A stretch of 64,000 bases of DNA from Pannonibacter phragmitetus DSM 14782. Its GTDB lineage: Bacteria; Pseudomonadota; Alphaproteobacteria; Rhizobiales; Stappiaceae. Positions 1 to 64,000 of the stretch are shown one piece after another; positions within the stretch are counted from its first letter, which is position 1, and each line of letters begins with the position of its first letter. A program made the translations under genes and the position numbers. The stretch covers positions 62,001 to 126,000 of the forward strand of contig NZ_KB908221.1 in the NCBI RefSeq assembly GCF_000382365.1. The letters run 5' to 3'. The notes beneath the pieces were generated by a model. It worked only from the letters and a program-made list of their open reading frames with translations, was not told the origin of the DNA and ran no database searches.

Positions 1-2
1 AT

Positions 3-1028
3 CTTGTCGGCGGCAAATGGTGGGATCTGCAGGACCCGGAAGGCAATTACGTCATCCGCAATCTCATGGCCGCAGCCGAGGCCGGCGGCGGCTTTCACCG
101 CTATGTCTGGGACAAGCCGAGTGCAGGCATGAATGCCGAAAAGCTTGGCTATGCCGTGATGCTGGACAAGTGGGGCTGGATGGTCGGCACCGGCCTCTAC
201 ATCGATGACATCGCCCGGGAAGTGGCTATCGTCCGGGCCGATTTCACCGCCAACGTGCAGCAGACGGTGCTCGTGATCTTCCTGATCACCATGGTCGCCA
301 TCCTCCTGAGCCTGACCGCTGTGGCCACGGTCAGCTTCTCGGAGCAGAAATTCGCGGACGGCAAGCTGAAGGAACTGACCCACCGGATCGTCGATGTGCA
401 GGAGCAGGAGCGCAAGCGCGTGTCGAGCGAGCTGCATGACAGCATCTCCCAGCTGCTCGTCTCCGTGCGCTATGGCATCGAGATGCTGCATTCCCGCAGC
501 CCCGGCAGCGGCGAAATGCAGACCCAGGCCGAGCGCTGCCTGCGCATTCTGGACGAGGCAATTGGCGAGGTGCGGCGCATCTCCAAGGATCTGCGTCCAA
601 GCATTCTGGACGACATGGGCCTGTCGGCAGCCCTCACCAGCCTTGCCAAGGATTTCGAGGCGCAGTCCGGCATCACTGTCGGCATCTCGGCCGACCGGTG
701 CCGCAACCGCCTGCCCGATTCGGCGAAGACGGCGCTGTACCGCGTGGTGCAGGAAGCGCTGACCAATGTGGCCCGGCACTCGGCCGCAGCACAGGTCAGC
801 ATCCGCCTGGTGACGGGGGAACGGTCGCTGACGCTGACAATCGAGGACGATGGCGTCGGCATCCCCCTGCCCTTGCCCCAGCTTGGTGGCCTGGGCATCC
901 GCAACATGCGCGAACGCATAGAGACACATGGCGGCACCATGGTAATGTCACGGGTGGGTGCCCAGGGCACCATGATCCGGGTAACCATGCCCATGCTGCC
1001 GGACGAAGAAAACCGGACAGCCGCATGA
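3..1028 (+). CDS. Sensor histidine kinase, NarX/DegS-like, with periplasmic Cache domain (5' end cut by window)
   Basis: The reading frame is open from the first bases, so the true start lies outside the window; 341 residues are visible. The first ~70 residues resemble the end of a single Cache sensor domain (WWDLQDPEGNYVIRNL, then a GGGFHRYVWDKP stretch). One membrane helix follows (about residues 88-115). Next is a HisKA_3 dimerisation domain with the phospho-acceptor His at visible residue 145 in ELHDSISQ, then an HATPase domain with the N box (QEALTNVARHS), G1 box (DDGVGIP) and G2 box (GLGIRNMRERI). This is the layout of kinases that phosphorylate NarL-type regulators, and such a regulator follows 31 bp downstream. 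The ligand is unknown; Cache domains usually bind small organic molecules. Confidence 0.93.
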   Translation, partial: LVGGKWWDLQDPEGNYVIRNLMAAAEAGGGFHRYVWDKPSAGMNAEKLGYAVMLDKWGWMVGTGLYIDDIAREVAIVRADFTANVQQTVLVIFLITMVAILLSLTAVATVSFSEQKFADGKLKELTHRIVDVQEQERKRVSSELHDSISQLLVSVRYGIEMLHSRSPGSGEMQTQAERCLRILDEAIGEVRRISKDLRPSILDDMGLSAALTSLAKDFEAQSGITVGISADRCRNRLPDSAKTALYRVVQEALTNVARHSAAAQVSIRLVTGERSLTLTIEDDGVGIPLPLPQLGGLGIRNMRERIETHGGTMVMSRVGAQGTMIRVTMPMLPDEENRTAA

Positions 1029-1059
1029 GCCGCTGTGGCCCGAGCAGGAGAGACGCTGC

Positions 1060-1725
1060 ATGACCAGCCCGCAAGCCCGCAAGGACGATCTGCCGCGCAA
1101 GGTGCGCGTGCTGCTGGCCGATGATCATGAGCTGGTGCGCGCCGGCATCCGGGCCCGGCTGGAGGGCGTCGCCCCCTTCGAGATTGTGGGCGAGGCCACG
1201 GACGGGCGGATGGCGGTGCAACTGGCCGAAATGCTCAAGCCCGACATCATCCTGATGGATATTTCCATGCCCGGTCTCAACGGGCTGGAGGCGACGGAGG
1301 CGATCCGCCGCAAACATCCGATGATCAGCGTTCTCGTGCTGTCGATCTATGACAACCCGGAATATGTGCGCGGCGTCATGCAGTCCGGAGCCAGGGGCTA
1401 TCTGCTCAAGGACATCTCCGCGAAGGAAATGATCAACGCCATTCTCGCCGTGGCGGACGGCGGCTATTACTTCTCCTCCCGCATCGGGCCGGCACTGATG
1501 GAAAACAAGCCATCGCCATCGCCGGCCAACCCCTATGGCCTGACGGAACGCGAGCGCGAAGTGCTGCAAGGGGTCGCCCGGGGGCAAGCCAACAAGGAAA
1601 TCGCCGCGCATCTTGGCATCAGCGTGCGCACGGTGGAATCGCACCGGCTCAACATCCGCGACAAGGTCGGCAGCGGCAACGCTGCCCACCTTTACCGCAT
1701 CGCGCAGGAGTTAAGGCTGGTCTGA
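1060..1725 (+). CDS. NarL/FixJ-family response regulator
   Basis: 221 residues. The receiver domain (about 14-130) has the acidic pair D21-D22, phospho-acceptor D67 in LMDISMPG and conserved K117 in YLLKD. A LuxR-type HTH lies at about 155-215 (LTEREREVLQGVARG, NKEIAAHLGISVRTVESH). It follows the histidine kinase by 31 bp with the same orientation, so the two are very likely a cognate pair in one operon. Target genes cannot be read from the sequence. A converging aminotransferase gene ends 24 bp downstream. Confidence 0.95.
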   Translation: MTSPQARKDDLPRKVRVLLADDHELVRAGIRARLEGVAPFEIVGEATDGRMAVQLAEMLKPDIILMDISMPGLNGLEATEAIRRKHPMISVLVLSIYDNPEYVRGVMQSGARGYLLKDISAKEMINAILAVADGGYYFSSRIGPALMENKPSPSPANPYGLTEREREVLQGVARGQANKEIAAHLGISVRTVESHRLNIRDKVGSGNAAHLYRIAQELRLV

Positions 1726-1749
1726 TGCCACCCAGCATCAGCTGCCCAT

Positions 1750-2931
1750 TCACTCCGGCTTTTCGCTCTCCAGAAACTCCCGGATCCGCTCCAGCGCAAG
1801 GCTGATGTTTTCGCGGGAATTGGCGTAGGAGAGGCGGATGTAGCCTTCGCCCAGAATGCCGAAATCCGGGCCGCCGATGGTGGCAACGCCCGCCTTTTCC
1901 AGCAGCGCTGAGGCAAGCGGCTTGGCCTTCCAGCCGGTCGCCTTGATGTTGGGGAAGGCATAGAAGGCGCCCAGCGGCGTGCGGGCGGAAATGCCGGGCA
2001 GCGCATTCAGCCCCTCGACCACCAGCTTGCGGCGGGCGTCGAACTCCGCAACCATGGATGCTACCGCATCCTGAGGGCCTGTCAGGGCCGCAAGGCCGCC
2101 GAACTGGGCCGGAGAATTGACGCAGGACCAGCAATTGACGGCGAGCTTGCGCGCCTTGGTGATCAGGGTATCGGGCCACACCGCATAGCCCATCCGCCAG
2201 CCGGTCATGGCATAGGTCTTGGACCAGCCGTCGAGCAGGATCACCCGGTCGCGGATCGCCTCGAACTCCAGCAGCGACACGTGCTCCTGCCCGTCATAGG
2301 TCATCTGGCCGTAGATCTCGTCCGAGAGAATGGCGATATCGGGCCGCTCCGTCAGGCCCTGCACCAGCTTTTCGATCTCGGCACGTCCGGTGATGCCGCC
2401 GGTCGGGTTGGCGGGCGAGTTGAGGATGACGAGCCGCGTCTGCGGCGTCAGCAGCGAGAGGGTTTCCTCTGCCGAGAAGCCGAAGCCATTCTCCTCGCGG
2501 ATGGGCACAGGTACGGGCCGGGCGCCGGTGAACTCGATCATCGAGCGGTAGATGGGAAAGCCCGGATCGGGATAGAGAATGTCCACGCCCGGCGCACCGA
2601 ACATGAGGATGGCCATGAACATGGTGACCTTGCCGCCCGGCACGATGACCACATTGTCCGGATTGACGGAAACACCCACCCGCCGGTGAATGTCCGCACT
2701 CACCGCCTCGCGCAGGGGCAGGATGCCGGTGGCACCGGTGTAACCGTGCTCGCCGTCGCGCAGCGCCTTGATCGCAGCCTCCACGATATGCTCCGGCGTC
2801 CTGAAGTCCGGCTGGCCGATGCCCAGATTGATGATGCTGCGCCCCTGCTGCGCCAGCGCATTGGCGCGGGCAAGCACCGCGAAGGCGTTTTCCTCTCCGA
2901 TCCGGTCAAAGGCGTCGATGGTCCTGAGCAT
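1750..2931 (-). CDS. Class I/II pyridoxal-phosphate aminotransferase (aspartate/aromatic type)
   Basis: 393 residues, the normal length for fold-type I aspartate-family aminotransferases. Visible family marks are LGIGQPDF near residue 36, NSPANPTGG at 171-179, SDEIYGQMTY at 203-212 and the PLP-binding lysine K238 in GWSKTYAMTGWRMGY. A purine-rich Shine-Dalgarno (GGAGAGGA) sits immediately before the ATG. It would transfer an amino group between an amino acid and 2-oxoglutarate or another oxo acid in the cytoplasm. Substrate cannot be fixed from sequence: aspartate, aromatic amino acids or alanine-like substrates all fit. It is a single gene, convergent with the response regulator. Confidence 0.9.
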   Translation of the reverse strand: MLRTIDAFDRIGEENAFAVLARANALAQQGRSIINLGIGQPDFRTPEHIVEAAIKALRDGEHGYTGATGILPLREAVSADIHRRVGVSVNPDNVVIVPGGKVTMFMAILMFGAPGVDILYPDPGFPIYRSMIEFTGARPVPVPIREENGFGFSAEETLSLLTPQTRLVILNSPANPTGGITGRAEIEKLVQGLTERPDIAILSDEIYGQMTYDGQEHVSLLEFEAIRDRVILLDGWSKTYAMTGWRMGYAVWPDTLITKARKLAVNCWSCVNSPAQFGGLAALTGPQDAVASMVAEFDARRKLVVEGLNALPGISARTPLGAFYAFPNIKATGWKAKPLASALLEKAGVATIGGPDFGILGEGYIRLSYANSRENISLALERIREFLESEKPE

Positions 2932-3047
2932 GTCCTCTCCCTTGCTTCAGCGGTGCCGTTCCTCCCCGCCTGTTGCTGCGCAGAATCACGACGCGGCAGC
3001 CGCTGCGCAAGGGCGGAAGGGCCTCTTTGTGTTCGGCAGTTACATTG

Positions 3048-3103
3048 AAGAGGTGATCTTTGCTTTTGGACTACCTATATTGCCGCCAAACGCATCACCT
3101 CTT
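3048..3103. promoter_or_regulatory. Inverted repeat in the leader of the CobW-family GTPase gene
   Basis: AAGAGGTGAT at 3048-3057 is repeated as its exact reverse complement ATCACCTCTT at 3094-3103, with a 36-base spacer that is AT-richer than its surroundings. It lies 71-126 bp before the gtpase ATG at 3174. It could be two half-sites of an operator or a long-loop stem in the mRNA leader. It does not look like a typical Zur box. Confidence 0.4.
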
Positions 3104-3173
3104 ATGGTTCGCCGCTGCTGCGCCAGTTGCCGCTGGCAGCCGCGATCCGCTTCAGGAAACAGGACTTCACGCC

Positions 3174-4364
3174 ATGAGCACCGATGCCAGCACCGCGTCC
3201 AAGCAGATCCCCGTTACCGTTCTCACCGGGTATCTTGGCGCAGGCAAGACGACGCTTCTCAACCGCATTCTGTCGGAGAATCACGGCCAGAAATATGCGG
3301 TGATCGTCAATGAGTTCGGCGAGATCGGCATCGACAACGACCTGCTGGTCGAGTCGGACGAAGAAATCTTCGAGATGAACAACGGCTGCATCTGCTGCAC
3401 CGTGCGCGGTGACCTGATCCGCACCGTGCAGAACCTGATGAAGCGCCGTGGCAGCTTCGATGCCATCATCGTCGAGACGACCGGCGTGGCCGATCCGGCT
3501 CCCGTGGCCCAGACCTTCTTCATGGATGACGACGTGCGTGCCGCCTCGCGGCTGGATGCGGTCGTCACCGTGGTTGATGCACGCCACGTGCTGCAGCGCC
3601 TTGCCGACACCTCCGAGGCAGAAGACCAGATTGCCTTTGCCGATGTCGTCCTGATCAACAAGACAGATCTGGTGACGCCTGAAGAGCTGGCCGCCGTCGA
3701 GGCGCGCATTCACAAGATCAACCCCTATGCTGTGCGTCACAAGACCGAGCGTTGCAGCATCGACATTGGCAAGGTGCTGGACCGGGGCGCTTTCGATCTC
3801 GACCGCATCCTGACGCTGGACCCGCAGTTCCTCAAGACGGGCCACGGTCATCATCACCATCATGACCATGACCATGACCACCATCATGATCACGAGTGCG
3901 GCCCCGATTGCGGTCATGATCACCACCACGATCATCACCATGATCATGGGCACCATCATCACCACGATCACGCGCATGACCATGACCATGACCATGACCA
4001 CGGGCATGATCACGTTTGCGGCCCGGACTGCGATCATGATCACCACCACCATCATGATCACGATGACCCGCATTCGGTGCGCAGCATTTCGCTTCGCGCC
4101 GGCGAGCTGGATCCGCCTGTCTTCTTCTCCTGGATCAACCGGGTCACCCAGAGCGATGGTGCGAAGATCTTGCGTCTCAAGGGTATTCTCGCCTTCAAGG
4201 ACGATCCGCAGCGCTATGTCATTCAGGGCGTGCACATGATCGTCGAGGGCGATCACCAGCGCGACTGGAAGGACGGCGAGCCGCGTGAGAGCCGTCTCGT
4301 CTTCATCGGCCGCGAGCTGGATTTCGACGCGCTGAAGCAGAGCTTCGACGCCTGCGCCGCCTGA
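3174..4364 (+). CDS. CobW/COG0523-family metal-chaperone GTPase with very long His-Asp-rich insert
   Basis: 396 residues from the ATG at 3174, chosen because Walker A then sits at the usual distance (G19-T26, GYLGAGKT); an upstream in-frame ATG at 3060 would add 38 unrelated residues. Other G3E marks are C72-x-C-C75 (GCICC, the metal site), VETTGVADP and NKTD. A CobW C-terminal domain occupies about 305-390. Between them (about 223-300) is a run with roughly 40 histidines, many alternating with aspartate, interrupted by two CGPDC motifs. COG0523 proteins deliver zinc, cobalt or other metals at the cost of GTP; the insert suggests zinc storage or buffering. It heads a close one-way cluster through 8463. 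Confidence 0.93.
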   Translation: MSTDASTASKQIPVTVLTGYLGAGKTTLLNRILSENHGQKYAVIVNEFGEIGIDNDLLVESDEEIFEMNNGCICCTVRGDLIRTVQNLMKRRGSFDAIIVETTGVADPAPVAQTFFMDDDVRAASRLDAVVTVVDARHVLQRLADTSEAEDQIAFADVVLINKTDLVTPEELAAVEARIHKINPYAVRHKTERCSIDIGKVLDRGAFDLDRILTLDPQFLKTGHGHHHHHDHDHDHHHDHECGPDCGHDHHHDHHHDHGHHHHHDHAHDHDHDHDHGHDHVCGPDCDHDHHHHHDHDDPHSVRSISLRAGELDPPVFFSWINRVTQSDGAKILRLKGILAFKDDPQRYVIQGVHMIVEGDHQRDWKDGEPRESRLVFIGRELDFDALKQSFDACAA

Positions 4365-4397
4365 CGGACAGCCACGAGAGCCATTGAAGGACTGACC

Positions 4398-5384
4398 GTG
4401 CCGACACTTGCAGCGACTGAACTCTCCGGCTTTGCCGTCAAGGCCGGGTTCCTGAAGGATATTCCCTATTTTGCCCTTGGCAGCGGCGAGGTGGTGCTGG
4501 TGGAAGGCGGGCAGAAGACCATCCGCCTGCACTCCGGCGGTCTGCTGGCGGCCGACGAGCGGGTGGAGGCATCCGGCCACGCCACGGCGCTTGTCACCGG
4601 TGGTGACGACGGCAAGGTGATGGAACTCAGTGCTTCGGGCGAGGTGCGCCAGCTTTCCGAGCGTCCGCGCAAGTGGATCGATCTGGTGGCCTGCGGCCCT
4701 TCGGGGGCAACGGCCTTCGCCAGCGGCCGCACCGCCTGGGTGCGGCTGACCGATGGCACGGAAAAGGAATTCCCGCATGAGCGGGCGGTGGGTGGCCTTG
4801 CCTTTGCGCCCAAGGGCCTGCGCCTTGCCGTTGCCCGCTATGACGGGGCGACCCTGTGGTGGGTGAACACGCAGGGCCAGCCGCAGATGCTGGAATGGAA
4901 AGGCGCCCATCTGGCCGCCAGCTTCTCGCCGGACGGCAAATATCTCGTCACCTCCATGCAGGAGGCGGCGCTGCACGGCTGGCGTCTCACCGATGCGCAG
5001 GACATGCGCATGACCGGCTATCCGTCCAAGATCAAGTCGATGAGCTGGTCCGCGAAGGGCCGCTATCTGGCCACCTCCGGCGCCAATGCTGCAATTGTCT
5101 GGCCCTTCTCCGGCAAGACCGGCCCCATGGGTCAGGCGCCCCTGCAGCTTGGCACCCGCAGCGATGCGCTGGTGACCTCCGTTGCCTGCCACCCGAAAGA
5201 AGATGTGGTCGCGGTCGGCTATCAGGACGGCATGATCCTTCTGTGCCGCTTCGAGGACAATGCGGAAGTGCTGCTGCGCCGTGCCGCCAAGTCGCCCGTC
5301 TCCACCATGGCCTGGGACCGGGCGGGCGTCCAGCTTGCTTTCGGTACGGAAGATGGCGAGGGTGGCGTCATCGCATTGGAATGA
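4398..5384 (+). CDS. WD40-repeat protein
   Basis: 328 residues starting at GTG 4398, 7 bases after a GAAGGA Shine-Dalgarno. Degenerate WD40 blades recur about every 40 residues, for example FAPKGLRLAVARYDG, FSPDGKYLVTSMQE, WSAKGRYLATSGANAAIVW and HPKEDVVAVGYQDGMILLCRF, consistent with a seven-bladed propeller filling the whole protein. No signal peptide or membrane helix is seen, so it is probably cytoplasmic. It starts 33 bp after the CobW GTPase and is likely co-transcribed with it, which suggests a scaffold or partner role in metal handling; that role is inference. Confidence 0.85.
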   Translation: MPTLAATELSGFAVKAGFLKDIPYFALGSGEVVLVEGGQKTIRLHSGGLLAADERVEASGHATALVTGGDDGKVMELSASGEVRQLSERPRKWIDLVACGPSGATAFASGRTAWVRLTDGTEKEFPHERAVGGLAFAPKGLRLAVARYDGATLWWVNTQGQPQMLEWKGAHLAASFSPDGKYLVTSMQEAALHGWRLTDAQDMRMTGYPSKIKSMSWSAKGRYLATSGANAAIVWPFSGKTGPMGQAPLQLGTRSDALVTSVACHPKEDVVAVGYQDGMILLCRFEDNAEVLLRRAAKSPVSTMAWDRAGVQLAFGTEDGEGGVIALE

Positions 5385-5398
5385 CCGGGAGAGAGGTG

Positions 5399-5917
5399 AT
5401 GATGCTGGCGAGACCCGTTGCACTTGCGTTCGGCTTGCTTGCCGGCATTGCCACCTCGCAGCTGCCGGAGTTTGCACAGCAGTACCGTCAGCGGCTCGGC
5501 GGCGCCATTGATGCTCTCCAGACTGTCATGCTGCAGGCGGCCGAGGATGCCCAGCGGTCGGGCCTTGATGTGGAAGGCGCGATTGCCAGGCTCAAGGCCA
5601 GCGGCGACCAGCTGGTGGCGGCGCAAGGGCGCAGTCTTGAGGAGATCGGCGACAGGCTGGCCAGCATGCGGGCCGAGCGCGAGGCCTATGCCGGGGCGGA
5701 TGAATTTGGCCGCCTGCTGGTGTTCCTCACCAGCGCCGACCGGGAACTGGCAAGACGCACCTATGACGACTTCGAGCCTGCGGTGCCGGTGACGGCCGAG
5801 GGTATTTTGACGGGCCTTCTCGGGCTGTTTGCGGGCCTTGGCGCCCTGCGTATTTCAGGGGCCTTTCTGCGCGGCCTTTGGAAGGTGTTCGGGCCGCGCC
5901 GTTCCGCCGCCCGCTGA
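5399..5917 (+). CDS. DUF2937 family membrane protein
   Basis: 172 residues from ATG 5399 behind a GGAGAGAGG ribosome site; an in-frame ATG at 5381 overlaps the WD40 stop codon and is a possible alternative. The N-terminus is a hydrophobic helix (LARPVALAFGLLAGI) followed by SQLPEFAQQYRQRLGGA, the hallmark of the family. A helical region follows, then a C-terminal hydrophobic segment at about 135-160 (GILTGLLGLFAGLGALRI). Two membrane passes with the middle outside the cytoplasm are likely. The biochemical function is unknown. It sits 14 bp after the WD40 gene. Confidence 0.85.
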   Translation: MMLARPVALAFGLLAGIATSQLPEFAQQYRQRLGGAIDALQTVMLQAAEDAQRSGLDVEGAIARLKASGDQLVAAQGRSLEEIGDRLASMRAEREAYAGADEFGRLLVFLTSADRELARRTYDDFEPAVPVTAEGILTGLLGLFAGLGALRISGAFLRGLWKVFGPRRSAAR

Positions 5918-5937
5918 TCAAGCTGACAGGAGAGAAC

Positions 5938-7527
5938 ATGGACACCGTTACCTCGTCCGGCGGCATGGTCGTTGCGCCTCACATGGCGGCGGCGGAAGCG
6001 GGCGCCGAGATCCTGCGCGAAGGCGGTTCGGCCATCGAGGCAATGATCGCAGCGGCAGCCACCATCGCCGTTGTCTATCCGCACATGAACGCCATCGGCG
6101 GGGATGGCTTCTGGCTGATTGCTGAGCCGGGGCAGGACCCGAAGGTGATTTCCGCCTGCGGGCCGGCCGGATCGGGTGCGACGATTGCCGCCTATAACCG
6201 CGCCGGGCATGGCACCGTGCCAACGCGCGGGCCGCTGGCGGCGCTGACGGTTGCCGGCACTGTGGGCGGCTGGCAGAAGGCCTTCGAGGCAGCGGCAAGC
6301 CTTGGCGGGCGCATGCCCCGGCGCGAGCTTCTGATGAATGCCATCCGCCACGCCAAGGAAGGCTGTGCCGTTTCCGCCAGCCAGAAAAAGCTGACGGAAG
6401 AAAAGCTGGCGGAGCTCAAGGATCAGCCCGGCTTTGCCAGCGTCTTCCTGAAGGATGGCAAACCGCTGGAAGCAGGCAGCCTGATGCGGCAGGAGCGGCT
6501 GGCCGACACGCTGGACCAGCTGGCCGCAGCCGGGTTCGATGACTTCTATCGGGGCGATGTGGGCGCGGAAATCGCGGCCGATCTGGAGCGCATTGGCTCG
6601 CCTGTCACCAAAGCGGATCTGCAGCGCTATGAAGCGCGCATCCGCAAGCCGCTGAAGGTGGCAACCAAGGCCGGAACCCTCTTCAATGCCCCTCCGCCCA
6701 CGCAAGGTCTCGCCTCTCTGCTGATCCTCGGTCTGCAGGACCGCCTGCCTGCGGCCCGGCCGGAAAGCTCTGCCATGGTGCATGGGCTGGTGGAGGCGAC
6801 CAAGCGGGCTTTCCTTGTGCGTGACCGGGTGGTGACCGACCCGGACCGCCTGCCGGAGCCGGTATCGCCTTTCCTGGAAGACGCCTGGCTGGACCGGACA
6901 GCGGCTGAAATCAGCGCGAGCCGTGCTCTGGACTGGCCGGTGAAATCCGCGCTGGGTGACACCATCTGGATGGGTGCGATCGACGCCAGGGGCTGTGCCG
7001 TTTCCTTCATCCAGTCCGTCTACTGGGAATTCGGGTCCGGCTGCGTGCTGCCGCGCACCGGCATCACCTGGCAGAACCGCGGAGCGAGTTTTTCGCTGCA
7101 TCCGGAAGCGCTCAACGCGCTGGAGCCCGGGCGGCTGCCGTTCCACACGCTCAACCCTGCGATGGCGCGCCTTTCCGATGGGCGGCTTGTCACCTATGGC
7201 ACCATGGGCGGCGAAGGCCAGCCGCAGACGCAGGCGGCGATTTTCGTGCGCCATGTGCTGAACGGCATGCCGGTGGGCGAGGCCATCGATGCGCCGCGCT
7301 GGCTGCTTGGCCGCACATGGGGCGATGCCAATACCTCGCTCAGGCTCGAATCACGCTTTGACCCGGATCTGGCCGAAGCCCTGAAGCGGGCAGGACATGA
7401 CGTGGTTGTGATGAATGAGGCCTATTCCGATACCATGGGCCATGCGGGCATGATCGTGCGCGGCTTGCGCGGCGGCCTTGAGGGGGCGCATGATCCGCGC
7501 TCGGACGGCGGGGCGGCTGCGGCCTAG
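5938..7527 (+). CDS. Gamma-glutamyltransferase family (Ntn-hydrolase) protein
   Basis: 529 residues from ATG 5938, preceded by AGGAGAGAAC. The N-terminal half carries the GGT pattern (APHMAAAEAGAEILREGGSA, then NAIGGDGFWL). The C-terminal half holds the self-cleavage and nucleophile region: T342 in GDTIWMGAIDARGCAVSF aligns with the catalytic Thr of classical GGT, followed by EFGSGCVLPRTGI. No signal peptide is visible, so unlike periplasmic GGT it may be cytoplasmic. Substrate may be glutathione-like, a gamma-glutamyl compound or another amide. It is 20 bp after the DUF2937 gene and 27 bp before the LysR gene. Confidence 0.88.
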   Translation: MDTVTSSGGMVVAPHMAAAEAGAEILREGGSAIEAMIAAAATIAVVYPHMNAIGGDGFWLIAEPGQDPKVISACGPAGSGATIAAYNRAGHGTVPTRGPLAALTVAGTVGGWQKAFEAAASLGGRMPRRELLMNAIRHAKEGCAVSASQKKLTEEKLAELKDQPGFASVFLKDGKPLEAGSLMRQERLADTLDQLAAAGFDDFYRGDVGAEIAADLERIGSPVTKADLQRYEARIRKPLKVATKAGTLFNAPPPTQGLASLLILGLQDRLPAARPESSAMVHGLVEATKRAFLVRDRVVTDPDRLPEPVSPFLEDAWLDRTAAEISASRALDWPVKSALGDTIWMGAIDARGCAVSFIQSVYWEFGSGCVLPRTGITWQNRGASFSLHPEALNALEPGRLPFHTLNPAMARLSDGRLVTYGTMGGEGQPQTQAAIFVRHVLNGMPVGEAIDAPRWLLGRTWGDANTSLRLESRFDPDLAEALKRAGHDVVVMNEAYSDTMGHAGMIVRGLRGGLEGAHDPRSDGGAAAA

Positions 7528-7554
7528 GGTGCGCACCGGAAGGAGAGACGACAT

Positions 7555-8463
7555 ATGGATGCCATCACGCGCATGCGCTGCTTCATTCAGGTGGTGGACA
7601 GCAACGGCTTTTCTGCCGCTGCCCGCGAGATGGGCCGCTCCAAGGCGCTGGTGTCCAAATACATCGGCGAGCTGGAAGACGAGCTGGGCGTGCGGCTGCT
7701 GAACCGCACCACGCGGCAGATCTCGCTGACCGAGGTGGGCGAGGCCTATTACAAGGAAGCCAGCGATATCCTGCAGCGGATTGATGATCTGCAGGCCTCC
7801 GTCCAGTCCACCCACCACGAGGCGCGTGGACGCCTGCGTGTGTCAGCTCCGCGCTCCATGGGCGACGGCTTCATCAATCAGGCGATCATGGAATTTCTGG
7901 TGGCAGAACCGGCCATCACCATCGACCTGCGGCTGGATGACCGGTTTGTCGATCTGGTGGAAGAAGGCTTCGACCTCGCCATCCGTGTGACGGATCTTGA
8001 GGATTCCAGCCTGATCGCCCGCAAGATTTCCCCCTTCCGCACGGTGGTCTGTGCAACGCCGCAGGTGCTGGCTGACCACGGCACGCCGAAGCACCCTTCA
8101 GAACTCTCCAACATGCCCTGCATCGTGGACACGAATTACCGGTTCAAGTCGAACTGGATCTTCATGGACAAGGGTGACCGGGTGACGGTGCCGGTGAAGG
8201 GCCGGATCGAGGTCAACAGCGCCTCTGCCGCCCGCGATGCCGCCATGTGCCATCTGGGCTTTCTGCGCACGCCGATGATGTTCGTCTACAACGACATCAA
8301 GGCAGGCGGATTGCAGATCGTGCTGGAAGACTACGAGCATGATGGCCCGGCGATCTACGCGGTCTATCCTCACCGCCGCCATCTCTCCGGCAAGGTGCGC
8401 TCCTTCGTCGATTTCCTCACCCAGTGGTTCTCTGAAAAGCGCAAGGCGGGCAAGAGCTGCTGA
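7555..8463 (+). CDS. LysR-family transcriptional regulator
   Basis: 302 residues, ATG preceded by AAGGAGAGACGACAT. The winged HTH is at about 1-60 (MRCFIQVVDSNGFSAAAREM, then LVSKYIGELEDELGVRLLNR), followed by the LysR substrate-binding domain (about 90-290). The N-terminus and the LNRTTRQISLTEVG stretch resemble the large CrgA/DmlR-like group. It is last in the CobW-to-GGT cluster and may regulate that cluster or an unlinked target; effector unknown. Confidence 0.92.
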   Translation: MDAITRMRCFIQVVDSNGFSAAAREMGRSKALVSKYIGELEDELGVRLLNRTTRQISLTEVGEAYYKEASDILQRIDDLQASVQSTHHEARGRLRVSAPRSMGDGFINQAIMEFLVAEPAITIDLRLDDRFVDLVEEGFDLAIRVTDLEDSSLIARKISPFRTVVCATPQVLADHGTPKHPSELSNMPCIVDTNYRFKSNWIFMDKGDRVTVPVKGRIEVNSASAARDAAMCHLGFLRTPMMFVYNDIKAGGLQIVLEDYEHDGPAIYAVYPHRRHLSGKVRSFVDFLTQWFSEKRKAGKSC

Positions 8464-8506
8464 GGGGGGAATGGCTGGGAAGGTACTCTCCTTTAGCCGC
8501 AGCGCC

Positions 8507-8655
8507 CCTCTCCCCCCTTGAGGGGGAGATGTCTGCGCCAGCAGACAGAGGGGGGTAGCAGCGCTTCAACGCGGCATCACCTTTCGTATGAAAGGACAGT
8601 CAGTTACCCCCCTCTGCCCCCTGCCGGGGGCATCTCCCCCTCAAGGGGGGAGAGG
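8507..8655. repeat. GC-rich REP-like nested palindromic element
   Basis: A perfect 25-bp inverted repeat forms the outer arms: 8507-8531 (CCTCTCCCCCCTTG...) and 8631-8655. Inside it is a second perfect 12-bp pair, 8546-8557 and 8605-8616 (CAGAGGGGGGTA and its complement). The whole unit could fold into a long hairpin. It lies between a gene ending at 8463 and one ending at 8742, so it sits at a convergent junction, where repetitive extragenic palindromes are common and may end transcription from both sides. No ORF is carried. Confidence 0.75.
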
Positions 8656-8741
8656 AGTTGGAGCCTGACTGGCAGTCCGATGAGAACACTGCCCCGCCAA
8701 GGGGGAAAGGGGGGGGGTGACCAGCCGGGGAGTTCACCCCC

Positions 8742-9824
8742 TCATTTTCCCGCAGCCGCCAGCCGCTCTTCTGCCAGACGGTCTGCGACGGTTTCCGGGG
8801 TCAGGCCCTCGGCCTCCGCACGCAGGAAGATGCGGGTGAGAGTGGTGCCGATGGCGAGCGTCTTTTCCCGCACCAGAGCATCATCACCGCCGGGCGTTGC
8901 CAGCGCGATGGAAATGACACCGCCTGCGTTGATCGCATAATCCGGCGCATAGAGAATGCCCCGGTCCTTCAGCGCCTGACCATCCGCCGGGGTGGCGAGC
9001 TGGTTGTTGGCGGCACCGGCGACGATCTTGGCCTTGATCTGCGGAATGCTGACCGCATTCAGCACCGCGCCAAGGGCGCAAGGAGCATAGACATCGGCCT
9101 CCACCGCATGGGCCTCTGCCGGAGAAACGGCCACCGCCTCCAGTTCCGCCACGGCCCGGTCCACGGCCGGCTGGTGAATGTCGGAGACGATCAGCCGGGC
9201 GCCGGCGGCCTTCAGCTGGCGCGCCACATCGAAGCCCACATGGCCGAGGCCCTGAACCGAAACGGTGCAGCCGCTCAGGCTGTCCGTGCCGTTGACATGG
9301 GCGAGCGCGGCGCGGATGCCGGCGAAAACGCCGAGCGCCGTGTAGGGAGACGGATCGCCAAGCCCGGTGGCACGGGTGCCGCGCACATGTGCCGTCTCGC
9401 GGGCAACGTCCTCCATGTCCTGCGCCGAAACGCCGACATCCTCTGCCGTGATGTAGGAGCCGTTCATGCGGGCGACATGGCGGCCGAAGGCGCGCATCAG
9501 GGCCGGCGTCTTGTCCTTGCGCGGATCGGCGATGATCACCGCCTTGCCGCCGCCCAGATCAAGCCCGGCGAGGGCATTCTTGCAGGTCATGCCGCGCGAC
9601 AGGCGCAGGGCATCACGCAGGGCATCTTCCGTGGTGGCATAGGGCCAGATGCGGCAGCCGCCAAGGGCGGGACCGAGGCGGCTGTCGTGAACGCAGAGAA
9701 TGGCGCGCAGGCCGGTTTCCCGGTCATGAGCAAAGACCACCTGCTCGTGACCGGCGAACTCGGGATGGTCGAAGGCGGTCATCCCTTGCGTGGAAAAGGG
9801 AGCGCTGCGGGACGGGGCGTTCAT
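8742..9824 (-). CDS. Leu/Phe/Val/Glu dehydrogenase family (leucine-dehydrogenase-like)
   Basis: 360 residues from ATG 9824 (MNAPSRSAPF); a longer frame reaches 9968 but its extra residues do not resemble the family. The catalytic domain shows GPALGGCRIWPY and the glycine-rich KNALAGLDLGGGKAV block with the catalytic lysines. The NAD-binding domain has VQGLGHVGFDVARQL. Length matches octameric leucine or phenylalanine dehydrogenases (~350-370). It would reversibly deaminate a branched-chain or aromatic amino acid to the oxo acid using NAD. Exact substrate is not resolvable. No partner gene is adjacent. Confidence 0.88.
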   Translation of the reverse strand: MNAPSRSAPFSTQGMTAFDHPEFAGHEQVVFAHDRETGLRAILCVHDSRLGPALGGCRIWPYATTEDALRDALRLSRGMTCKNALAGLDLGGGKAVIIADPRKDKTPALMRAFGRHVARMNGSYITAEDVGVSAQDMEDVARETAHVRGTRATGLGDPSPYTALGVFAGIRAALAHVNGTDSLSGCTVSVQGLGHVGFDVARQLKAAGARLIVSDIHQPAVDRAVAELEAVAVSPAEAHAVEADVYAPCALGAVLNAVSIPQIKAKIVAGAANNQLATPADGQALKDRGILYAPDYAINAGGVISIALATPGGDDALVREKTLAIGTTLTRIFLRAEAEGLTPETVADRLAEERLAAAGK

Positions 9825-10088
9825 GGTCTTCTCTCTCATGCCAAGATTGCAATGCCTGCGCATCAGGCCATTCGATGCACAGCTTCCGAGGGAGAAAATG
9901 TCTGATCTGCATGGAAATTTGTGACCGATCTTGCGGGCGAATAAATCTGATCGGGAATTTTCTCTCAAGAATGAACTCAGAGAGGATGAAAACCGCCATT
10001 TCCCCTTCTGCGGCGCAAAAGACGCTTGCGGAACGTCACCTTCCTGCCCCCTTCTCAGGGCAATGAGCCGTGCCGGAATCGCGCCTGA
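9825..10088. other. Divergent intergenic region between dehydrogenase and metal-transport genes
   Basis: 264 bp with no ORF I would call. It must hold both outward promoters. It is AT-richer around 9895-10010 and contains CCGATC near 9924 and GATCGG near 9949, a weak inverted pair. I found no clear -35/-10 set, riboswitch or metal-regulator box. Confidence 0.4.
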
Positions 10089-11963
10089 ATGAGAATGGAA
10101 TCACCACGAATGTCTCCCGCTGTGAGCCCCACCGTCTTTCTGCACCGGGCCTTTGTGCTGCTGTGCCATGCGGTCATGCTGATCTCCATGTGGCTGCTTG
10201 CTGGCGGAACTGCATCCGCGCATCCGCATGTGTTCGTGGAAGCGCGGACCAAACTGGTGGTGAATGACGATGGCCTGGCCACGGCGGTGGATCAGATCTT
10301 CCGCTTTGATGATGCCTATACGGCCTTCGCGATCCAGGGCTTCGACACCAACCGTGACGGCATCTTCAGCCGGGAGGAACTGGCGGAGCTGGCCAAGGTC
10401 AATGTGGAAAGCATGGAGGAATTCGGCTTCTTCACCTTCGGGGACAACACGAAGGTGGAACTGGATTTCACCATGCCGGAAGTCTACTGGCTGGAAGTGG
10501 TTGAGGTTCCCCTCGCCGAATATTGGGCGATGAAGCAGGAAGATATCGCCGCCATCAAGGAAGATGCCGAGCGCACCGGCAAGCCGATGATGACCACGGT
10601 GAAGCTGCTGGAACTGCACTTCCTGCTGCCGTTGAAAGAGCCCACGGACCTTGCCAATACGGTCACGCTCGATGTCTATGACCCGACCTACTATGTCGAT
10701 TTCCGCTTTGCCCGGGACCCGGAAGCCACGGGGCTGATCAATGCTCCGGCCTCCTGCACAGTTACCCGCAAGGAACCGCCCCCGCTGGACGCGTCCACGG
10801 CAGCCGCTCTTGCACAGATTGGCGCAGACCAGCGCGAACTGCCGCCGGAACTGGCGGACGTTGCTGCGGGCCTCGTCAATCAGATGATCGTCAATTGCGG
10901 ACCGGCAGAAGCTGCTGCGGTTGCCTCCAGGCCGCCGTTCCCGCCGGTGACGCCGCTCAATGGCCAAAATCAGGACCAGAGCCAGACGGCAAGTGCGGAC
11001 AGCAATGCAGAGGCACCTGCCGCAAACCGTCAGACGGAAGCTGCGTCCCAGATGCCGCCAGCGCCCATGGAAGGCGTTCCGTCTGCGGCGCTGAAGAGCA
11101 ATGCGCTGGTCGGCAGCTTCTTTGCCGAAATTGCCCGTTACCAGACCGAGTTCTACCAGAAGCTCATTTCCGCGCTGCGCAGCTTCCGCAACAGCCCGGA
11201 TGCGGGCTGGCTGCTGGCGTTCCTCTCCTTCGCCTATGGCGTTTTCCATGCGGCAGGCCCGGGCCATGGCAAGGCGGTGATTTCGTCCTATGTGCTGGCC
11301 AGCGAAGACACGCTGAAGAAGGGCATCCTACTCTCCTTCGCCTCGGCCTTTGCGCAGGCTCTGACCGCGATTCTGATCGTCTGCGGCGTTGCCGTGGTCT
11401 TCAACCTCACCTCCATCGCCATGCAGCAGACTGCCCGCTGGCTGGAGATCGCCTCCTATGTGATGGTAACGGCGATGGGCGCCTGGCTGCTCTGGGTCAA
11501 GGCTTTCCGCCCCCTGCTGACGGGGGCTGCCGCCGGGCATGACCATGTGCATCTGCCGGGGGATGATGGCGCCTGCGCCACCTGCGGCCACGTGCATGCG
11601 CCCACCGCAGACATGGTCGCCGGGCGCCTGACGCCGGGCCGGGCCCTGTCGATCATTCTGGCCATTGGCCTCAGGCCCTGTTCGGGCGCGTTGATCGTGC
11701 TGGTCTTCGCCCTGTCGCAGGGCATGATTCTGGCTGGCATTGCCTCGACACTGACCATGGCCGTGGGCACGGGCATCACCGTGTCCGTGCTGGCCACGCT
11801 GGCCGTCGGGGCGAAAGGGCTGGCTGCACGCCTTGCCGGATCCGATGGGGTGTGGGCCTACCGGGTGCACCGGGGCATCGAGATTGCCGCCGCTGCAGCC
11901 GTGTTCCTTTTGGGCCTCACCCTGCTGATTGCCATGATCGGCTGGGGCTCCGTCCCGGCCTGA
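10089..11963 (+). CDS. DUF1007-NicO fusion: nickel/cobalt (RcnA-like) transporter with periplasmic N-terminal domain
   Basis: 624 residues; ATGs at 10089, 10095 and 10110 are all possible, and the last gives a compact signal peptide ending GGTASA before HPHVFVEART. Residues ~45-225 are a DUF1007 domain containing an EF-hand-like loop (DTNRDGIFSREEL). A Gln/Ala/Pro-rich linker follows. From about 370 on is a NicO-type permease: H387 in HAAGPGHGKAVISSY, several hydrophobic helices, a His/Cys loop near 484-505 (GHDHVHLPGDDG...CATCGHVH) and LRPCSGALIVLVFALSQG. NicO proteins move Ni2+ or Co2+ across the inner membrane. These two domains are commonly separate adjacent genes; here they form one frame. 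Confidence 0.88.
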   Translation: MRMESPRMSPAVSPTVFLHRAFVLLCHAVMLISMWLLAGGTASAHPHVFVEARTKLVVNDDGLATAVDQIFRFDDAYTAFAIQGFDTNRDGIFSREELAELAKVNVESMEEFGFFTFGDNTKVELDFTMPEVYWLEVVEVPLAEYWAMKQEDIAAIKEDAERTGKPMMTTVKLLELHFLLPLKEPTDLANTVTLDVYDPTYYVDFRFARDPEATGLINAPASCTVTRKEPPPLDASTAAALAQIGADQRELPPELADVAAGLVNQMIVNCGPAEAAAVASRPPFPPVTPLNGQNQDQSQTASADSNAEAPAANRQTEAASQMPPAPMEGVPSAALKSNALVGSFFAEIARYQTEFYQKLISALRSFRNSPDAGWLLAFLSFAYGVFHAAGPGHGKAVISSYVLASEDTLKKGILLSFASAFAQALTAILIVCGVAVVFNLTSIAMQQTARWLEIASYVMVTAMGAWLLWVKAFRPLLTGAAAGHDHVHLPGDDGACATCGHVHAPTADMVAGRLTPGRALSIILAIGLRPCSGALIVLVFALSQGMILAGIASTLTMAVGTGITVSVLATLAVGAKGLAARLAGSDGVWAYRVHRGIEIAAAAAVFLLGLTLLIAMIGWGSVPA

Positions 11964-11980
11964 TCAGGCTGATGTAAGCC

Positions 11981-12739
11981 TCAGCTATCGCCGCGCTTGC
12001 GGCGGTAGGCTTCCACGGCTTCGCCAAAGGCGGCGAACAGCTTCTGCGAAGGCGCGTCGCAGCTGACCCAGTATTCCGGGTGCCACTGGGTGCCGATGGC
12101 GAAGTTGCGTGCGCCCTCCACCGAGACCGCCTCAATGGTTCCATCCTCGGCGGTGGCTTCCACCACCAGCGCCTGCCCCAGAGCGCCGAGGCCCTGCCGG
12201 TGCAGGGAGTTGACCTTGAACTGTGCCGCGCCAATGGCTGCCTCAAGCGGTCCGCCCGTGCGCGCGTCAACCGTATGGGCGAGAGCGAAGCGCTCCTCCT
12301 GCTTTTCGGACACGGGCGCGCGGTGGTCGTTGCGCCCGTCGATTTCCTGAATCTCCGTCAGCAGCGTGCCGCCGAGGGCGACATTCAGCTCCTGCATGCC
12401 CCGGCAGATGGCAAAGACCGGCAGGCCCTTTTCCAGCGCCCGGCGCAGCAGCGGCAGGGAGGTCGCGTCACGGTCCGGGTCATAAGGCCCGTTTTCTTCC
12501 GTCGCCTCGCCGCCATAAAGGTCCGGATTGACGTTGGAACGCGAACCGGTGGCCAGCACCCCGTCCACCCGGTCCAGCACCGCGTCAATGTCGAGGGCGC
12601 TGCCGAGAGAGGGCAAGATCAGGGGAATGGCGCCAGCGCCATTCAGCACGGCTTCCAGATAGGTGGAGGGCGCGGCATGCCAGCGGTAGCCGTCAACGGG
12701 CTTCACATCGGCGGTGACAAGAACAATCGGCTTGGACAT
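11981..12739 (-). CDS. Class I glutamine amidotransferase-like, gamma-glutamyl-GABA hydrolase (PuuD) family
   Basis: 252 residues, normal for PuuD-like peptidase C26 proteins. The nucleophile is Cys in FAICRGMQELNVALGG (about residue 114) and the His-Glu pair is in GTQWHPEYW near the C-terminus, so the triad looks intact. Such enzymes cleave gamma-glutamyl amides, as in putrescine breakdown via gamma-glutamyl-GABA. No other puu genes are beside it, so the substrate is uncertain. A 15-bp palindrome lies about 50 bp upstream of its start. Confidence 0.87.
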   Translation of the reverse strand: MSKPIVLVTADVKPVDGYRWHAAPSTYLEAVLNGAGAIPLILPSLGSALDIDAVLDRVDGVLATGSRSNVNPDLYGGEATEENGPYDPDRDATSLPLLRRALEKGLPVFAICRGMQELNVALGGTLLTEIQEIDGRNDHRAPVSEKQEERFALAHTVDARTGGPLEAAIGAAQFKVNSLHRQGLGALGQALVVEATAEDGTIEAVSVEGARNFAIGTQWHPEYWVSCDAPSQKLFAAFGEAVEAYRRKRGDS

Positions 12740-12786
12740 TCGAGGCGTTGGACCCTTTGGCCACAGAACAGGTTGGGCGCCAAGCT

Positions 12787-12801
12787 TTGCACGAAGTGCA
12801 A
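12787..12801. promoter_or_regulatory. Palindrome TTGCAC-GAA-GTGCAA upstream of the amidotransferase gene
   Basis: A perfect 6-3-6 inverted repeat lies 48-62 bp before the start codon of the minus-strand amidotransferase. Position and symmetry suit a dimeric repressor or activator. The half-site GTGCAA also occurs in the palindromic cluster at 22793-22928. A LacI-family gene lies just upstream, but its own site cannot be assigned. Confidence 0.4.
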
Positions 12802-12875
12802 GCCCGCGCCAAGAGGGTGCAGACGGGCATAAGGCAAAGCTCAGCCTCCACCGGAACTTGTGGGAGGCACAGCCC

Positions 12876-13964
12876 CTAGAGCTTGCTGCCGAGGCGGACG
12901 CCGGGAGGCGGAGAACTGTCGCGGATCTTCAGGTCCGGCGGGATCAGATGCAGCGTGTTGGGCACGCGCTCGCCGCCGATCTGGCGCAGGATGAGATCGG
13001 CGGCCCGGCGGCCGATTTCATCCGGATGGCTGGCGATGGTGGTGAGCGAGGGCGTGCGCGAGGCTGCACCATCCACATCATCATAGCCGGTGACGGCGAT
13101 ATCCGGCCCCGGCTCCACACCGGCACGCCGCAGGGCGGGCATCATGCCGAGCGCCACCAGATCATTGAAGCACATGACGGCAGTTGGCCGCGCGCCGGTG
13201 GAGAGAATGCGCGGGGCAGCCTCACGGCCATCGGCCTGGGTCATCAGTTCGGGAATATCGATCTGCGTGTCCGGGTCGATGCCCGCTTCCGCCAGCGCCT
13301 TGCGCCAGCCCGCATTGCGGTCGCGCCCGGTGGAGCTGCCGCGCCGCCCGCCCGCCATGGCGATATGGCGGTGCCCCTGCGCGATCAGATGCCGGGTGAT
13401 CATTTCCCCGCCCAGCTCATCATCGCCGCGCACGGCCGGTGCCCTGGCGCCTTCCACATCACGGCACATGAGCGTGACGGGGATGCCCTGATCGGTCAGC
13501 CGGTTGATCTCGTCCGCCGTGGTGCCGACGGAGGAACACAGGATCAGCCCATCGGCGCGGTGCTGCATCAGCGCGTCCACAAAGGCGCGCTGGCGCTCCA
13601 CATTATCCCGGTGATTGCAGATGAAGACCATCTGCCCCTGTGCTTCCAGCACGTCTTCCAGCGAGCGGAAGATTTCGGCGAAATAGGGATTGATGATGTC
13701 ATGCACCGCAACGCCGACGATCTGCGTCTTGGCGGTGCGCAGGGAAGCTGCGGAACGGTTGTAGATATACCCGACCTGGCGGGCCATTTCCTTGATCTTG
13801 TCGCGCGTGGCCGAGGCCACCAGCGGCGAATCGCGCAGGGCAAGCGACACCGTGGCCGTGGACACACCAAGCCTGTCGGCAATGTCGCTGAGTGTCAGCC
13901 GTTTGCCGCGCGGCGTGTCGTCACCGTCGCCACCCATTTCGTCACGGGGCGTGTCTACACCCAT
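12876..13964 (-). CDS. LacI-family transcriptional regulator
   Basis: 362 residues. An 18-residue acidic N-terminal extension precedes the LacI HTH (LTLSDIADRLGVSTATVSLALRD) with the hinge region RSAASLRTAKTQIVGV. A periplasmic-binding-like effector domain follows (GVAVHDIINPYFAEIFRSLE, then CSSVGTTADEINRL and MCFNDLVALGMM). It is cytoplasmic and probably responds to a sugar or nucleoside. It is transcribed toward the PuuD-like gene, with a 136-bp gap holding a palindrome. No sugar operon adjoins it, so the regulon is unknown. Confidence 0.93.
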   Translation of the reverse strand: MGVDTPRDEMGGDGDDTPRGKRLTLSDIADRLGVSTATVSLALRDSPLVASATRDKIKEMARQVGYIYNRSAASLRTAKTQIVGVAVHDIINPYFAEIFRSLEDVLEAQGQMVFICNHRDNVERQRAFVDALMQHRADGLILCSSVGTTADEINRLTDQGIPVTLMCRDVEGARAPAVRGDDELGGEMITRHLIAQGHRHIAMAGGRRGSSTGRDRNAGWRKALAEAGIDPDTQIDIPELMTQADGREAAPRILSTGARPTAVMCFNDLVALGMMPALRRAGVEPGPDIAVTGYDDVDGAASRTPSLTTIASHPDEIGRRAADLILRQIGGERVPNTLHLIPPDLKIRDSSPPPGVRLGSKL

Positions 13965-14112
13965 ACGCGCCGTCCCTCACATGCGCCAAAGCAGTTCCGG
14001 CCCACTTGCGGAGAACCAGCCAGCAAAAGGCTGATAGACCGGCAAGGCCCTGAATCGCAAGTTCTATCCAGCATGGGGGGCATCAGCGGCAAGTGCAAGC
14101 CATGCGGCGCAC

Positions 14113-14631
14113 TTAGCGGCCAAACCGTTTGAACTGCGGCGCACTGTCGTCAAACTCGTTGCGCAGGTTGACCGTGACCTGACGGCTCAACCGGGCACAG
14201 TCCTGCGGATCACAGTCCGTTTCCGGCCGCTCGATGCCATAGCCCTTGAACCACAGCCGCTGCGGTTCGACGCCCAGTGACACCAGCTTGTCCAGGACAG
14301 CCTTTGCCCGCTGTTCGGAAAGGCGCTTGTTGGCTGCCTCTCCACCGGGGTCATCGGCATGGCCCTGAACCTTGGCAAGCCATTGCGGATAGGTATTGAG
14401 CCAGACGGCCTGCCGGATCAGGATCGCTTCGGCCTCGGGGGAAATTGCCGCCAAGCCCTCGGCAAAATGAATGCGGCGCCCCGCATTCAGCATGAACTCT
14501 TCCTCGCTGCCCGGCTCAAACCCGGCGGCCTGCGCCGGTGTTTCAGGCGCCTCGCCACCCGTCAGGCCAAGCCCCGCGCAACCCGCCAGAGAAAGGGCAA
14601 AAAGCCCAAGGAAAATGCCCCATACCCGCAT
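14113..14631 (-). CDS. OmpA-family outer-membrane lipoprotein
   Basis: 172 residues from ATG 14631, with a GGGGG run 7 bases upstream; a TTG at 14655 could extend it by 8. The signal sequence is MRVWGIFLGLFALSLAGC with a lipobox (LAGC), so the mature protein is lipid-anchored. An OmpA-like peptidoglycan-binding domain spans about 55-160: KVQGHADDPGGEAANKRLSE, RAKAVLDKLVSLGV and GYGIERPETDC. It probably links the outer membrane to the wall. The two cysteines near 140-145 (CDPQDC) may form a disulfide. Confidence 0.88.
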   Translation of the reverse strand: MRVWGIFLGLFALSLAGCAGLGLTGGEAPETPAQAAGFEPGSEEEFMLNAGRRIHFAEGLAAISPEAEAILIRQAVWLNTYPQWLAKVQGHADDPGGEAANKRLSEQRAKAVLDKLVSLGVEPQRLWFKGYGIERPETDCDPQDCARLSRQVTVNLRNEFDDSAPQFKRFGR

Positions 14632-14732
14632 GCGAAAGCCCCCGGTCTTCGCCAACCCCTTGCAGGAATTTCAGAGCATCCCTGCCGCGAGGCGTCAATG
14701 GAAAAGACTGGGGAGATCCGGCAGGCGGAAGC

Positions 14733-15641
14733 CTACCGTTTTTTGACGATCTGCTCGCGGTAGAGAATGTAGAGCCCGGAGCTGACGACGATGGACGCGC
14801 CGATCAGGGTGGAGCTGCCCGGCAGGTCGGCAAAGACAAGGTAGCCGAGGCTGATCATCCAGATGATCTGCACATAGGTGAAAGGCGCCAGCACCGAGGC
14901 AGGCGCACGGCGGTAGGCGCTGATCAGGATCCAGTGACCCAGTCCGCCCAGAACACCGGTGGACAGCAGCAGCCCCCAGTGGAACAGGCTGGGCGGCGCC
15001 TGCCACACGGAGATGCCGCCCGGCGCCATCGCCAGAGACGCCACAGCGGCGGGAATGATCAGCATGCTGAGGGTCGAATCGGTGGTCGAAAGCATGCGCG
15101 TCAGCAGCGTGTAGAGCGCGTAGCAGACCATCGACAGCAGCGAATAGATCACCGCCCAGTTGAGCGGGCCCGAGCCGGGCTGCACGATGACCAGAACGCC
15201 GATGAAGCCGACAAAGACCGCCGCCCAGCGCCGGGGGCCAACCTTTTCGCCCAGCATCGGCACGGCCAGCGCCGTCACCAGAATGGTGCCGGCAAACATG
15301 ATCGACATGGTTTCCGCCAGCTGCAGATGCCGCATGGCGAGGAAGTTGAACGAGGTGTTTCCGAGCAGGCAGAAGCCGCGCAAAATCATCAGCACAGGCC
15401 GGTCGGTGCGGAAATATTCCGGATGCGCCCAGATGCGGAACAGGAAGAAGGCCAGCACCATATGCGTGACGAAACGCACCCAGACGACCTGAAACGCCGG
15501 GAGATCACGGACCAGATATTTCGCCGTGGCATCAAGGCCGGCAAAAAGGAAACAGGCAAGCAGAAGCATGCCGATGCCGATGAGCTGGGAGCGGGATTCC
15601 TCCCGCTGCTCTGAACCGGATCCATCCGGAGTGCTGGTCAT
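14733..15641 (-). CDS. DMT-superfamily permease (EamA domains)
   Basis: 302 residues with about ten hydrophobic helices in two EamA halves (from IGIGMLLLACFLFAGLDATAKYL and from VIYSLLSMVCYALYTLLTR). The length and the lack of a binding-protein partner are typical of drug/metabolite exporters. Substrate unknown. It is transcribed in the same direction as the MarR gene upstream, with 181 bp between them that contains a near-palindromic CGAAC...GTTCG motif. Confidence 0.9.
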   Translation of the reverse strand: MTSTPDGSGSEQREESRSQLIGIGMLLLACFLFAGLDATAKYLVRDLPAFQVVWVRFVTHMVLAFFLFRIWAHPEYFRTDRPVLMILRGFCLLGNTSFNFLAMRHLQLAETMSIMFAGTILVTALAVPMLGEKVGPRRWAAVFVGFIGVLVIVQPGSGPLNWAVIYSLLSMVCYALYTLLTRMLSTTDSTLSMLIIPAAVASLAMAPGGISVWQAPPSLFHWGLLLSTGVLGGLGHWILISAYRRAPASVLAPFTYVQIIWMISLGYLVFADLPGSSTLIGASIVVSSGLYILYREQIVKKR

Positions 15642-15730
15642 GGGTATTCTTCCAGAAACGCCCGCGCCCGAACCGGCGCCGCACTACACCTTAGAGTGAG
15701 TACCCGGCGAACGGAAGCCCACAAACAGAC

Positions 15731-15745
15731 CGAACGGTACGGTTC
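15731..15745. promoter_or_regulatory. Imperfect inverted repeat CGAACGGTACGGTTC upstream of the DMT permease
   Basis: Arms CGAAC and GTTCG flank a near-symmetric GGTACG core; the second arm ends at 15745/15746. It lies about 90 bp before the permease start and has the look of a TetR-type operator, but the core symmetry is imperfect. No TetR gene is adjacent. Confidence 0.25.
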
Positions 15746-15822
15746 GCCCTGCCCTTTTGGTATGGCTGCCTTGCAGGGAGCCGCAGTTCTTCTGTGAACG
15801 GCAGCTCAAACTGGGAAGGGTC

Positions 15823-16347
15823 TCAGCTTTCCGCCTTTGCCAGAGCGATCACGGCTGCCTTCGGCGCATCGTCCTCATCCGGCTCCAGCAGCTCCTCGTC
15901 GCCTTCATCGTCATCGAGAGACAGGGAGAGGTTCTTCTCGATCTGGCGCAGCAGCTTCTTCAGGCGCTTGCGGTCCTTGTCGTCAAGACCGGCGATGGCT
16001 TCCTTTTCGAGCCGCTTCCAGGCCTTGTCGACGGCTTCGATCCGGTCACGCCCCTCATCGGTGAGGAACACGCGGGCAAGACGGCCGTCTGTGTCGGAGA
16101 TCTGGCGGCGGACGAGCCCCTGCGCGGACAGGCGGGTGACCATCTTGGTCACGGTGGGCGGCTGCACGCCCAGCGCCAGCGCCAGCTGGCTCATGGTGCG
16201 GCCGTCACTGTCGGCCAGCACTTTCAGCACCAGTTCCTGCCCCGGATGCAGGCCCGCACGCATCAGATGGGTCCCGGCGCGTGCCCGCTGGGCCTTGGCC
16301 GCCTGCAGCAGGCGGAAGGTGACGCTCTTCTTGTAACTGAATGCCAT
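15823..16347 (-). CDS. MarR-family transcriptional regulator
   Basis: 174 residues from ATG 16347 (MAFSYKKSVTFRLL), with GGAG about 9 bases upstream. The winged HTH is TMSQLALALGVQPPTVTKMV followed by RLSAQGLVRRQISDTDGRLARVFLT, the canonical MarR wing. The C-terminus is highly acidic (SLDDDEGDEELLEPDEDD), which is unusual and may be a flexible tail. It is probably a dimeric repressor responding to phenolic or oxidising compounds. Neighbours on the same strand are a DMT permease and a flavodoxin-fold reductase, possible resistance targets. Confidence 0.9.
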   Translation of the reverse strand: MAFSYKKSVTFRLLQAAKAQRARAGTHLMRAGLHPGQELVLKVLADSDGRTMSQLALALGVQPPTVTKMVTRLSAQGLVRRQISDTDGRLARVFLTDEGRDRIEAVDKAWKRLEKEAIAGLDDKDRKRLKKLLRQIEKNLSLSLDDDEGDEELLEPDEDDAPKAAVIALAKAES

Positions 16348-16459
16348 GATCGCTCGCTCCGCAGTGGAAATGGCCAGCACGGCACCCCGGACGAGGATGC
16401 CGTTTCGCCGGCACCCTAGCCGCGTTGTTTAACCGTCAAATGACACTCTGTGCCCCGGC

Positions 16460-17047
16460 TCAGAACTTTGCGAGCCTTCTTGCAACTTTTTTCACGTAGC
16501 GGCCCCGGCTTTCCTGCGTGGAACTGTCCATCCTGTAATGGGCAAGGTAAAGCGTCTTGCAGCGCGGCGCGCAAAGAGCGCGCAGTCCCCGCATGATGGT
16601 CTTGCGCCCCGGTTCGCCCATCAGCTTGGAAACAAACCAGCTTGCCCCGCAGGTGGTGACGATGGCGATCTTGCGGATGTGCTGCATTTTCGGCCGCATG
16701 CCCGTGTGTTCGGAGGGCATCTCGAAGGTGACATGCGGCACCCAGACCCGGTCAAACCAGCCCTTCAGCATGGCCGGAAGCCCGAACCACCAGGTCGGAT
16801 AGACAAACACCATCATGTCGCACCAGAGGATTGCTTCCACATGCGCCTTCACGGGCAGCACGTTGCTGTCCACATCGTGATAGCCGCGCCGCTCGTCCGC
16901 GCTCATCGCCGGCTGAAAGCCTTCGGCATAGAGATCGATCAGCCGCACCTCATGCCCGGCCTGCTGAAGCACCGAGACAACGTGATCACGCATGGAGGCG
17001 TTGAAGCTTTCCGGGACGGGATGCGAATAAACGACGAGTGCCTTCAC
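16460..17047 (-). CDS. NAD(P)H:quinone oxidoreductase family flavoprotein (flavodoxin-2 fold)
   Basis: 195 residues, starting at GTG 17047 with GGAGG 7 bases upstream. It has the MdaB/KefF/NQO pattern: ALVVYSHPVPESFNASMRD for the FMN/FAD phosphate, and FVYPTWWFGLPAMLKGWFDRVW at the flavin ring. It should carry out two-electron reduction of quinones or related electrophiles in the cytoplasm. The closeness to a MarR gene suggests a redox or xenobiotic response, but the MarR gene lies downstream on the same strand and no operator could be assigned. Confidence 0.88.
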   Translation of the reverse strand: MKALVVYSHPVPESFNASMRDHVVSVLQQAGHEVRLIDLYAEGFQPAMSADERRGYHDVDSNVLPVKAHVEAILWCDMMVFVYPTWWFGLPAMLKGWFDRVWVPHVTFEMPSEHTGMRPKMQHIRKIAIVTTCGASWFVSKLMGEPGRKTIMRGLRALCAPRCKTLYLAHYRMDSSTQESRGRYVKKVARRLAKF

Positions 17048-17131
17048 CTTGATGCCTCCGGCATCCCGGCCAGCGCAGCGGCTGGCCGGATCAAATGACT
17101 GGTCAAATGGAAAGAGGCCGCAACCCGCATC

Positions 17132-18538
17132 TCAGGCGCGCGCAAGCCCCGGAAAGAGGAACACCTTGCCACTGCGGAAATCATAGGACGGGTCTTCCCA
17201 GGCGATCATCTTGCCCGGATTGAGCAGGCCCTTGGGGTCCGCCTGCCGCTTGAAGGCCAGCTGCACCTCGTCGGTCTGCTTCATGCCCCCTTCTTCCAGC
17301 GTGTAGCGGTGCGGGTTGAAGATCGGGCAGCCGCCTTCCTCATGCAGGCGGATGATTTCGTTCAGCCGCTCTTCGGAGGTGTAGCGGACGATGGGCAGGC
17401 CGAAGCAGGTGATCCTGCCGTCAAACCGCACGAATTCCAGATGCCCCGGCACCTCGTCACCGAAGAGGTCGCACATGCGGCGCACCTTCTCCACGTGATC
17501 GGGGAAAGGATAAAGCACCTGCAGATAGGTGATCGACGGGTCAACCCGCAGCCCGCGCAGCGTCGTGTGGTTCCAGGCAAGTTCATAGGCCGGCGGCAGG
17601 GCCTTGCGCGTTGCCTCATCGGCCAGATCCGAGCGGTAGAGGATCGAGGCGCGCCGGTCTGCTGCGGTGAAGGCGGCAAAGGCGTCCATGGCGAAGGAGG
17701 CCACCATGACCACCACCACCGACTGGTCGCGCCGGATATATTTCTGATGCCGCAGGAAATAGTCATGCGGCACGGGCGCGGCGATGGGGGCGATTTCCTT
17801 CACCAGCAATCCATCCTGATTGCCCAGCGCATCGGCAAAGCGCACGCCGTCCATGAAGGCATCGAAGCCGACGACCACATCCACCCAGTCATAGGCGGCC
17901 GTCAGCGGCATCTCCACCTCGGTGATGACGCCGTTGGTGCCATAGGCATGCATGACCTTGTGCAGGTCATGGCCGGTCATTTCCAGCACCTGCGGCTCGG
18001 CTTCCATGGTGATGACGCGCAGGCGCAGCACATTGCCAAGGTCGCGCAGCCCGCCCCAGTTGATGGAGCCGACGCCGCCGGAGCCACCGGCAATGAAGCC
18101 GCCGATCGTGGCCGTGCGGTAGGTGGAGGGGTGCAGCCGCAGCTCCTGTCCGGAATGGGCGCGGGTCTCGTCATCGATCTTCGAAATGATGGCGCCCGGC
18201 TCCACCACCACAACGCCGGGGCGGATGGACTTCACCTTGTTCATTTCGGCCAGATTGAGAATGACGCCACCGGACAGCGGCATGGCCTGACCGTAGTTGC
18301 CGGTCCCTGCTCCGCGCACCGTCACCGGCACCTCATGGGCGTAACAGGCCTTCAGAACCTCGATCACCTCCGCCTCGGACTTCGGCGTCACCACCAGATC
18401 GCCGGTCACGTGATCCAGCTGCTGCTTCAGCACCGGCGAGTACCAGAAGAAATCCCGGCTCTTCTGTTTCACGATCTGCGGATTGTCCTCCATGGCAATC
18501 CCGGCAAGGTCCGACTTCAGCTTCTCGAGCGCACTCAT
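17132..18538 (-). CDS. FAD-binding oxidoreductase (FAD_binding_4, GlcD/D-lactate-dehydrogenase-like)
   Basis: 468 residues. The PCMH-type FAD domain spans about 45-230: VTVRGAGTGNYGQAMPLSGG, then HPSTYRTATIGGFIAGGSGGVGS. The C-terminal FAD-linked oxidase domain ends NPGKMIAW. Its ATG overlaps the stop of the amidohydrolase gene (ATGA), so the two are translationally coupled. It is the last gene of an ABC-transporter/amidohydrolase operon reading from 22704 down to 17132. It likely oxidises a hydroxy acid or a product of the deaminase; the substrate is not evident. Confidence 0.88.
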   Translation of the reverse strand: MSALEKLKSDLAGIAMEDNPQIVKQKSRDFFWYSPVLKQQLDHVTGDLVVTPKSEAEVIEVLKACYAHEVPVTVRGAGTGNYGQAMPLSGGVILNLAEMNKVKSIRPGVVVVEPGAIISKIDDETRAHSGQELRLHPSTYRTATIGGFIAGGSGGVGSINWGGLRDLGNVLRLRVITMEAEPQVLEMTGHDLHKVMHAYGTNGVITEVEMPLTAAYDWVDVVVGFDAFMDGVRFADALGNQDGLLVKEIAPIAAPVPHDYFLRHQKYIRRDQSVVVVMVASFAMDAFAAFTAADRRASILYRSDLADEATRKALPPAYELAWNHTTLRGLRVDPSITYLQVLYPFPDHVEKVRRMCDLFGDEVPGHLEFVRFDGRITCFGLPIVRYTSEERLNEIIRLHEEGGCPIFNPHRYTLEEGGMKQTDEVQLAFKRQADPKGLLNPGKMIAWEDPSYDFRSGKVFLFPGLARA

Positions 18539-19887
18539 TCAGCAGCTCCCCGTTCAAGTGTCACGGCATTGGTCATCAATGGGTCGAGTTCGCGGTAATC
18601 CGGCAAGGTCATGTCGATGGTCCGCCCGTGGCGCAGTACCGCCTTCAGCCCATGCGGGCGGGACAGAAGCTCACCCCAGTTGCGGGCGCGCAGCAGCACC
18701 ATGTCGGCAGGCGCGCCTTCCCTCAGCCAGCCCAGATCAGACCGGCCCAGCAGTTGCGCAGGCGTCCGGGTCACCGTGTTGATCCAGTCGCCGAAAGGAT
18801 GATCCAGCTGCAGGATGCGCGTTGCCTGGGTGTAGACCTCGATCAGGTTCATGTCGCCATAGGCATAGAAGGGATCGCGGGTGTTGTCGGAGGCAACCGC
18901 CACGGCAATGCCGCGCGCCTTCATCTCATGCAGCAGCGTGACACCGCGCCAGCGCGGCGTGCGCCCGGCCTGCCGGTCCTGCAGATACATATTGCACATG
19001 GGCAGGGACACGATGCCGAGCCCGGCCTCTGCCACCAGATCCAGCGTGCGGTCAATCTCGTCCGGCTCCTGCAGCGCGAGGGAGCAGCAATGCCCCACAA
19101 CCACCTGCCCCTTGAAGCCGTTGCGGAGGGCCGCTTCGGCAATGTGGCGCAGGGTGCGGGCGCCCGTGTCGCCGGTTTCATCCGCATGAAAATCGAGCGG
19201 CAGGTCCCGTTCGGCAGCGGCACGGAACATGGCGTCCAGATGCTCGCCGAGGCGCGGGATCATGTAGGTGACTGCCCCGAGCACGCCGCCAGCACGGGAC
19301 ACACGGTTTGCGATTGCGGTCAGATAGCCATCATCCGCATCCAGCCGGTCAATGCCGAAGAGGCTGGCGGCCTGAAGATCGATCCGGCCTGCCCAGTCCT
19401 CGCGCACTTCCTGGAACACGGGCCAGGAGATCGTCTCCTGCGGCGGAAGGCTGTCCAGATGGGTGCGGATCAGCACCGTGCCCTGCGCATAGGCACAGCG
19501 CAGCGAAAACTCCATGCGTGCCCGCACATCCGCCGCCGTCCAGTTGGCCATGCGGTCCTCTCCCACCGCCATCAGCGCCCCCATGAAGGTGCCATCCGGG
19601 TTGGGACGGCGCGGGGTGATGTGGCCCTTGTCGAGGTGGGTGTGCATGTCGATGAGGCCCGGCAGAACCATGCCGTCATCGAGATCATGGCAGTCGCCGC
19701 AGGGCGCCGCCGGAAGGCCGCCGGAAGGCCGGATCATCCCGATGCGGCCATCGCGCACCTCGATATCGACCTGCACCAATGCGGCCGGATCGCCGCCTGC
19801 CACATGGTCCGGCAGGAGGGAAGCGGGCACTCTTGCGCGCTGGAAACGGGCGGTGCCGCGCACCGGGGCCTTCAGCAGCCAGGTCAT
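18535..19887 (-). CDS. Amidohydrolase, cytosine-deaminase (CodA)-like
   Basis: 450 residues from ATG 19887; this is 1 base after the permease stop, so coupling is likely. Metal-site marks are PGLIDMHTHLDKGH, LDFHADETGD, VVGHCCS and AVASDNTRDPFYAYGD, matching the CodA/TrzF-like subtype (HxH, His/Glu, His, Asp). Members hydrolyse exocyclic or ring C-N bonds of cytosine, isoguanine, creatinine-like or triazine compounds. With the NMT1-like ABC importer it suggests import and deamination of an N-heterocycle. True cytosine deaminase activity is not assured. Confidence 0.87.
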   Translation of the reverse strand: MTWLLKAPVRGTARFQRARVPASLLPDHVAGGDPAALVQVDIEVRDGRIGMIRPSGGLPAAPCGDCHDLDDGMVLPGLIDMHTHLDKGHITPRRPNPDGTFMGALMAVGEDRMANWTAADVRARMEFSLRCAYAQGTVLIRTHLDSLPPQETISWPVFQEVREDWAGRIDLQAASLFGIDRLDADDGYLTAIANRVSRAGGVLGAVTYMIPRLGEHLDAMFRAAAERDLPLDFHADETGDTGARTLRHIAEAALRNGFKGQVVVGHCCSLALQEPDEIDRTLDLVAEAGLGIVSLPMCNMYLQDRQAGRTPRWRGVTLLHEMKARGIAVAVASDNTRDPFYAYGDMNLIEVYTQATRILQLDHPFGDWINTVTRTPAQLLGRSDLGWLREGAPADMVLLRARNWGELLSRPHGLKAVLRHGRTIDMTLPDYRELDPLMTNAVTLERGAAE

Positions 19888-19888
19888 G

Positions 19889-20743
19889 TCAATTCTCCCT
19901 GCGGATCGCGCTTTCGTGCCAGCGCCGCAGCAACAGATGCGAAACAAGGCTGGTCGCCGCGAAGATCACCACACCCGTCAGGGACAGGAGGATCAGGGCT
20001 GCAAAAAGCCGCGGAATGTTGAGCCGGAACTGGCTTTCCAGCAGGCGGTAGGCAAGGCCGGACTGCGCCCCGGCGGAGCCTGCGGCAAACTCGGCCACCA
20101 CGGCAGCAATCAGCGCCAGTCCGCCTGCGATGCGGAGGCCAGCCAGAAAATAGGGCAGCGCGGCGGGCAGCTTCAGATAAAGCAGCGTCTGCCAGCGGCT
20201 GGCGCCATAAAGCTCGAACAGGTTCAGAAGGTTATGATCCGTCGACTTCAGCCCTTGCGTCGTGTTGGACAGCACTGGAAAAAAGGCAACGATAAAGGCG
20301 CAGATGAGCAGCGCCGACTGCGTGGTCGGCGCATAGATGAGAATGAGGGGCGCAATGGCGACGATCGGCGTCACCTGCAGGATCACCGCGTAAGGGTAGA
20401 TCGCCAGCTCGATCCAGCGTGACTGCGTCATCAGCACGGCCAGCCCCACACCGCCCAGTAGCGCCAGCAGCAGGGCGGTGAGGGTGATCTTCACCGTGAC
20501 CCAGAGCGCGCCGGACAGGGTGCCCCAGTCAGTGTAGAGCGACTGCGCCACCCGGGCGGGGCTGGGCAGGATGTAATGCGGCACGTTGTAGGCGCTGACA
20601 TACCAGGCCCAGGCCAGCACCAGCAACCCCAGCATCAGCACCGGAATGGCGATGCGCAGCAGACGCCCCTTCAGATCCGGCCTGCCGGACACCGGCAGAG
20701 GCGCCACATCGACAGCCGTTTCGCTTTTCTCAGCCGCTGTCAT
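19889..20743 (-). CDS. ABC transporter permease (TauC/SsuC/ThiX type)
   Basis: 284 residues, about six membrane helices, with the EAA-type loop at ALFELYGASRWQTLLYLKLP (GASRWQ...LKLPAALPYFLAGLR). The start ATG overlaps the ATPase stop (ATGA). It belongs to the family that pairs with NMT1/THI5-like binding proteins and imports taurine, sulfonates, pyrimidine precursors or similar molecules. The deaminase and oxidase downstream suggest an N-heterocyclic substrate. Confidence 0.92.
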   Translation of the reverse strand: MTAAEKSETAVDVAPLPVSGRPDLKGRLLRIAIPVLMLGLLVLAWAWYVSAYNVPHYILPSPARVAQSLYTDWGTLSGALWVTVKITLTALLLALLGGVGLAVLMTQSRWIELAIYPYAVILQVTPIVAIAPLILIYAPTTQSALLICAFIVAFFPVLSNTTQGLKSTDHNLLNLFELYGASRWQTLLYLKLPAALPYFLAGLRIAGGLALIAAVVAEFAAGSAGAQSGLAYRLLESQFRLNIPRLFAALILLSLTGVVIFAATSLVSHLLLRRWHESAIRREN

Positions 20744-21576
20744 AGGTGATCCCTCACATCCATGGCCGCATGCAGCGCTGCGGAGGTCTGGCGGCAGTAG
20801 TCGTTGTAGATGGACGACGTGCGGAACTCCTCGTCCCTCGGATAGGGCGCATCCACCGCCAGATCACTCACCACCCGGCCCGGCCGGGCCGCCATGACGA
20901 CGATGCGGTTCGACAGATAGACACTCTCATAGACGGAGTGTGTGACGAAGATGACCGTCCAGCCGAAACGCTCCCACAGGCGCAGCAGGTCGTTGTTGAG
21001 CTTGAAGCGGGTGATTTCATCGAGCGCCGCGAAAGGCTCGTCCATCAGCAGCAGCTTGGGCCGAGTCACCAGCGCGCGGGCGATGGAGACGCGCATCTTC
21101 ATGCCGCCGGAGAGTTCACGCGGGTAAGCCTCGTGGAACTGGCCGAGCCCGACCATTTCCAGCGCTTCGCTCACCCTTTCGCGTGCCGCCTCCTTCGAAA
21201 TGCCCTTGAGCCGTAGCGGCAGCCAGACATTGGCAAAGACCGTTGCCCAGGGCATCAGCGTCGGCTCCTGGAAGACAAAGCTGATTTCCGGATGGGCCTT
21301 GCCGAGCGCGTCATGATCCGAGGTCGGCCATTCCAGCGTGCCGGAAGACGTGTCGCCAAGACCGGCAATGATGCGCAGCGCCGTGGACTTGCCGCAGCCG
21401 GAGGGGCCCAGAAGGCTGATGAACTCGCCCTGCCCCACATCCAGCGTCATGTCCTTCAGCGCAACCGTGCCGCTGGAAAAGACCTTGGAAATGCGGTTGA
21501 GGCGGACAAGCGGACGGGAAGAGGCAGCATGGGGCGCGGCTGCGGCCAAAGCCGCAGAATGAGACAATTCGGACAT
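20740..21576 (-). CDS. ABC transporter ATP-binding protein (TauB/SsuB/ThiZ type)
   Basis: 278 residues from ATG 21576 (MSELSHSAAL). Walker A is LLGPSGCGKST, the Q loop FVFQEPTLMPWATV, the signature ELSGGMKMRVSIARAL and Walker B LLLMDEPFAALD, followed by the switch His in FVTHSVYESVYL. It is the cytoplasmic motor of the importer. It overlaps the permease gene by 4 bases and lies 123 bp after the binding-protein gene. Confidence 0.94.
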   Translation of the reverse strand: MSELSHSAALAAAAPHAASSRPLVRLNRISKVFSSGTVALKDMTLDVGQGEFISLLGPSGCGKSTALRIIAGLGDTSSGTLEWPTSDHDALGKAHPEISFVFQEPTLMPWATVFANVWLPLRLKGISKEAARERVSEALEMVGLGQFHEAYPRELSGGMKMRVSIARALVTRPKLLLMDEPFAALDEITRFKLNNDLLRLWERFGWTVIFVTHSVYESVYLSNRIVVMAARPGRVVSDLAVDAPYPRDEEFRTSSIYNDYCRQTSAALHAAMDVRDHL

Positions 21577-21699
21577 GCCCTGACACAGGCTCCCTGACAG
21601 ACGGACAACAGGACACCGGCTCACGGACGCATTGACTGCATCACACGAGCGGCGGCTGGCAGCAGGCGGCACGCGAATGCCGCCCGCCGGAACAGCTTG

Positions 21700-22704
21700 T
21701 CACTTCTTCAGGTTCATGCCCACGCCCTTGCAGACGAATTCCGTGGTGTAGATCGACTTGATGTCGATCCCGTCTTTCACCACACCGGCCTTGACCATGC
21801 TTTCATAGAAGGCCTGCTGCTTGGCGTCCGTCATGCAGCCGATGCCCTTTTCCAGCGCCTCGCCCGATTCCACGAGGCCGAAGGACTTCATGGTTTCGAT
21901 GGAGAAGGCGATCTGGTCGTCGGTCATCTCCGGGTTGTCTTTCTTGATCAGCTCATTGGCGGCTGCATTGTCGCCGTAGAGATAGTTGTACCAGCCCTCG
22001 ATGGTGGCATCAATGAAGCGCTGGGTCAGGTCCTTGTTGGCCTCGACGTAATCCTTGCGGCCCTCGATGAGGGTGGAATAGGTCTCGAAGCCATAATCCG
22101 CCAGCAGGAACAGCTTCGGCTTGAAGCCACCCTCGGTCTCGATGGCAAAAGGTTCGGACGTGATATAGCCCTGCTGCGCCGACTGCTTGTCGGCCAGGAA
22201 CGGACCGGGGTTGAAGGCATAGGGCTTGTACTGCTCATCCTTGAAGCCCGGATAGGCCGACTTCATCCACTGGAAGTAGGAGGCAAAGCCATCCGTGCCC
22301 ATGAAGATCGTGGGGAGCTTGGCCAGGTCCTCGAATTTCTCCAGCCCCGCATCGGGATGAGCGATCAGGACCTGCGGATCCTTCTGGAAGATGGCGGCCA
22401 CTTCAACGACCGGAATATCCTCTGCCAGCGCATTGAGCGGCTGCAGCATGTTGCCGGCCATGTAGAACTCGACCTTTCCGGCCAGCATCAGTGCCCGGCT
22501 GGCCGCCTGCGGGCCGCCCTGCACGATCTCGACCTTGAGGCCATATTTCTCGTAGGTGCCGTCCGCGACCGCCTGATAGAAGCCGCCATGTTCCGCCTGG
22601 GCCAGCCAGTTGGTCGCGAACTTGATTTCATCCAGAGCAAAAGCCTGACTGGACAGCACAAGGCCAAGGGCCGCAGCCCCGCCAAGAGAAGTCAAAAAGC
22701 GCAT
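21700..22704 (-). CDS. ABC transporter substrate-binding protein, NMT1/THI5-like
   Basis: 334 residues from ATG 22704, preceded by GGAGGCGGAAG. Signal peptide MRFLTSLGGAAALGLVLSSQAFA, cleavage before LDEIKFATNWLAQAEHGGFYQA, the conserved start of NMT1-like pyrimidine/hydroxymethylpyrimidine/taurine binders. Downstream blocks GGPQAASRALMLAGKVEFYMA and PFLADKQSAQQGYITSEPF also fit. It is exported to the periplasm and heads the operon. Its promoter region, shared with the divergent ridA-like gene, contains several GCAAG/CTTGC palindromes. No TPP riboswitch is visible. Confidence 0.92.
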   Translation of the reverse strand: MRFLTSLGGAAALGLVLSSQAFALDEIKFATNWLAQAEHGGFYQAVADGTYEKYGLKVEIVQGGPQAASRALMLAGKVEFYMAGNMLQPLNALAEDIPVVEVAAIFQKDPQVLIAHPDAGLEKFEDLAKLPTIFMGTDGFASYFQWMKSAYPGFKDEQYKPYAFNPGPFLADKQSAQQGYITSEPFAIETEGGFKPKLFLLADYGFETYSTLIEGRKDYVEANKDLTQRFIDATIEGWYNYLYGDNAAANELIKKDNPEMTDDQIAFSIETMKSFGLVESGEALEKGIGCMTDAKQQAFYESMVKAGVVKDGIDIKSIYTTEFVCKGVGMNLKK

Positions 22705-23041
22705 GTTGTCTTCCGCCTCCGTATTGCTTTTTAAAGCTCTGCCGCTGTGCCTCCTCAGGCCCTTGGAGCGGTTCAGGCAATCACGCTGAACTGATTGTGC
22801 AAGCCCCATGCCAGCAGCTACCCGGCTGCAACTTCCAGATCCAATGGCGGTTTCCCGTCATCTGCCTGCCGCATGGGCACTTCCGCTCCCCCCGGATCGG
22901 CTCCAGACCAGCGCAAGCTTGCACAATCTTCAGGCATTTGCCACTCGGATCAGCATGCGCAAGTCTTGCGCAGCCGCAATCCCGGCGGCACTCTGGCCTG
23001 CACCAGTGCTCCGCCTTTCCAGCAGGATTACCAAAAACCTC
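22705..23041. promoter_or_regulatory. Divergent promoter region with GCAAG/CTTGC palindromes
   Basis: This 337-bp region has no convincing gene. It contains GATTGTGCAAGC at 22793-22804 and its exact reverse complement at 22917-22928. It also has the perfect palindrome GCAAGCTTGC at 22913-22922 and a perfect 8-1-8 palindrome TGCGCAAG-T-CTTGCGCA at 22956-22972. The repeated CAAG/CTTG core suggests several sites for one dimeric regulator controlling the transporter operon, the RidA gene or both. The regulator itself is not encoded next door. Confidence 0.5.
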
Positions 23042-23431
23042 ATGACAAATCCGGTTACGCCAACCACCATCCGCCCGCCCTTTGCCCGCTACAGCCACGG
23101 CATCGAGGTGCCCGCCGGCCACAGGCTGGTCTTCACCTCCGGCCAGCTCGGCATCGGTCCGGATGACGTGATCCCGCCCGGCGTCGAGGCGCAGACGCGG
23201 CTTTGCTTCCAAAACATCCGCGAGATCCTCGCAGCCGCCGGCATGAGCCTTGCCGACATCGTGCGGATCAACGCCTTCGTGACAGGGCGCGAGCACATGC
23301 AAGGCTACATGAAGACCCGCGACGAATTCACCGCCACGCCTCCCCCCGCCTCGACCCTGATGATCGTCGGCGGCTTCACCCGGGAGGAGTTTGTGGTGGA
23401 AGTGGAAGTGATCGCTGCAAAGGCGGACTGA
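23042..23431 (+). CDS. RidA/YjgF/YER057c-family protein
   Basis: 129 residues from ATG 23042. Family marks are LVFTSGQLG near the N-terminus, NIREILAAAGMSLADIVRINAFV in the centre and the closing VEVEVIAAKAD. The Arg usually required for imine deaminase activity (near the C-terminal third, family pattern P-x-R-S/T) appears replaced: the stretch reads PPPASTLM. This suggests a non-RidA subgroup such as RutC-like or a substrate-specific enzyme. It diverges from the ABC/deaminase operon, fitting a role in clearing or hydrolysing an intermediate of N-heterocycle breakdown. Confidence 0.88.
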   Translation: MTNPVTPTTIRPPFARYSHGIEVPAGHRLVFTSGQLGIGPDDVIPPGVEAQTRLCFQNIREILAAAGMSLADIVRINAFVTGREHMQGYMKTRDEFTATPPPASTLMIVGGFTREEFVVEVEVIAAKAD

Positions 23432-23445
23432 GCTGCACGAGGGCA

Positions 23446-23480
23446 CCATGTTCAACAAAAATTATTTTTGTTGAACATGG
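23446..23480. promoter_or_regulatory. 35-bp perfect palindrome over the -35 of the nucleotidyltransferase gene
   Basis: CCATGTTCAACAAAAAT at 23446-23462 is mirrored exactly by its complement at 23464-23480 around a single central T. It begins 15 bp after the ridA-like stop. A half-copy (ATGCTCAACAAAA) recurs 44 bp downstream at 23492-23504, about four helical turns away. Overlap with the promoter makes an operator more likely than a terminator, though it could also form a hairpin after ridA. Confidence 0.65.
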
Positions 23481-23496
23481 CGGAAAATGCTATGCT
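23468..23496 (+). promoter_or_regulatory. Candidate sigma-70-type promoter for the nucleotidyltransferase gene
   Basis: TTGTTG at 23468-23473 and TATGCT at 23491-23496 are separated by 17 bp. Transcription would begin near 23503, about 26 bases before the ATG at 23529, so the leader is very short. The -35 lies within the palindrome and the -10 abuts the second inverted repeat. Confidence 0.55.
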
Positions 23497-23521
23497 CAAC
23501 AAAACTTCCGTTCGTTGAACA
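23493..23521. promoter_or_regulatory. Second inverted repeat over -10 and start site
   Basis: TGCTCAAC (23493-23500) and GTTGAACA (23514-23521) form an 8-bp inverted pair with one mismatch and 13 bases between. The arms carry the same TTGAACA/TGTTCAA core as the upstream palindrome, so the same protein could bind both and block the promoter. Confidence 0.5.
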
Positions 23522-23528
23522 TGAGCCC

Positions 23529-24551
23529 ATGCAAAGGCATTCTCCGGTCAGTCACGCAGCCTATCACGATCTCCTGCGGTCCCTGCTCGATGAGGCAGTG
23601 GCGGGATTGAGGGGCACGCCGACGCGTGTCACCCGCAATGGCAAGGCCTATTGGTACGACACCTACCGGGTCGGCACGGATGTGCGTAAATACTACATCG
23701 GCGAGGACAGCGAGGCACTTCAGGCCCGCATTGCCCGCCACAAAGCGCTCAAGGAAGAAACGGAAGCCCGCCGGAAAGAGCGGTCGCGGCTGATCCGCCT
23801 GCTTCGGGCTGAAGGTTTTCTCGGCACGGATGGCGCAACGGGCAGCCTGCTGGCGGCCATGGCCGGTGCCGGAGTATTCCGGCTGGGCGGCACGGTTATC
23901 GGCACCCATGCTTTCCGGCTTTACGAAGGGGAGCTGGGCGTCCGCTACCGTTTCGACCAGACGGCCATGACGCAGGATATGGACATCGCCAGCTTCGAGC
24001 GGCTTTCCCTCTCCCTGTCACAGGATGAGCAGGTCTCCACCTCCATGCAGGATGTGCTTTCCGGCTTTGCCTTTGATCCGGTGCCGAGCCTTGATCCGGG
24101 CCGGGTCTGGCGCTGGCGGCAGACCCGCAACGACACGCTGGTGGAGTTTCTCACCCCCTCCTTCCGCCCGGAGGAGGATCTGCGCCCGCTGGAGGCGCTT
24201 GGCGTCAGCGCACAGTCGCTGCATTTCCTGAACTATCTGATTGCAGCCCCCATCCCCGCCGCTGTGCTTTACCGCTCCGGCGTCCTGGTGCAACTCCCCC
24301 GGCCGGAGCGCTTTGCCATTCACAAGCTGATCGTCGCCGACCGCCGCCGCGAGGGGCCGGGAAGCCTGAAAGCACGCAAGGACCGGCTGCAGGCCGCGTT
24401 TCTGATCGAGGCGCTGGCGGAAGACAGGCCCGATGATCTGGCAGAGGCCTGGGAAGACGCACGGGGCAATGGCCCCAAATGGCGCGAACGCCTCGACAGA
24501 AGCCTTGAAGCTGTGCCAGAAACCCGCGCGCGCATTCATGACTGCCTGTAG
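23529..24551 (+). CDS. GSU2403-family nucleotidyltransferase-fold protein (NTP_transf_8)
   Basis: 340 residues from ATG 23529, chosen because an upstream ATG (23487) would precede the predicted transcription start. After an N-terminal basic segment (RVTRNGKAYWYDTYRVGTD) and a charged helix rich in Arg/Glu comes the nucleotidyltransferase core: GGTVIGTHAFRLYEGELGV, then the acidic pair D150-x-D152 in MTQDMDIA. The C-terminal half resembles substrate-recognition regions of AbiEii-like enzymes. The target is unknown; related folds modify tRNA or proteins, and some act as toxins or phage-defence factors. No antitoxin gene is adjacent. The promoter is covered by palindromes, suggesting tight control. 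Confidence 0.8.
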   Translation: MQRHSPVSHAAYHDLLRSLLDEAVAGLRGTPTRVTRNGKAYWYDTYRVGTDVRKYYIGEDSEALQARIARHKALKEETEARRKERSRLIRLLRAEGFLGTDGATGSLLAAMAGAGVFRLGGTVIGTHAFRLYEGELGVRYRFDQTAMTQDMDIASFERLSLSLSQDEQVSTSMQDVLSGFAFDPVPSLDPGRVWRWRQTRNDTLVEFLTPSFRPEEDLRPLEALGVSAQSLHFLNYLIAAPIPAAVLYRSGVLVQLPRPERFAIHKLIVADRRREGPGSLKARKDRLQAAFLIEALAEDRPDDLAEAWEDARGNGPKWRERLDRSLEAVPETRARIHDCL

Positions 24552-24665
24552 CACTAGAGGCCTGCAGGCAGGGTGCGTCCCCGGTGAAATCCTGTGCGGA
24601 ACTCGGGCAGGCAAGTGCCTGCTATCCAAGCCCGCAGGTCCAGCTTCAGAAGGACCAGACCGGAC

Positions 24666-26009
24666 ATGCGTTTGTGGATCAAGGACCCGATTGCCATTCT
24701 CGCCGAAGGGGCGGAACGGGGCATCGTCGTGGAAGACGGCACTATCGTGGAACTGGTGGGCCGGGGGCGCGAGCCCATGCTGCCGGTTCAGGCCACCTTT
24801 GATGCCTCACGGCACGTGGTCATTCCCGGCCTCATCAACACCCATCACCACTTCTACCAGACGCTGACCCGCGCCCATCCGCAGGCGATCAACAAGGAGC
24901 TGTTTCCCTGGCTGCAGGCGCTCTACCCCATCTGGGCGCGCAATGTGACGCCGGAAACCTTCCGCCTTGGCACCCGGCTGGCGCTGACAGAGCTCCTGAT
25001 GTCCGGCTGCACCACGGCCTCCGACCATCATTATGTCTATCCCGCTGGCCTTGAGGCAGCGATGGACATTCAGGCCGAAGAGGCCGCACGCCTCGGCATC
25101 CGAATGACGCTCACCCGCGGCTCCATGAACCTTAGCCAGAAGGACGGCGGCCTGCCGCCCGACAGCGTGGTGCAGGATCAGGACGAGATCCTCGCCGACT
25201 GCGAACGGGTGCTGTCGAAGTTCCACGACCGCTCGAAAGGCTCGATGCTGCAGGTGGCGCTTTCGCCCTGTTCACCCTTCTCGGTAACCCGTGAGCTAAT
25301 GCGCGAAAGCGCGGCGCTGGCCGAGCGTTTCGACTGCCGCCTGCACACCCATCTGGGCGAGACCCACGACGAGAACAGCTATTGCACCGCGAAATTCAGC
25401 TGCCGGCCGGTCGATTATCTGGAAGACTGCGGCTGGCTGACGGACCGGGTGTGGCTGGCCCATGGCATCCATTTCACCGATGACGAGGTGAAGCGCCTCG
25501 GCCATGCCCGCGCCGGTGTCTGCCACTGCCCCACCTCCAACATGGTGCTTGCCTCCGGCCAGTGCCGCACGAAGGAGCTGGAAGCGGCCGGTTCGCCCGT
25601 TGGCCTTGGCGTCGATGGCTCGGCCTCCAACGACAATTCCAACCTGATGGAAGGCCTGCGTCACGCGCTGATGATCAACCGCCTCACCTATGATGCGGCC
25701 TCGGTCACCCATCACGACGTGTTCCGCTGGGCAACGGAAGGCTCTGCCCGCTGCCTTGGCCGCGATGACATCGGCGCCATCAAGGTGGGGCTGATGGCAG
25801 ATCTTGCCTTCTACACGCTGGATGAGCTGCGCTTTTCCGGCGCGGGCGATCCGCTGGCCGCTCTCATCCTCTGCGGCGCCCATGCCGCCGACCGGGTGAT
25901 GGTGGGCGGCACATGGCAGGTGACGGACGGCCAGCCGCACGGCGTCGACACCGCCCGCCTGCGCCACGAGCACGGCGAGGCGGCAAAGCGGTTCCTGGAA
26001 AGCTTGTAA
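24666..26009 (+). CDS. Amidohydrolase, 8-oxoguanine-deaminase-like
   Basis: 447 residues from ATG 24666 (MRLWIKDPIAILAEGAERGI). Metal and catalytic marks are GLINTHHHFYQTLTRAHP, HTHLGETHDEN, WLAHGIHFTDDE and GLGVDGSASNDNSN, the ATZ/TRZ/8-oxoguanine-deaminase pattern. FPWLQALYPIWARN and GCTTASDHHYVYP match the 8-oxoguanine-deaminase subgroup particularly well. It would hydrolyse 8-oxoguanine (or isocytosine-like) to urate plus ammonia in the cytoplasm. It lies near a second deaminase and an N-heterocycle importer, supporting a purine/pyrimidine-derivative salvage block. Confidence 0.87.
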   Translation: MRLWIKDPIAILAEGAERGIVVEDGTIVELVGRGREPMLPVQATFDASRHVVIPGLINTHHHFYQTLTRAHPQAINKELFPWLQALYPIWARNVTPETFRLGTRLALTELLMSGCTTASDHHYVYPAGLEAAMDIQAEEAARLGIRMTLTRGSMNLSQKDGGLPPDSVVQDQDEILADCERVLSKFHDRSKGSMLQVALSPCSPFSVTRELMRESAALAERFDCRLHTHLGETHDENSYCTAKFSCRPVDYLEDCGWLTDRVWLAHGIHFTDDEVKRLGHARAGVCHCPTSNMVLASGQCRTKELEAAGSPVGLGVDGSASNDNSNLMEGLRHALMINRLTYDAASVTHHDVFRWATEGSARCLGRDDIGAIKVGLMADLAFYTLDELRFSGAGDPLAALILCGAHAADRVMVGGTWQVTDGQPHGVDTARLRHEHGEAAKRFLESL

Positions 26010-26092
26010 GGCATAGGCGCAGCCGCGCTTGTAACGGGCTCCGCCCCTTGCCTCGGCGTCGCCCCGGGAATGGCACCGCCGTGCGCAGTCCT

Positions 26093-27241
26093 TTAGGCCT
26101 CGCGGTTGACCTTCAGCGTTCCAGCCAGAAGCGGAATCAGCAGGGCCAGCAGTGCCACCACAAGGAAGGATGTGCGCAGCGACAGGGCGTGGCCGATGAA
26201 GCCCAGCACCGGCGGGCCGAAGAGAAAGGCGCCGTAGCCAAGCGTGGCGACGGAGGCCAGCGCCGCGCCCTTGGAGGTGCCGGGCTCTGCAGCTGCGCGT
26301 GACATGGCGAGCGGGAAGATCACCGCATTGCCGAGACCCATGATCAGGCAGCCTGCCCAGATCACCCAGACAGGTCCGCCCGCAACGAGAAGCGCTGCGC
26401 CACTGACGGCGGCAATGCCGCTGATCCGCGCCACCGGCACCGGGCCGAAGCGGGCAATCAGCTGATCGCCGGACAGGCGCATCGCCACCATCGCCACGGA
26501 GAAGATGGCAAAGCCGACCGCTGCCGTGGAACTGTCAATGCCAAGTTCCTGGATCTGGTAAAGGGCAGCCCAGTCGGTGATGGCACCTTCCGCAAGTGCC
26601 GCTGTCAGCGCCATGACACCGGCAAAGAACAGTGCTCCGCGTGGAATGGCGAAGAGCGGCGCCTTTTCGCTGCCCTTCTGCGCCCGCACCGACACCCACG
26701 GAGTGCGGAAAACCCAGAGAATGACGGCCAGCAGCAGCACGCTCCAGCCCAGGAAGTGCTGCGGCACCGTCAACTCCAGCATCAGGGCAATGGCGCCCAC
26801 ACCCGCGCCCGCACCCGCACCAAGGCTGTAGAGCCCGTGATAGGACGACATGACCGGGCGGCCCAGCGCCTGTTCCACTTCCGCGCCCCAGGCATTCATC
26901 GACACGTCGAGACAGCCCATGGCAAAGCCGAAGAGGAAGACCACCGGTGCGATGAGGACAACGGACGTGCCGAAGGAAAGGCAGGCAAACAGCGCCAGTG
27001 TCACGGCAACTGCCACCCTGGCCATGCGTGCCGCGCCCCAGACATCGACCATCCGGCCCGTCACCGGCAGGGAGATGAAGGCCCCCGTGGCCATCATCAG
27101 CAGCACCATGCCGAAGCCGCTTTCATCGACACCCAGAATGATCTTGATATCCGGGATGCGCGAGGCCCAGACACCGATCATGGTGCCAAGAACAAAGAAA
27201 ACCACGCCAACAGCATGGCGCGCACGGCGGACAGCAGACAT
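26093..27241 (-). CDS. Major facilitator superfamily transporter
   Basis: 382 residues from ATG 27241 (MSAVRRARHAV). Around twelve hydrophobic helices; the first loop motif reads SLPVTGRMVDVWGAARMARV. The N-terminal part (GVWASRIPDIK followed by ESGFGMVLLMMATGAF) matches the YbjJ-like MFS group, of unknown substrate. It is a single gene convergent with the deaminase gene. Confidence 0.9.
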   Translation of the reverse strand: MSAVRRARHAVGVVFFVLGTMIGVWASRIPDIKIILGVDESGFGMVLLMMATGAFISLPVTGRMVDVWGAARMARVAVAVTLALFACLSFGTSVVLIAPVVFLFGFAMGCLDVSMNAWGAEVEQALGRPVMSSYHGLYSLGAGAGAGVGAIALMLELTVPQHFLGWSVLLLAVILWVFRTPWVSVRAQKGSEKAPLFAIPRGALFFAGVMALTAALAEGAITDWAALYQIQELGIDSSTAAVGFAIFSVAMVAMRLSGDQLIARFGPVPVARISGIAAVSGAALLVAGGPVWVIWAGCLIMGLGNAVIFPLAMSRAAAEPGTSKGAALASVATLGYGAFLFGPPVLGFIGHALSLRTSFLVVALLALLIPLLAGTLKVNREA

Positions 27242-27345
27242 CGGAACTTTTCCTGAAAGGAGCCGCCGGCAAAGGGGCAGCATGGAGGTGCCTGCTAACT
27301 AGGCAACCGCAAGGAACCTTGCAAGTGAAGATATGGTGACGCGGC

Positions 27346-28401
27346 TCAGGTCACAAGCCCCGGCTGGGAGCTGGAACGGCCGCCAAAGCCGCCGAAGAGA
27401 GAGCGTGCCTGCTCGTAAGCGGCAAGGGCGGAAGCCCGGTCAGCCCGGCGGCCGTCTTCTTCGCGGCGCTCCTGATCCGCGGGGCCTTGCGCGTCTGCCC
27501 GCACAGTGCCGCCCTGCGATGATCCGGCTTCACCGGCCTGCGGCGGGCCGGAGCCTGAGGCAGCCTCAGATCCGCCCGTGCCTTCCGCCTCATCGCCGCC
27601 GCGCAGTTCTTCCGCTGCCTGTGCCCGCATCTCGGCCTGGGCCTCCTGCAGGCTGGCGCGGGCTTGCTGGGCAACGCGCATGTCCTGCGAAGAAGGCTCT
27701 GCAGGTGCCAGGGCGGCACGGATGACGATCTGCATCTTGCGGGCGGTTGCTTCCGGCGTGCGCTCCTTCGACGTGTCGATCTGCACCTCGCCGCCAATGG
27801 CATAACGCTTCTTGTCCGGCCCTTGCTGGAAGGTGTAGCTGGGCGCACCGGCATAGGCGCCGCCCACCCGGGCGTGGGCCTGCTCATGCGCCCGGACTTC
27901 CCGGTCACGGACCTGAAGTTCCTTGACCTGCTTCTCCTGTTCCTCGGTCAGCTCGGACGCAGCGGCAGCGCCACCGCTGCCGGAACCTTCCTCCTCCGCA
28001 GCAGCCGGACCAGCGGCGGAAGATGCAGCCGAACCTCCGGCGCTCCCGTCACGCGGCTGCGCTCCGGCGGCAGCTGTATCCTCTTCGCCGGCAGATCCAC
28101 TGCGAGTGCCTGTTGCTGATTGGGACTGCGGCTCTTCACCCTCAGCGCTGCGGCTGCGGCGGACATCGCGCAGGCTGCTGCCGTCCTCGTTCAATCCCTG
28201 AAGAAACTGAACCGCATCCGCGCGGAGCGTCGGGGCTGCACCCGAGAGTGCGGCCGTGGCCTGTGCGCTGGCGGCACTGCGGCGAGCAGAATCGTCCCGC
28301 CCCTCGCGTTCACCTTGCGGGGCAGCATCCCGTATGGCAGCAGACACCGGATCGGCACGGGAGCCAATGCCGGCGGAAAGTCCTGCAAGCACACTCACCA
28401 T
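27346..28401 (-). CDS. Putative metalloprotease, SprA/CJM1_0395 family
   Basis: 351 residues from ATG 28401; a GTG at 28422 is also possible and neither has a clear ribosome site. The first ~150 residues are low-complexity Ala/Ser/Glu/Arg. The conserved core begins at about 155 (ELTEEQEKQVKELQVRDREV) and includes HEQAH near residue 172, an HExxH zinc-protease motif, then YTFQQGPDKKRYAIGGEVQID and TARKMQIVIRAALAPAEPSSQD. The C-terminal ~100 residues are again low complexity. Substrate and location unknown. A 7-2-7 palindrome (CTTAACG-GG-CGTTAAG, 28436-28451) lies just upstream. Confidence 0.8.
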   Translation of the reverse strand: MVSVLAGLSAGIGSRADPVSAAIRDAAPQGEREGRDDSARRSAASAQATAALSGAAPTLRADAVQFLQGLNEDGSSLRDVRRSRSAEGEEPQSQSATGTRSGSAGEEDTAAAGAQPRDGSAGGSAASSAAGPAAAEEEGSGSGGAAAASELTEEQEKQVKELQVRDREVRAHEQAHARVGGAYAGAPSYTFQQGPDKKRYAIGGEVQIDTSKERTPEATARKMQIVIRAALAPAEPSSQDMRVAQQARASLQEAQAEMRAQAAEELRGGDEAEGTGGSEAASGSGPPQAGEAGSSQGGTVRADAQGPADQERREEDGRRADRASALAAYEQARSLFGGFGGRSSSQPGLVT

Positions 28402-28435
28402 ACCGCAAAAGGTAACGCACACCGATTGCCGGTTT

Positions 28436-28451
28436 CTTAACGGGCGTTAAG
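28436..28451. promoter_or_regulatory. Palindrome CTTAACGGGCGTTAAG upstream of the SprA-like gene
   Basis: Seven-base arms with a 2-base centre, 35-50 bp before the minus-strand start. It contains TTAA-N6-TTAA, one base short of the CtrA consensus spacing (N7), so CtrA binding is doubtful. Confidence 0.3.
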
Positions 28452-28583
28452 TCATTTGATCAGATTTGCGTGAAGCAAGGCAGCGGCAAGCCTATCCTGA
28501 TGCAACAAGAGGCATGACGGCAGGCGTCAGCCCGGTTAGTCTGCCCATCCTGTCCTGATCGTTCCTTCAGAAGGTTTCACAAC

Positions 28584-29393
28584 ATGCCCGCCCTGCCGCG
28601 CCGTTTCTGGCATGAGATGACCACGGCCGAATTTTCCGGCTCCGATACGCGCAACTGGATTGCTGTTCTTCCGGTGGCGGCCATTGAGCAGCATGGCCCC
28701 CATCTGCCCGTGTGGACCGACACGGCAATCGCCGAGGGCCAGATCGCCCGCACGCTGGACCTTCTGCCCGAGGACCTGCCGGTCACCTTCCTGCCCGTGC
28801 AGCAGATCGGCAAGTCGAACGAGCATATTTCCTCGCCCGGAACGCTGACCATTTCATGGGAGACGCTGACCCGCGCCTGGATCGACATTGGCGAAAGCGT
28901 TGCCCGCGCCGGTATCCGCAAGCTGGTGCTGATCAATTCCCACGGTGGCAATGTGCCCATCATCGACATCGTGGCACGTGAACTGCGCATCAGCCACGAG
29001 ATGCTGGTCACCGCCACCGCCTGGTCGCGCTTCGGCCAGCCAGAGGGCATCTTCCCGGCGGATGAATTCACCTATGGCATCCATGGCGGCGACATCGAAA
29101 CCTCGATCATGCTGCACCTGCAGCCAGATCTGGTGCGCATGGACAAGGCCATCGACTTCACCTCCACCCAGCAGGACTTCATCAAGGAGTTCAAATATCT
29201 GCGCGGCCACGGCCAGCAGCAGTTCGGCTGGAAGGCACAGGATCTCAATCCGGCAGGCGCCGCCGGCAACGCCGCCCGCGCCACGGCAGAAAAGGGCAAG
29301 GCCTCACTGGACCATGCCGCAGCAGGCTTTGTCGAGCTGCTGAAGGACATCCATGCCTTCGATCTCTCCCGCCTCTGGTCTCCCGGCGCATGA
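28584..29393 (+). CDS. Creatininase-family amidohydrolase
   Basis: 269 residues. The family metal-site marks are LPVAAIEQHGPHLPVWTD (Glu, His, Asp), NSHGGNVPI and GIHGGDIETS with a terminal Glu. The reaction is hydrolysis of a cyclic or linear amide; members include creatininase, FAPy deformylase-like ArfB and MftE. No mycofactocin genes are near, so MftE is unlikely. It is followed 61 bp later by a 2-hydroxyacid dehydrogenase on the same strand, perhaps co-transcribed. Substrate unknown. Confidence 0.88.
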   Translation: MPALPRRFWHEMTTAEFSGSDTRNWIAVLPVAAIEQHGPHLPVWTDTAIAEGQIARTLDLLPEDLPVTFLPVQQIGKSNEHISSPGTLTISWETLTRAWIDIGESVARAGIRKLVLINSHGGNVPIIDIVARELRISHEMLVTATAWSRFGQPEGIFPADEFTYGIHGGDIETSIMLHLQPDLVRMDKAIDFTSTQQDFIKEFKYLRGHGQQQFGWKAQDLNPAGAAGNAARATAEKGKASLDHAAAGFVELLKDIHAFDLSRLWSPGA

Positions 29394-29454
29394 GCGCCTG
29401 ACGCCCCCCCCCAAAAAAAACAGCAAGACAACAGCAAGCTTCCAAGGAAACGTC

Positions 29455-30420
29455 ATGAGCAAGCCCGACATCCTCATCCCCTCCCCGCTCCGGGACATGA
29501 TCATCGACGGCCTCGAGCCGCATTTCACCCTGCACAAGCTTTATGAAGCCGAAGACGCGGAAGCCTTCCTGAAGGAGCGTGAAGCCATCATCAGGGGCAT
29601 TGCGGTCAGCTTCTTCAACGTGGACCAGCCCTTCATCGACCGCTTCCCGAATCTGGAGATCGTCTCCAACTTCGGCGTCGGCTATGACAAGGTGGACGCG
29701 CGCCACTGCGGCACACGCGGCATCATCGTCACCAACACCCCGGACGTGCTGAGCGAGGAAGTCGCCGACACGGCCATCGGCCTGATGATCATGACCATCC
29801 GCGAACTGTCTGCCGCCGAGCGCTGGCTGCGGGACGGCAACTGGGAAAAGAAGGGCGCCTACCGCCTGACGCCCGGCACCCTGCGCGGCCGCACCCTTGG
29901 CATCTTCGGTCTTGGCCGCATCGGCAAGGCCATTGCCACCCGTGCCGAGGCCTTCGGCATGAGTGTGCATTACTACGGCCGCAATCAGCAGGCGGGCGTG
30001 GACTACACCTATCATCCCAGCCTGGTCTCGCTGGCCGAAGCCGTGGACACGCTGATGATCGTCGCCCCCGGCGGCCCGGAAACCCAGCACATGGTGGGCG
30101 AGCGCGTTCTGGAAGTGCTGGGACCGGACGGCGTCCTCATCAACATCGGCCGCGGCTCGGTGGTCAACGAGACGGCCCTGATCGAGGCGCTGAAGAAGGG
30201 CACCATCATGGCGGCCGGCCTCGACGTGTTCGAGCATGAGCCCCATGTGCCGCAGGCCCTCCAGGATCTGCCGAATGCCGTCCTGCTGCCGCATGTGGGC
30301 TCTGCCTCCGTCGCCACACGCGACGCCATGGGGCAACTCGTGGTCGATAATCTCAAAAGCTGGTTCAGCGTTGGCAAACCGGTAACCCCAGTTGCAGAAA
30401 CGCCATTCCCCCGGATGTGA
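29455..30420 (+). CDS. D-isomer-specific 2-hydroxyacid dehydrogenase (glyoxylate/hydroxypyruvate reductase-like)
   Basis: 321 residues from ATG 29455 behind AAGGAAACGTC. The NAD(P) Rossmann motif is LGIFGLGRIGKAIATRAEAFG, followed by Arg in the FYGR-type position (VHYYGRNQQ) suggesting NADP preference. Catalytic residues are in INIGRGSVVNE (Arg), VFEHEPHVP (Glu) and LLPHVGSAS (His). It reduces 2-oxo acids such as glyoxylate, hydroxypyruvate or longer ones. An oligo-C/oligo-A tract (29405-29419) separates it from the creatininase-family gene. Confidence 0.9.
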   Translation: MSKPDILIPSPLRDMIIDGLEPHFTLHKLYEAEDAEAFLKEREAIIRGIAVSFFNVDQPFIDRFPNLEIVSNFGVGYDKVDARHCGTRGIIVTNTPDVLSEEVADTAIGLMIMTIRELSAAERWLRDGNWEKKGAYRLTPGTLRGRTLGIFGLGRIGKAIATRAEAFGMSVHYYGRNQQAGVDYTYHPSLVSLAEAVDTLMIVAPGGPETQHMVGERVLEVLGPDGVLINIGRGSVVNETALIEALKKGTIMAAGLDVFEHEPHVPQALQDLPNAVLLPHVGSASVATRDAMGQLVVDNLKSWFSVGKPVTPVAETPFPRM

Positions 30421-30493
30421 AGCGCTTGATCGGCAACTCTAACGCAGGGTAACTCTATGAAAAATCCATCAACCAGAAGATGGAGGCGACACA

Positions 30494-30838
30494 GTGCCCG
30501 AAGCCCAAGAGTTCACCGACATGCGCCGTCATAAACGCCAGAAAACCCGGCTGCGCGCAGGCCGCATTGTCGATTGTGACAATAACTTTCTCTGTGACTG
30601 CGTGATCAGTGACATGTCCCCCGGCGGCGCAAGACTTAAGCTGCCGGTGGATATTGCATTGCCGGAGGAGATCATCCTCTTCGATGAACTTGAGAACACG
30701 GTTGCGCTGGCCACCTTGCGCTGGCGCTCCGGGTCCAATGCGGGCATCGAGTATGATGTGCCGCCGGCCAAGGCAGCCCTGTTTTCGATGAACCGCCAGA
30801 GAGCGCTTGCACGGCGTTACTACGCCTTGAAGGACTGA
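30494..30838 (+). CDS. PilZ-domain protein
   Basis: 114 residues starting at GTG 30494, with GGAGG 7 bases upstream. The PilZ domain fills the protein: basic cyclic-di-GMP contact region RRHKRQKTRLRAGRI, the DMSPGGARL turn (D/N-x-S-x-x-G) and the barrel strand TLRWRSGSNAGIEYD. It probably binds cyclic-di-GMP or is a degenerate PilZ adaptor. It is a stand-alone gene with no motility or cellulose genes around it. Confidence 0.88.
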   Translation: MPEAQEFTDMRRHKRQKTRLRAGRIVDCDNNFLCDCVISDMSPGGARLKLPVDIALPEEIILFDELENTVALATLRWRSGSNAGIEYDVPPAKAALFSMNRQRALARRYYALKD

Positions 30839-30935
30839 GGCGGCAGGCGGCCTGCCCTTGACTTGAGCGGCCGGGTCTGAACAGTTCAGGCCAAGAGCCG
30901 GTTCATCGTGACCCGGCGTTCGTCGTGAGGCAGTC

Positions 30936-31685
30936 ATGTTGAAGCCACTTGTGGCCGCAGTCTTTTCGCTGATGCTTGCCCTGACGGCACAGACTCAGGC
31001 TGAGGAAATGCAGATCAAGGATATTCAGATCGGCACCGGAGCCGAGGCCGATGTGGGCAACACGGTCTTCGTGCATTACACCGGCTGGCTGATGGACGGC
31101 ACCAAGTTCGACAGCAGCGTCGACCGCGGCACGCCCTTCAGCTTCACGCTGGGCGAGCGCCGCGTGATCCCGGGCTGGGAGCAGGGCGTTGTCGGCATGA
31201 AAGTCGGCGGCAAGCGCGAGCTGGTCATTCCGCCGGAACTGGCCTATGGCCCGCGCGGCGCCGGTGGCGTCATTCCGCCCAATGCCACGCTGCGTTTCGA
31301 GATCGAGCTGCTGGACGTGAAAGCAAAGAGCTTCACCGACCTGGACAATGGCGCCCTGAAGGCCCGCCTCGCGGCTGGCGTGCCGGTGATCGACATCCGC
31401 ACCGCCGACGAGTGGCGCGAAACCGGCGTCATCCCCGGCTCGCACCTTGTCACCTTCTTTGACGCTGCCGGTCAGGTGAATCCGGATTTCGGGCCGGAAC
31501 TGGAGAAGATCATCGATTCGCCGGACGATGAAGTCATCCTGCTCTGCCGCTCCGGCAACCGCAGCGGCATGCTGGCCAAGTATCTTTCCGAACAGGCAGG
31601 CCTGACTAAGGTTGCCAATGTGCAGGACGGCATCATGAGCTGGATCGCCACGGGCGGCGAAGTGGAAGAGCCGAAGCTGCCCTGA
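30936..31685 (+). CDS. Periplasmic FKBP-type peptidyl-prolyl isomerase fused to a rhodanese domain
   Basis: 249 residues. Signal peptide MLKPLVAAVFSLMLALTAQTQA. An FKBP domain covers about 30-128: VFVHYTGWLMDGTKFDSSVD, then RVIPGWEQGVVGMKVGGKR and PPELAYGPRGAGGVIPPNATL, with isomerase residues present. A rhodanese domain covers about 130-240: VIDIRTADEWRETGVIPGS and the active loop LLCRSGNRSG with C204. The pairing joins a fold catalyst with a sulfur-transfer or thiol-redox domain in one exported protein. It is a single gene with its own terminator. Confidence 0.9.
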   Translation: MLKPLVAAVFSLMLALTAQTQAEEMQIKDIQIGTGAEADVGNTVFVHYTGWLMDGTKFDSSVDRGTPFSFTLGERRVIPGWEQGVVGMKVGGKRELVIPPELAYGPRGAGGVIPPNATLRFEIELLDVKAKSFTDLDNGALKARLAAGVPVIDIRTADEWRETGVIPGSHLVTFFDAAGQVNPDFGPELEKIIDSPDDEVILLCRSGNRSGMLAKYLSEQAGLTKVANVQDGIMSWIATGGEVEEPKLP

Positions 31686-31704
31686 ACGGACAGATGTCAC
31701 ACAC

Positions 31705-31735
31705 AAGGCCCGGGAGCCTCAGGCTCCGGGCCTTT
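31705..31735 (+). terminator. Rho-independent terminator after the FKBP-rhodanese gene
   Basis: AAGGCCCGGGAGCCT pairs with AGGCTCCGGGCCTT around a single C (one bulged G), ending in TTTTT at 31733-31737. GC-rich stem plus U run is typical. Confidence 0.85.
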
Positions 31736-31871
31736 TTCATGGGCAGTACAGGCAAGCCGGATGCGCCCGGCATCATCTACATGAACTGTTAACCCTGTTT
31801 TTCATGACAATTTTAACTTTCAGGGCCGAGTCTTGAGGGCAAGGGGACACTGACCCAGCAAGGCCGAATTC

Positions 31872-32288
31872 ATGACCCGCCGACTTTCCACGCATGCCAT
31901 CCTTCTCGCCGCTGCTCTGTCCTTGAGTGGGTGCGGCACGGTGTCAGGCATCACCGGGCTTGGCTGGATGACCCCATCTTCGGACAAGATTACCTACAAC
32001 GACACCAAATGGTGCGTGCCGCGTGACCTCAAGCGCGTTCTCAACCGCCTGTCCGACCGTTTCGGGCGGGTGACGGTGATGTCCACCAAGCGCTGGTGGC
32101 TGGAGAACTGGTGGAAGGGCGGCGCCGGCAACTCCTACCATCTCAATTGCCGCGCTGTGGATTTCCGCGTCAACGGCAACCCGCAGGAAGTGCTTGCCTT
32201 CCTGCGCGCCCAACCGGAAGTCGGCGGCTACAAGCGCTATTCCAGCGGCTTCTACCACATCGACAACGGCCCCCGCAGGACGTGGTAG
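31872..32288 (+). CDS. Small lipoprotein with peptidase-M15-like (DUF882/D-Ala-D-Ala carboxypeptidase) fold
   Basis: 138 residues. Signal sequence with a lipobox (ALSLSGCGTV), so probably lipid-anchored. The core resembles M15A-type zinc peptidases: NSYHLNCRAVDFRVNG supplies the H...D pair, and GFYHIDNGPRRTW the last His. M15 families cleave D-Ala cross-links in the cell wall. The length is at the short end for the family. Single gene. Confidence 0.8.
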   Translation: MTRRLSTHAILLAAALSLSGCGTVSGITGLGWMTPSSDKITYNDTKWCVPRDLKRVLNRLSDRFGRVTVMSTKRWWLENWWKGGAGNSYHLNCRAVDFRVNGNPQEVLAFLRAQPEVGGYKRYSSGFYHIDNGPRRTW

Positions 32289-32337
32289 GCAGGCCGGTAA
32301 GCAGACCGGGACCTGAGTGCCCCGGCCCTCGTCTGTG

Positions 32338-32697
32338 TCAGCCCAGTTCGCCCATTTCCAGCGCCATTTCCCAGGCTACCGGATCATAGCCGAGCAAGGT
32401 GCGGCCCTTGGCTTCGGCAATCGGACGCTTGATGGCTGAAGGGTGCTCCAGCATCAAAGCGATGGCGCTGGCATTGTCCTTGACCGCATCCTGCACCTCA
32501 TACGGCAGCTTGCGCCAGGTGGTGCCGCGCCGGTTCAGAACCTGTTCCCAGCCGAAGGCCTCGACGAACTGCGCCAGCTTTTCTGCGTCCGCACCGTCCT
32601 TCTTGTAGTCATGAAAGGTGTAGGCCACACCGGCCCCATCCAGAAAGGCGCGGGCCTTCTTCACCGTGTCGCAGTTCTTGATTCCATAGACGATCAT
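32338..32697 (-). CDS. ArsC/Spx-fold reductase, YffB family
   Basis: 119 residues. The thioredoxin-like ArsC fold starts MIVYGIKNCDTVKKARAFLD with one Cys (C9); the C-x-x-C of Spx is absent. Conserved TFHDYKKDG, NRRGTTWRKL and HPSAIKRPI follow, the last being the Arg-loop of the family. YffB proteins are proposed glutathione-dependent reductases of unknown substrate; arsenate reductase activity is not implied. Confidence 0.9.
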   Translation of the reverse strand: MIVYGIKNCDTVKKARAFLDGAGVAYTFHDYKKDGADAEKLAQFVEAFGWEQVLNRRGTTWRKLPYEVQDAVKDNASAIALMLEHPSAIKRPIAEAKGRTLLGYDPVAWEMALEMGELG

Positions 32698-32895
32698 ACG
32701 AGCCTCACTTCACGTTGATGGACATTGACGGCCTCATAGCAGATTTATCAGGCTGTGGCGCCCATGCGGGCAGCCTGCTTCAACAGCTGCTGCATTCCGC
32801 AGTTTGCATCATTCCGCTTGCATGTTTCCCGCGCAGGCTCAAACTGCGTCAGCTTACGTGTATTTACTCAATTTCCTGTTTCAAGAGACCGTTCC

Positions 32896-34593
32896 ATGGC
32901 CCCACCGCAAATGCGCACGCCGCCCGGCAACGGACCGCTTCAGCAGCAGCTGCGGCTTTACTCCGGGCTGATCCTCTTTGTCTTTGCCAGCACTCATTTC
33001 CTCAACCATGCGCTCGGCAACATATCGCTGGACTGGACACAATGGGGGCAGGATCTGCGCCTCATCATCTGGTGGTCATGGCCTGGAACAGTGGCACTTT
33101 ACGGCGCATTGGCCGTGCATGTGGGGCTTGCCCTGTGGCGCATCGCAGCCCGGCGCACCTTCCGGATGCCCGTCTGGGAAGCGGTACAGATCCTGCTGGG
33201 CCTGTCCATTCCCTATATGCTGATCCGGCACATCTACATGACCCGGGGCGCGGCCGGGATCTACAATGCGCAGATGGACTATCAGCATGAGCTGTCCACG
33301 CTTTGGCCCGCCTCCGGCGTTACGCAGAGCCTGCTGCTTCTGCTCGTCTGGCTGCATGGCTGCGTCGGCATTCATTTCTGGCTGCGGCTGAAGCCCTGGT
33401 ATCCACGCTGGAGCGGCATACTGTTGACGCTGGCCGCGGCTGTTCCGGTTCTGTCGCTGACGGGCTGGATCAATGGCGCAAGACGGCTGGTTCTGGAAGG
33501 GCAGTACCAGCTCAAGGTCACGGCGGAACAGACCGCACAGCTGCAGGTCTATACCGATATCAGCCGTGCAGCCTTCTTTTCGCTTCTGCTGCTGGTCCTG
33601 GTCATCTCGCTGGTCCGCCAGCTGGCGCCGGCGGGGCGCAAGGCTTTCACCGTGCACTATCTGGGCGAAAAGACCGTCCGTGCCAGACCCGGCCCAACCC
33701 TGCTCGAGATCAGCCGCATGCGCGGCGTACCCGTCATGTCCGTCTGCGGCGGGCGCGCCCGCTGCTCCACCTGCCGCACGCTCATTGTCTCCGGCGACGC
33801 GGGTCTGCATGCGCCCGGGGAAACGGAGGCGCATGTGCTCAAGCGCATACACGCAGGCAAGAATGTCCGCCTCGCCTGCCAGATCCGCCCCGAGACGGAT
33901 CTGGTCGTCCGCCCCCTGCTCCATGGCGGCACAGCCATTCCCCGCGAAGGCCTGCAGGACCGCTACCGCTGGGGCACGGAACAGCCGGTGGTCGTCATGT
34001 TCGTCGATCTGCGCGGCTTTACATCCTTGAGCGAAGGCAGGCTTCCCTTCGACGTGGTCTTCATCCTCAACCGCTATGTCGACAGCGTGGTGCGCGTGAT
34101 CCGGAACCATAACGGGATGATCGACAAGGTGATGGGCGACGGCATCATGGCCCTGTTCGGCATTGAAAGCACGTTCGAGAAGGGCTCCCGGGATGCTTTG
34201 CAGGCAATCGTCAACCTTGCGGCCGAACTCAAGCACGTGAACCGGGATCTTGCCGCCCAGCTGAACGGTCCCTTGCGGATTGCCGTCGGCCTGCATGGCG
34301 GCCCGGCCATCCTTGGCCGCATCGGCCTTGACGGGCGCAACGGCGTTGCCTCGGGCCTGACGGCCCTTGGCGATGTGGTCAATGTTGCCAGCCGGCTGGA
34401 AGGCGTTGCCAAGGAGCACAACGCCACCTGCGCCCTCTCGCGCGACATTCTGGACGCCTCGGGCCTGTGGCTCGAACCGCTGCGCCCCTTCCACCAGGTG
34501 CCGATCCGCGGACGGAAGGAACCGCTGGAGGTGGCCTGCGTGGAGAACCTGGCACTGCTGCAAAGAGCTCTCTCCGGCAACAAGGCGGCATGA
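32896..34593 (+). CDS. Membrane adenylate cyclase with diheme-type anchor and [2Fe-2S] domain (CyaC-like), copy 1
   Basis: 565 residues from ATG 32896 (MAPPQMRTPP), with AAGAGA 8 bases upstream. Six membrane helices cover about 20-245 and carry H34, H38, H75, H112, H154 and H160, resembling the heme-binding anchor of SdhC-type succinate:quinone oxidoreductases. A ferredoxin domain (about 248-345) has C284-x5-C290-x2-C293 and C328 for a [2Fe-2S] cluster. A class III cyclase domain (about 360-545) has metal Asp D371 (FVDLRGFTSL) and D415 (IDKVMGDGIMALFG), plus GDVVNVASRLEG. This matches Sinorhizobium CyaC, a quinone-responsive diheme-B adenylate cyclase. It likely makes cAMP according to respiratory redox state. 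Confidence 0.92.
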   Translation: MAPPQMRTPPGNGPLQQQLRLYSGLILFVFASTHFLNHALGNISLDWTQWGQDLRLIIWWSWPGTVALYGALAVHVGLALWRIAARRTFRMPVWEAVQILLGLSIPYMLIRHIYMTRGAAGIYNAQMDYQHELSTLWPASGVTQSLLLLLVWLHGCVGIHFWLRLKPWYPRWSGILLTLAAAVPVLSLTGWINGARRLVLEGQYQLKVTAEQTAQLQVYTDISRAAFFSLLLLVLVISLVRQLAPAGRKAFTVHYLGEKTVRARPGPTLLEISRMRGVPVMSVCGGRARCSTCRTLIVSGDAGLHAPGETEAHVLKRIHAGKNVRLACQIRPETDLVVRPLLHGGTAIPREGLQDRYRWGTEQPVVVMFVDLRGFTSLSEGRLPFDVVFILNRYVDSVVRVIRNHNGMIDKVMGDGIMALFGIESTFEKGSRDALQAIVNLAAELKHVNRDLAAQLNGPLRIAVGLHGGPAILGRIGLDGRNGVASGLTALGDVVNVASRLEGVAKEHNATCALSRDILDASGLWLEPLRPFHQVPIRGRKEPLEVACVENLALLQRALSGNKAA

Positions 34594-34701
34594 GACATGC
34601 GCTGCGGTATTCTGGCAGATGCTTGACGGGTTCTTGACTTGCCCATCACAAACCCGGCGGCATAAAAGCCCAGAAGCGTGATGGAGGACCCGGACAGGGA
34701 T

Positions 34702-36420
34702 ATGACGATCCGAGAGTTCAGACTTCTGCAAGGCAGCCCACCTGCCCTGCAGCGCATCAGGCTCGTCTCGGGCCTGATCCTGTTCACATTCGCATCCCTG
34801 CATTTTCTAAATCATGCTCTGGGGCTCGTGTCGCTGGAGGCGATGGAAGCCGGTCAGCGCTGGCGCACATTGATCTGGCAGTCGCTTCCCGGCACTGTGG
34901 TGCTTTATGGAGCGCTGCTGGTTCATGTATCTGCGGCGCTCTGGCGGATTGCCGGGCGCCGGACATGGAAGATGCCGGTCTGGGAAGCCGCGCAGATTCT
35001 CCTCGGCCTCCTGATCCCGATCCAGCTGATCCAGCACATCGCCGTAGCGCGCGGTGCGGCAGAGATCTTTGATGCCGGCAGCAACTACCAGAACATCCTG
35101 CTGCTCATGTGGCCCGGTGGGGCCATTGCGCAGACGCTCCTGATGCTGGCGGTCTGGCTGCATGGCTGCATCGGCATTCACCACTGGCTGAAGCTGAAAG
35201 CCTGGTATCCGCGCTGGCAGATGCTGCTTTACGGGCTGGCCGTGGCGGTTCCCCTCCTGGCCACCAGCGGCTGGATCACGGCCGCGCGCAGCCTGGCGGC
35301 TGATGGCAAGACAGCAACCTGGCTGCGAAGGGAGCAGCTGGACGCACTGGCAACCTATGTTGCTGCTGGCGAAGCGGTGTTCTTCACCGCTCTCGCCCTG
35401 GTCGCGGCGTTGCTGTTCTGGAGCCAGACATCGAGCCGCATCGCCCGCAGCCTGACGATCAGCTACGCAGGCGGGAAGGCACACAGAGTGAAGCCCGGCG
35501 CCACGCTGCTCGAAATCAGCCGCCTGACTGGGGAACCGGTCCTGTCGGTTTGCGGCGGCCGGGCACGCTGTTCCACCTGCCGCACGCTGATCATCGAAGG
35601 AGCCGGCACGCTGCCAGCGCCGGAACAGGCCGAACTGCAGGTGCTCAAGCGCGTGCATGCACCCCCGAATGTGCGGCTTGCCTGCCAGATCAGGCCGCAC
35701 GCCGATCTGACAGTCCGCCCCCTGCTGCGCGGCACCGGCACACAGAACGGAGAGGCGGCACCGGAGAACCTGCGCTGGGGCACGGAGCAGCAGATCGCCG
35801 TGATGTTCGTCGATCTGCGCGGCTTCACGGCCCTGAGTGAGGGCCGGCTGCCGTTCGATGTGGTCTTCATCCTCAACCGTTATGTGGACAGCGTCACCCG
35901 TGTCATCCGCAGCCATGGAGGACAGGTGGACAAGGTCATGGGGGACGGCGTGATGGCCCTTTTCGGCCTCAATGAGGGCCTTGGCAAAGGAGCAGCATCC
36001 GCCCTGCGTTCTATTCCCGCCCTGTGCAAGGAACTGAACGTTCTGAACCAGAGCCTTGCTCCCCAGCTGAGCAGCCCCCTGGAGCTTGCCATCGGCCTGC
36101 ACGCAGGCCCTGCCATCCTGGGGCAGATCGGACTGGAGGAAAGCACCGCAGGCGGCGGCTCGCTGACCGCGCTGGGAGACGTGGTGAACGTCGCCAGCCG
36201 CCTTGAAGGGGTCGCCAAGGATGCGAACGTGCTGGCGGCCATTTCACTGGACACACTGGAGGCGGCGGGCATCCGTCTTCCAACATGTGAGGCAGTCAGG
36301 ACGGTGAGCGTGAAGGGCCGCAGTCAGGCCGTGTCCGTGGCCTGCATCAGCAACGCGTCCTTACTGCGCGAGGCACTCAGCCCCGGACAGGGCGCCCATC
36401 CGGACGGGCATGCTGCCTGA
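34702..36420 (+). CDS. Membrane adenylate cyclase with diheme-type anchor and [2Fe-2S] domain (CyaC-like), copy 2
   Basis: 572 residues from ATG 34702; GTG 34678 or ATG 34681 could add up to 8 residues. Same architecture as the gene 108 bp upstream: six helices with SLHFLNHALG, LLVHVSAALWR, QLIQHIAVA and WLHGCIGIHHW conserving every heme-ligand candidate; ferredoxin motif SVCGGRARCSTCRTLI with the fourth Cys in RLACQIRP; cyclase residues in MFVDLRGFTALSEG and VDKVMGDGVMALFG. The two proteins are clear paralogs. Divergence is strongest in the linkers and around the end of helix 6, so the pair may differ in redox set point or form heterodimers. Confidence 0.92.
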   Translation: MTIREFRLLQGSPPALQRIRLVSGLILFTFASLHFLNHALGLVSLEAMEAGQRWRTLIWQSLPGTVVLYGALLVHVSAALWRIAGRRTWKMPVWEAAQILLGLLIPIQLIQHIAVARGAAEIFDAGSNYQNILLLMWPGGAIAQTLLMLAVWLHGCIGIHHWLKLKAWYPRWQMLLYGLAVAVPLLATSGWITAARSLAADGKTATWLRREQLDALATYVAAGEAVFFTALALVAALLFWSQTSSRIARSLTISYAGGKAHRVKPGATLLEISRLTGEPVLSVCGGRARCSTCRTLIIEGAGTLPAPEQAELQVLKRVHAPPNVRLACQIRPHADLTVRPLLRGTGTQNGEAAPENLRWGTEQQIAVMFVDLRGFTALSEGRLPFDVVFILNRYVDSVTRVIRSHGGQVDKVMGDGVMALFGLNEGLGKGAASALRSIPALCKELNVLNQSLAPQLSSPLELAIGLHAGPAILGQIGLEESTAGGGSLTALGDVVNVASRLEGVAKDANVLAAISLDTLEAAGIRLPTCEAVRTVSVKGRSQAVSVACISNASLLREALSPGQGAHPDGHAA

Positions 36421-36631
36421 CTCAAGTCCCGCCATGAGAAGGTGGCGCAGCATGCAGGTTTAAGGACAGGAAAAGCGAGAAAATACAAATTTCTAGCTAT
36501 GGACGGCTTGTCCCTCCATTGCGATGATGGGCTGAGTGGCAAACTGCCGCCAGCCCCAGCTCATCCGCCCGGCCATCTGCGGCCCGGAGGTTTGGGGCAG
36601 GCAGGCAAAACAGGACTCGGGCGGGGCACCC

Positions 36632-38215
36632 ATGATCTCGAAATACTTTTTGGCAGGCGGCTTTTTAGCCGCCGCGGCAACGGCTCTCCATGCGGAACCG
36701 GTCACATTCCGCTATGCCTATCAGGGCGGGCTGAACAGCCTTGATCCCTATTCGCTCAACGAGACCTTCTCCCTCTCCGCTCTCGGCAATGTCTATGAAG
36801 GGCTGGTGCGGCGGAACGCGAAGCTGGAGCTGGAGCCCGCACTCGCCGAACGCTGGGAGATGCTGAGCCCGGTGCACTGGCGCTTTCACCTGCGCAAGGA
36901 TGTGCGCTTTCACGACGGCGGCACGCTGACGGCAGATGACGTGGTGTTCTCCGCCACGCGCGTCCGGTCGCCAGGGTCTGACGTGGGCACGCGGCTGCCC
37001 GCAGGCACGGAAGTGGTGGCCGTTGACAGCCATACCGTCGACTTCCACCTGACGTCCCCTGCCCCGGCGCTGCCCGCCGAGTGGGAAACCTGGTACATCA
37101 TGGACAAGGAATGGACGGAGGCAAACGGCGCCGTTCCTGTCACCTCGGCGTCGAGCGCTGCGCCGGGCGCAGCCGCATTGAAGGCCAACGGCACCGGCCC
37201 CTACCGGATCATCAGCCACGAGCCAGGCCTCAAAACCGTCTACGGCAAGAACCCGGACTGGCGGGATGCCACGGACGGCCTGCCGGAGCGGGTGGAGTTT
37301 TCCGCCGTCACATCCGGCCCCACCCGCGTTGCCGCTCTTCTCTCCGGCGAGCTGGACATGATCTATCCGGTGCCGGTGCAGGATATCGCGCGGGTGGACC
37401 AGAGCCCATCCGCCCAGGTGCTCAGCGGGCCGGAACTGCGCACGCTGTTTCTGGGCCTCGATCAAAGCCGTGACGAGTTGCTTTACTCCGATGTGAAGGG
37501 CAGCAACCCGTTCAAGGATGTGCGGGTGCGCAAGGCCGTCTATCAGGCGATCGACACAGGCGCCATCACCAGCAAGATCATGCGCGGCATGGCCGAACCT
37601 GCCGCACTCCTCGTCAGCCCGGTGCTGTTCTCCCGCGCAGGGGAGTTTACGCGCCTGCCCTACGACCCTGAGGCCTCCCGGCGCCTGCTGGCAGAGGCGG
37701 GCTATCCGGACGGCTTCGCCCTGACACTCGACTGCCCGAATGACCGCTACGTCAACGACGCCAGCATCTGCGAGGCCGTTGCTGCCATGCTCTCGAAGGT
37801 TGGCATCAGGACCCGGGCGGACATCCAGCCCAAGGCGAAATACTTCGGGCGCATCCTGCCCACCGGCGGCTATGACACTTCCTTCTATCTGTTCGGCTGG
37901 ACTCCGGCCGACTTCGACAGCCTCAGCCTGCTGCAGGCGGTTGCCATGTGCCGGAATACGGCCACGGGAGAAGGCACCTTCAACATTGGCGGCTACTGCA
38001 ACGAACAGGCAGATGCCCTGATCCGCCAGCTTGCCGGCGAGGAAGACAAGGACCGGCGCGCAGACCTCACCGCGCAGATCTACACCCTGCTCAACGGGGA
38101 TGTTGCCTATATCCCGCTGCATCAGCAGAAGCTGGCCTGGGGCATTTCAAACCGGTTCCATGTGGAGCAGCGGGCCGATGACCAGTTCCTGTTCCGCTTC
38201 ATCCGGCAGCAATGA
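36632..38215 (+). CDS. ABC transporter substrate-binding protein, family 5 (peptide/opine type), orphan
   Basis: 527 residues from ATG 36632. Signal peptide MISKYFLAGGFLAAAATALHA before EPVTFRYAYQGGLNSLDPYS. SBP_bac_5 marks include NVYEGLVRRN, WRFHLRKDVRFHDGGTLTADDVVFS and the C-terminal DVAYIPLHQQ. It is periplasmic and binds a peptide, opine, sugar or metal complex. No permease or ATPase gene lies near, so it must share an unlinked transporter. It is followed by a large hairpin. Confidence 0.9.
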   Translation: MISKYFLAGGFLAAAATALHAEPVTFRYAYQGGLNSLDPYSLNETFSLSALGNVYEGLVRRNAKLELEPALAERWEMLSPVHWRFHLRKDVRFHDGGTLTADDVVFSATRVRSPGSDVGTRLPAGTEVVAVDSHTVDFHLTSPAPALPAEWETWYIMDKEWTEANGAVPVTSASSAAPGAAALKANGTGPYRIISHEPGLKTVYGKNPDWRDATDGLPERVEFSAVTSGPTRVAALLSGELDMIYPVPVQDIARVDQSPSAQVLSGPELRTLFLGLDQSRDELLYSDVKGSNPFKDVRVRKAVYQAIDTGAITSKIMRGMAEPAALLVSPVLFSRAGEFTRLPYDPEASRRLLAEAGYPDGFALTLDCPNDRYVNDASICEAVAAMLSKVGIRTRADIQPKAKYFGRILPTGGYDTSFYLFGWTPADFDSLSLLQAVAMCRNTATGEGTFNIGGYCNEQADALIRQLAGEEDKDRRADLTAQIYTLLNGDVAYIPLHQQKLAWGISNRFHVEQRADDQFLFRFIRQQ

Positions 38216-38244
38216 CCGGCCTGCGGCACTTTGTCCTGCCGGAG

Positions 38245-38301
38245 ACGGGCATAAAAAAGAGGGGGAAGCACCTGGCCTCCCCCTCGATACTTTATGCCCG
38301 T
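38245..38301. terminator. Nested hairpin, candidate bidirectional terminator
   Basis: Outer arms ACGGGCATAAA (38245-38255) and TTTATGCCCGT (38291-38301) are perfect. Inner arms GAGGGGGAAGC (38259-38269) and GCCTCCCCCTC (38275-38285) have one mismatch. On the minus strand the inner stem is followed by TTTTTT; on the plus strand the outer stem supplies AT-rich flanks. It insulates the upstream binding-protein gene from the copper promoter. Confidence 0.65.
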
Positions 38302-38462
38302 TCAATGACTTGCACTAACGCCTGACCCTCAAATACAGCGGGTCAACTGAAATTCCGCTAAGTCATGATACTGCATCGCACAATAAAAAGAAGAGAGATA
38401 TTGAGGAAATTTTGAGCAAAACTGGCCGGAACATGCCGAAAAATGCTGCATCGCAACAACCC

Positions 38463-38493
38463 TTGACCTTCCAGCAGCTGGAAGCCCTATTTT
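38463..38493 (+). promoter_or_regulatory. CueR/HmrR (MerR-family) copper promoter-operator
   Basis: TTGACC (-35, 38463-38468) and TATTTT (-10, 38488-38493) are separated by 19 bp, the over-long spacing of MerR-family promoters. The spacer holds the dyad CTTCCAG-CAG-CTGGAAG (38468-38484), which closely matches copper-responsive CueR/HmrR sites. It lies about 75 bp before the HMA chaperone gene. The regulator gene is not in this window. Confidence 0.85.
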
Positions 38494-38568
38494 GGGCAAG
38501 ATCCCGCAATTCAAGACACCGGCCCTGCAAGAGCGATGACCCGGTGCAGGCATAAGGACCAGGCAGCC

Positions 38569-38808
38569 ATGACATCCGCAGACCTTTCCAGCCCCCGCCA
38601 GCTGATGCTCGACGTTTCCGGCATGACCTGCGGCGGCTGCGCCGCGAGCGTGCAGCGGCTCTTGACCGGCGTCGATGGCGTCTCGGCGGCGAGCGTCGAT
38701 CTCGCCGCAAAAAGCGCGGCCGTAACGGTCACAAAGAATGTGCCCGTGCCGGAACTGGTTGCCGTGCTGGAAAATGCCGGTTTCCCTGCCCGGCTGCGGG
38801 AGGAGTAA
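38569..38808 (+). CDS. Stand-alone HMA-domain copper chaperone (CopZ-like)
   Basis: 79 residues from ATG 38569. A single heavy-metal-associated domain fills the protein, with the copper-binding motif SGMTCGGCAASVQ. It is a close relative of the N-terminal domain of the next gene's product, including the PVPELVAVLENAGFPARL / PVPDLIAAVEKAGFSARL stretch. It presumably binds Cu(I) and hands it to the ATPase. Stop codon to next ATG is 5 bp, in a different frame. Confidence 0.93.
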   Translation: MTSADLSSPRQLMLDVSGMTCGGCAASVQRLLTGVDGVSAASVDLAAKSAAVTVTKNVPVPELVAVLENAGFPARLREE

Positions 38809-38813
38809 CCGGC

Positions 38814-41027
38814 ATGCGACCTGCAAGCTCTTCGAGCGCCCGCGAACTGACCCTCGACATCTCCGGCATGACCTGCGGCAGCTGTGCCGCACGGCTGCAG
38901 CGCTCCCTCTCGGCTGTCGACGGGGTGGCGGAAGCCAATGTGAACCTTGCCCTGGAAAATGCCCGGCTGGCGCTGGTGCGGGACATTCCCGTGCCGGACC
39001 TGATTGCCGCCGTGGAAAAGGCCGGTTTTTCGGCCCGCCTGCATGAGGATGAAGCCGCCAAGGCCCGGGCAGAACGCGAAAAGGCCGAAGCCGCCGCACG
39101 GGCGGAAGACCGCAAGGCCTTCCTGCTGTTCGTGATGGGCGCTGCCTTTTCCCTGCCGCTGGTCATCTCGATGGCGCTGATGCCTTTCGGCATCCACTGG
39201 ATGATCCCCGGACTGGTGCAGCTGCTGCTGGCAACCCCGGTGCAGATCCTGCTGGGCGCCCGCTTCTACCGGGGCGCCTTCAAGGCCGTGCTTTCGGGCG
39301 GTGCCAACATGGATGTGCTGGTCGCCCTCGGCACGTCTGCCGCCTATGGCTACAGCCTCTACCGCATATTCGTGCCGGATCCCTCTGGCGTGGAGCATCT
39401 TTATTTCGAAGCGTCCATGGTGATCCTGACGCTGGTCCTGCTCGGCAAGCTGCTGGAAAACCGCGCCCGCCGCGCCACCTCTGCCGCCGTGCGGGCGCTG
39501 ATGGCACTGCGGCCGGAAACCGCCAACAAGATTGACGGCGATACGGTCACCACCGTTCCCATTACGGAGATCCGCCTGGGCGACCGGGTGCTGGTGCGCC
39601 CCGGCGAAAGAGTGCCGGTGGACGGCCAGATCGAGAAGGGCAAGAGCGAGCTGGACGAAACGCTGATCACCGGCGAGAGCCTGCCGGTGACCCGTTCTGC
39701 CGGCGATCACATCACCGCAGGCACCATCAACGGCTCCGGTGCTCTGACCGTTGAAGTGCTGGCGCTGGGGGAAGAAACCGTCCTTGCCCGCATCATCAAG
39801 CTGGTCGAGACAGCGCAAGGGCGCAAGGCGCCGGTGCAGAAGCTCGTCGACAAGGTATCGGCGATTTTCGTGCCGGTGATCATCGTCTTCGCCCTTCTCA
39901 CCTTTGCCGGATGGATGATCTGGGGCAGCAGCCTTGATGCGGCCATTGGCGCAAGTGTGGCCGTGCTCGTCATCGCCTGTCCCTGCGCCCTGGGCCTTGC
40001 CACACCCACGGCCCTTGTGGCTGGAACTGGCGCTGCGGCGCGGGCGGGCATTCTCATCCGCGACATCGAAGCGCTGGAAGTGGCGCACCGGCTGAAGCTC
40101 GTGGCCTTCGACAAGACCGGCACGCTGACACGCGGCGCCCCTGCGGTCACCGATGTCATCGCCTTTGACCGGGACAATGACGGCCTTCTGGCCGCCGCAG
40201 CCTCCGCCCAGCTGGCCAGCGAGCATCCGCTGGCCCGGGCCATGGTGGAAGCAGCCAGAGCCAAGGGCCTGCCGCTGTCCACGCCGGACGAGTTTGAGGC
40301 CGTGCCGGGCGAAGGCATTGCCGCCATGCTGGGCGGGCATTCGCTGGTGATCGGCAACCGGGCCCTGATGGACCGGTTGAAGGTGGAAAGCATCACCGCA
40401 GACTCCATCCGCAAGTCTCTGGAAGGCGAAGGCAAGACAGCCGTCCTTGCTGCGCTGGATGGCCGCGCCGTCGGCGTCATCGCCTTTTCCGACACGCTGC
40501 GTGACACGTCGGCACAAGCGATCCAGGAACTGCGGGAGATGGGCATCCGCACCGTGATGATCACCGGCGACAGCGAGACCGTTGCCCGCAAGGTGGCCGC
40601 TGAAGCCGGCCTTGATGAGGTGCGTGCCGGCGTGCGCCCGGATGGCAAGGCCAAGGCCATCGAGGCCCTGCGTGCGGAAGCTGGCGGCGCCGTCGGCATG
40701 GTGGGCGACGGTCTTAATGATGCGCCAGCTCTTGCAGCCGCCGACATCGGCATTGCCATGGGCTCCGGCGTGGATGTGGCCATGGAGGCTGCCGGCATCA
40801 CGCTGATGCGCTCGGACCCGCTGATGGTGGCGGCCGCCGTGCGTGTTTCCAAGGCAACGCTTACGAAGATCCGGCAGAACCTGTTCTGGGCCTTCGCTTA
40901 CAATGTCATTGGCATTCCGCTGGCGGCCTTTGGCATGCTATCCCCCGCCTTTGCCGGGGCTGCGATGGCGCTCAGTTCGGTTTCCGTTGTCACCAACGCG
41001 GGCCTGCTGAAGCGCTGGAAGCCTTGA
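38814..41027 (+). CDS. copA: Copper-exporting P1B-type ATPase
   Basis: 737 residues. One N-terminal HMA domain (C21-x2-C24 in SGMTCGSC), a charged Ala/Glu/Lys linker, then the P-type core: TGES in the actuator domain, the transmembrane metal motif C389-P390-C391 (VIACPCALGLATP), phosphorylation site D433 in DKTGTLT, the HP motif of the nucleotide domain (SEHPLARAM) and GDGLNDAPAL. The C-terminal membrane pair has YN and MALSSVSVVTNA, marks of Cu(I)-transporting ATPases. It pumps Cu+ out of the cytoplasm. It is driven by the copper promoter ahead of the chaperone gene. Confidence 0.95.
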   Translation: MRPASSSSARELTLDISGMTCGSCAARLQRSLSAVDGVAEANVNLALENARLALVRDIPVPDLIAAVEKAGFSARLHEDEAAKARAEREKAEAAARAEDRKAFLLFVMGAAFSLPLVISMALMPFGIHWMIPGLVQLLLATPVQILLGARFYRGAFKAVLSGGANMDVLVALGTSAAYGYSLYRIFVPDPSGVEHLYFEASMVILTLVLLGKLLENRARRATSAAVRALMALRPETANKIDGDTVTTVPITEIRLGDRVLVRPGERVPVDGQIEKGKSELDETLITGESLPVTRSAGDHITAGTINGSGALTVEVLALGEETVLARIIKLVETAQGRKAPVQKLVDKVSAIFVPVIIVFALLTFAGWMIWGSSLDAAIGASVAVLVIACPCALGLATPTALVAGTGAAARAGILIRDIEALEVAHRLKLVAFDKTGTLTRGAPAVTDVIAFDRDNDGLLAAAASAQLASEHPLARAMVEAARAKGLPLSTPDEFEAVPGEGIAAMLGGHSLVIGNRALMDRLKVESITADSIRKSLEGEGKTAVLAALDGRAVGVIAFSDTLRDTSAQAIQELREMGIRTVMITGDSETVARKVAAEAGLDEVRAGVRPDGKAKAIEALRAEAGGAVGMVGDGLNDAPALAAADIGIAMGSGVDVAMEAAGITLMRSDPLMVAAAVRVSKATLTKIRQNLFWAFAYNVIGIPLAAFGMLSPAFAGAAMALSSVSVVTNAGLLKRWKP

Positions 41028-41145
41028 GCCTTTTGCAACATTGCCGTGGCATAGTCGTTTCAGCTGGCCGATTGCCCACTTGACGATTACGTAAACGGTA
41101 TGCTTGGGTCAGCGCAGAGGAAATTGAAGCCTCATCACTTTAACG

Positions 41146-41167
41146 GCAGGGCGAAGATTCGCCCTGC
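41146..41167 (+). promoter_or_regulatory. Hairpin in the leader of the SCP2 gene
   Basis: GCAGGGCGAA and TTCGCCCTGC form a perfect 10-bp inverted repeat with only 2 bases between. It lies 20-41 bp before the ATG at 41187. It could be a dimer-binding site or an mRNA stem next to the ribosome site. Confidence 0.4.
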
Positions 41168-41186
41168 GCCAGGGGAGATGGAACGA

Positions 41187-41468
41187 ATGAGCCTGCAGGA
41201 ACTGACCGAAGCCGTACGTGCAAAAGTGGCTGGCGGCGGCATCGACGACACCGTGAAGTTTGATTGCGGCAGCGATGGCGTCATCTTCCTCGACGGCTCA
41301 ACCGTCACCAACGAGGACAAGGACGCCGACTGCACCATCAAGATCTCGTCGGATAACCTCGCCGACCTTCTGGCTGGTGAGCTGAACCCGACGATGGCCT
41401 TCATGACCGGCAAGATCAAAGTCGAGGGCAACATGGCCGTGGCCATGAAGCTCGGCAGCATCGTCTGA
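41187..41468 (+). CDS. SCP2 sterol-carrier-like domain protein
   Basis: 93 residues from ATG 41187, after a GGGGAG ribosome site; ATG 41178 (three residues longer) is possible. A single SCP2 domain: VKFDCGSDGVIFLDGSTV, DADCTIKISSDNLADLLAG and the ending FMTGKIKVEGNMAVAMKLGS. SCP2 domains bind hydrophobic ligands such as fatty acyl-CoAs. It has no signal peptide and stands alone. Confidence 0.9.
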   Translation: MSLQELTEAVRAKVAGGGIDDTVKFDCGSDGVIFLDGSTVTNEDKDADCTIKISSDNLADLLAGELNPTMAFMTGKIKVEGNMAVAMKLGSIV

Positions 41469-41520
41469 CGCCGGCCCCTGAAACGGGATGATGCGGCTCC
41501 GTCCATGGACGGGGCCGCCC

Positions 41521-42729
41521 TCACTTGCGCGGGCGTTCGCCGGTGTAGATGGCGCGGGGGCGGATCTGCTCGGGAGTGGCATATTGCTCGAGCGCATGGG
41601 CAACCCAGCCCACCATGCGCCCGGCGCAGAAGATGGTCTTGCCTGCCTGCGGCGGCAGACCGAGGGCGCGCCGCAGAACGGCGAAGGCAAAGTCGATGTT
41701 CGGCTCAAGGCCAAACAGATCCCGCGCCAGCGTTGAGACCGTTGCAGCAAGTTCTGCTGCGGGGCAGCCGCCCTTTTTCGCTTTCAGCATGTCCAGCAGC
41801 ATGTCTCCGCGCGGATCCTTGCTGCGGTAGACCGAATGGCCGAACCCATGCAGCGGCTCTCCCAGCATCAGCCGCTCGTGCAGCACTGCTTCTGCATCCG
41901 CTGCTGAATGGATCTGATCGAACCACAGCCCCACCCGGTCGGACGCCGCCCCATGCCGGGGACCAGTGAAGGCGCCAGCCCCTGCAATCAGCGCCGCATG
42001 CAGGGGCGCACGGGTGGAGGCAGCGCAGCGCACGGTGAAGGCGCTGGTGTTGAGTTCATGATCGGCGGAGAGCACAAGCGCGGCCCGGATCAGGTCCGCT
42101 CCGTCTGCGGCTGAAATTCCCCCGGCACCGGAACGGCCGGGCACCAGCCAGCACTCCGCCAGTTGCTCATGCACCGGCAGGCTCGACACCTCCGCCCGGC
42201 CCAGCAGCGCCGCCGCCGCCACCCGCACGAAAGCCGCCCCCTTGCGCAGCAGCAATTGCGGCGAGCGGGTATAGGCGGAAGGATCGGACACGGGCCAGGC
42301 GGCCAGCGCTGTCATCAGCCGTTCCACTGCACCCATGCCGTCTGGAAAGAGCGGCAGCTGCATGCTGACCGTCCCGGCGAAAGGGTCCTCCTCGCAGTCC
42401 CAGAGCAGAGCGGCAGTGGCTTCCAGCGTCAGGCTCTTGGCAAGATCGGTCGCCCTGTGCCCCCGGTACCAGGGCCCGTCCTCGCCAATGTGGGTGAGCC
42501 GTGTTTCCAGCACCGGATCCCCGGACAGCGGCCGTGCCCCGCCCTGCGGCTCGGGCCTGTCCCGCTGCACCAGCAGCTTGCGGATGTCGCTCGCATCATA
42601 GCGTTTCTGCTTGCCGGGCCCCGGCACGGAACGGATCAGCCCCCGGCTGACATAGGCATAGAGGGTGGCAGGCTGGATGCCGAGTTCGGCGACGGCCTCG
42701 CGGGCGGAGAGATAAAGCGGCTGGTTCAT
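41521..42729 (-). CDS. Citrate-synthase-family protein with N-terminal MerR-like HTH
   Basis: 402 residues from ATG 42729; an upstream frame to 42813 overlaps the divergent gene and is unlikely. Residues ~1-50 form a MerR/excisionase-type HTH (LYLSAREAVAELGIQPATLY, then KQKRYDASDIRKLL). Citrate-synthase helices follow, with active-site His in GPRHGAASD and HGFGHSVYR and catalytic Asp in EPNIDFAFAVL. So it can be both DNA-binding and enzymatic. It is divergent from a second citrate-synthase-like gene across an 82-bp gap with a palindrome at its own start, suggesting autoregulation by substrate. Activity may be citrate or methylcitrate synthesis. Confidence 0.87.
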   Translation of the reverse strand: MNQPLYLSAREAVAELGIQPATLYAYVSRGLIRSVPGPGKQKRYDASDIRKLLVQRDRPEPQGGARPLSGDPVLETRLTHIGEDGPWYRGHRATDLAKSLTLEATAALLWDCEEDPFAGTVSMQLPLFPDGMGAVERLMTALAAWPVSDPSAYTRSPQLLLRKGAAFVRVAAAALLGRAEVSSLPVHEQLAECWLVPGRSGAGGISAADGADLIRAALVLSADHELNTSAFTVRCAASTRAPLHAALIAGAGAFTGPRHGAASDRVGLWFDQIHSAADAEAVLHERLMLGEPLHGFGHSVYRSKDPRGDMLLDMLKAKKGGCPAAELAATVSTLARDLFGLEPNIDFAFAVLRRALGLPPQAGKTIFCAGRMVGWVAHALEQYATPEQIRPRAIYTGERPRK

Positions 42730-42752
42730 ATATTGATTGTATCTATCAATAT
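42730..42752. promoter_or_regulatory. Palindrome between divergent citrate synthase genes
   Basis: ATATTGAT (42730-42737) and ATCAATAT (42745-42752) are perfect arms around 7 bases. The site touches the start codon of the minus-strand HTH-citrate synthase gene and lies 60 bp before the plus-strand gene. It is AT-rich in a GC-rich context, as expected for an operator. Confidence 0.55.
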
Positions 42753-42811
42753 TGACCGCATCAAGCATTCCTCCTTTCATGAAACCTGACAGTATGAGAG
42801 GGAGTTTTTCC

Positions 42812-43918
42812 ATGACGCTCGCTTACCCCAACCCGGTTTTCACCGGCGCACAGGCCGAGGGCCTTGATGGCGTCACCGCTGCCGCCACCATCCTCAGCGA
42901 GGTGGATGGCGAAGGCGGACGGCTGGTGCTGCGCGGCAGCCCCATCGAAGACCTCGCCGGAAAGCTCACCTATGAAGAAGCGGCCAGCTTCTTCTGGGCC
43001 GATATCCTGCGCGTGCCGCGCGGCGCGGAGCTGACTGCCCGCTTTGCCGAGGCCCGTGCCACGGCGGCCCGCGCCCTGCCCGTGCTGCAGGCCGCTTCAC
43101 CGAAGCTGGGCACCTATGAGCTGATGCGGCTGGGGCTTTCGGCGCTGGCCAGTGAAGGGGCGGACGAAGATCCCGTGGTGTTGTGCGGCAGCCTGCCGGT
43201 GTTTCTGGCCGCAGGCTGGCGGATCAGCCAGGGCCTTGCCCCGGTGATGCCCGATCTCGGCCTGCGCAGCTCGGAAGACATGCTGCGCATGCTGACGCGC
43301 AAGGCGCCGGATGCACGGGCGGCGGCAGCGGTCGACCGCTATCTCGTGACCATTCTCGATCACGGTTTCAACGCCTCCACATTCACCGCCCGAGTCATTG
43401 CCTCGACGGGCGCGGACATGGCCTCTGCCGTCATCGGCGCCATGGGAGCCCTCAAGGGCCCGCTGCATGGCGGCGCGCCGGGACCGGTGCTGGACATGCT
43501 TGATGCCATCGGCACCTCGGACCGGGCGGAACGCTGGATCGAACGGGCACTGAAGGACGGCAAGCGGCTGATGGGCTTCGGCCACCGGATCTACCGCACC
43601 CGCGACCCGCGCGCCGATGTGCTGAAGGCAGGGCTTGCAGAGCTGCCCTCCAACGCCGGACGGCTGATCCTGGCGCAAGGGGTGGAGCGGGCAGCGCTTG
43701 CCGCACTCGCCCGCCACAAGCCGGACAGGCCCTTGCAGACAAATGTTGAGTATTACACAGCCGTGATGCTGGAGGCTGCGGGTCTGGACCGAAGCCTGTT
43801 CACGTCCCTGTTCGCCGTAGGCCGGGCCATCGGCTGGTGCGGCCATGTGGCAGAGCAGCGCGCCAGCGGCCGCCTCATCCGCCCCGCCTCACGCTATGTG
43901 GGACCTGTTGCAGCGTAA
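42812..43918 (+). CDS. Citrate synthase/2-methylcitrate synthase family protein
   Basis: 368 residues from ATG 42812 with GGGAG 7 bases upstream. Family marks are VDGEGGRLVLRGSPIEDLAG, the first His in GPLHGGAPGPV and the second in MGFGHRIYRTRDPRADVL. The third catalytic position, normally Asp in N-V-D-F/Y, reads NVEYYTAV here, a Glu. The length is typical of short type II-like synthases. It probably condenses acetyl-CoA or propionyl-CoA with oxaloacetate, but the Glu makes activity uncertain. It is paired divergently with the HTH-fused paralog. Confidence 0.87.
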   Translation: MTLAYPNPVFTGAQAEGLDGVTAAATILSEVDGEGGRLVLRGSPIEDLAGKLTYEEAASFFWADILRVPRGAELTARFAEARATAARALPVLQAASPKLGTYELMRLGLSALASEGADEDPVVLCGSLPVFLAAGWRISQGLAPVMPDLGLRSSEDMLRMLTRKAPDARAAAAVDRYLVTILDHGFNASTFTARVIASTGADMASAVIGAMGALKGPLHGGAPGPVLDMLDAIGTSDRAERWIERALKDGKRLMGFGHRIYRTRDPRADVLKAGLAELPSNAGRLILAQGVERAALAALARHKPDRPLQTNVEYYTAVMLEAAGLDRSLFTSLFAVGRAIGWCGHVAEQRASGRLIRPASRYVGPVAA

Positions 43919-43934
43919 GCGAATGATGACAAGA

Positions 43935-43966
43935 GCCTGCGCACGGCATTGCCGCAGCGCGCAGGC
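43935..43966. terminator. Hairpin between convergent citrate synthase and TRAP genes
   Basis: GCCTGCGC (43935-43942) and GCGCAGGC (43959-43966) form a perfect 8-bp stem with a 16-base loop. It lies in a 64-bp convergent gap. There is no strong U run, so termination efficiency is uncertain. Confidence 0.5.
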
Positions 43967-43982
43967 CCCTTCTGCAGGATGT

Positions 43983-44987
43983 TCAGTTTGTCGCGTTGGC
44001 TGCCAATGCGGCGCTGATCAGGTCCAGCCCGATATCTGCTTCAAACTGTCCCCACACAGGCTTCATGGCTTCCACCCAAGCCTGACGCTGTTCGGGGGTG
44101 AGTTCACGGATCACCGCGCCGGAATCAAGAATCCGCTGGCGGTTTTTCGCCTCTTCACCGGCAACAAGACTGTTGGAAGCGGCCGTCACTTCGGCCGTGA
44201 TTGTCAGAAATTGCTCGCGGACATCCGGCTCCAGGCCGTTCAACCATTCCTGTGAGGTGACCAGCAAATAGGCGAGCAACTGATGGTTGGTCTCGGTAAT
44301 ACCGTCCTGCACCTCATGGAATTTCTGGGTGTAGATGTTGGACCAAGTATTCTCTTGACCATCCACCACGCCAGCCTTGAGGGCACCATACACGTCCTTG
44401 AAAGCCAGTTTCTGGGCGCTGCCACCCATCGCCTGAATCATGGCATCAGCCACATCGGAACTCTGAATCCGGAATTTCAATCCAGCAGCGTCCGCAGGGT
44501 TTACCAGCGGCTTGTCAGCCGAGAACTGCTTGAGGCCCGAGCTCCAATATCCAAGCCCGGCAAAGCCAACATCGGTCATGGCATTCAGCAAGCCCTTGCC
44601 CTGATCGCTGGCAGCAAACCGGTCGACTGCATCCAGATCCGAGAAGAGAAATGGCAGATCGAAGATGCGGTATTTCAAGGTGTAGGATTCGAACTTCGCC
44701 AGAGACGGCGCAGCCAGATGAACATCCCCCAGAAGCATGGCCTCCATGACCTGATCGTCATCGTAAAGCTGCGAGTCCGCAAAAACCTGCATGCAAGCCT
44801 TGCCGTTCATCTCCTCATTGACCCGTTTCGCCAGCATCGCGGCGGCATCGCCCTTGGGATGCCCGCTCGCTGCCACAACGTGGCTGAAACGGATGACGAT
44901 CTCGCCATCCTGACAGTCCTGAGCAACAGCTGAGCCGGCAGCTGCGATGGAAAGCGCTGAAACAAAAGCAAGAAGTGACGTCTTCAT
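43983..44987 (-). CDS. TRAP transporter substrate-binding protein, DctP family, orphan
   Basis: 334 residues from ATG 44987. Signal peptide MKTSLLAFVSALSIAAAGSAVA before QDCQDGEIVIRFSHVV. DctP marks: HPKGDAAAMLAKRVNEEMNG, FDLPFLFSDLDAVDRF and the ligand Arg region GLKFRIQSSDVADAMIQAMG, followed by DVYGALKAGVVDGQENTWSN. It is periplasmic and binds an organic acid. No DctQ or DctM gene is nearby, so the membrane components must be elsewhere. A long palindrome sits about 130 bp upstream. Confidence 0.92.
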   Translation of the reverse strand: MKTSLLAFVSALSIAAAGSAVAQDCQDGEIVIRFSHVVAASGHPKGDAAAMLAKRVNEEMNGKACMQVFADSQLYDDDQVMEAMLLGDVHLAAPSLAKFESYTLKYRIFDLPFLFSDLDAVDRFAASDQGKGLLNAMTDVGFAGLGYWSSGLKQFSADKPLVNPADAAGLKFRIQSSDVADAMIQAMGGSAQKLAFKDVYGALKAGVVDGQENTWSNIYTQKFHEVQDGITETNHQLLAYLLVTSQEWLNGLEPDVREQFLTITAEVTAASNSLVAGEEAKNRQRILDSGAVIRELTPEQRQAWVEAMKPVWGQFEADIGLDLISAALAANATN

Positions 44988-45314
44988 CGGAAGTTTACTC
45001 CCAATTTTAAAGTCATCCCTCTTCGCAAGAATTGCGCACGGGAACGAACCAGATAAACTCCCATTCATCCGAGATCAGGAAACCTGACGAGGCTTAACAA
45101 GAATACAAAATCTCTTTAAATTACGCTGCGTAATTTAACTTGGAAAATATATATTTAAAAAATTATGCAGAATTGTAAATTAACACCAAAATCAAAGCGC
45201 GACCAAGATTTCGACCCCGCCACCAGATAGACACAACCCACTCAAAACCCATTAAAACATTGTTTTATTTCATTATTTTGAATTATTTACACCTCTGCGC
45301 CGAAAGATCCGGTA
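44988..45314. other. AT-rich intergenic region upstream of the TRAP binding protein
   Basis: 327 bp, markedly AT-richer than the rest of the window, especially 45100-45300. No ORF is convincing. It contains the 23-bp palindrome listed separately and probably the TRAP gene promoter and leader. Other content is unassigned. Confidence 0.6.
45116..45138. promoter_or_regulatory. 23-bp perfect palindrome, candidate operator of the TRAP gene
   Basis: TTAAATTACGC (45116-45126) is mirrored by GCGTAATTTAA (45128-45138) around a single T. It lies 129-151 bp before the TRAP gene ATG. The GMC oxidoreductase gene on the other side ends here, so the site serves the TRAP gene only. Its core TTACGC-T-GCGTAA has the symmetry of a dimeric GntR- or TetR-type regulator. 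Confidence 0.6.
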
Positions 45315-46943
45315 TCAAGCAGCCTTAATCGCTGCGCCCTGCCGCCGGTCTTCGCGGATCATCGCCGCCCCCTTGTCTGCAATCATCACGGTGGGAGCGT
45401 TGGTGTTGCCGGAGGTGATCAGCGGCATGACGGAAGCATCCACGACACGCAGGCCTTCAATGCCCCGCAACCGCAGCCGCCCGTCCACGACGCTGGCCTC
45501 ATCCGCACCCATGCGGCAGGTGCTGGTGGGATGGAAGATGGTGGTGCCGATATCGCCCGCTGCCCGCGCCAGTTCCTCATCGCTCTGCAGCGAGGGGCCC
45601 GGCAGATATTCCTCCGGCCGGTAGCGGGCCATGGCCGGGGCCTCCATGATCCGCCGGGTCAGACGGATGCTGTCCGCCGCCACCTGCCGGTCAGCCGCAG
45701 CAGAAAGATAGTTGGGACGGATCTCCGGCTGGTCCTTCGCATGGCCCGTCAGCGCATGCACATGACCACGGCTCCCGGGCCGCAGATTGCAGACGCTGGC
45801 CGTAATCGCCGGGAAGGGATGCAGCGGCTCGCCGAACTTGTCGAGCGACAGCGGCTGCACGTGATATTCGATGTTGGCCGTCTCGAAGGAGGGATCAGAC
45901 TTGGCAAAGACGCCCAGCTGGCTGGGCGCCATGGACATGGGGCCGGATCGGTTCAACGCATATTCCAGCGCGATGCGCGCCTTGCCGAAGATGTTGCCCG
46001 CCATCTGGTTCAGCGTCTTTGCCCCATGCACCTTGAAAATGGTGCGCAGCTGCAAATGATCCTGAAGGTTCTCGCCCACCTCGGGCAGGGAATGCCGGAC
46101 AGTGACACCGATGCGGTCCAGCACCTGCGGATTGCCGATCCCAGAAAGCTCAAGGATGTGCGGCGATTTCACGGCCCCTGCGGCGAGGATCACCTCGCCT
46201 TTGGCCGTTGCCGTGGCCGGCTGGCCTTTAACCGTCAGGGCTACGCCGGAGGCGCGGCGGCCATCCAGAAGAACGCTGGTCACCTCTGCCTGCGTCACCA
46301 CCCGCAGATTGGGCCGCTTCAGCGCCGGGCGCAGGAAGCCCTTGGCCGTGTTCCAGCGAATTCCGTGCTTCTGGTTCACCTGAAAATAGGAGGAGCCGAA
46401 ATTGTCGCCCCGGTTGAAGTCATCCACCTTGGGGATGCCCGTTTCGGCGCAGGCTTCACGGAAACTGTCCAGCACGTCCCAGGACAGGCGCTGCTGCTCC
46501 ACCCTGAGCCCGCCGCCCTGCCCGTGCAGCACATCGTTCCACTGGTAGTGGTCCTCTGAGGCACGGAAATGCGGCAGCACATCCTCCCAGCCCCAGCCGG
46601 TGAGGCCAAGCTGGCGCCAGCCGTCATAATCGCGGGCCTGACCGCGCATGTAGATCATGCCGTTGATCGACGAGCAGCCGCCCAGCACCCTGCCGCGCGG
46701 ATAATTGAGTGCGCGCCCGTTCAGCCCCGGTTCCGCCGCCGTGCGGAAACACCAGTCCGTGCGCGGATTGCCCATGCAATAGAGATAGCCGACGGGAATA
46801 TGGATCCAGTGATAGCTGTCCCGCCCGCCCGCTTCCAGCAGCAGCACCCGGATGTCCGGATCCTGCGACAGCCGGTTCGCCAGCACGCAGCCCGCCGAGC
46901 CTGCGCCGACGATCACATAGTCCCACTCGCCCAGATCCTGCAT
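45315..46943 (-). CDS. GMC-family FAD oxidoreductase (choline/alcohol dehydrogenase-like)
   Basis: 542 residues from ATG 46943 with GGGTGGA just upstream; ATG 46979 would add 12. The FAD Rossmann motif is YVIVGAGSAGCVLANRLSQ with LLLEAGG, then the GMC signature in YPRGRVLGGCSSINGMIYMR. The C-terminal catalytic block is IFHPTSTCRMG and the end GNTNAPTVMIADKGA. It resembles choline dehydrogenase and AlkJ-type alcohol dehydrogenases, which feed electrons to quinone. No betB or betI is adjacent, so choline is not assured. It may use a substrate imported by the TRAP system. Confidence 0.9.
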   Translation of the reverse strand: MQDLGEWDYVIVGAGSAGCVLANRLSQDPDIRVLLLEAGGRDSYHWIHIPVGYLYCMGNPRTDWCFRTAAEPGLNGRALNYPRGRVLGGCSSINGMIYMRGQARDYDGWRQLGLTGWGWEDVLPHFRASEDHYQWNDVLHGQGGGLRVEQQRLSWDVLDSFREACAETGIPKVDDFNRGDNFGSSYFQVNQKHGIRWNTAKGFLRPALKRPNLRVVTQAEVTSVLLDGRRASGVALTVKGQPATATAKGEVILAAGAVKSPHILELSGIGNPQVLDRIGVTVRHSLPEVGENLQDHLQLRTIFKVHGAKTLNQMAGNIFGKARIALEYALNRSGPMSMAPSQLGVFAKSDPSFETANIEYHVQPLSLDKFGEPLHPFPAITASVCNLRPGSRGHVHALTGHAKDQPEIRPNYLSAAADRQVAADSIRLTRRIMEAPAMARYRPEEYLPGPSLQSDEELARAAGDIGTTIFHPTSTCRMGADEASVVDGRLRLRGIEGLRVVDASVMPLITSGNTNAPTVMIADKGAAMIREDRRQGAAIKAA

Positions 46944-47022
46944 GTTTCCACCCGTGTTCTTTGGTACAAGTGGAGACACGCAGGCGCGGTCCGGTCAAGA
47001 CCGTCAAAGGGCGGGCATGGGA

Positions 47023-47760
47023 TTACGCCATTTCCTGTTCGCGCACGGCCATCTCGATCTCGTCCACCAGCGCCGGATCGAGGTTCAGCCGGGCGGCGAG
47101 CATCTGGAGATAGGCTTTTTCCGCAGCGTGATCGGGATCGATGGCAAGCCGCGAGGCGGCGTAGATCTCGGCGGCGGTTTCCGGCGACGTGGCGCTCCTG
47201 ACGATCCTGTCGAGATCGAGCGGCGCGCGCAGCTCGTCCATCAGGAAGGCCTTGGATTCGGAATCAAGCCCGGCCTCATCCATCTTGCCGAAGATGCGGC
47301 GCTGTTCTTCCGCGTCGATATGGCCGTCCGCCTTGGCAGCGGCGATCATGGCGCTGAGCAGGGTCCGGGCCACGATCTGGCTGCCGCCGGGCGCGCGCTC
47401 CGGGTCAAAGGCAGTGCCGCGCGGGGCTTCCAGTTCCAGCGGGGCGCGCTGCTGCGGGCCGGGGGACTGGCCGCCATTCTGCTGGCCGGTCTGATAATCG
47501 CGGTAAGCCTTATAGGCGAGGCCTGCGACCAGCGCGAGGCCGCCATAGGTGACCGCCTTTCCGCCGATCTTGCGCGCGGACTTGCTGCCGAGCAGCAGTC
47601 CGGCGAGCCCGCCAGCGGCAAGCCCGCCAGCGTTGGACGACAGGAAATCCTTGCCACGGGACATCAGGTCACCCGAGCCGCCCGTCTTGGCGCCTTGTGC
47701 AAGCCCGGAGCGGGAAGCCGCACCCATCACCTGATCGAGAAGGGATTTCGCATCGAACAT
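47023..47760 (-). CDS. DUF533/TerB-like inner-membrane protein
   Basis: 245 residues from ATG 47760 (MFDAKSLLDQVMG). The N-terminal third is Gly/Ala/Ser-rich with a hydrophobic stretch (GGLAAGGLAGLLLG) and GGLALVAGLAYKAYRDYQ, typical of YebE. The C-terminal TerB-like helical domain spans about 130-240 (LLSAMIAAAKADGHIDAEEQ, EIYAASRLAIDPDHAAEKAYL). Function is unknown; a TerB domain suggests metal-ion or membrane-stress sensing. It ends 80 bp before the GMC gene start. Confidence 0.9.
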   Translation of the reverse strand: MFDAKSLLDQVMGAASRSGLAQGAKTGGSGDLMSRGKDFLSSNAGGLAAGGLAGLLLGSKSARKIGGKAVTYGGLALVAGLAYKAYRDYQTGQQNGGQSPGPQQRAPLELEAPRGTAFDPERAPGGSQIVARTLLSAMIAAAKADGHIDAEEQRRIFGKMDEAGLDSESKAFLMDELRAPLDLDRIVRSATSPETAAEIYAASRLAIDPDHAAEKAYLQMLAARLNLDPALVDEIEMAVREQEMA

Positions 47761-47825
47761 GTCTGGAAGCTCCTTGGCAAACCTTGCGTCAGCCTCAGAT
47801 GGTGGCTCCCCGGCGTGGCTGCAAG

Positions 47826-48305
47826 TCACCTGACAGCAGGAGCATTTTCAAGCGGCAGCAGATTGTCGTCCTTCAGGGTTTCCATGGCGATGGAGGAGCG
47901 CACGTTCTGCACCGCCTCATGCGGCAGCAGGTCGTCATTGATCACCCGGCTCAGCGCCTTCAGGTCCGGCACCACGATCTTCAGCATGTAATCCACGTCG
48001 CCCGTCAGGGTATGCGCCTCCTGCACCTCGGGCATGGCCTGCACCATGGCGCGGAACCGGCGGGCATTCTCCCGGCTGTGGGCACCAAGGGTGACGCCGA
48101 CAAAAGCCGTCACCGAAAAGCCCAGCCGCTCGGTTGCCAGATCTGCCCGGTAGCGGCGGATGATGCCCTCTGCTTCCAGCGCCTGCCGGCGGCGGGAAAT
48201 CTGGCTGGCAGAGAGCCCGATCCGCTCCCCCAGCTGCTGGTTGGTGAGGGCGGCATTTTCCTGAAGCGCGGACAGAAGCCGCAGATCAAAGCTGTCAACC
48301 TGCAC
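47826..48305 (-). CDS. Lrp/AsnC-family transcriptional regulator
   Basis: 159 residues from GTG 48305, aligned with the usual Lrp start (VDSFDLRLLSALQENA); ATG 48335 would add 10 residues. The HTH is LTNQQLGERIGLSASQISRR, and the RAM effector domain spans about 65-150 with EVQEAHTLTGDVDYMLKI. It diverges from hppD with 124 bp between, the common arrangement for Lrp-type control of 4-hydroxyphenylpyruvate dioxygenase, probably sensing an aromatic amino acid. Confidence 0.9.
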   Translation of the reverse strand: MQVDSFDLRLLSALQENAALTNQQLGERIGLSASQISRRRQALEAEGIIRRYRADLATERLGFSVTAFVGVTLGAHSRENARRFRAMVQAMPEVQEAHTLTGDVDYMLKIVVPDLKALSRVINDDLLPHEAVQNVRSSIAMETLKDDNLLPLENAPAVR

Positions 48306-48380
48306 GATGATGCACCTACCAGGGAAAGAACGCACAAAACTTGCACCACCTTACGGGATTTTACGTCCTTTGCACACACA

Positions 48381-48400
48381 TTGCGCGCGCCAGAGCGCAA
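48381..48400. promoter_or_regulatory. TTGCGC-N8-GCGCAA inverted repeat upstream of hppD
   Basis: Six-base perfect arms 30-49 bp before the hppD ATG and close to the divergent Lrp gene. It is a candidate site for that regulator, but Lrp sites are degenerate and this is a short repeat. Confidence 0.35.
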
Positions 48401-48429
48401 GCTTGTCTCACCATCAAGAGGAGGACAGC

Positions 48430-49542
48430 ATGGGACCTTTTCCGCACGGCGCACCGCCCGCCACCATCACGGCTGACAACCCGGCAGGCACCGACGGCTT
48501 CGAGTTCGTGGAATTTGCCCATCCGGAGCCTGAGAAGCTGGACGCCCTGTTCCGCCGCATGGGCTACAGCCCCGTTGCGAAGCACAGGACGAAAAACATC
48601 ACCGTCTACCGTCAGGGCGACGTGAACTACATCCTCAACGCCGAGCCCGGCTCCTATGGCATGCGCTTTGTCGAGGCACACGGCCCCTGCGCCCCGGCCA
48701 TGGCCTGGCGTGTGGTGGATGCGCAAAAGGCGTTTGACCATGCCGTGAAGATGGGCGCAACGCCCTATGAAGGGGACGGCAAGACGCTGGACATGCCGGC
48801 CATCATCGGCATCGGCGGCTCGTTGCTCTATTTCATCGATCAGTATGGCGCCAAGGGCTCGGCTTATTCGGCGGAGTTCGAATGGCTGGGGCCGGTGGAT
48901 CCGAAGCCGGAAGGCGTCGGCTTCTATTACCTCGACCACCTGACCCATAACGTCTACCGGGGCAACATGGACAAGTGGTGGGACTTCTACCGCAACCTCT
49001 TCGGCTTCCGGCAGATCCACTATTTCGACATCGACGGCCGCATAACCGGTCTTGTCAGCCGCGCCATTACCTCGCCCTGCGGCAAGATCCGCATTCCGCT
49101 GAACGAGTCCAAGGACGACACCAGCCAGATCGAGGAATATCTGCGCAAATACAAGGGTGAAGGCATCCAGCACATCGCGGTGGGCACGGATGACATCTAC
49201 AGCGCCACCGATCTTCTGGCGGACAACGGCCTGAAATTCATGCCCGGCCCGCCGGACACCTATTACGAAATGTCCAAAGCCCGCGTGAACGGCCATGACG
49301 AGCCGCTGGAACGGATGAAGAAGCACGGCATCCTCATCGACGGCGAAGGGGTGGTGAACGGCGGCATGACCAAGATCCTGCTGCAGATCTTCTCCAAGAC
49401 CGTCATCGGGCCGATTTTCTTCGAATTCATCCAGCGCAAGGGTGATGAAGGTTTCGGCGAGGGCAACTTCCGCGCCCTGTTCGAATCCATTGAGGAAGAC
49501 CAGATCCGCCGGGGTGTCATCAAGGTGGATGCCGCCGAATAG
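48430..49542 (+). CDS. hppD: 4-hydroxyphenylpyruvate dioxygenase
   Basis: 370 residues from ATG 48430, with AAGAGGAGGACAGC upstream. It has two vicinal-oxygen-chelate domains. Iron ligands are His in [12 protein letters not shown], His in [12 protein letters not shown] and Glu in [11 protein letters not shown]. Closing residues [20 protein letters not shown] are typical. It converts 4-hydroxyphenylpyruvate to homogentisate in tyrosine breakdown. Other tyrosine genes (hmgA, fahA) are not in the window. Confidence 0.97.
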
Positions 49543-49558
49543 CCGGCACAAAGAAAAC

Positions 49559-49588
49559 TGGCCCTGCGGCAGGACTGCAGCGGGGCCA
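49559..49588. terminator. Bidirectional terminator between hppD and otsA
   Basis: TGGCCCTGC (49559-49567) pairs with GCGGGGCCA (49580-49588), one G-U wobble. On the minus strand the stem is followed by GTTTTCTTT; on the plus strand by TTTGG. It lies in a 51-bp convergent gap. Confidence 0.75.
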
Positions 49589-49593
49589 TTTGG

Positions 49594-50988
49594 TCAGGCG
49601 GCCTTGCTGGCCTCACGGCGCGTCCCCTCAAGATCGGCAACAAAAGACGACGACCAGCTGTGCGCGTCTTCCCGGCACAGGCGGTCGAACATCACCTGCC
49701 AGCGGTCACGCCGCTCTTCAAGCGGCATGGTGAGAGCGCGCTGCAGGCCACGGGCGACTTCCTCATCCGAATGCGGATTGACGATCACCGCCTCCGGCAT
49801 GCCCTCTGCCGCCCCGGCAAAGCGCGACAGCACGAGAACGCCCGGGTCTTCGGCCCGCTGCGCAGCAATGTATTCCTTGGCGACAAGGTTCATGCCATCG
49901 CGCAGCGGCGTCACCAGACAGGCGCGGCTGGAGCGGTAGATGCCCGCCAGAACCTTGCGCGGGAAAGCCTTGGCGATGAAATGGATGGGCGTCCAGTCCA
50001 GCTCGGAGAACCGGCTGTTCACATGCCCCGTCAGCCCCTCCAGCTCCCGCCGGATGTCGATATAGGCGTCGAGTTCCGCCCGTGACGGCGGGGCGATTTG
50101 CATCAGCGACACCTGCCCCCGGTTCTCCGGATAATCCTCCAGCAACCGCGCAAAGGCCCGGAAGCGTTCCGGCAGACCCTTGGTATAGTCGATCCGGTCC
50201 ACCCCCACGACCTGCTGGCGTCCGGCGAGCCGCTTGGCAATGCGAGCCGAATTGCGCACCGCTTCCGGTGTCATCGGGAACTTCGAGAAAGCTTCTGCGT
50301 CAATGCCGATGGGATAGGCACGGGCCAGAACCTGCCGGCCCTGAAGGCGCACCAGGCCGCCTTCCCCTTCCGAGCCGCCCAGTTCATCCACCACGAAGCG
50401 GCGGAAATTGGCGGCGTCCCGCGAGGTCTGGAAGCCGATCACGTCATAGGCCAGCATGGACCGGACCAGCGCTCCGGCATTGGGCAAAGCCGCCAGAATC
50501 TCGGGGGACGGAAAGGGGATGTGGAGGAAGAAGCCGATGGGTGCCGTGACGCCCATTTCACGCAGTGTCGCGGCCAACGGCATGAAGTGATAATCATGCA
50601 CCCAGATGTGATCATCGGGCTGCAGCAAAGGCTGCAACCGGGTGGCAAAGCGCTCGTTCACATGACGGTAGCCGCTTTCGAACTGCCGGTCGAAGACGGC
50701 CAGATCAAGCCGGTAATGCAGGATTGGCCAGAGCGTCCGGTTGGCATAGCCGGCATAGAAGCTGTCATGATCAGCCTGGGTCATGTCGATCTGCACCAGC
50801 TGGACCGACTTCGTCTTCTGCTGCTGGAAGGGGCCGAAAGTGCCCTCTTCAGAGACCTTGCCGCTCCAGCCGAACCAAAGTCCGCCGGAGCTTGTCAGTG
50901 CATCGACCAGAGCCACGGCGAGCCCTCCAGCCTTGCCTGTGTCCTTCATCGGGCCCACCCGATTTGATACCACAACAAGCCGTCCCAT
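49594..50988 (-). CDS. otsA: Alpha,alpha-trehalose-phosphate synthase
   Basis: 464 residues, normal for GT20 OtsA. Starts [13 protein letters not shown] with [13 protein letters not shown] for the UDP-glucose site. Other marks are [38 protein letters not shown] and [14 protein letters not shown]. It makes trehalose-6-phosphate from UDP-glucose and glucose-6-phosphate in the cytoplasm, an osmoprotectant route. The phosphatase gene lies upstream on the same strand with 225 bp between. Confidence 0.97.
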
Positions 50989-51213
50989 GGCCTATGCCTC
51001 CTTTGCTCTGATTGATGTGCCGGAAGCCTGACAGCAGGCAGGCAGCAGATGAAATGCCCTCTCAAGACACAGTGAAACCAAGGCTCCGGGATGCTGGCGC
51101 ATCACGCCTTGAAAATGTTCATGCAGCGCCAAGCGCCATTGACTGAACAGCCAGCACCGCAAAGAGTTCCCGCAATAGGTGTTCGAAGCTTCCAGGAAGC
51201 CCCGCCTGCCGGT

Positions 51214-51951
51214 TTATGCCGTCAGATGGTGCGCCTGCTGCGCGAGCCAGTCCGTAACGGCAGCAACATCCGGCAGGCGTGCGGTTGCGCAGGTTGGCCC
51301 CTCGCCTACCTTGAGCGCGCTGCCGCCAAGAGCGAGCGCGGCCGCCATGGCGTCTTCATCCGTCACATCATCGCCGGCAAAAACCGGAACCCGCCCGCTG
51401 AAAGGCGGCAGCTCCATGAAGCGGCGCAGCGCCAGGCCCTTATCATGGGTCGCAGGCTTCACCTCCATCACCATCTTGCCGCGCAGGATATGCAGATCCG
51501 GCAGCCCGGTCAGAACACGCGCAAGATGCGCTTCCAGCGCGCCTTCCAGATGGGGAACGGACCTGTAGTGCAGCGCGATGGCCGCCCCCTTGTCTTCCAG
51601 CATGATGCCGCCAGCCAGAAGCCCGCTCGCTTCCACAGATTGCCGCAGATGCTGCAGGTCCGGTGAGGCTTCGGCGCGGACAGAGGCGCAAGCTGCGGTC
51701 TTGCGCCATTCAAGGCCGTGGAGCCCTGCGGCGGGGAGTGTGAGGGGATGAAGAAAGCCGTCGATCTCGGAGATAGGTCTGCCGGTGATGATGGCGACAG
51801 CACCATCCAGACAATCATTGATCCGGCTCAGCAAGCTGATCACTTGGCTATCAACGTCTACGAGCTCCGGACGCGGCGCAAGAGCAGCCAGCGTTCCATC
51901 AAAGTCGAGGAAGAGGGCACTATCGGACTGCAGACGGACAGAATTTCGCAT
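51214..51951 (-). CDS. otsB: Trehalose-6-phosphate phosphatase
   Basis: 245 residues from ATG 51951; GTG 51957 is two residues longer. HAD-type motifs: nucleophile Asp in FLDFDGTLA, IITGRPISEI for the cap region, a conserved Lys (THDKGLALRRF) and FAGDDVTDEDAM. It removes the phosphate to give trehalose. It lies 225 bp ahead of otsA, so the pair may be one transcript or have a second promoter in the gap, where I see no other gene. Confidence 0.95.
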   Translation of the reverse strand: MRNSVRLQSDSALFLDFDGTLAALAPRPELVDVDSQVISLLSRINDCLDGAVAIITGRPISEIDGFLHPLTLPAAGLHGLEWRKTAACASVRAEASPDLQHLRQSVEASGLLAGGIMLEDKGAAIALHYRSVPHLEGALEAHLARVLTGLPDLHILRGKMVMEVKPATHDKGLALRRFMELPPFSGRVPVFAGDDVTDEDAMAAALALGGSALKVGEGPTCATARLPDVAAVTDWLAQQAHHLTA

Positions 51952-51986
51952 GTGCACAATTTAAGGCACAGGGCAGAAAAGTCCAC

Positions 51987-52015
51987 CCCTGCCCCGGATT
52001 TTCTCCGGAGCAGGG
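51987..52015 (-). terminator. Hairpin after xylA
   Basis: CCCTGCCCCGGA (51987-51998) and TCCGGAGCAGGG (52004-52015) pair with one mismatch around a 5-base loop. Read on the minus strand it follows the xylA stop and precedes GGACTTTTC, a weak U tract. Confidence 0.6.
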
Positions 52016-52033
52016 ACAGATGATTGCAAGACG

Positions 52034-53350
52034 TCAAACGAAGAGGTTGACGAGACTTTCCAGATATTCCTGACGGCCGGACTTCGGCTGCGGCTCAAGA
52101 TCCGTAGCATGAACACGGTCAGCCAGAGCCTCCAGCGACACGTCGCCCTTGAGGATTGCAGCGTTTTCCGGCTTGGACCAGCCGGCGTAACGGTCTTCGA
52201 CGAAGCCGCCGAGACGGCCATCTTCGATCATGGCGGCAGCAGCCAGCAGGCCGCGCGCAATGGCGTCTGCCGAGCCGATGTGGCCCTGGATCAGATCCAC
52301 CGCGTCAATCGACTGACGGCGGATCTTGCTGTCGAAGTTGGTGCCGCCGGTGGTGAAGCCGCCACCTTTCAGGATCTCGTAATAGGCCAGCGTCATTTCC
52401 GGAACGTTCATGGCGAACTGGTCCGTATCCCAGCCCGACTGGTAGTCGTTGCGGTTCATGTCCACCGAGCCGAAGATGCCCAGCGCATTGGCGAGCGCCA
52501 GCTCATGCTCGAAGGAGTGACCGGCAAGGATCGCATGGCCCTGCTCGATGTTCACCTTCACTTCGTTCTCCAGGCCATAGGACTTGAGGAAGCCGAAGAC
52601 GGTGGCGACATCATAGTCATACTGGTGCTTGGTCGGCTCCTGCGGCTTCGGCTCGATCAGGATAGTGCCCTTGAAGCCGGTCTTGTGCTTGTACTCGACC
52701 ACCATGGACAGGAAACGGCCGAGCTGGTCCAGCTCGCGCTTCAGGTCGGTGTTAAGCAGGGTTTCATAGCCCTCGCGGCCGCCCCACAGCACGTAGTTTG
52801 CACCACCCAGACGCTTGGTCACGTCCATGGCGTTTTTCACCTGCGCTGCCGAATAGGCGAAGATCTCCGGATCCGGATTGGTGGCCGCACCGCTCATGAA
52901 GCGGCGGTTGGAGAAGAGGTTCGCAGTGCCCCACAGCAGCTTCACGCCCGTCTCGGCCATCTTCTTTTCAAAGATGTCGGCGATGGCGTTCACATTGGCA
53001 TTGCTCTCGGCCAGCGTCGCCCCTTCCGGCGCGATGTCGCGGTCGTGGAAGGTGAAGAAGGGCATGTCCAGCAGCTGGAACATCTCGAAGGCAACGTCGG
53101 CCTTCAGGCGGGCCTGTTCCATCGGATCACCGGCGGCCATCCACTTGCGCTGGAAGGTGTCGCCGCCGAACGGGTCACCACCCGGCCAGCAGAACGAGTG
53201 CCAGTAGCAGATGGCAAGGCGCAGATGGTCTTCCATGCGCTTGCCGAGGACCATCCGGTCCTTGTCATAGAAGCGGTAGCCATAGGGGTCCCTGGCATCC
53301 GGACCAACAAAGCGGACCGGCTCCAGGCCGTCAAAAAAACCAGTAGCCAC
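52034..53350 (-). CDS. xylA: Xylose isomerase
   Basis: 438 residues, class II xylose isomerase length. Marks include [12 protein letters not shown] (active-site His), [34 protein letters not shown] and [19 protein letters not shown] for the metal site. It converts D-xylose to D-xylulose. Its ATG is 1 base past the xylB stop, so translation is coupled. Confidence 0.98.
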
Positions 53351-53351
53351 G

Positions 53352-54797
53352 TCAGATCTCCTTCACTGCGGGATAGAGTTTGCGCCAGCGGGCATAGGCC
53401 TCGCCATAGGCGGAACGAAGAGCGGGATTGGGGTCGATGGCAGCGGCCATCGGCGGGGCGCTGAAGAGCGCATCGGAATAGCCATCCGCCGCCGCCTGAC
53501 CGAGGCGGGCAGCACCCAGCGCGGCGCCGAAGTCGCCATCCTGCGGCAGATCAACGGTGACGCCCAGAACGGTGGCGATGATCTCCAGCCAGACGCGCGA
53601 GCGCGAGCCGCCGCCCACGGCGGTGACACGCTCCACCTTCGTGCCGGCAGAGGTCAGCGCCGCAAGGCAATCCATCAGGGCAAAGGCAACGCCATCCAGC
53701 ACCGCATGGGTCAGCTCCGCCTCATCGGTGTCATGCGAGATGCCAAAGAAACCGCCCCGGATCGCCACATCATTATGCGGCGTGCGCTCTCCGCCCAGAT
53801 ACGGCATGAACATCACATCCGAAGGCCGCTTCAGATCCGTGACGAGCCCCGTCAGCTCCTGCGCCGGGCGGAGCAGCACCTTGGACAGCCAGTTGAGGCT
53901 GTCGGTTGCCGACAGGATCACGCCCATCTGGTGCCATGTGTCCGGCACCGCATGGCAGAAGGCATGCACGGCGCTGCCCACATTGGGCGAGAACCGGTCA
54001 TTGGTAACGAACAGCACGCCGGAGGTGCCGAGCGAGACGAAGGCCGAGCCCGGTTTCACCGCGCCCGTGCCACAGGCCGAAGCCGCATTGTCGCCGCCGC
54101 CACCGGCCACCACCGGGGCCGAGGCCATGCCCCAGCGCTGCGCCAGCTCCGGCCGCAGGCGGCCGCTGGCATCCGAACCTTCGACAAGGCGCGGCATGTG
54201 GCTGCGGTTGAGACCGGTCGCTTCAAGCAGCGTATCGGACCAGTCGCGGGCGGCCACATCCATCCACAGAGTGCCGGCACTGTCCGACATGTCGCCCACG
54301 TGCTCGCCGGTCAGGCGCAGGCGGACGTAATCCTTCGGCAGCAGCACCTTGGCCGTGCGGGCAAAGATCTCCGGCTCGTTCTCGCGCACCCACTGCAGCT
54401 TTGGCGCGGTGAAGCCGGGCATCACCCGGTTGCCGCCAAGGCTGAGGAACCGGGGCTCGCGCGCTTCCAGATCCGCGCATTGTGCAGCCGAGCGGCCATC
54501 ATTCCACAGGATGCAGGGACGCAGCGGCTTGTCTGCCGCATCCAGCAAGGTGGCCCCGTGCATGTGGCCGGACAGGCCGATGCCGCGCACCGCAGCCATC
54601 TCCTTGGGATGGGAGGCGGCAAGCTGGTCCATCGCCAGTTCCAGCGCCGTCCACCAGCTGTCCGGGTCCTGCTCCGACCAGCCGGGATGCGGGCGCTCGA
54701 CCGTCAGATGGGCACTGGCCGAGGCGAGCACCGCCTGGCTGCCGTCCATCAGGATCGCCTTCACCGAACTGGTGCCGATATCAAGGCCGATATACAT
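53352..54797 (-). CDS. xylB: Xylulokinase
   Basis: 481 residues, FGGY family. N-terminal [29 protein letters not shown] and catalytic Asp region near [11 protein letters not shown]-terminal [14 protein letters not shown] for the ATP site. It phosphorylates D-xylulose to xylulose-5-phosphate for the pentose phosphate pathway. It precedes xylA on the same strand. Confidence 0.97.
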
Positions 54798-54945
54798 GAG
54801 GTACGCCCCTCAAAATTGAACCGAAAGAACCCCGGAGCAGGCCGCACATAACTGGCGCACCCGTCCGGGGACTGTTTCTCCATAGCCGATGACGGCTATT
54901 TCTGCCAGAGCCTGCAATGCCGCAGGCTCCCGCATGGTCAGGCCA
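54798..54945. other. xylG-xylB gap with three short hairpins
   Basis: 148 bp with ATAGCC/GGCTAT (54882-54887 and 54894-54899), GAGCCTGC/GCAGGCTC (54908-54915 and 54922-54929) and CCCCGG/CCGGGG (54830-54835 and 54865-54870). None has a strong U run on the minus strand. They may be transcript-processing sites separating transporter and enzyme genes. Confidence 0.45.
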
Positions 54946-55728
54946 TCAGGCCGCCACTGCATCATTCAGCGCGCCCGGCCCCGGCGTTGCGCCGGCAGGG
55001 CACTTGCCGAGGATGATCATGCCCAGCACATCATCATCGGTCACGTCCGTGGTCTTGGCGGTGCCGACCAGCTGGCCGTTCTTCATCACGGCAATGCGGT
55101 CACACAGCTTGAACACATCGTGGATGTCATGGCTGATGAGGAAGATGCCGAGGCCCTGACGCTTCAGCTCCTCGATCAGTTCCGCCACCATCTGCGTCTC
55201 GTGTACGCCAAGAGCAGCCGTTGGCTCGTCCATGATCAGGATGCGGGCATTGAAATAGACCGCACGGGCGATGGCAACCGACTGGCGCTGGCCGCCCGAG
55301 AGGGCCTTCACCGGAGCCTTGAACTTTTTGAAGTTCGGGTTGAGCCGCCCCATGATCTTGCGCGTCTCGGCTTCCATCCCATCATCATCGACGAAGCCGA
55401 ATGGCGTCACCAGCTCGCGGCCGAGGAACAGGTTGGAGGCAGCATCGAGGTTATCGGCCAGCGCCAGCGTCTGGTAGATCGTCTCGATGTTGTACTTGCG
55501 CGCATCACGCGGGCTGTGGATCGTGGCGTGCTGGCCATCGATCAGGATCTCGCCGCTGTCCTGACGGTAGGCGCCGGACAGGATCTTGATCAGCGTCGAC
55601 TTGCCCGCGCCATTGTGGCCCAGAAGGCCCACCACTTCACCGGGGAAGAGGTCGATGGACACATGATCCACCGCACGCACCCCGCCGAACGAGATGCAGA
55701 TGTCTTTCATTTCGACCAGAGGCGCCAT
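54946..55728 (-). CDS. xylG: Xylose ABC transporter ATP-binding protein (single-domain)
   Basis: 260 residues with one nucleotide-binding domain: Walker [13 protein letters not shown] loop [10 protein letters not shown], signature [16 protein letters not shown], Walker [13 protein letters not shown] and switch [11 protein letters not shown]. Sugar importers of the E. coli XylG/RbsA type have two such domains (~500 residues); this one has only one, as in rhizobial FrcA, so it must act as a homodimer. It follows xylH by 3 bp. Confidence 0.93.
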
Positions 55729-55731
55729 GGT

Positions 55732-57021
55732 TCAGTCCCCCGTGCGCTTGCGGTAAATGATGTCGACGTAGACTGCAAAGACCAGCACGATGCCGACGAC
55801 GATGTTCTGGAGCGGCGCATCCACGCCCACCATGGCCATGCCGGATTGCAGCGACTGCATGATCAGCGCACCCAGGATCGCTCCGTAGATGGTGCCGACA
55901 CCACCGGACAGGGCCGTGCCGCCGATCACCGCCGCCGCAATGACGCGCAGTTCGTCCAGGGTGCCGATGTCATTGGTGGAGAAGCCGAGACGGGCTGCTG
56001 CCACCGCACCGGAGATGGCGCAAAGACCGCCCATCAGCGCAAAGATCTTGACCGTCAGCAGGCGGGTGTTGATGCCCGACAGTTCGGCTGCATCCGGGTT
56101 GCCACCGGTTGCGAAAATGTAGCGGCCAAGGCGGGTACGGCGGGCGACAACAGTCATGGCCACAGCCACAACGATCAGCACCAGCACCGAGATCGGGATG
56201 CCGTAGCCCATGCGGAAGCCTTCGGGCATGACCTCGCCGCGATCTGCAAACAGGCGCTGCACGCGCTGCACCGGCATGTCATAGGCATTGAGCACGGCGA
56301 CGAAGCCGAGAATGGCACCGCAGATCACCGCTGCAATCACGGCTTCCGCCCAAGCGGGCTTGACGGCAAAGCCATGCGAGGCACGGCGCTTGCGGGCAGA
56401 GAACAGAAGAGCCATGGAAGCGGCGACACAGGCGAGGCCGAAGACCCAGGACCAAATCTCGCCGAGCGAACCACCCGTGCCGCCGAGCAGCAGGAAGGTT
56501 TCATCCAGCGGGCCAATCGTCTTGCCGTCGGTGATGAACCAGGCGACGTTGCGCCAGACCAGCAAACCGCCAAGCGTGACGATGAAGGCGGGAATGCCGA
56601 GATAGCCGATCATCCAGCCCTGTGCCGCGCCAATGGCAACACCAGCCACCAGACCGGCGAGAATGGCCAGGATCCAGATGGAGGGATGGCCGAGGCCAAG
56701 CATTCCGGGCAGAACCTGCGTCTGCACGACCGCCATCACCGCCGCGACCGTCGCCAGGAGCGAACCAACGGACAGGTCGATGTGACGGGTGACGATGACG
56801 AAGACCATGCCCGTTGCCATGATGGCGACCGAGACGGTCTGGATCGTCAGGTTGAAGATGTTGCGCGGTGTCAGAAAACGCCCGTCCGTGATCACGTTGA
56901 ACACGAGACAGAGGACGATGAACGCCCCGATCATGCCCAGCAGGCGCGTGTCCAGCTGCAGCGCGGATAAAAACGAGCGGGCCGCCGGAGTCCTCGCCCC
57001 GGACAGGTCTGCATTCGACAT
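55732..57021 (-). CDS. xylH: Xylose ABC transporter permease
   Basis: 429 residues with about ten to twelve hydrophobic helices. Marks are FVIVTRHIDLSVGSLLATVA, FIVTLGGLLVWRNVAWFITD, RRTRLGRYIFATGGNPDAAELSGI and GTIYGAILGALIMQSLQSGM, typical of XylH. It forms the inner-membrane channel for D-xylose. It is separated from xylF by 145 bp containing a terminator-like hairpin. Confidence 0.96.
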   Translation of the reverse strand: MSNADLSGARTPAARSFLSALQLDTRLLGMIGAFIVLCLVFNVITDGRFLTPRNIFNLTIQTVSVAIMATGMVFVIVTRHIDLSVGSLLATVAAVMAVVQTQVLPGMLGLGHPSIWILAILAGLVAGVAIGAAQGWMIGYLGIPAFIVTLGGLLVWRNVAWFITDGKTIGPLDETFLLLGGTGGSLGEIWSWVFGLACVAASMALLFSARKRRASHGFAVKPAWAEAVIAAVICGAILGFVAVLNAYDMPVQRVQRLFADRGEVMPEGFRMGYGIPISVLVLIVVAVAMTVVARRTRLGRYIFATGGNPDAAELSGINTRLLTVKIFALMGGLCAISGAVAAARLGFSTNDIGTLDELRVIAAAVIGGTALSGGVGTIYGAILGALIMQSLQSGMAMVGVDAPLQNIVVGIVLVFAVYVDIIYRKRTGD

Positions 57022-57112
57022 CGAAGTGCTCCTGGTTGAAAAGCCGGTCCTGATGTGCCGATTGGAGCGCGTGACCCAAGGTCAGTCAAGCAAGCGCTGC
57101 GGTTTCACATCG

Positions 57113-57144
57113 AAAACACTGCCCCGGAACCATCCGGGGCAGTG
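57113..57144 (-). terminator. Attenuator-like terminator between xylF and xylH
   Basis: CACTGCCCCGGA (57117-57128) and TCCGGGGCAGTG (57133-57144) form a perfect 12-bp stem with a 4-base loop. Read on the minus strand it is followed by TTTTCG. Partial termination here would make more binding protein than permease. Confidence 0.8.
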
Positions 57145-57166
57145 CAAGGTCTTGACCGGTCAGGCC

Positions 57167-58201
57167 TTAGTTGCAGGGAGCCGGGCCGCCGGAAACGCCC
57201 TGGCAGAGTGCGTCCTTGGTGATCCAGCCCGCGTCCACGACAACATTGAGGTTGTCCTTGGTGATCGCGATCGGGGTCAGGAAGCGCGCGGTCATTTCAG
57301 CGCCGCCTGGCGAGGTCCACTTGCCAGCGCCTTCAACGCTGTCGAGCGTGCCGCCCTTGGCAAGGGCCACGGCGATTTCAGCTGCGGTCTTGCCGAGTTC
57401 GCGGGAGTCCTTCCAGACGGAAACCGTCTGGGTGCCCTTGGCGATGCGGTTCAGAGCGGCGTGGTCGCCATCCTGGCCGGAGACCGGAATGCCTTCCATG
57501 CCCTGAGCGGCCAGAGCTGCAACGGCGCCGCCGGCGGTGCCATCGTTGGAAGCGACAACGGCATTCACCTTGTTGTCGTTCGCGGTCAGGATCTGTTCCA
57601 TGTTCCGCTGGGCGTTGGCCGGAAGCCAGCCATCGGTGTAGGCCTCACCCACGATCTTGATCTTGCCGGAGTCAATCGCCGGCTGCAGCACTTCCTGCTG
57701 GCCGCCGCGCAGGAAGTCGGCGTTGGGGTCCGTAGAGGAGCCCTTGATCATGACGTAGTTGCCTTCCGGCGCAGCCTTCAGCACTTCGCGGGCCTGCATG
57801 CGGCCCACTTCAACGTTATCGAAGGTCAGATAGAAGGCGCGCGGATCTTCGATCAGGCGGTCATAGGCGACAACCGGAATGCCTTCGTCGGCAGCGGCCT
57901 GCACGGCCGGGCCAATGGCCTGGGCATCCTGGGCAAGGATCACGAGGGCGGTGGCGCCCTGTGCTATGAGGGCTTCGATGTCGGACAGCTGCTTGGCAGA
58001 GGAGCTCTGGGCGTCAGCGGAAATGTACTTGGCACCGGCAGCTTCCAGAGCGGCCTTGATCGCACCTTCGTCGGTCTTCCAGCGCTCTTCCTGGAAGTTG
58101 GACCAGCTGACGCCGACGACGACATCCTGCGCCTGTGCGGCAGCAGTGAGCGCGGTCGCAGACATGAGCGCGCCCGCAAAAATCATGGCAATCTTGCGCA
58201 T
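57167..58201 (-). CDS. xylF: D-xylose-binding periplasmic protein
   Basis: 344 residues. Signal peptide [24 protein letters not shown] before [21 protein letters not shown]. Ligand-binding marks are [28 protein letters not shown] and [20 protein letters not shown], as in XylF. It captures xylose for the XylHG importer. It heads the transporter operon and diverges from xylR. Confidence 0.97.
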
Positions 58202-58297
58202 TGCGTTGTTTCCTCCTGAAAGGCGTCACCCTTCTCCCGGCGCCGCCTTCTTAATCCCCGAGAGTGTCGAACCCCCGTCTCAGCGGGCGGACCTTTA

Positions 58298-58320
58298 TTT
58301 TTTTCGGCGCCCGAAAAAAA
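58298..58320. promoter_or_regulatory. XylR operator
   Basis: TTTTTTTCGG (58298-58307), CGC, CCGAAAAAAA (58311-58320): a perfect 10-3-10 palindrome between divergent xylF and xylR. A-tract palindromes of this form are typical ROK-family XylR sites in alphaproteobacteria. It lies about 97 bp before xylF and 133 bp before xylR. Confidence 0.85.
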
Positions 58321-58452
58321 GTTGCTCCAAAGCTCGCCGCCTGTCAACATGCTTTTGGAGACCGGAAACGGTTTCATCTCGCTGAAGGCCATGCTGGCGG
58401 CATAAAGACTGGCAGGCCAGGGACGGAAACAGCACGGGAACTACGTCAGGAC

Positions 58453-59721
58453 ATGACGCAGACAGCGAACAGGGACCAGATCCGCAGGCGCAACCGCAGC
58501 ATCATCCTGCAGACGCTGCGGCGCGAAGGGCAAATGGCGCGCATCGATCTGGGACGCGCCACGCGCCTCAGCCCTGCGACGATCACAGCCATCACCTCGG
58601 ACATGCTGGACGAAGGCCTCATTGCCGGGATCGAGACCGAAGAGCCGCGCGCGGCCCAGTCACGGGGCCGGCCGCGCAGCATGCTGGCACTCAACGGGGC
58701 TGCGGCCAGCGTCATCAGCCTGCGCATTTCGGTCAACTGGATCGATCTCGCGCTGGCTGATTTTACCGGCAGGATCATCTTCAGCCGCAAATATCCGTTC
58801 GACACCACGCGGGCCGATGCGGAAAGCTTTCCCGATCTTCTGTGCAGCACCATTGCCAGCTTTGTCGAAGAGTCCGGCGCCAATCCGGCGACCGTGCAGG
58901 AAATCGGCGTCGCCTCGCAGGGGATCGTGGACCGGATGCGGGGCGAGATCGTCTGGAGCCCGGCCTTCAGCGGCCGCAACATCCCCGTGGTCGACCCCAT
59001 CCGCACCCGGCTGGGGGCGCGCTGCTTCCTGACCAACGACACCAACATGATCACCGAGGCGCTGCACTGGTCGGAGCCAGAGCGCTACAGCGGCACCTTT
59101 GCCGTCCTGATGGTGGATTACGGCGTCGGCATGGGCCTGTTTCTCGATGGCCACCTTTTCGTCGGCGCCACGGGAGCGGCGGCGGAAATCGGCCATGCCA
59201 ACCACATTCCAGGCGGCGCCCTGTGCCGCTGCGGCAAGCGCGGCTGCCTTGAGGCGTATCTCGCCGACTATGCCCTGCTGCGGCAGGTGCTGGATCTGCC
59301 CGAAGACACGGACCCGCGCTCGCTGCCGGTCAACAGCCAGACCTTTGACGAGCTTTACGCAAAGGCGAAAGCTGGGGATGCCCACGTACGGGCCGTCTTC
59401 GATGGCGCAGGCAGGGCGCTCGGCACCGGCCTAGCGCGGCTGCTGGCCATCATCGAGCCGGCCCGCGTCGTGCTGACAGGCGCGGGCATAGAGGCCTTCG
59501 AGTTCATGGAAGCCGGCATGCATCAGGCACTTGAGGAGGTGCTGGTGGAGGACTTGCGGCGGCATCTGGTGATCGACGTGGTGGAATGGAACGAGGATTT
59601 CATCCGCCGCGGTCTTGTTGCGCAGGCGATGCGGCGGCTGGATGAAAACCTGACCGGACAGCCGGAGGGCATAAGCCCCCGAGCGAGCCTCATCCGCCAA
59701 GGCGCCAGCAAAGGGATCTGA
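58453..59721 (+). CDS. xylR: ROK-family xylose repressor
   Basis: 422 residues from ATG 58453; a frame extends to 58264 but would cover the operator. N-terminal winged HTH: RDQIRRRNRSIILQTLRREG followed by ATRLSPATITAITSDMLDEG. The ROK domain has VDYGVGMGLFLDGHLFVGATGAAAEIGH and the zinc-type motif GHANHIPGGALCRCGKRGCLE. It probably represses the xyl genes until xylose binds. It diverges from xylF. Confidence 0.92.
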   Translation: MTQTANRDQIRRRNRSIILQTLRREGQMARIDLGRATRLSPATITAITSDMLDEGLIAGIETEEPRAAQSRGRPRSMLALNGAAASVISLRISVNWIDLALADFTGRIIFSRKYPFDTTRADAESFPDLLCSTIASFVEESGANPATVQEIGVASQGIVDRMRGEIVWSPAFSGRNIPVVDPIRTRLGARCFLTNDTNMITEALHWSEPERYSGTFAVLMVDYGVGMGLFLDGHLFVGATGAAAEIGHANHIPGGALCRCGKRGCLEAYLADYALLRQVLDLPEDTDPRSLPVNSQTFDELYAKAKAGDAHVRAVFDGAGRALGTGLARLLAIIEPARVVLTGAGIEAFEFMEAGMHQALEEVLVEDLRRHLVIDVVEWNEDFIRRGLVAQAMRRLDENLTGQPEGISPRASLIRQGASKGI

Positions 59722-59763
59722 TTGCTGCGGCACATATGAACCGCAGCCGGGGGGAGAGACGGC

Positions 59764-61233
59764 ATGAGGGGGAGACAGGAACGAGGCCGCATATGGCTGC
59801 CTGTTGCAGCGGCACTTGCAGGAGCAGGCGCGCTGTGGCTCGGCCTTGCGGCATCTGCGCAGGCGCAGAGCTGGAGCGAGCGGAACGTTGATCACACGCC
59901 GCCGCTGGAGGATATCCGCGCCTCTCTGGATGAAGCCCGCAAGACCGGCAGCCCCACCGCGCTGGAAGCCCTTGCCGAAGAAGGCCGCCGCCTGTTCGAG
60001 GCGCGTTTCATCCGCGAGGAAGGCGCCGGACGGCCCATGGCAACGCAGGCCATCGTGCCGACGAAGCGCAAGCGCGCGGTCGAAAACATGTTCAACCGCA
60101 TGCCCGGTCCCGATGCGGCCGCCTGCTCCGGCTGCCATCACCAGCCGGTCATCGGCGGCGCCGGGGATTTCACCGCCAATGTCTTCGTCTCCGAAGGCTT
60201 CGAGAGCGCCGATTTCGACACCTCCGACCCGCAGTTTTCCAACGAGCGCGGCACCAACATCCTGCAGGGCTCCGGCCTGATCGAGCTGCTGGCGCGGGAG
60301 ATGACGGCTGAGCTGAAAGCCCAGCGCGCCGAAGCCGTGCGCAAGGCACGGGCTGACAAGGTGCCGGTGACGGCGCAGCTCGAAACCAAGGGCGTCAGCT
60401 TCGGCAAGGTGACCGCCCATCCCGATGGCACGATCGATGTTTCCGCCATCGACGGCATCGACCGGGATCTGGTGCTGCGCCCCTTCAGCCAGAAGGGTGT
60501 GTTCGCCTCGCTGCGCCAGTTTTCGGTCAACGCGCTCAACGTGCATCACGGCATGCAGGCGCAGGAGCGCTTCGGTTCCATGTGGACCGGCACGGATGAT
60601 TTCGACATGGACGGCGTGACGGACGAGATCCGCCCCGAACATGTCTCTGCCCTCGTCGCCTTTCAGGCCACCCTGCCCGCGCCGGGCCGCAAGGAGGACC
60701 TGCCGGAGGACTGGAAGACAGCAGCGGCGCGGGGCGAACAGGTCTTTGCCGCCACCGGCTGCACTGCCTGCCACCGCCCGTCCCTGCCGCTGGAGAGCCT
60801 CGCCTTCGAGGACCCGGGCCCGGTGGAAGGGGCTGGCACCTTGCGGCGGCAGGATATAGAGACGCCGCTAGTGCTGGATCTTTCCACACTTGCCTGGGTG
60901 AAGGCCCTGCCGCGCGACGAAAAGGGCCGCGTGCTTGTGCCGCTCTATGGCGACCTCAAGCGCCATCAGATTTCCGGCCAGCGCAACAACCGGCTGGGCA
61001 ACGAGCTGCTGGGCCAGCGCTTCGTCGAGCGGGACGTGTTCATCACCGCAGAACTCTGGGGCGTTGGCAATACGGCGCCATATGGCCACCGCAACGACAT
61101 CACCACACTGAATGAGGTGATCATGGCCCATGGCGGCGCGGCGGAGGAGACGCAGAAGGCCTATGCCGCCCTGCCCGACGAAGACCGGCAGGCGGTGATT
61201 GCCTTCCTGCGCAGCCTGGAGGTTGGCAAATGA
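59764..61233 (+). CDS. Exported di-heme oxidoreductase (DHOR/DUF1111-like cytochrome)
   Basis: 489 residues. The signal peptide has a hydrophobic core around AAALAGAGALWLGLAASAQA before QSWSERNVDHTPP. Two c-type heme sites: C121-x2-C124-H125 (CSGCH) and C333-x2-C336-H337 (CTACH). Other stretches (GTNILQGSGLIELLAREMTA, FSVNALNVHHGMQAQERFG, GRKEDLPEDWKTAAARGEQVF) match di-heme oxidoreductase/thiol-oxidoreductase-like proteins. It is periplasmic. The stop overlaps the ATG of the next gene, so the two act together. The substrate is unknown; peroxide or a thiol are family precedents. Confidence 0.85.
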   Translation: MRGRQERGRIWLPVAAALAGAGALWLGLAASAQAQSWSERNVDHTPPLEDIRASLDEARKTGSPTALEALAEEGRRLFEARFIREEGAGRPMATQAIVPTKRKRAVENMFNRMPGPDAAACSGCHHQPVIGGAGDFTANVFVSEGFESADFDTSDPQFSNERGTNILQGSGLIELLAREMTAELKAQRAEAVRKARADKVPVTAQLETKGVSFGKVTAHPDGTIDVSAIDGIDRDLVLRPFSQKGVFASLRQFSVNALNVHHGMQAQERFGSMWTGTDDFDMDGVTDEIRPEHVSALVAFQATLPAPGRKEDLPEDWKTAAARGEQVFAATGCTACHRPSLPLESLAFEDPGPVEGAGTLRRQDIETPLVLDLSTLAWVKALPRDEKGRVLVPLYGDLKRHQISGQRNNRLGNELLGQRFVERDVFITAELWGVGNTAPYGHRNDITTLNEVIMAHGGAAEETQKAYAALPDEDRQAVIAFLRSLEVGK

Positions 61234-62882
61234 GCATGGTCCGCCCGGTTACCACCTCTCTCCTCGCCCTGCTGCCGCTTGCCGCCACGGCTGCGCTGGC
61301 GCAGGAGCGCAAGGTCTCGCTCGCCCCCGTGCCGCATTTCGTGGAGGAAGCGGAAGCCGCCGGCATCCGCCAGAGCTACGAAGGCCCCTGGGAATATTTC
61401 GTCGGCGGCGGCGTTGCCATTCTCGACTGCAACGGCGACCGCAAGCCGGACCTGTTCATTGCAGGCGGCAAGAACCCCGCCGGGCTTTTCGTTAACGGAA
61501 GCTCCACCGGCGGGCCGCTGAAATTCGCCCGCGGCAACGGCGGCCTTGACGAGCGCAGCCTGACCAAGGTGCTGGGGGCCTATCCGCTCGATTTCGACAA
61601 TGACGGCGAACCGGATCTCGCCGTGCTGCGCGAGGGCGAAAACCTGCTGCTGCGCGGCAAGGGGAACTGCCAGTTCGAGGTGGCCAACCGCTCCCTCGGC
61701 TTCAAGGGCGGCAACGAGTGGACAACCTCCTTCTCCGCCGTCTGGGAGGCTGGCAACGCCTATCCGGCGCTCGCCTTCGGCAATTATGTGGACCGCTCCC
61801 TGCCCGGTTCGCCCTGGGGTACCTGCCACGAGAATTTCCTTTACCGCCCGCAGGCAACAGACCGGCCGGACTACTCGCAGGCCGAACGGCTGACACCTGG
61901 CTTCTGCGCCCTGTCGATGATGTTCACCGACTGGAACCGCTCCGGCGAAGCCTCGCTGCGCATTTCCAACGACCGGCATTACTACCGGGGCGGCGAGGAA
62001 CAGCTCTGGGCCGTGCCGCCGGGCCGCCCTGCCCGGCTTTACCGCCGGGCCGACGGCTGGCGCAGCCTCACCATCTGGGGCATGGGCATTGCCAGCATCG
62101 ATCTGGATGTGGATGGCCAGCCCGAATATGCGCTGACCAGCATGGGCGACACCAAGCTGCAGACGCTGGAAAAGGAAGGCGATGAGGTGGTGCCGGTCTA
62201 TGCGGACATCGCCTTCGAAAAGGGCGTCACCGCACACCGGCCCTATGCAGGCGGGGACTTGCGCCCCTCGACCGGCTGGCATGCGGAATTCCAGGATGTG
62301 AACAACGACACCCTTTGGGACCTCTACATCGCCAAGGGCAATGTGGAAGCCATGCCGGACTTTGCCGCTTTCGACCCGGACAACCTGCTGCTGGGCCAGT
62401 GGGATGGCAGCTTCACCGAAACAGGCGATCTTGCGGGCATCGCGCTGGAGCGGCGCGGACGCGGCGCTGGCCTTGCCGATTTCAATCAGGACGGCCTGCT
62501 GGATCTGATTGTGGTCAACCGCAGCGCCCCCGTCAGCCTGTTCCGCAACACGGGCGCGGGCACAGCCGAAGCCCCGCGCCCGCTCGGCAACTGGGTCGCG
62601 GTGGAGCTGAAACAGCCGGGCAAGCCCAACCGCAACGCCATCGGCGCAAAGATCAGCGTGCGGGCAGGCACCAAATCCATCGAGCGCGACCTGCAGATTG
62701 GCGGCGGCCACGCCTCAGGCCAGCTCGGCTTTGCCCATTTCGGCCTCGGCGTCTCCGAACGCGCCCAGATCCGCGTGCGCTGGCCGGACGGCGAATGGAG
62801 CCACGCCTACCGCGTCTTCGCCAACACCCACGTGGTCATCGAACGCGGCGCGGAAGAGGCGAAGCTCTGGCTGCCGGAGTAG
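61230..62882 (+). CDS. CRTAC1-like exported FG-GAP/ASPIC-UnbV repeat protein
   Basis: 550 residues; ATG 61230 overlaps the cytochrome stop (ATGA). Signal peptide MSMVRPVTTSLLALLPLAATAALA. Repeated calcium-binding FG-GAP motifs: VAILDCNGDRKPDLFIAGG, DFDNDGEPDLAVLREG, DVNNDTLWDLYIAKG and DFNQDGLLDLIVVNR, forming a beta-propeller. The C-terminal UnbV/ASPIC domain reads NRNAIGAKISVRAG then LGVSERAQIRVRWPDGEW. The family is often linked to extracellular or redox cytochrome partners; this one is coupled to the di-heme protein and may be its partner. Confidence 0.85.
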   Translation: MSMVRPVTTSLLALLPLAATAALAQERKVSLAPVPHFVEEAEAAGIRQSYEGPWEYFVGGGVAILDCNGDRKPDLFIAGGKNPAGLFVNGSSTGGPLKFARGNGGLDERSLTKVLGAYPLDFDNDGEPDLAVLREGENLLLRGKGNCQFEVANRSLGFKGGNEWTTSFSAVWEAGNAYPALAFGNYVDRSLPGSPWGTCHENFLYRPQATDRPDYSQAERLTPGFCALSMMFTDWNRSGEASLRISNDRHYYRGGEEQLWAVPPGRPARLYRRADGWRSLTIWGMGIASIDLDVDGQPEYALTSMGDTKLQTLEKEGDEVVPVYADIAFEKGVTAHRPYAGGDLRPSTGWHAEFQDVNNDTLWDLYIAKGNVEAMPDFAAFDPDNLLLGQWDGSFTETGDLAGIALERRGRGAGLADFNQDGLLDLIVVNRSAPVSLFRNTGAGTAEAPRPLGNWVAVELKQPGKPNRNAIGAKISVRAGTKSIERDLQIGGGHASGQLGFAHFGLGVSERAQIRVRWPDGEWSHAYRVFANTHVVIERGAEEAKLWLPE

Positions 62883-62887
62883 ATAGA

Positions 62888-62967
62888 GTGTCCTGAGACG
62901 GAAATCACCTGACAGCCGGCACAGTCTTACGGAGGGACCACTGTCAGGTGATTACCATCTCAGACAC
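62888..62967. repeat. 80-bp imperfect inverted repeat after the CRTAC1-like gene
   Basis: The left arm (62888-62915) and right arm (62941-62967) are 28 and 27 bases and match with one indel and two mismatches; the inner 13 bases AATCACCTGACAG are perfect. The loop is 25 bases. It may be a repetitive palindromic element and/or a terminator. No U run follows. Confidence 0.6.
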
Positions 62968-62969
62968 AC

Positions 62970-63000
62970 CGTCTTGCCATGACTTGATCATGGCAGGACG
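62970..63000. repeat. Hairpin adjacent to the inverted repeat
   Basis: CGTCTTGCCATGA (62970-62982) and TCATGGCAGGACG (62988-63000) pair with one G-T position around CTTGA. It follows 2 bp after the larger repeat. Confidence 0.5.
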
Positions 63001-63268
63001 GAAACGGAGGGGTCTGACCGGTTCGATTGCCCGGAGACCGGTTTTCCCGGCCGGGTGAAGCCGGAGAGGCGGTTGATTGGAGAATTGCCACCCCAAATCA
63101 ATTCAATCAGTTAGCACCTGCAAAAACATGACTATCATATTCATATAATTGATCTTTCGAAAAATATTTGACTGTTTGGACAAATTTTCCTTCAATGGGA
63201 ACGGATAAGCCTGTTCGCAAAAAGAAACGGGCGCCGAACATAGATCGCCACCTTCCGGAGATCCTCCC

Positions 63269-64000
63269 ATGACTGAGACCAGACCTGGTCCGGACATTGC
63301 GCCTGCGCGCCTTCCGGCTGACCAGTATGCACAGAACTTCTGTGACCTGCACCCGCGCCTCGACCCGCATGAGGCAAGGGTGGAGAGTGACCGCTGCTAC
63401 TTCTGCTATGACGCGCCTTGCGTGAATGCCTGCCCGACCAGCATCGACATTCCGCTGTTCATCCGCCAGATCTCGACCGGCAACGACACCGGCGCGGCGC
63501 GGACGATCTTTGCGCAGAACATCCTTGGCGGCATGTGCGCCCGCGTCTGCCCGACGGAGACCCTGTGCGAGCAGGCCTGCGTGCGCAACGAGGCAGAAGC
63601 CAAGCCGGTGAAGATCGGCGAGCTGCAGCGCTTTGCCACCGACCATTACATGGAAACCCACGCCACCACGCCCTTCACCCGCGCAGCCGAAACCGGCAAG
63701 CGTGTGGCCGTTGTGGGCGCGGGCCCGGCGGGCCTGTCCTGCGCCCACCGGCTCGCCGTGCATGGCCATGCGGTAACGCTCTATGATGCCCGGCCCAAGG
63801 CGGGCGGACTCAACGAATATGGCATTGCCGCCTACAAGTCGGTTGATGACTTTGCCGCGCGCGAGGTGGATTTCATCCTCTCCATCGGCGGCATCACCGT
63901 GGAGCATGGCAAGGTGCTGGGCGAAGACCTTTCCCTTTCCGCGCTGACGAAGGACTTCGACGCGGTGTTCCTCGGCATCGGCCTTGCCGGCGTCAACGGC
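63269..64000 (+). CDS. preT: NAD-dependent dihydropyrimidine dehydrogenase, small subunit PreT-like (3' end cut by window)
   Basis: 244 residues visible from ATG 63269, with GGAG 8 bases upstream; the frame is open at the window edge. N-terminal 4Fe-4S region: CYFCYDAPCVNACPTSIDIP with the second Cys set in GGMCARVCPTETLCEQACVRN. The FAD Rossmann motif is VAVVGAGPAGLSCAHRLAVH, then PKAGGLNEYGIAAYK. This matches the PreT subunit that, with PreA, reduces uracil and thymine. preA and the rest of the pyrimidine genes are presumably to the right. GltD-type reductases are related, but ESDRCYFCYDAPC fits PreT. Confidence 0.88.
   Translation, partial: MTETRPGPDIAPARLPADQYAQNFCDLHPRLDPHEARVESDRCYFCYDAPCVNACPTSIDIPLFIRQISTGNDTGAARTIFAQNILGGMCARVCPTETLCEQACVRNEAEAKPVKIGELQRFATDHYMETHATTPFTRAAETGKRVAVVGAGPAGLSCAHRLAVHGHAVTLYDARPKAGGLNEYGIAAYKSVDDFAAREVDFILSIGGITVEHGKVLGEDLSLSALTKDFDAVFLGIGLAGVNG

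Follow-up and report, generated by a model that had tools for sequence, protein, structure and literature searches.

The most probable reading of this locus, which we put at roughly 70%, is that it encodes two complete CyaC-type redox sensors, copy 1 being the resident gene and copy 2 an old divergent paralogue, and that each works as a separate homodimer. The two genes are adjacent open reading frames on the same strand, both encoding complete proteins, at 32896-34593 and 34702-36420 of the window, that is, of the whole 64,000-nucleotide stretch of DNA analysed. Their domain make-up, intact residues, synteny and position in the tree are directly established. A preliminary description had reported a tandem CyaC-like pair, each member joining a membrane anchor, a [2Fe-2S] domain and a cyclase, and this is borne out by the reading frames, the Pfam matches and the six hydrophobic segments. 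The features of the locus are as follows.

32338-32697, minus strand: ArsC-family gene flanking the cyclases on the upstream side, a conserved neighbour (Pfam PF03960, synteny)
32896-34593, plus strand: copy 1, CyaC-type adenylate cyclase of 565 aa, start ATG at 32896 (open reading frame, translation)
32947-33633, plus strand: copy 1 SdhC/FrdC-like six-helix anchor, H34/H38/H75/H112/H154/H160 (hydrophobicity, predicted model, Foldseek, conservation)
33634-33915, plus strand: copy 1 [2Fe-2S] ferredoxin domain, C284/C290/C293/C328 (Pfam Fer2, E 1.4e-8, conservation)
33982-34410, plus strand: copy 1 class IIIb cyclase domain, D371/K411/D415/T489/N496/R500 (Pfam Guanylate_cyc, conservation)
34594-36450, no strand: stretch that the closest relative (G004) lacks, containing copy 2 (blastn)
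34594-34701, plus strand: intergenic region of 108 bp between the copies, upstream of copy 2
34702-36420, plus strand: copy 2, the other CyaC-type adenylate cyclase, of 572 aa (open reading frame, alignment with copy 1, conservation)
34753-35439, plus strand: copy 2 six-helix anchor, with the same six histidines as copy 1; T116A adjoins H112 (hydrophobicity, conservation)
35440-35721, plus strand: copy 2 [2Fe-2S] ferredoxin domain (Pfam Fer2, E 6.4e-6)
35722-35787, plus strand: copy 2 linker between ferredoxin and cyclase, with D355E and Y357L at near-invariant sites (conservation)
35788-36216, plus strand: copy 2 class IIIb cyclase domain, catalytic set complete, R475Q (Pfam, conservation, PDB alignment)
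36536-38215, plus strand: gene for a family-5 solute-binding protein, a conserved neighbour on the downstream side (Pfam PF00496, synteny)

Within each copy the order is six hydrophobic segments, then Fer2, then Guanylate_cyc, the two Pfam families being matched by both copies above their curated cut-offs. The proteins align without gaps over 561 aa at 56% identity. The frame of copy 2 is open from a GTG at 34678, and the ATG at 34702 is the start that matches copy 1 in the alignment. Our scan of the region between the copies detected no consensus sigma-70 promoter or terminator, and a comparison of 34594-34701 with the upstream regions of relatives found no similarity.

The anchor shows six hydrophobic peaks per copy in the hydrophobicity plot and six long helices in the predicted model of copy 1, which was built from four sequences and has a mean pLDDT of 72. 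When this model was compared with the PDB by Foldseek, the only confident matches were to chain C of Wolinella quinol:fumarate reductase (2bs4_C, probability 1.00, TM 0.52, E 0.14; 1e7p_C, probability 0.99, E 0.25), the remaining matches listed having probabilities of 0.20 or less. At the sequence level, NCBIfam sdhC_b558_fam matched 13 of 31 anchors weakly (best E 0.0029) and a sequence-profile search of the anchor against the PDB returned no match. The full-length predicted model is of low confidence and does not resolve the ferredoxin domain. The passages on the ferredoxin adenylate cyclase cluster in the 2016 eLife survey likewise compare its anchor to SDH/FRD cytochrome b (PMC4821796).

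Ligand and catalytic residues are strongly conserved. In an alignment of 78 relatives, H34, H38, H75, H112 and H154 are invariant (78/78), as are the four cysteines of C284-x5-C290-x2-C293...C328, and H160 is kept in 76. The six histidines, the four cysteines, D371 and D415 are all present in copy 1 and in copy 2, in agreement with the initial claim that both copies keep the cluster ligands and both metal-binding aspartates. K411, T489, N496 and R500 are also intact in both and stand, with D371 and D415, among the near-invariant columns. T489 aligns with the threonine found both in Pseudomonas aeruginosa CyaB and in a photoactivated cyclase, as expected for a class IIIb adenylate cyclase; this PDB alignment was made with copy 2, and the copy 1 residues are those at equivalent positions. 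Pfam domains, residue conservation, Foldseek and the PDB alignment of the cyclase thus all uphold the CyaC-like identity first proposed.

Do all six conserved histidines bind heme? Their conservation in both copies stands, but six is too high a number of likely ligands. Two aligned cyclase-less homologues (L148 and L147) keep H34, H75, H112 and H154, while position 38 is alanine in both and position 160 is leucine in L148 and tyrosine in L147. Because these proteins keep just those four, H34, H75, H112 and H154 are the likely axial heme ligands, and the cyclases would have some other cause to keep H38 and H160. The four match the four precisely spaced histidines, with two hemes predicted, that the survey reports in its account of the ferredoxin adenylate cyclase cluster (PMC4821796).

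The cyclase-less anchor-plus-ferredoxin genes come from three g56 genomes (G171, G278, G232; g56 is a genus), where they adjoin a gene for an MscS-type channel on the same strand (L148:2458-5546, plus; L147:2319-5512, minus; L151) and overlap it in L147 and L148. With the four likely heme histidines kept in both aligned proteins, this arrangement suggests a putative redox-sensing module partnered with a channel.

Is copy 2 simply a duplicate on its way out? A long branch and a dN that is higher relative to dS than among the congeneric orthologues of copy 1 could be taken that way, but the 572-codon frame is open and 102 of 106 near-invariant columns are unchanged, all ligand and catalytic positions among them. 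Copy 2 departs from four of these columns (T116A, D355E, Y357L, R475Q) and copy 1 from none; in leave-one-out counts the maximum is five departures, and two members besides copy 2 have four, so that copy 2 does not look decayed. We consider decay very unlikely, and the earlier statement that neither copy looks decayed holds.

The two copies have different histories. Copy 1, the family's resident gene, has been inherited vertically and is syntenic across the family: in most family loci compared, the genes run M15 peptidase, ArsC, cyclase, solute-binding protein. All four other congeners compared (G001, G002, G003 and G004) have a single full-length copy, at the syntenic locus in those examined, and one full-length copy is also found in G006, a member of a related genus. 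The closest relative, G004, with 93% DNA identity, has the orthologue of copy 1 at the same locus at 95% identity. In a blastn comparison with this genome, identity ends where copy 1 ends, at its stop codon, and picks up again at 36451-36452 of the window. The site of copy 2 is occupied in G004 by 53 unrelated bases, in which no relic of copy 2 was recognised. Further downstream, the window holds a gene for a heavy-metal P-type ATPase (38814-41027); a gene of this kind, identified by sequence motif, immediately follows the cyclase in another family of the same order (L132:5560-7836).

In the tree, copy 2 forms a long branch (0.98) beside its own genus (g1) and G006, with support of 100/97; in a smaller set it falls beside g1 alone (93/88). 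Its placement is uncertain because the branch is long. AU tests, for groups picked after inspection of the tree, rejected copy 2 as the sister of copy 1 (p-AU 0.008) and, weakly, its grouping with copy 1 and the G004 orthologue (p-AU 0.037). A recent tandem duplication is ruled out by the tree and the AU test. Copy 2 is an old, divergent side branch that has evolved fast and arises near the genus stem. Synonymous divergence is saturated and was discarded as a clock. A plasmid origin of copy 2 was also rejected: plasmid homologues have about 40% identity among the matches listed, and all are below 60%.

How copy 2 came to lie beside copy 1 can be read in two ways. At somewhat under even odds, it was acquired horizontally from an unsampled relative in the family and inserted next to the resident gene, a matter of origin only that is compatible with the preferred reading of function. 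Its presence in one of five congeners, its long branch at the genus stem and the segment boundary at the stop codon of copy 1 fit such a gain. However, codon usage, GC3 and composition are as native in copy 2 as in copy 1, its nearest homologue among 87 family genomes does not exceed 57% identity, and we saw neither mobile elements among the neighbouring genes scanned nor convincing direct repeats at the segment boundaries (an 11-bp repeat is probably due to chance). A duplication near the genus stem, retained here and later lost in several lineages, has not quite an even chance: the native composition, the tandem position and the branching at the genus stem, or at that of the genus plus G006, all accord with it, but repeated losses would be required and the 53-bp gap of G004 bears no recognised trace of copy 2.

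Adjacent pairs are rare. A strong match was obtained in 74 of the 87 family genomes, and two adjacent full-length copies in three, namely G071, G103 and the genome of the window. Samples of 397 genomes from the order, 385 from the class and 398 from the phylum, which overlap in part, contain many single copies but not one further pair of full-length neighbours. The two other pairs (loci L082 and L083) belong, with G076, to genus g2, by inference Roseibium, and consist of a clade I copy followed by a clade II copy. Both copies in the window belong to clade I, and by the tree the pairs are of independent origin. A comparison of G071 with G103 gives dN/dS values of 0.11 (first copy) and 0.14 (second copy), as against 0.10 between copy 1 and its G004 orthologue; both members of that pair are under purifying selection, so the co-residence of two copies can be retained. 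In this survey of synteny and neighbouring duplicates the window's pair is not a stable locus, as the four other congeners compared all lack it; by the preliminary description's own standard, this absence within the genus speaks against a paired device. The pair is a species-level oddity within its genus, with an independent parallel, and no established two-part device. That co-resident pairs recur at a single locus is suggestive of duplication or displacement at this site.

Clade I and clade II genes also occupy one locus in different species of a single genus (L084, L098), in two species of which both are present together (L082, L083); this may reflect an old pair that lost different members in different species, or displacement of one gene by another at the site. 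Elsewhere the gene is missing or broken. Most genomes of code g6 (for example G009, G014 and G032) have no CyaC-type gene at the threshold used, and cyaC frames are disrupted at G018:C39:20211-21921, with stops inside the matches, and at G013:C1:4463960-4465608, in two frames. The broken frames suggest that cyaC may be dispensable.

Published work on Sinorhizobium meliloti CyaC describes hemes oxidised or reduced by ubiquinone, activation that can follow oxidation by quinones, and cAMP acting with the Crp-like receptor Clr. For the present pair, heme and cluster content, cAMP formation, quinone response, dimer state, tuning and division of labour are what we infer. H34, H75, H112 and H154 would ligate two heme b in the anchor, which would exchange electrons with quinones of the pool; the [2Fe-2S] domain and the linker behind it would relay the redox state to a homodimeric class IIIb cyclase, and this would then form cAMP. 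In the window's genome there are eight matches to class III cyclases and twelve cNMP-binding matches, so cAMP receivers are available. Each copy most likely forms its own homodimer, and copy 2 probably serves as a second sensor, re-tuned or redundant, that was either retained from a stem duplication and lost by sister species or regained from an unsampled relative, and that lies in the resident locus of the window's species only.

Could the two copies instead work as partners, as heterodimers or as two sensors whose different redox midpoints yield a graded cAMP output? Both are intact, the Roseibium-type pair has been retained under the dN/dS values given above, and tuning could lie in the departures of copy 2 at near-invariant sites, T116A near the heme ligand H112 and D355E and Y357L in the linker. 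Obligate heterodimers, however, would be expected to show reciprocal losses, each partner having complementary catalytic gaps, and the full catalytic set in each copy means that neither needs the other. Class III bacterial adenylate cyclases, including CyaC, are moreover described as homodimers (PMC10463352). Together with the lack of the pair in the other congeners, this makes a functional partnership unlikely, and the heterodimer or two-threshold proposal made at the outset finds no support. The specific version in which the H112-adjacent and linker changes shift the set-point or the coupling of copy 2 is slightly less likely still; if true, the cAMP made from one locus would report on two different quinone-pool states. 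The doubled cyaC overturns nothing known. Few links have been proposed from the redox state of the quinone pool to cAMP, and CyaC-type cyclases are among them; two complete, divergent versions set against single-copy relatives offer a natural comparison of sensor tuning.

The architecture itself, a six-helix anchor followed by ferredoxin and cyclase, is already known from S. meliloti CyaC and from a cluster in the 2016 eLife survey. The best PDB match of the anchor, subunit C of Wolinella succinogenes quinol:fumarate reductase (2bs4, 1e7p), has the same diheme membrane anchor fold, but is a respiratory enzyme subunit without a signalling-domain fusion. Cluster 1 of the 6TM adenylate cyclases (for example Rhodopseudomonas palustris Q132R4) shares the SdhC/FrdC-like anchor, the four spaced histidines, the ferredoxin and the class IIIb cyclase; its members are described as single proteins, and tandem pairs are not mentioned in the passages of the survey that describe them (PMC4821796). 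S. meliloti CyaC (SMc01818) has in common the six-helix diheme-b anchor, the [2Fe-2S] domain and the class III cyclase, and its catalytic residues, named as Lys410 and Thr484 (PMC10463352), lie at nearly equal positions by published numbering (K410/T484 there, K411/T489 here). There, however, a TetR-type gene, cycR, lies upstream, whereas here an ArsC-family gene does and the cyclase is present in two tandem copies. The CyaC-CycR-Clr context was not recovered, as no TetR-like gene occurs among the ten neighbouring genes scanned; the genome has 18 TetR_N matches, none of them on the window's contig (C7). The closest parallel to the doubling is in the presumed Roseibium genomes G071 and G103, where two complete CyaC-type genes are likewise adjacent at the same syntenic locus; those pairs unite the anciently separated clades I and II, whereas the window's pair lies within clade I only.
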